From assembly GCA_023395695.1 (NCBI GenBank), contig JAEWYJ010000308.1:1-13480 (forward strand): a stretch of DNA of 13,480 nucleotides. Direction: 5' to 3'. This document shows, piece by piece, positions 1 through 13,480 of this stretch. Position numbers and translations under genes: made by a program. The first letter of the stretch is position 1. Every line of letters starts with the position of its first letter. Below the pieces are notes generated by a model. It ran no database searches and was not told the DNA's origin. It saw nothing but the letters and a program-made list of their open reading frames with translations. Source of the DNA: Bacillota bacterium. GTDB taxonomy: Bacteria; Bacillota; Clostridia; Oscillospirales; Ruminococcaceae.

Positions 1-172
1 TATCAATGTTGCCCTCGACATCGTTGATTGAGGAGAGCTCCTTGCCGACGGCCTGCGCGCGATAGCCCTTTTCCTCAAGGCCTTTTTTAATCTTATAGGC
101 GTATTTTTCTTCGTTAAGGGTGTCGCCCACCACAACAAAATTGCGCTGCTGCATAACTTCTTTTAAATCCAT
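1..172 (-). CDS. CoA-binding domain protein (YccU-like), 5' part only
   Basis: The reading frame starts with ATG at 172 and runs off the window's left edge, giving 57 residues (MDLKEVMQQRNFVVVGDTLN...). A beta strand (FVVVGDT, residues 12-18) followed by KYAYKIKKGLEEKGY matches the start of the Rossmann-fold CoA_binding_2 family (COG1832), small proteins of usually about 130-150 residues. The family typically reads 'vavvGaS..~~k~g~~v~~~L~~~Gy~v~pVnP', and the spacing from the glycine to 'L..KGY' fits. CoA binding is known for family members, but a cellular role is not established. A GGTGAGGTG Shine-Dalgarno lies 8 bases upstream of the ATG, and a sigma-A-type promoter lies at 218-246. It is divergent from the UPF0316 gene. 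The family call is moderately sure because only the N-terminus is visible. Confidence 0.72.
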   Translation of the reverse strand, partial: MDLKEVMQQRNFVVVGDTLNEEKYAYKIKKGLEEKGYRAQAVGKELSSINDVEGNID

Positions 173-199
173 GATTATCACCTCACCATTTTTGTCGTT

Positions 200-216
200 G
201 CCGGGAGCGTCCCGGC
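200..216. promoter_or_regulatory. Perfect 7-bp inverted repeat beside the start of the CoA-binding gene transcript
   Basis: GCCGGGA (200-206) and TCCCGGC (210-216) form a perfect inverted repeat around GCG. It lies just downstream of the predicted -10 box at 218-223, at about the expected transcription start of the leftward gene. It has no T-tract on either side, so it is not a terminator. It could be an operator or a 5'-end structure; the function is unknown. Confidence 0.35.
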
Positions 217-217
217 G

Positions 218-246
218 CTTATAACTTTCTGTTACAATATTAGCAA
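218..246 (-). promoter_or_regulatory. Sigma-A-like promoter for the CoA-binding protein gene
   Basis: On the minus strand TTGCTA (241-246) and TATAAG (218-223) are separated by exactly 17 bases. The -10 matches TATAAT in 5 of 6 positions and the -35 matches TTGACA in 4 of 6. The predicted start near 211 gives a leader of about 40 bases before the ATG at 172. Confidence 0.55.
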
Positions 247-342
247 ATAAAGAAGCAAAATGTAAGCCCTCTTTGGGAGTTTGTTTAATTTGCTGCTGTT
301 TAAAAATATATTTCGACATACTGTGCCTTTATTCAAAAGAGA

Positions 343-351
343 TGATATACT
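343..351 (+). promoter_or_regulatory. Candidate extended -10 promoter for the UPF0316 gene
   Basis: TGATATACT is an extended -10 (TG, one base, then TATACT, 5 of 6 to consensus). No convincing -35 hexamer lies 16-18 bases upstream, which is usual for extended -10 promoters. Transcription would begin near 358 and give a leader of about 57 bases. The call rests only on this motif. Confidence 0.35.
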
Positions 352-362
352 GGCTATAGAGA

Positions 363-386
363 GCGCGTTTATTCAACGCGCCTTTT
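363..386 (+). promoter_or_regulatory. Leader hairpin followed by CTTTT (attenuator-like)
   Basis: GCGCGTT (363-369) pairs perfectly with AACGCGC (375-381) across a 5-base loop, and CTTTT follows at once (382-386). It lies between the candidate promoter and the ribosome binding site (AGGAGG at 403-408) of the UPF0316 gene. The GC-rich stem plus a short T-run looks like a weak intrinsic terminator placed in a 5' leader. No competing antiterminator stem or ligand-binding domain can be recognised in so short a leader, so attenuation is only a possibility. Confidence 0.4.
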
Positions 387-414
387 CCGGGCATGACCCA
401 AGAGGAGGTATTTC

Positions 415-930
415 ATGGCGCTCGCTCTGAGCATTATCGGCATTAACATCGTCTACGTTTCACTCAACACGCTTCGTACCATTATGGTCATCAAGGGACA
501 GCGACTTCTGGCTTCAATGATTTCTATTGTCGAGGTAGGCATTTATCTGCTGGGCCTGACAATCGTTTTAAACAACTTGACCAGTCCGCTGAACATTATG
601 GCGTATTGCGCCGGTTTTGGCATGGGGGTTTATATCGGCAGCTGCCTTGAGCAGCACCTTGCGCTGGGCTATGTCAATGTGCAGGTTATTGTAGATTCTG
701 CCGATTGCAGACTGCCCGATTTACTGCGGGAGGAAGGCTACGGCGTAACCACATGGCTGGGGCAGGGCCGCGACGGCACCCGGCTGGTGCTGCAGGTATT
801 GGCGAAGCGCAGTGCCGAGAAAGCGCTGCTGGCTTTTTTACAAAAGGCTAAACCCAATGCGTTTATTGTATCGTACGAGCCTAAAAATTTTGTCGGCGGG
901 TTCTGGACCAAACATATTCGCCATTTTTAA
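415..930 (+). CDS. UPF0316 / DUF2179 family membrane protein (YebE-like)
   Basis: The protein has 171 residues. Three hydrophobic segments at about 3-25, 31-52 and 58-76 form the N-terminal DUF5698-like membrane part, with the characteristic NTLRTIMVIKG stretch (18-28). A soluble C-terminal half of about 85-171 matches the DUF2179 domain ('GYGVTTWLGQGRDGTRLVLQVLAKR'-type pattern ending in SYEPKNFVGGFW). Length and order match the Firmicute UPF0316 proteins (B. subtilis YebE type, usually ~170-180 residues). The DUF2179 domain also ends YitT-type membrane proteins, but no biochemical role is known. The start is supported by AGGAGG six bases upstream of the ATG. It stands alone, divergent from the CoA-binding gene and convergent with the glycosylase, with a shared bidirectional terminator downstream. 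Confidence 0.88.
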   Translation: MALALSIIGINIVYVSLNTLRTIMVIKGQRLLASMISIVEVGIYLLGLTIVLNNLTSPLNIMAYCAGFGMGVYIGSCLEQHLALGYVNVQVIVDSADCRLPDLLREEGYGVTTWLGQGRDGTRLVLQVLAKRSAEKALLAFLQKAKPNAFIVSYEPKNFVGGFWTKHIRHF

Positions 931-987
931 CCGGGGGGCAGTCAGACTGCCGGGTAACAGATTGACCGTCCACCGTTTGTGCATTAG

Positions 988-1036
988 CATGCCAAAAAGC
1001 ACCAGAGATATCGTATCTCCGGTGCTTTTTGGCATG
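988..1036. terminator. Long bidirectional terminator hairpin between convergent genes
   Basis: A 23-bp stem (988-1010 with 1014-1036, one G-T/A-C mismatch) closes on a 3-base TCG loop. The arms contain AAAAAGCACC on the left and GGTGCTTTTT on the right, so each strand gives a GC-containing hairpin followed by five Ts. It serves the rightward UPF0316 gene (stop at 930) and the leftward glycosylase (stop at 1141). The outer CATGCC/GGCATG bases extend pairing beyond the T-run, which is more than a terminator needs. Confidence 0.85.
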
Positions 1037-1042
1037 GTGGAA

Positions 1043-1139
1043 CCTTTTTATAGCGGACAAATTTAAAAAACGAACGGCCTTGGCGGCCTATTTTTCGCGC
1101 CGTTGCGTTATCCTCCTTGACGGGCGCCAGCCCGTCTGC
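1043..1139 (-). repeat. Dispersed repeat, copy A
   Basis: Read on the minus strand, this starts GCAGACGGGCTGGCGCCCGT just past the glycosylase stop codon and ends CTATAAAAAGG next to the terminator. Its first 35 bases match copy B (1928-1962) at 31 of 35 positions. A 53-base stretch starting at GGCTGG aligns with copy C with 40 of 53 identities. It contains a perfect 7-bp hairpin, GACGGGC/GCCCGTC with a 4-base loop (1119-1136). The similarity between copies is seen directly; the nature of the repeat is not known. Confidence 0.7.
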
Positions 1140-1140
1140 G

Positions 1141-1797
1141 TTAAAGCTTTTGTTTGCCCTTTGTCTCTTTGGCGGGTGCATAATCCCGCATGCCGGGAAT
1201 AGCGCCGTTGGCAACCGCCCAAATATAAAGGCTGGCCACCGACCCGCAGGGACTGTAGCGGCGGCGGTATTTTTCAAAGAGCGTGCGGTCAATTTTGCGG
1301 TGATGGTACAGCATCCGTAAGCCACGCTGAATCGCAAGATCCCCAAAGCTTAAAATATCGCGGCGCTGCATGCAAAAAAGCATCAACATTTCGGCCGTCC
1401 ATATGCCGACGCCCTTTAATGCCGACAGCGCCGCAATAACCTCGTCGTCGCTTTTTTCAGACAGCGCGTCCATATCAAAGACGCCTTCGTATACCTTTTG
1501 TGCAAAATCCTTGATATACTCCGCCTTTTTAAAGGTAATGCCGCAGGATTGCAGCGCCTGCAATTCGGTGGCGAACACGCTTTTAGGGGTTATTTCTCCC
1601 AACGCCTGGGTCATTCTGCGCCAGATGGTCGCCTGTGCAGCCGTTGAAATCTGTTGCCCCACAATATGCCGTACCACCGAGGCGAACAAATCGCTGTCGG
1701 TGTCGCGCTCAAGGGGGCCCAGCATGTCTATCACCGCACCCAGACGTTTATCCTTCTTTTTTAGATAGGCCAACTCTTTTTCTTCGCACACAAACAC
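1141..1797 (-). CDS. DNA-3-methyladenine glycosylase, AlkA-like HhH-GPD protein
   Basis: This base-excision-repair enzyme would remove alkylated bases. In the 218-residue product the segment LFASVVRHIVGQQIST (about 37-52) and the helix-hairpin-helix LKGVGIWTAE (127-136) are clear. They are followed by SFGDLAIQRG, whose Asp (about 153) sits where the catalytic aspartate of HhH-GPD glycosylases lies. The length fits the compact clostridial AlkA-like enzymes that lack the N-terminal AlkA domain. The frame is open to a TTG at 1869, but that codon overlaps a perfect TATAAT box and has no ribosome binding site. Family homologues usually begin close to the EKELAYLKKKD segment. I therefore prefer the GTG at 1797, which has a weak GGGATG upstream; GTG at 1791 is also possible. 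No iron-sulfur cysteine cluster is present, which argues against EndoIII or MutY. Confidence 0.85.
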   Translation of the reverse strand: MFVCEEKELAYLKKKDKRLGAVIDMLGPLERDTDSDLFASVVRHIVGQQISTAAQATIWRRMTQALGEITPKSVFATELQALQSCGITFKKAEYIKDFAQKVYEGVFDMDALSEKSDDEVIAALSALKGVGIWTAEMLMLFCMQRRDILSFGDLAIQRGLRMLYHHRKIDRTLFEKYRRRYSPCGSVASLYIWAVANGAIPGMRDYAPAKETKGKQKL

Positions 1798-1867
1798 GCT
1801 GCCATCACATCCCTTAAAAGTATCATAGCAGAAAAACGCCGGGTTTTCTTCTCTTTTTGTTATCTGC

Positions 1868-1962
1868 AATTATATAGTCAAACCATCAGAAAACAAAACG
1901 TCTTGACGGTCTGTTTTGCAGCTGGCCGCGTTGTCGTCCTTGAAGGGCGCCAGCCCATCTGC
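1868..1962 (-). repeat. Dispersed repeat, copy B (inside the MITE-like element)
   Basis: Read on the minus strand, GCAGATGGGCTGGCGCCCTT begins at 1962 and matches copy A for 31 of 35 bases. It continues through AAAACAGACCGTCAA, shared with copy C, and ends at CTATATAATT, the inverted end of the MITE-like element. The hairpin seen in copy A survives here with one mismatch. Confidence 0.7.
1869..1896 (-). promoter_or_regulatory. Promoter for the glycosylase, provided by the end of the MITE-like element
   Basis: On the minus strand a perfect TATAAT (1869-1874) follows TTGTTT (1891-1896) at a 16-base spacing. The predicted start near 1862 is downstream of the TTG at 1869, which supports a later translation start. 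The box lies inside the terminal inverted repeat of the element at 1868-2034. Confidence 0.5.
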
Positions 1963-2093
1963 GTCCTCCGCCTTGTCAGCCACAAAACAGTTCCGCCAAT
2001 CCTGTATTGTTTTTCTAATGGTATGACTATAATTTCTAAAAATGCTGTATGAAAAGCTCAGGGACATTGCCGTGCAGAGGGCTATTCTTTAAA

Positions 2094-2675
2094 TTATCGG
2101 CCGTGCACCCAGCTGCGCCTGATTTTGCGTTGTATATCCTGTGGTAGTACAGGGGTGCGCTGGGTGCCTGCAAAGGCGACGCAGCCCAGGCATTTCATGC
2201 CGGAGTATTTAAAAAACGCCTTCATAGCCCGCAATGAACCGACGCTCTGGCCTGCAAGCAGCGAAAAGGGAAAGGGCGTGGCGCAGGTTGTCAACAAAAG
2301 ATATTTTTGCTGTGGGGACAACCGCGGCTTGGGCAAACCGCCCGTTTGCTCCATAACGGTGCCGGTCAGACGGTCGAACAGGTTTTTGACCGCCGCCGGA
2401 ATATTGGCCCAATAGGTCGGCGCTGCCAGCACCACACGGTCCGCCTTTTTTAGCAGTGCCGCAATCTGGGCGGCGTCGTCTTGCACAACGCATTCGCCAA
2501 GTGCCGAACAGCGGCCGCAGCCGATGCAAAAAGCTAAATTTTTCTGGTAAAGGTTAACGGTGGTTACCCGCCAGCCGTCCTGCAAGGCGGCGCTTACAGC
2601 ACAGCTAAGCATGGCAGCCGTGGGACCATTCTGATGAGGACTGCCCAAAATAGCCAGCAATGTTTTATCGTTCAT
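2094..2675 (-). CDS. Flavodoxin-family FMN oxidoreductase with iron-sulfur-flavoprotein cysteine motif
   Basis: The protein has 193 residues with a flavodoxin-like fold. An N-terminal strand leads into the FMN phosphate loop GSPHQNGPTA (11-20), and APTYWANIPAAVKNLFDR (85-102) gives the second flavin loop. Four cysteines at 50, 53, 56 and 62 make CX2CX2CX5C. This matches the compact motif that binds a 4Fe-4S cluster in the iron-sulfur flavoproteins (Isf) and is common in clostridial 'flavodoxin family' reductases. It probably carries out NAD(P)H- or ferredoxin-linked electron transfer in the cytoplasm; the substrate is unknown. Its ATG overlaps the TetR stop codon as ATGA, and GGAGG lies 13 bases upstream, so it is translationally coupled to the regulator and shares its promoter. 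No hairpin terminator is visible after its stop. Confidence 0.82.
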   Translation of the reverse strand: MNDKTLLAILGSPHQNGPTAAMLSCAVSAALQDGWRVTTVNLYQKNLAFCIGCGRCSALGECVVQDDAAQIAALLKKADRVVLAAPTYWANIPAAVKNLFDRLTGTVMEQTGGLPKPRLSPQQKYLLLTTCATPFPFSLLAGQSVGSLRAMKAFFKYSGMKCLGCVAFAGTQRTPVLPQDIQRKIRRSWVHGR

Positions 2676-3316
2676 TGCCTGTTGTCCTCCATTGAAATAA
2701 TACGGTACAGCCTGTCAAAGCCGTCCTCCAAAAATTGCTGCTTGGTTGTGCCAACGTATTGTTCAAGATAGGCCTGCTTGGCGGACGCCACTTGTATCAG
2801 GCCCGACAGTGTGGCCCAAAACCAGAAAACCGTCTGAAGAATCTGTGACTCGGAGCGGTTGTGGCCAATATCCGTTTCAGCCTGAATGAAGGTGAAAAGC
2901 GTTTGGTTAATCTGTTCACCCACGTCAAAAATTTCCCGTTCGACCGGCAGGTGCGTCGCGTTTTCAAAATTCACGTTGATCTCCCCCAGTGCCAGCGTGT
3001 AATAAAGCGGGTATTGCGCCTGATAACACACCAGCGTATGACAGATTCTATCGTACTTTTCTTTGGCCGCACCCGGCGCGGAAACTGCCCGGCTCAGACA
3101 GCCCTGTAGCAGCCTCATGCTTTTAAGCGCAAGAGTGCCGACAATATCCTCCTTATTTGTAAAGTAGACATATACAGTCGCTTTACTGTAGCCCGCCTCT
3201 CTTGCGATATCATCCATCGTCGTACCCTGAAGCCCTTTTTGCCGGAACAGTCGCTCGGCCGCTTCCGCAATATTGTCGCGGTGTGCGCTTTCCGGCTCCT
3301 TTTTTCGCCGCCCCAT
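2672..3316 (-). CDS. TetR/AcrR family transcriptional regulator
   Basis: The protein has 214 residues. Residues ~12-58 form the TetR DNA-binding domain: IAEAAERLFRQKGLQGTTMDDIAREAGYSK and then the typical ATVYVYFTNKEDI. The C-terminal all-helical region of about 70-214 is a ligand-binding and dimerisation domain of unknown ligand. The ATG at 3316 follows GGAGGGAA at a good distance. A consensus promoter (3362-3390) and a large palindrome (3331-3369) just upstream indicate autorepression. The only other gene in the transcript is the flavoprotein, so the effector is likely a compound that reductase acts on, or a redox or xenobiotic signal (inference). Confidence 0.92.
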   Translation of the reverse strand: MGRRKKEPESAHRDNIAEAAERLFRQKGLQGTTMDDIAREAGYSKATVYVYFTNKEDIVGTLALKSMRLLQGCLSRAVSAPGAAKEKYDRICHTLVCYQAQYPLYYTLALGEINVNFENATHLPVEREIFDVGEQINQTLFTFIQAETDIGHNRSESQILQTVFWFWATLSGLIQVASAKQAYLEQYVGTTKQQFLEDGFDRLYRIISMEDNRQ

Positions 3317-3330
3317 TGCGTATTCCCTCC

Positions 3331-3369
3331 GCTAGAATTAATTGAACTGATCGTTTAATTAATTCTAGC
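3331..3369. promoter_or_regulatory. Palindromic operator, probable TetR autoregulatory site
   Basis: GCTAGAATTAATT (3331-3343) and AATTAATTCTAGC (3357-3369) are perfect inverted repeats. Inside them AAC/GTT continues the symmetry after one mismatch, giving TTGAAC-TGATC-GTTTAA at the centre. The palindrome overlaps the -10 box and the transcription start of the regulator's own promoter, ending right before its ribosome binding site. That is the classic position for TetR-family autorepression. Binding itself is inferred. Confidence 0.75.
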
Positions 3370-3390
3370 AAAACATCCGGTTGATGTCAA
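3362..3390 (-). promoter_or_regulatory. Sigma-A promoter of the TetR-flavoprotein operon
   Basis: On the minus strand a perfect TTGACA (3385-3390) is followed, after exactly 17 bases, by TAGAAT (3362-3367), 5 of 6 to consensus. The predicted start near 3355 lies inside the palindromic operator, and the leader is about 40 bases long. Confidence 0.8.
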
Positions 3391-3462
3391 TAAAAAAGCG
3401 TATCATAGCCGATTAATTTTAAAAGCAGCCCGGCGTTGACATGCATATTTTTTGCATTACAA

Positions 3463-3558
3463 GGCTGACACCCAACAAGAAAGGCAACGCAGCAGCGCGG
3501 AAAACAGGCCGTCAAAATGGGACGCTTTTAAAGTTAGGCGGTTATCCTATAAAAATGG
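3463..3558 (+). repeat. Dispersed repeat, copy C
   Basis: It begins GGCTGACACCCAACAAGAAA and ends CCTATAAAAATGG. The first 53 bases align without gaps to copy A at 40 positions and to copy B at 38. The AACAGGCCGTCAA block and the CTATAAAAA end are the best conserved parts. It is in the opposite orientation to copies A and B, and the hairpin found in copy A is not retained. Confidence 0.6.
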
Positions 3559-3593
3559 CAGGGTACAGCGCGTTTCAAGCGCTGTACCCTGCC
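3551..3593 (-). terminator. Intrinsic terminator of the exopolysaccharide operon
   Basis: A perfect 15-bp stem (3557-3571 with 3579-3593) with a 7-base loop is followed on the minus strand by ATTTTTATAGG. It lies about 105 bases past the MBOAT stop codon. On the plus strand no T-run follows, so it works leftward only. The T-run is also the end of repeat copy C. Confidence 0.82.
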
Positions 3594-3698
3594 CTATATA
3601 AGATTCGTATAGAAGAAAAAATAGGTGCAAATCAATCGATTTTGCATATTGACCTGTATCTCAGATGCCCGGAAAACCGACGACGAACCGACTGGCAG

Positions 3699-5111
3699 TC
3701 AGAATCTGAAATAAATAAACGGATTAAACGAGCTGCCAATGACACTTAAAATGCTTGCCACCAGCAACACCAGCAGGCATAACCCCTTAAGTATCTGCCG
3801 GGGTGTGCGGGGCAGATACCCCACAGCATCTTTAAACGGCTGATCGAGGCGGGTGGTACTGAGTAGAAGCCCGAGCAGCACCACAATAAAATTGCCCTGA
3901 ATCTCCAGTGCGCGCAGGCTCAGGCGCTCTGTAGAAAAAAAGGTTCCAATGCCGAACAGCCGCAGCAAAAAGCCCCCCACCTCAACGGCGGAATTGCTTT
4001 CGTACAGAAAAATAGCCCAGCCGAACATATAGAAAAAGAAGGTGACAGTGCGTGCCCAAAAGCCGGGCAGCCGTGAGAGCAGGCTACCGCTGACATATTT
4101 TTCAAGCGCCAGCAGGACGAAATAATACAGTCCCCAGAAGGCATAGTTCCAGTAAGCGCCATGCCACAGGCCGGTCAAAAACCAGACGACGAGCAGGTTA
4201 AACAGGTGACGGGGCACACCGACACGGTTACCGCCCATCGGAATATAAACATAATCCCGAAAAAAGGTGGAAAGGGAGATGTGCCATCGCCGCCAGAAGT
4301 CGGTAACCGACCGCGCAATATAGGGCTTATTAAAATTCTCAAGAAAGTGAAAGCCGAAAATGCGCCCCAGACCGATAGCCATATCGGAATAAGCCGAAAA
4401 GTCAAAATAAATTTGTACGCCGTAGGAGAAAACGCAAATCCACAGCAGCCCCGGCCCGACCAGCGCCTGATTTTGCGCCCGGATGACCCGTACCGCCTCG
4501 CCCGCGGGGTTTGCCACCAGCATTTTTTTAGAAAGGCCGATGATAATGCGCTGCATACCTGCCCCGGCGTCCTGTGGCGTCGTTTGCCGGCCGCCAATCT
4601 CTTTTTCGACATCGGCATAGCGGACAATCGGCCCGGCAACAAGCTGCGGAAAAAAGAAAATATACAACAGCAGATATGCCCAGTTCTTTTGCAGCGCGAC
4701 CTGCTTGCGATAAAGGTCGATAATATAAGTCATGACCTGAAAGGTATAAAACGAAATGCCAATCGGCATGGTCAGGCCCAGCGTATGTGGCGGTTGCCCC
4801 AGCAGCTGGCCGAAGTTTAGCAGAATAAAGTCCGCATATTTAAACAATAACAGCGGGCCCAGATTGACCAGCAGGCTCAGGACAAAGGCAAAACGGCTGC
4901 CGCGCTCAACCGCGTAAGAAAGCAGATAGGTCAGCCCCGCACAGAGCATAATCAGCAGGACGTATAGCGGTTCGCCCCAAGCGTAAAATACCAGAGAAAA
5001 AACAAGCAAAATAGCGTTGCGCAAAGCAAGGCGGTTTGCCGGACACAGAAAATAAAGCGTTATCAGCAGCGGGAGAAAGCACAGCAAAAACGTGAGGGTT
5101 GTAAAGGTCAC
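3699..5111 (-). CDS. MBOAT-family membrane O-acyltransferase, AlgI-like
   Basis: The protein has 470 residues and about ten or more hydrophobic segments. The family's core is clear: DFWRRWHISLSTFFRDYVYIPMGG (271-294) with His277, and TGLWHGAYWN (313-322) with His317. These match the two conserved histidines of AlgI/DltB-type MBOAT proteins, the second being the catalytic one in AlgI. Length matches the AlgI family. The likely role is to pass an acyl group, usually acetyl, from a cytoplasmic donor across the membrane to the AlgJ-like partners encoded just upstream, for O-acylation of the exopolysaccharide. It starts with GTG, overlapping the previous stop as GTGA, with GGAGGGGG upstream. DltB and peptidoglycan acetylation are unlikely given the neighbours. 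It is the last gene of the operon. Confidence 0.93.
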   Translation of the reverse strand: MTFTTLTFLLCFLPLLITLYFLCPANRLALRNAILLVFSLVFYAWGEPLYVLLIMLCAGLTYLLSYAVERGSRFAFVLSLLVNLGPLLLFKYADFILLNFGQLLGQPPHTLGLTMPIGISFYTFQVMTYIIDLYRKQVALQKNWAYLLLYIFFFPQLVAGPIVRYADVEKEIGGRQTTPQDAGAGMQRIIIGLSKKMLVANPAGEAVRVIRAQNQALVGPGLLWICVFSYGVQIYFDFSAYSDMAIGLGRIFGFHFLENFNKPYIARSVTDFWRRWHISLSTFFRDYVYIPMGGNRVGVPRHLFNLLVVWFLTGLWHGAYWNYAFWGLYYFVLLALEKYVSGSLLSRLPGFWARTVTFFFYMFGWAIFLYESNSAVEVGGFLLRLFGIGTFFSTERLSLRALEIQGNFIVVLLGLLLSTTRLDQPFKDAVGYLPRTPRQILKGLCLLVLLVASILSVIGSSFNPFIYFRF

Positions 5112-6301
5112 GGTGTATCCCCCTCCAGAAAATAGCCGCTCCAGGCGTCCTGCTGGCCCATGAACAGCGCGGCGTCAATATCATATTCTTTCATTATTTG
5201 CTGCAGGTCGACCTGCTCTAAAATACGGAAGTTTACGAATACCGTCGTTGAAAAATGCGAAGCCAGCGGCTGGCGCACGGCGCGTGCGAACGAGTCGCCG
5301 ACAATCAGTAAATTGTATTGCCGGCCGGGAAACTCCAGCCGGATGGGACGGCTTTCAAAGCCGAAATAATTGAGATATTGGTCAAACGCAGGGTCGCGGT
5401 TAATTTCATTGGCGTCGTAAGCCTCCTGAAGGCCGATGGACATTTCTTTATCGCCAAAAAAGGTGCGGTGCGCCCCCAGCAGATAGCGGTCAACGACAAA
5501 GTCGTCCCTGCCGCTTTCGGGAACAGGCAGTGCGCTTTCGCGTGCGCGGCTGCCGCACCACCTGAGCCCGCCAAAATCCTGCGTGTAGTCGATTGGGCAA
5601 GCGGGCCCCAGAGAAAAGTCCTTCGACAGCATATGCAGCAGGTCGGCATAGCCCTTGCGCGCGCCAAGATGGTTCCAGTGGTGGTCGGTTTTATACATCA
5701 ATCGGGTATATTCAGCAAAATCGGGGAATTTCATTTTATCAAAGCGAATGCTCTTATCCAGGGACTGTTCCAAAAGCTGGCTGTATGAAAAGCGCTCGGT
5801 TTGCTCGGACAAATCGAACCAGTCCATGTCCTCTGCACGCGAACAGTAATAGACATAGACCTGCACACCAGCATTCTGCTGCGCGAAACGGTTAATTTCC
5901 TCCGCCTTGCGCAGGTAGCCCGCAACCGCAGACGCGTCCTGCCGGTAGGGGAAGCCGGTCAGCCAGTCGGTATTATTCATACGGTAAACCGCGCCCCACG
6001 GCGTCAGGCTTTGCCGGTTGCCGGACGGGCGGGCCAGATTTTGCAGACGGTTATAGGCTCTGCGCAGCAGCGCCTGTGTCTGGACGGTGGTTTTCACCGC
6101 CGGGTCGTGGATTGAAATCTGATCTTTGAGCGCCTGCTCAAACTGCGTCTGGAAGCTGCCGGTCAGCAGTGTATTCCACCGCAGGGCGGGGAAATTTTGC
6201 AGCTGCTCGTTTTCAGAGGTGTTGGGCCGTACCAAGATCGAATATGAAAAAAACAACCCAAATACAAGCAGCGGCAGCGCGCCGATGAGGAGCTTTTTCA
6301 T
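5108..6301 (-). CDS. AlgJ/AlgX-like (DHHW family) polysaccharide O-acetyltransferase partner, membrane-anchored
   Basis: The protein has 397 residues. One N-terminal hydrophobic segment (about 4-24) has no signal peptidase site or lipobox, so the protein should stay anchored with its body outside. The domain is SGNH-hydrolase-like. YKTDHHWNHLGA (203-214) holds the DHHW motif (206-209), and VGDSFARAV (334-342) holds the nucleophile serine (337). Asp206, His208 and Ser337 correspond in pattern to the Asp-x-His and Ser triad of AlgJ and AlgX. It would receive acyl groups from the MBOAT protein encoded just downstream and transfer them to the polymer. The ATG at 6301 has GGAGG close by; the previous gene stops 2 bases before it. 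It is clearly paralogous to the upstream lipoprotein: both share INRDPAF, SxGxQEAYD-like and ASHF blocks. Confidence 0.88.
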   Translation of the reverse strand: MKKLLIGALPLLVFGLFFSYSILVRPNTSENEQLQNFPALRWNTLLTGSFQTQFEQALKDQISIHDPAVKTTVQTQALLRRAYNRLQNLARPSGNRQSLTPWGAVYRMNNTDWLTGFPYRQDASAVAGYLRKAEEINRFAQQNAGVQVYVYYCSRAEDMDWFDLSEQTERFSYSQLLEQSLDKSIRFDKMKFPDFAEYTRLMYKTDHHWNHLGARKGYADLLHMLSKDFSLGPACPIDYTQDFGGLRWCGSRARESALPVPESGRDDFVVDRYLLGAHRTFFGDKEMSIGLQEAYDANEINRDPAFDQYLNYFGFESRPIRLEFPGRQYNLLIVGDSFARAVRQPLASHFSTTVFVNFRILEQVDLQQIMKEYDIDAALFMGQQDAWSGYFLEGDTP

Positions 6302-6303
6302 TT

Positions 6304-7482
6304 TCAGCCTCCGGTATAGCTTTGGAACAGACTGATCTGCCCGACCAGAACCACAACGTCAATGTCGTTGTCCTGAATAATCCGGTTCAGATCCAGACTG
6401 TTGGTCTGGACATCGTCCAGATAAATGGTGCGGTTAAAATGGCTGGCCAGGAGCTTGCGGAGCGGCCGGCCCTGAGAATCTGAGAGCATCAGCAGGTTGG
6501 GGCGTTCGGGCTGGTCAAACTCAAAGCGCACTACGCCGGTCTGCCCACCGTAAAACGAAAACAAATGCTGAAAAGCAGGGTCTCGGTTAATCTGGCCCTG
6601 ATCGTACTCCTCCTCCATGCCCAGCACAACCTGACGGTCGTCAACGTAGGAGGTAAAGCTGCCATAATCAAATTTATAAGTCTTAAAAATGTCCATTGCC
6701 GATTCGGCAATATCGGCGCTGCCCGGATTTTGAACGGTTTGCCCAATTGTGCGCAGGCTGTTATAATCCACTTCTCGCAGCGGCTGCTTCATTGGCGTCA
6801 TGGGCATATCCCGTGAGAGCAGCTGGTAGATTTCCCGGTAGGCACGGTGAGCGCCTATATGGTTGAGGTGAAAGTCCAGCTTGTAGCCGGTTTCCATATA
6901 GTCCCCAAGGCTGCTCAAGGTAAAAGCCCCGCTCGTAATGCCGGAATTGGCCAGCAGGCTTTTAAAATAGGCGGCGTAATCGTAGGCAAAAATGTTCGCT
7001 GTGCGGCCGTACCAGTTGCAGTTGGTCGCCCGGTTAATAAAATAAGTGTAAAACTGCACCTGCGGGTTTTGCTGGCTTAATAATTTAAGGCTGTTGGCAC
7101 GGTTGGTCATTGCGGTCTTAATGTTATCGCTTTCTTCATCTGGCTTTGAGATGAGATAGTCGGTATCGTTTAAACGATAAAGCTGCTGTGCGCCGTAGGT
7201 GACCGGTGTCAGCGCGACCTCGGTAATTCGGTAGTCATTGTTCAGAAAAGTTCCCGGCTCCGACTGCTTGTAGGCGGGCGGCCAATAGGCCGGCGTACCG
7301 GTTCCGCGCAGCAGGGGGTCTTCAATGCTCAGATAAGCCTCTGTCGCGCTCACAGTTCTGGGCGGCAGCGACGAAGATGTATCAGTCAGCGTCGACCGTT
7401 TTTTTACCACCCCGCAGGCAGACAGAACCAGTATTACCGCAAGGGCGAGCACAAGTGCCGATAATTTCCGGTGTTTTGGCAT
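6304..7482 (-). CDS. AlgJ-like lipoprotein with variant DHHW motif
   Basis: The protein has 392 residues. The signal ends in the lipobox LSAC with Cys23, so it should be a lipid-anchored surface protein. The body is homologous to the next gene's product: GYKLDFHLNHIGAHRAY (199-215) aligns with the DHHW region, and LMLSDSQGRPLRKLLASHF (331-349) aligns with the GDSF/ASHF region. The motif reads D203-F-H205-L instead of DHHW, so the triad Asp and His, and Ser336, are kept while the first His and the Trp are lost. It may be a second acyltransferase with altered specificity or an acceptor-binding helper; the sequence cannot tell which. GGAGAGGA lies before the ATG. A 73-base gap separates it from the preceding gene. 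Confidence 0.82.
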   Translation of the reverse strand: MPKHRKLSALVLALAVILVLSACGVVKKRSTLTDTSSSLPPRTVSATEAYLSIEDPLLRGTGTPAYWPPAYKQSEPGTFLNNDYRITEVALTPVTYGAQQLYRLNDTDYLISKPDEESDNIKTAMTNRANSLKLLSQQNPQVQFYTYFINRATNCNWYGRTANIFAYDYAAYFKSLLANSGITSGAFTLSSLGDYMETGYKLDFHLNHIGAHRAYREIYQLLSRDMPMTPMKQPLREVDYNSLRTIGQTVQNPGSADIAESAMDIFKTYKFDYGSFTSYVDDRQVVLGMEEEYDQGQINRDPAFQHLFSFYGGQTGVVRFEFDQPERPNLLMLSDSQGRPLRKLLASHFNRTIYLDDVQTNSLDLNRIIQDNDIDVVVLVGQISLFQSYTGG

Positions 7483-7509
7483 AGAAGAACATCCTCTCCG
7501 GCAATTTAC

Positions 7510-7537
7510 ACGTCATTTTATTCGACGGGACGTCATT
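7510..7537. repeat. Two ACGTCATT direct repeats in an intergenic gap
   Basis: ACGTCATT occurs at 7510-7517 and 7530-7537, starting 20 bases apart, in the 73-base gap between two genes of the exopolysaccharide operon. The spacing is close to two helical turns, so a protein-binding site is possible. Another explanation is a short chance duplication. No promoter boxes are convincing here. Confidence 0.35.
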
Positions 7538-7555
7538 ATTGTAGGCGGCGCGGGG

Positions 7556-8107
7556 TCAGCATAGCCCCGACTCAGTAATATAGGCGGCCAAAATATCGGG
7601 CTGGTATTTGTTGTCAGCCTCAAACAGCGTTCTAAAATCGCTAAGTGCTATCAGCATCACGCCGTTTTCAGTCAGCTTTGCGGGCGCAGCCAGATTAACG
7701 GTAGCGCCGTTGACGACGGCCTTGCCGTCCTTGTCAGTCAGCACAATGGTGTTGCCTTTTTCGGTATCGGTCAGCGTCAGGCTGTCTGCCTGCGGCTGGA
7801 GCGCAATATTGCGGCTGAAGGCTTCGCATATCTCGGCCACCGGCACCAGCACCGTCTCGCCCTCCAGCACCGGCGGCTGTGTCAGCACCAGGCGGTTGCC
7901 GTTGAGATACAGCTTAATTTCGGTCTGCTGCAACGCCGACTCGGCAGCGTCGCTTTGGCTGCTCTGTTGCGCCGCCCCGGACGCTGGGGACGACGCCGGA
8001 GATGAAGCGGACGGCGGCTCAAGGACAACCTTTTGTGTCTTGTTGCCGCAGCCGGCCAGCAGCAGAATAATGCAAACCAGCAAAATATTTTTATTCGGTC
8101 TTTTCAT
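7556..8107 (-). CDS. Lipoprotein with copper-amine-oxidase N-terminal-like domain
   Basis: The protein has 183 residues. The signal ends with the lipobox LAGC (Cys20). A Ser/Pro/Ala/Gln-rich linker of about 30-60 follows. Residues ~63-180 show the repeated pattern of the Cu_amine_oxidN1 domain (PF07833): an LYLNGN strand, 'VLVPVAEICEAF', 'TIVLTDKDGKAVVNGATV', and 'NGVMLIALSDFRTLF'. In Firmicutes this domain is a wall- or matrix-side binding module without oxidase activity. It most likely sits outside the membrane and helps hold or present the polymer or its enzymes (inference). A GGGAGG site lies 7 bases before the ATG. It is 41 bases after the GGDEF-like gene. Confidence 0.75.
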   Translation of the reverse strand: MKRPNKNILLVCIILLLAGCGNKTQKVVLEPPSASSPASSPASGAAQQSSQSDAAESALQQTEIKLYLNGNRLVLTQPPVLEGETVLVPVAEICEAFSRNIALQPQADSLTLTDTEKGNTIVLTDKDGKAVVNGATVNLAAPAKLTENGVMLIALSDFRTLFEADNKYQPDILAAYITESGLC

Positions 8108-8148
8108 GACGAACCTCCCTAAGGCTTAAGTGGCGTATTGGCATAACG

Positions 8149-9000
8149 CTAAACGTCGTACTCAAGCTTTTTCTTGGCCTCTTCCAACAGCTGAAAGGGC
8201 GTGTCGGTTATTTCGGAGAAGCGGGCAGCGCCCGAGCGCATTTCCAAAATAATCTGATGCTTGCCCGAGGCAGTGGCTAAATCCAGCTTTTCAAGCCTTT
8301 TAAGCACGCGGTCAACCACAATGTGGGTCGATTCCAAATCGGTAAAAAGCATGGTGCCCCACAAAAAGGGGTTGTTGTCCAGCATATAAAGCGCATCCTC
8401 CTGGCGCAGCGACTGCAATATTTCCCTGGAAATTTGCCTGACCAGCTGCGTCAGTCCGTTTTGGCCCAGCATCTGCGTCAGCTCGCGCTGATAGCGGAAT
8501 TGCCAGACGACTACGACGAGGCTCATTTGATAGCGGCGCGAAATGTTCATATACACGCCGCATTCGCGTTCAAAGCTCCGGATGTTTTTCAGTTCGGTTT
8601 CAGGGTCCACGCCTGACAGGCGTACCAGCTGCTCGCGCATCTGCTCGTTTTGTTTTTCGGCCTGCTTGGTGCGGCCCGAGAACAGATGAACAGCGACGGT
8701 CAGGCAGGGGCTCCAGACAATCCAGAAATAGATATCGGTCGAGATGGAAAGGCCCCGGTAGGCTGCGTAAACAATAACGTAGGTTGCATAGCTGAAGATC
8801 ATGACAATATTAAGCACCAGCCCGATTGGCAGCGTGGAAAAATAGGTGACAATGGCGGTTGTCAGTACAGCCGCCAGAATAATCATGTTTTTTTGAAAGC
8901 TGTCCGGCGTGCCGGATATAAACAAAATGCAGACAAACAGAAGCAGCAGCATGAAAAGGAACGCCAGATCGGCGATCAAAAAATTTCGGTTTTGTTTCAT
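8149..9000 (-). CDS. Membrane protein with degenerate GGDEF domain, probable c-di-GMP receptor
   Basis: The protein has 283 residues. Four hydrophobic segments (about 8-30, 37-55, 58-80, 88-106) are followed by a charged linker helix (110-128) and a GGDEF-type fold from DPETELKNIRSFE (132-144) onward. Where an active cyclase has GGDEF, this protein has DNNPF (208-212; 8365-8379), so it should not make c-di-GMP. RQED at 199-202 (8395-8406) lies exactly five residues before that position, the spacing of the RxxD inhibitory site of WspR/PleD-type domains. A protein with an intact I-site and dead A-site is typical of c-di-GMP receptors such as PelD. Its start overlaps the BcsB-like stop (ATGA), so it should be made with the synthase and probably controls it. 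Confidence 0.8.
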   Translation of the reverse strand: MKQNRNFLIADLAFLFMLLLLFVCILFISGTPDSFQKNMIILAAVLTTAIVTYFSTLPIGLVLNIVMIFSYATYVIVYAAYRGLSISTDIYFWIVWSPCLTVAVHLFSGRTKQAEKQNEQMREQLVRLSGVDPETELKNIRSFERECGVYMNISRRYQMSLVVVVWQFRYQRELTQMLGQNGLTQLVRQISREILQSLRQEDALYMLDNNPFLWGTMLFTDLESTHIVVDRVLKRLEKLDLATASGKHQIILEMRSGAARFSEITDTPFQLLEEAKKKLEYDV

Positions 9001-11144
9001 GTTTGCCCCTTCTTTCCGTATTTTCTGATAAGCATGACCGCAGATACCACAATAAGCAGCAGCGCAAGGCCAACGGCAAGCACCAGCGCATGAATATCTC
9101 CGCGGGAGGTCAGTTGTTCAATCAGAGATTCGCGCTTGGCGTTATCCTCCTTAAACCTGAAGGGGAAAACATCGACACCGTCAGCGACATAGCCGTCTCC
9201 GTAAAGCTGCCAGAGGTTATCGGTCAGGCCGATATAGGAGACGCCGCGCAGCATAGCGTCGTCGCTGACGCCGGTCACCACCATCAGCGCGCGCTTTTGC
9301 TCGCTGTAGGGCGAATTAAGCAACTGCACGGTGCCCAGAACGGCGCCATAGTTGGGGTCTATCGTCAGCTTTTCGTTCGAGCGAATGGTCGTTCCCTGCG
9401 GGCTGAACTGGAAGAACATCATGTTGTTGATCTGCTGAACAATCAGGTTTTTTTCCAGCCGGCCGATCGCGATGACGTTCGACGTCTTGAGGTCGCCGAT
9501 ATCGGACATAAAGGTTACCCGCAGCGCGCCGGTATTATCCTTTAAAAACTGGCCAAAGGTCAGCATAATCTGCCGCAGCGCCTCCAAATCGGCCGCGCCG
9601 GCGGAATCGGGAAGCACAGCCACAACGTTGTTAAAACGGCCGTCCTTTAAAAACGGGCCGGGATATCCTTCAAATAGAATGCCCTCAAAATCGACCGGTA
9701 TTATTTTAAGCATGCTTTCGCTTGTCACATAGGCCCAGGGCTGCTGTGCCTGATTAAGCGTACACCATGCGTCCTGCATTTCAAGGTCAAAGGAGACCCG
9801 CACCGAAAAATTGCCGTTCACACGCAGGTCTGCGGGAATATCCAGCCGGACAGTGTCCCCCTGAGCGCTATCCTTTTCCAGCTTTTTGCTGCCGATAGGC
9901 TGGTCGTTGACGTAGACGGTGACCAGCGAACGGTTAAAGTCCAGATTTTCGGAATACCGCATCGAGAGACTGACCTGGCTGGAGGTGGAAAGCACGCGGT
10001 TGGCGGGCAAATCCAGATAATACGAGATGCTCTGGCGGAACAGTCCGTCCACATAGCTGCCCGCCTCGGTCAGCTGGCGGTATTGCGCAAGCTCGGCTCT
10101 GGGCATCAGCATATCTTCGTCCGCGGTTACCCGCCGCCATAGCGTGCGTGCCTGTGCCATATAGCCGGCATTGCCCAGAAGGGTGCCGGCATTGCGCAGC
10201 GCATTGTCATTATTGCCGGTAACCAGCAGCAGATTGCTGCCCTCGTCACTTTTTAACAGCACCATGACCGCATCCTGCTGTGCCGTCTGGCGCTGCTCGT
10301 CGGTCAACTGCCCGGTAAGGGTTGTGGACAGGGCGTCGTACCGGCTGATATACAGCTGGTATTTGCCTGAAAATAGTGTTTTCTCGTCCGAGAAAGTTTT
10401 AAATCCGACGTTTTCGTATGCCATTTTTGCCTGACCCGACAGCCCGGCCAGTGCCAGCGCAGCCGCAGTTAGCTCGGCTTCGGTGGCGTTGTCACGCACA
10501 AGCACGGTGCTTTGCCGGTTTTCAAGCGCGTCAATGCTGGCAAACTGCCCATAGAAGTCCGCCAGCGTGTTACAGGGCACTGTGGGGTAATAGCGAATTG
10601 AGACGGTGGAATCACCAAAAATCTCAAGCCAGTTGGCAAGCGACACATCGTCGACACAAGGTAGCCTGTCCTGCGTCCGGATGTAAGCCTCAATGGTCAG
10701 CTCGTTTTGCCCCGCCTTGATCTGGTCAATCGGAAGCGGGATAGACAGCTCCTGTGTTGTGCCGTTTATACCGGGGGTTGGACGTACGGAATAGAACACG
10801 GTGTTATTAAGCGTAAAGGTCAGGCTTGAAACGGTGTTATCCGCCAGCTGAGATACATCGTAACGCAGCGTCAGTGTCGCGCTGCGGATGTCCCACTCGC
10901 CTGCCTGAAAATATCGGATTGCCTGAGAAAAAAGCCCGGTCAGGCTTTGATCGTTTCCAAAAGACTCCTCATGAAGGTAGGGCATATTGCCCCCGGTCAA
11001 ATCGGTTTCGGCCAATACGTCGGGTGTTTGCGGGCCTGCCGCCGGCTCGGGCTCGGCTGCGCCGACAGATAACAGACCGCCGAGCTGGCTCAATAAAAAA
11101 ACAAACAACAGAGCAGCGGCCCAGCTTCTTCTTTTCATGTTCAA
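8997..11144 (-). CDS. BcsB-like synthase partner protein, exported and membrane-anchored
   Basis: The protein has 715 residues, near the size of proteobacterial BcsB (about 780). A signal peptide (about 1-29, ending VGAA) precedes a long extracytoplasmic part. A single C-terminal membrane helix (about 685-706) is followed by a short basic tail. The body has the BcsB-style internal duplication: GLFSQAIRYFQAGEWDIRSATLTLRYD (70-96) and GLFRQSISYYLDLPANRVLS (367-386) each lead into a beta-rich jelly-roll-like stretch with 'V.VND.P.GS'. The family's known job is to dock on the glycosyltransferase and guide the emerging glycan. It starts with TTG at 11144, seven bases after GGAGG; the ATG at 11138 is also possible. 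It lies 13 bases after the glycosyltransferase stop, which supports the partner role. Confidence 0.85.
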   Translation of the reverse strand: MNMKRRSWAAALLFVFLLSQLGGLLSVGAAEPEPAAGPQTPDVLAETDLTGGNMPYLHEESFGNDQSLTGLFSQAIRYFQAGEWDIRSATLTLRYDVSQLADNTVSSLTFTLNNTVFYSVRPTPGINGTTQELSIPLPIDQIKAGQNELTIEAYIRTQDRLPCVDDVSLANWLEIFGDSTVSIRYYPTVPCNTLADFYGQFASIDALENRQSTVLVRDNATEAELTAAALALAGLSGQAKMAYENVGFKTFSDEKTLFSGKYQLYISRYDALSTTLTGQLTDEQRQTAQQDAVMVLLKSDEGSNLLLVTGNNDNALRNAGTLLGNAGYMAQARTLWRRVTADEDMLMPRAELAQYRQLTEAGSYVDGLFRQSISYYLDLPANRVLSTSSQVSLSMRYSENLDFNRSLVTVYVNDQPIGSKKLEKDSAQGDTVRLDIPADLRVNGNFSVRVSFDLEMQDAWCTLNQAQQPWAYVTSESMLKIIPVDFEGILFEGYPGPFLKDGRFNNVVAVLPDSAGAADLEALRQIMLTFGQFLKDNTGALRVTFMSDIGDLKTSNVIAIGRLEKNLIVQQINNMMFFQFSPQGTTIRSNEKLTIDPNYGAVLGTVQLLNSPYSEQKRALMVVTGVSDDAMLRGVSYIGLTDNLWQLYGDGYVADGVDVFPFRFKEDNAKRESLIEQLTSRGDIHALVLAVGLALLLIVVSAVMLIRKYGKKGQT

Positions 11145-11157
11145 GCAATGTCCTCCA

Positions 11158-12408
11158 TTATTTAAAGCGTTCGGTTTTATACCAGGTGGTTTCTTTGCGC
11201 AGCACGAGGTCTTTTATATATTGTATCAGGCCGTAGACTGCAACCACCATCCACATTTTGGCGTAGGTAAAATACATCAGCCCGATAATTACGATGTTTG
11301 CCGCATGCATTTCGCCCTTTTCGGTTGTAACCGTCACATACGTTCCCAGAACAAACATAACGATGGCAAGCGCCCAAAGCAGATTGCTAAAACCGGCCAG
11401 CGTCATATGCGCCCAGCCGCTGGCATGGAGCAGAAAAACGCTGTCTGAAATGACCAGAGAGGTCAGCAGTAAAAAATAAATCGATAAAAAATACAGAATA
11501 TCAAAGCGAACCTGTCCCGCTTTCCGGTCAAAGAGCATCGGCAAATTTTTAATCAGCACATATATATTGCCCTTGACCCAGCGGGTTCGCTGCCGGAACC
11601 AGACCTTCATGGTCTGCGGCTCCTGTTCCCAGGTGACGGCCTGGGGCAGAAATTTAATGCGGTAACCCATCCGATAGATGCGAAAGCTTATTTCGGTATC
11701 CTCGGCGATGGCGTGGATGTCCCATCCGCCCATCTGTTCCAGAATGCTGCGCCTTACAATAAAGTTGGTGCCCGGTATTGTGCACAGCTTCATCAGCTTC
11801 CACCGGCCGGCCTGCGCCATCCATTGGAACGAAAGCGTTTCAATGTTGATAAAGCGGGTGAGCAGCGTCGCATTTTTGTTACGGGTACGGAATTTGCCAA
11901 TGACAGCGCCAAGCGTGCTGTCGGCGCAAATTTCAGATACCAGCAGCCGCAGCGCATTGGGTTCGGGCGTGTTGTCCGCGTCGTAAATGACAATATACTC
12001 GCCGGTGCAGTGCGCAAAGCCGATGTTAAGCGCATTCGACTTGCCCTTGCCGCCGGTGACACGGTCGGTATTAATGACCTTGAGGTTGCGCCCGGGGTGC
12101 TTTTGCTGAATTTGAGCAAGCAGCTGCGCGCTGTCGTCGGAGGAATTATCGTTGATGACAATAATTTCGTACCGGTTCTGCGGGTAATTAAACGCCAGCA
12201 GCGACAGCACCGTCTGCACAATGACAATGCCCTCGTTATGCGCCGGAACCATAATCGACACCATCGGGAAGCGGTCCGGCACCGGTGGCGTATAGCCGGT
12301 GGATTCAAGATAATACATGTAGCCGCCTACAATCAGCAGGACGTTGATCAGCAGCAGCGACCATATGCAGCAAAGGGAAGCCAGCATCAGGATGTCAATA
12401 GTATTCAC
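11158..12408 (-). CDS. Processive family 2 glycosyltransferase (BcsA-like, no PilZ)
   Basis: The protein has 416 residues. An N-terminal membrane segment (about 8-30) precedes a GT2 domain with the standard motifs: PAHNEG (55-60), INDNSSDDS (85-93), YDADNTP (142-148, the DxD pair), the acceptor region PGTNFIVRR (212-220), AEDTEISFR (235-243; the TED-type catalytic base motif with Ala in place of Thr) and QRTRW (273-277). C-terminal hydrophobic stretches follow at about 305-327, 335-360 and 370-397. It should make and push out a beta-linked polymer from a UDP-sugar. The protein ends soon after the last helix, so it lacks the PilZ domain by which BcsA senses c-di-GMP. The start is GTG with GAGGG overlapping the stop of the previous gene. 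Chitin/GlcNAc (IcaA/PgaC-like), ManNAc or glucose substrates are all possible. Confidence 0.92.
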   Translation of the reverse strand: MNTIDILMLASLCCIWSLLLINVLLIVGGYMYYLESTGYTPPVPDRFPMVSIMVPAHNEGIVIVQTVLSLLAFNYPQNRYEIIVINDNSSDDSAQLLAQIQQKHPGRNLKVINTDRVTGGKGKSNALNIGFAHCTGEYIVIYDADNTPEPNALRLLVSEICADSTLGAVIGKFRTRNKNATLLTRFINIETLSFQWMAQAGRWKLMKLCTIPGTNFIVRRSILEQMGGWDIHAIAEDTEISFRIYRMGYRIKFLPQAVTWEQEPQTMKVWFRQRTRWVKGNIYVLIKNLPMLFDRKAGQVRFDILYFLSIYFLLLTSLVISDSVFLLHASGWAHMTLAGFSNLLWALAIVMFVLGTYVTVTTEKGEMHAANIVIIGLMYFTYAKMWMVVAVYGLIQYIKDLVLRKETTWYKTERFK

Positions 12409-12419
12409 AGTTTACGCCC

Positions 12420-13480
12420 TCACGATTTCCTGTAAAACATTTGCCGGTAAAGTCTGCGCCCCAGCGCGATAAGAACCAGAAAAACAACAACGCTGGCGCC
12501 TACTATCATGAGCAGGATGCGGTTTGCGCCCGAGAAAAATCCCCCTAAAGAGGCTAACACACTCTTTCGGTAGACATAGGATGTCTCAATGGCCTTTTCT
12601 TCGTATTGTGGCGCCTCCAGCTGCGGGAATTCGGATTTATAATCTGAAAGCGAGAGCCACGCATCGTCAAGCTGCTGCATGGCGGCAGAAAGCGCCTTTT
12701 CATCCGTGAACAGCGGGATGCGGAGCATGGTGTCAATCGGCAGACTGCCGAAGTTGAGCCGGGTGTGAGCGATGCTTTGCAGGTCCTCCAGCGTAAGGCC
12801 AAGCCCGGGGCTGTCCAACTCATACAGCGCAAGGCCTTCTTCAGACAAGGCGGACCTGGCCCGGGCAAGCTTGTCGGAAAGCGGCTCGCGCTCCGACTCA
12901 TACTGGCGCACGAGCGGGTCGTGCAAAACAATGGCGCCGCCTTTTGACTGCACATAGCGCAATGCCTGTGTAAAGCGCTTAAAAGCGGGGTAGTCCAAAT
13001 TGTCGTAGACCGGCATGACCCTGACGATAAAGGGCATGCCGCTTTGCGCAAAGCGATCGGCGGTTGTGCGCAGCATTTCCAGGTCGGAAAAAGGATATAT
13101 CTCGTCCAACAGCGCATACATTTGGCCTGTGGCCGAAGCCATGCCCCCAAAATATTGCCGCAGAAGGCCGCCAAGCATAATATAGCTCAGCCCCTCCGGC
13201 TCATACCAGGGAACATAGGCGGTGTTTGCAAAAATGACCGCAAAGGGGAAGCTGTCTCCTGAATTAAGCACAATATGGCCATAAGGCTGGCCGTATGCCG
13301 GCTGCTGTGCCAGAGTGGCTTTGGCGACAAACTGGTACTGGCTGTGGTCATCCAGCTGCAGCGTTGCGCCAAAATTTTCAAGCGTGAGCGTCGACGCGCC
13401 GTCTACCGGCCCGGCGTCGGGGCCCAGACAGACCGTTGGTATTCCGGCGGCTGTGGCGTCAAGATAGGGCCGGTTTATTG
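12420..13480 (-). CDS. DUF2334 family membrane-anchored protein, 5' end beyond the window
   Basis: The frame is open to the window edge, so 352 C-terminal residues are visible and the true start lies outside. The internal GTG at 13271 is not a start. The central part, FANTAYVPWYEPEGLSYIML and then YPFSDLEMLRTTADRF, MPFIVRVMPVYDN and SKGGAIVLHDPL, is the DUF2334 pattern, a distant relative of polysaccharide deacetylases (PF10096). A single membrane helix near the C-terminus (about 18-40 residues from the end) with a basic tail anchors it. The usual second histidine of an HxxxH-type metal site is not evident after LHDP, so enzyme activity is uncertain. Twelve bases separate its stop from the glycosyltransferase start, so it belongs to the same operon and probably processes the polymer. 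Confidence 0.8.
   Translation of the reverse strand, partial: INRPYLDATAAGIPTVCLGPDAGPVDGASTLTLENFGATLQLDDHSQYQFVAKATLAQQPAYGQPYGHIVLNSGDSFPFAVIFANTAYVPWYEPEGLSYIMLGGLLRQYFGGMASATGQMYALLDEIYPFSDLEMLRTTADRFAQSGMPFIVRVMPVYDNLDYPAFKRFTQALRYVQSKGGAIVLHDPLVRQYESEREPLSDKLARARSALSEEGLALYELDSPGLGLTLEDLQSIAHTRLNFGSLPIDTMLRIPLFTDEKALSAAMQQLDDAWLSLSDYKSEFPQLEAPQYEEKAIETSYVYRKSVLASLGGFFSGANRILLMIVGASVVVFLVLIALGRRLYRQMFYRKS

Follow-up and report, generated by a model that had tools for sequence, protein, structure and literature searches.

A Pss-type exopolysaccharide locus joined to a probable O-acylation module in an uncultured relative of gut clostridia

The window (the whole stretch of 13,480 nucleotides analysed here) belongs to an uncultured relative of gut clostridia, which carries c-di-GMP-controlled slime-polymer genes of the Listeria kind. 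The reading favored here, with a probability of roughly 0.6, is that the window holds an exopolysaccharide locus of the Pss type into which an O-acylation module is built, under c-di-GMP control. Eight co-directional genes are found on the minus strand (13478 to 3699) with intergenic gaps of -4 to 73 bp, as the initial annotation had observed, and the row is closed by an intrinsic-terminator-like hairpin at 3557..3593 (minus strand; 15-bp stem, 11 G-C pairs, T-rich tail). The module begins 41 bp downstream of the pss half. No terminator-like hairpin was found in this gap behind the GGDEF-like gene, and the two halves would be co-transcribed. Counting against this, the operon contains eight promoter-like matches on the minus strand; 23 were found in the whole window where 10.9 were expected.

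The synthase half and its c-di-GMP receptor

The first four genes, all on the minus strand, stand in the order of Listeria pssB-E, as given in part of PMC4125290. The DUF2334 protein (12420..13478; Pfam DUF2334 6e-8) is PssB-like by its position, which is that found in the Listeria pss locus, and its 5' end lies past the window edge. It is followed by a PssC-like GT2 polymer synthase (11158..12408; Pfam Glyco_tranf_2_3 7e-34), a PssD-like BcsB-type co-polymerase (8997..11144; Pfam BcsB 2e-43; 34% to Listeria) and a PssE-like degenerate GGDEF protein (8149..9000; Pfam GGDEF 1e-8). In Listeria and in the window, respectively, the GT2 gene measures 1251 and 1251 bp, the BcsB gene 2052 and 2148 bp, and the GGDEF gene 855 and 852 bp. 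The loci differ behind pssE, where Listeria has a methyltransferase and an ACT-domain protein, with no acylation genes directly following. Since the synthase half has the pssB-E order, half of the combination that the initial annotation considered undescribed is already described; the union of that half with acylation genes in a Gram-positive bacterium still stands, and no description of Pss-type and acylation genes in one gene row was found in the literature.

The GT2 protein scores 651 bits against its Listeria counterpart and contains the motifs DAD (143), AED (235) and QRTRW (273). It is nearer to IcaA/PgaC than to CelA, although it falls below both NCBIfam cut-offs (PgaC_IcaA, 179 bits versus 422; CelA, 88 versus 699), and no PilZ is present among its Pfam matches. 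A cellulose-type synthase was rejected on the CelA cut-off and the missing PilZ match. These scores correct the BcsA-like label of the initial annotation.

The PssE-like protein is a likely c-di-GMP receptor, judging from its I-site. RQED is found at residue 199, and five residues on DNNPF replaces GGDEF; the same spacing between RxxD and a lost GGDEF is seen in L. monocytogenes. With two copies no longer than 200 aa left out, RxxD was found to be kept in 97 of 98 receptor homologues and GGDEF in none (0/98). This supports a receptor-like degenerate GGDEF protein, as proposed earlier, and binding of c-di-GMP is predicted.

Proteins of the acylation module

The remaining four genes, also on the minus strand, encode a lipoprotein, two PatB1-fold SGNH proteins and an MBOAT, which probably form an accessory O-acylation module. 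The lipoprotein (7556..8107) has a Cu amine oxidase N-like (CuAO_N) domain (Pfam PF07833 4e-13) and the sequence LLLAGC, which we take to be lipobox-like; among solved structures no match to it was better than E 0.11. SGNH-1 (6304..7482), a lipoprotein-like SGNH acyltransferase-like protein, belongs to a subfamily with SDSQGRP and TGYK-DFH motifs. SGNH-2 (5108..6301) is a DHHW/PatB1-like SGNH acyltransferase-like protein with a hydrophobic N-terminus, and shares 29% identity with SGNH-1. It matches PatB1 by sequence (8e-9), and its TDHHW and GDSF motifs align to those of PatB1 at the level of residues. SGNH-1 also matches PatB1 by profile, and its fold is closer to PatB1/DHHW than to AlgJ. In a 5-row alignment, the MBOAT (3699..5111; Pfam MBOAT 4e-22; DltB structures 1e-20) shares H277 and H317 with every other row. 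Moreover, its C-terminus, FIYFRF, fits the acyl-shuttle motif FXYXXF reported for MBOATs in part of PMC12148441.

The MBOAT-SGNH signatures of the module are therefore intact, in line with the initial annotation, but its AlgJ-like label for the SGNH proteins gives way to a PatB1/DHHW-like one. With PatB1 nearer than AlgJ, an alginate-type origin of the SGNH proteins is less likely. Alginate AlgI/AlgJ/AlgX and WssF-I are still counted among the closest known systems, together with PatA1/PatB1 of Bacillus cereus, from which the window module differs in sitting behind a pss-type synthase and in having two SGNH proteins and a lipoprotein.

Distribution of the core and of the module

Bacillota-type BcsB loci were collected, and 80 genome loci were kept of 96 found. 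PssA membrane protein is found in 72/80 and in the nearest named relative, while the window stops short of the operon head. In this relative the upstream part of the pss locus contains genes for a UDP-GlcNAc 2-epimerase, a PssA-like protein and a 3ren-like (PssZ-type) lipoprotein (5e-54 to 3ren), in agreement with two of the three upstream genes guessed earlier, the UDP-sugar enzyme and the glycosidase (the third was a cyclase). 3ren-like (PssZ glycosidase, GH126) relatives occur in 60/80 loci, none lying inside the window, and the epimerase is encoded within the stretches of 24/80.

The module is less widespread. In the nearest named relative, whose genome is a single contig, the pss genes stop at the GGDEF-like gene and SGNH-1 has no match in the genome. 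Moreover, the stretches of the 80 loci yielded neither an SGNH protein nor a lipoprotein of the module type, and in 68 of them the sequence continues for at least 4.5 kb beyond the core. A break in synteny between the GGDEF-like and lipoprotein genes, which the initial annotation had named as refuting its reading, is thus seen in that relative, and the module is accessory. Searches with an SGNH-1 profile gave no match at E 1e-10 in 34 whole genomes (the genomes for 32 loci out of the 80, together with G053 and G187). Overlapping draws of genomes, in which scoring was confined to a handful of top candidates from each genome, gave 0/397 and 0/396, zeros which are weak for that reason, and one weak match in 198 and six in 265; the same caution applies to the 34 genomes. 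These matches are SGNH proteins adjoining MBOATs, with no clear SGNH-1 orthologue; of five checked against Pfam, L096, L097, L098 and L101 pass the DHHW cut-off and L089 does not. Scanned viral contigs contained no relative of BcsB or SGNH-1.

Homologues of SGNH-1 and BcsB do fall on contigs of equal length in four cases, an indirect form of co-occurrence for which jittered lengths averaged 0.04 matches, with four not reached once in 20,000. Judged by these equal lengths, four other contigs, of lengths 14845, 21288, 24414 and 18174, seem to carry the module together with BcsB, so it looks as if the module passed down with pss and dropped out of some lineages. Identities of BcsB and SGNH-1 correlate across five contigs (r = 0.90; 10 non-independent pairs; one of two BcsB copies on the 18174 contig left out). 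A different MBOAT module is present in five other Clostridia pss loci and is probably a separate recruitment. For the SGNH-LamG protein L062 no solved relative was found, so its SGNH label comes from GSSH and D..HLN, which we take to be SGNH motifs.

Polymer, target and proposed mechanism

The Listeria Pss polymer is described in part of PMC11439720 as beta-1,4-ManNAc with alpha-Gal. By analogy, the pssB-E order, the presence of the five-gene core in 71/80 Bacillota-type loci and the retention of the I-site without GGDEF would make a ManNAc-type polymer likelier than cellulose, and the UDP-GlcNAc 2-epimerase beside pss is consistent with a beta-1,4-ManNAc product. Clostridioides ccsZABHI, also from Clostridia, likewise combines polymer synthase genes with those for an MBOAT and a DHHW protein, and the window could instead make a cellulose-like glucan bearing O-acetyl groups, the product proposed for C. 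difficile, having a BcsB homologue, a GT2 and, like ccsHI, an MBOAT paired with a DHHW protein (part of PMC7710045). This is highly improbable. The sections of PMC7710045 on ccs present CcsB as not homologous to BcsB and CcsA as carrying PilZ, whereas the window has the BcsB homologue, no PilZ found on a GT2 far below the CelA cut-off, a receptor encoded apart from the synthase and two SGNH proteins; epimerase and 3ren-like genes, moreover, adjoin pss in the nearest named relative.

It is also unlikely that the module merely lies behind pss and, in the manner of PatA1/PatB1, acts on some other polymer of the envelope, whether teichoic acid or secondary cell-wall polysaccharide. PatB1, the closest solved SGNH relative, is named with secondary cell-wall polysaccharides in part of PMC12148441. 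The nearest named relative, which lacks the module, has two other MBOATs each adjoining a DHHW protein, which shows that pairs of this kind are not confined to pss loci; 6/265 genomes of the order have SGNH-MBOAT pairs for which the short stretches examined contain no pss genes. The 41-bp gap without a terminator-like site, the long hairpin coming only after the MBOAT gene, the correlated identities and the MBOAT modules of other pss loci argue against this reading. Within the module, a doubtful reading makes SGNH-1 a non-catalytic adaptor for SGNH-2 rather than a transferase: serine (SDSQ) stands in for the glycine that precedes the catalytic DS, and the window copy has lost the DHHW tryptophan, yet the catalytic D203, H205 and S336 are invariant in 21/21 SGNH-1 rows.

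For the favored reading, a Pss polymer acylated at its own locus, the following mechanism is proposed. Binding of c-di-GMP to the I-site of the PssE-like receptor would switch on the PssC-like synthase, and the PssC/PssD pair would polymerise and export a chain of amino sugars, beta-1,4-ManNAc by the Listeria analogy. The MBOAT would move an acyl group, probably acetyl, from acyl-CoA to the tyrosine of its FIYFRF tail. From the catalytic serine of SGNH-2, and of SGNH-1 after it or in parallel, the group would go to hydroxyls on the chain as it emerges, while the lipoprotein may keep polymer or enzymes in place. The initial annotation's O-acylated, c-di-GMP-controlled polymer is partly supported, in that a polymer operon with a receptor-like protein is joined to an acylation module; action of that module on the polymer is presumed.

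Among Bacillota, polymer loci with an I-site receptor make up a large family, of which the Listeria Pss core is one branch; the modules found suggest that this family picked up polymer-acylation modules more than once. More tentatively, a c-di-GMP-gated, O-acylated ManNAc-type Pss polymer may have two or more origins, with different MBOAT modules captured independently: the DHHW/PatB1 type in the Oscillospiraceae-like clade of the window and the SGNH-LamG type in other Clostridia. Within the first of these clades acyl groups would replace the galactose decoration of Listeria, with SGNH-1 as a new SGNH subfamily devoted to that polymer. If true, this would give a testable SGNH subfamily, and an acylated amino-sugar matrix polymer would join the few known modified Gram-positive exopolysaccharides.

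A pss-type synthase operon

Eight minus-strand genes occupy 13478-3699 and encode DUF2334, GT2, BcsB-like, GGDEF-like, lipoprotein, two SGNH (SGNH-1 and SGNH-2), and MBOAT proteins. Their intervals of 11, 13, -4, 41, 73, 2, and -4 bp bear out the co-directional row with overlaps or tiny gaps described in the initial annotation. The window ends inside the DUF2334 gene (12420-13478), which is therefore cut. Six of the eight proteins have Pfam matches (DUF2334, GT2, BcsB, GGDEF, Cu amine oxidase N-like, and MBOAT), and SGNH-1 and SGNH-2 were assigned to the SGNH type from sequence, profile, and fold. The genes present and their order are established, as are motifs, fold, and conservation. A terminator and promoter scan found a terminator-like hairpin (15-bp stem, T-rich tail; minus strand, 3593-3557) 3' of the MBOAT stop and no terminator-like site in the 41 bp that separate the GGDEF-like and lipoprotein genes. 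Because eight minus-strand promoter-like matches fall inside the operon in the same scan, a single transcript is considered likely rather than certain. The next unit starts with a TetR gene, which has an 11/12 promoter match at 3390-3362.

As a pss locus, the synthase half has a counterpart in Listeria monocytogenes, where genes for a membrane protein, DUF2334, GT2, BcsB, and a diguanylate-cyclase-like protein follow one another. These five were named pssA-E; PssC is the GT2, PssD is orthologous to BcsB, and PssE is the receptor (PMC4125290). Their order makes pssB the DUF2334 gene. In one scan of genome contigs, 71 of the 80 loci kept (the best 80 of 96) contained all five core genes, 41 of them arranged as in Listeria and 30 placing the GGDEF-like gene second; the remaining nine were cut, fragmented, or otherwise incomplete in gene calling. 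The GT2 protein scores below the cut-offs of both PgaC_IcaA (179 bits against 422) and CelA (88 against 699), and PilZ is not among its Pfam matches. In Clostridium minihomine, two tandem BcsB-GGDEF pairs lie behind one synthase (L003:6959-12948), and two BcsB homologues were also recorded for an 18174-base contig.

Listeria PssE bound c-di-GMP and carries, five residues ahead of a degenerate DKDDA, an RxxD I-site (PMC4125290). The window receptor has RQED, five residues, and then DNNPF. After two copies of ≤200 aa were dropped, 98 receptor homologues were compared, 81 belonging to the loci, Listeria, or the window and 17 coming from protein search; 97 retain RxxD and none retains GGDEF. The sole copy lacking RxxD is a PssE-like protein of Vagococcus allomyrinae (L037:11949-12800). 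The window receptor is predicted to bind c-di-GMP. Among the DUF2334 proteins (the window copy and 75 relatives), the best-kept aspartate or histidine is D132 (63/76), and the histidine of LHDP varies among 21 aligned copies. Because no aspartate or histidine is invariant over the 76 copies, these proteins would lack the CE4 site and appear to be polysaccharide-deacetylase relatives without catalytic activity.

The putative acylation module and its probable inheritance

The nearest named relative, Oscillospiraceae bacterium LTW-04, was read as one contig of 2952321 bases. Its locus has, in order, a UDP-GlcNAc 2-epimerase gene (facing away), PssA, a 382-aa lipoprotein, and then the same four genes as the synthase half of the window. 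DNA glycosylase and DUF2179 genes follow directly. Their apparent counterparts in the window, matched by sequence starts and order, are an HhH-GPD DNA glycosylase (1141-1869, minus) and a DUF5698/DUF2179 protein (415-930, plus), and these lie on the far side of the module and of the TetR and FMN reductase genes. The TetR and FMN reductase genes (2094-3316) overlap by 4 bp and are absent from the corresponding place in LTW-04. The initial annotation had named a synteny break between the GGDEF-like and lipoprotein genes as refuting; LTW-04 has this break. Also counting against the module as part of the locus, the lipoprotein, SGNH-1, and SGNH-2 had no phmmer match (E 1e-3) in the stretches covered for the 80 loci (best 80 of 96), 68 of which extend at least 4.5 kb beyond the last core gene and 12 less far.

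Contig sizes speak for the module being part of the locus. SGNH-1 and BcsB homologues share four (14845, 21288, 24414, and 18174 bases), the first two of which also occur among GGDEF homologues. Sizes jittered by a factor of 0.8-1.25 gave a mean of 0.04 coincidences, and four were never reached in 20,000 trials. Equal sizes indirectly suggest that the module recurs with BcsB on four other contigs. BcsB and SGNH-1 identities correlate over five contigs (r = 0.90; 10 pairs, not independent) with P0019 alone entered for the 18174-base contig; with its other BcsB homologue, P0038, the four pairs stand at 42-43% for BcsB and 43-46% for SGNH-1. In a BcsB tree of 25 sequences, most other tips being of unknown module state, module-bearing contigs flank LTW-04 on both sides, which suggests that the module is old and was lost in some lineages. 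The module is read as an accessory, inherited part of the window's pss branch.

A second MBOAT module in Clostridia-type loci

Five of the 80 loci (best 80 of 96) carry an MBOAT ending in FIYFQF: Murimonas intestini (L055) and MAGs labelled Clostridia, Clostridiales, or Bacillota (L062, L067, L071, and L081). The neighboring protein, about 850-895 aa long but cut short in L071, is presumably of SGNH type by its motifs and in L062 has a C-terminal LamG domain (Pfam). In a tree of 19 MBOATs, some truncated, these five form one clade (support 1.0) on a long branch, and the window MBOAT groups (support 0.85) with those from SGNH-MBOAT pairs that do not belong to pss. Separate clades and a different SGNH partner suggest, at moderate tree support, that pss acquired acylation on more than one occasion.

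Proposed polymer and function

The 382-aa lipoprotein of LTW-04 matches 3ren at 5e-54; that entry bears the title glycosyl hydrolase family 8, and we take it to be CPF_2247, a GH126 protein. CPF_2247 and Listeria PssZ are both placed in GH126 (PMC7479077), and the Listeria polymer is described as a beta-1,4-ManNAc chain in which alternate residues carry alpha-galactose (PMC11439720). By analogy with the LTW-04 upstream genes and this chemistry, a ManNAc-type polymer would be expected for the window.

Clostridioides difficile ccsZABHI combines MBOAT and DHHW genes with a PilZ synthase and, as described in PMC7710045, lacks a BcsB homologue. A separate C. difficile BcsA/B pair, with WecB, GH113, and deacetylase, was read as ManNAc-rich, and section 12 of that paper names no acylation genes for it (PMC7710045). 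Acetylated cellulose operons are described for four species, of which three belong to Pseudomonas and one to Bordetella (PMC7112194), and PMC10374906 deals with a PilZ synthase that does not cluster with bcsB. Among the titles and abstracts searched, which cover subscription journals thinly, none describes an acylation module joined to a pss-type locus, so its absence from the literature is only tentative.

That the module instead serves another envelope polymer is regarded as rather unlikely. O-acylation of a Pss-type polymer by the linked module is favored, with a probability of about 0.6; polymer chemistry, acyl donor, and acyl acceptor are predicted.
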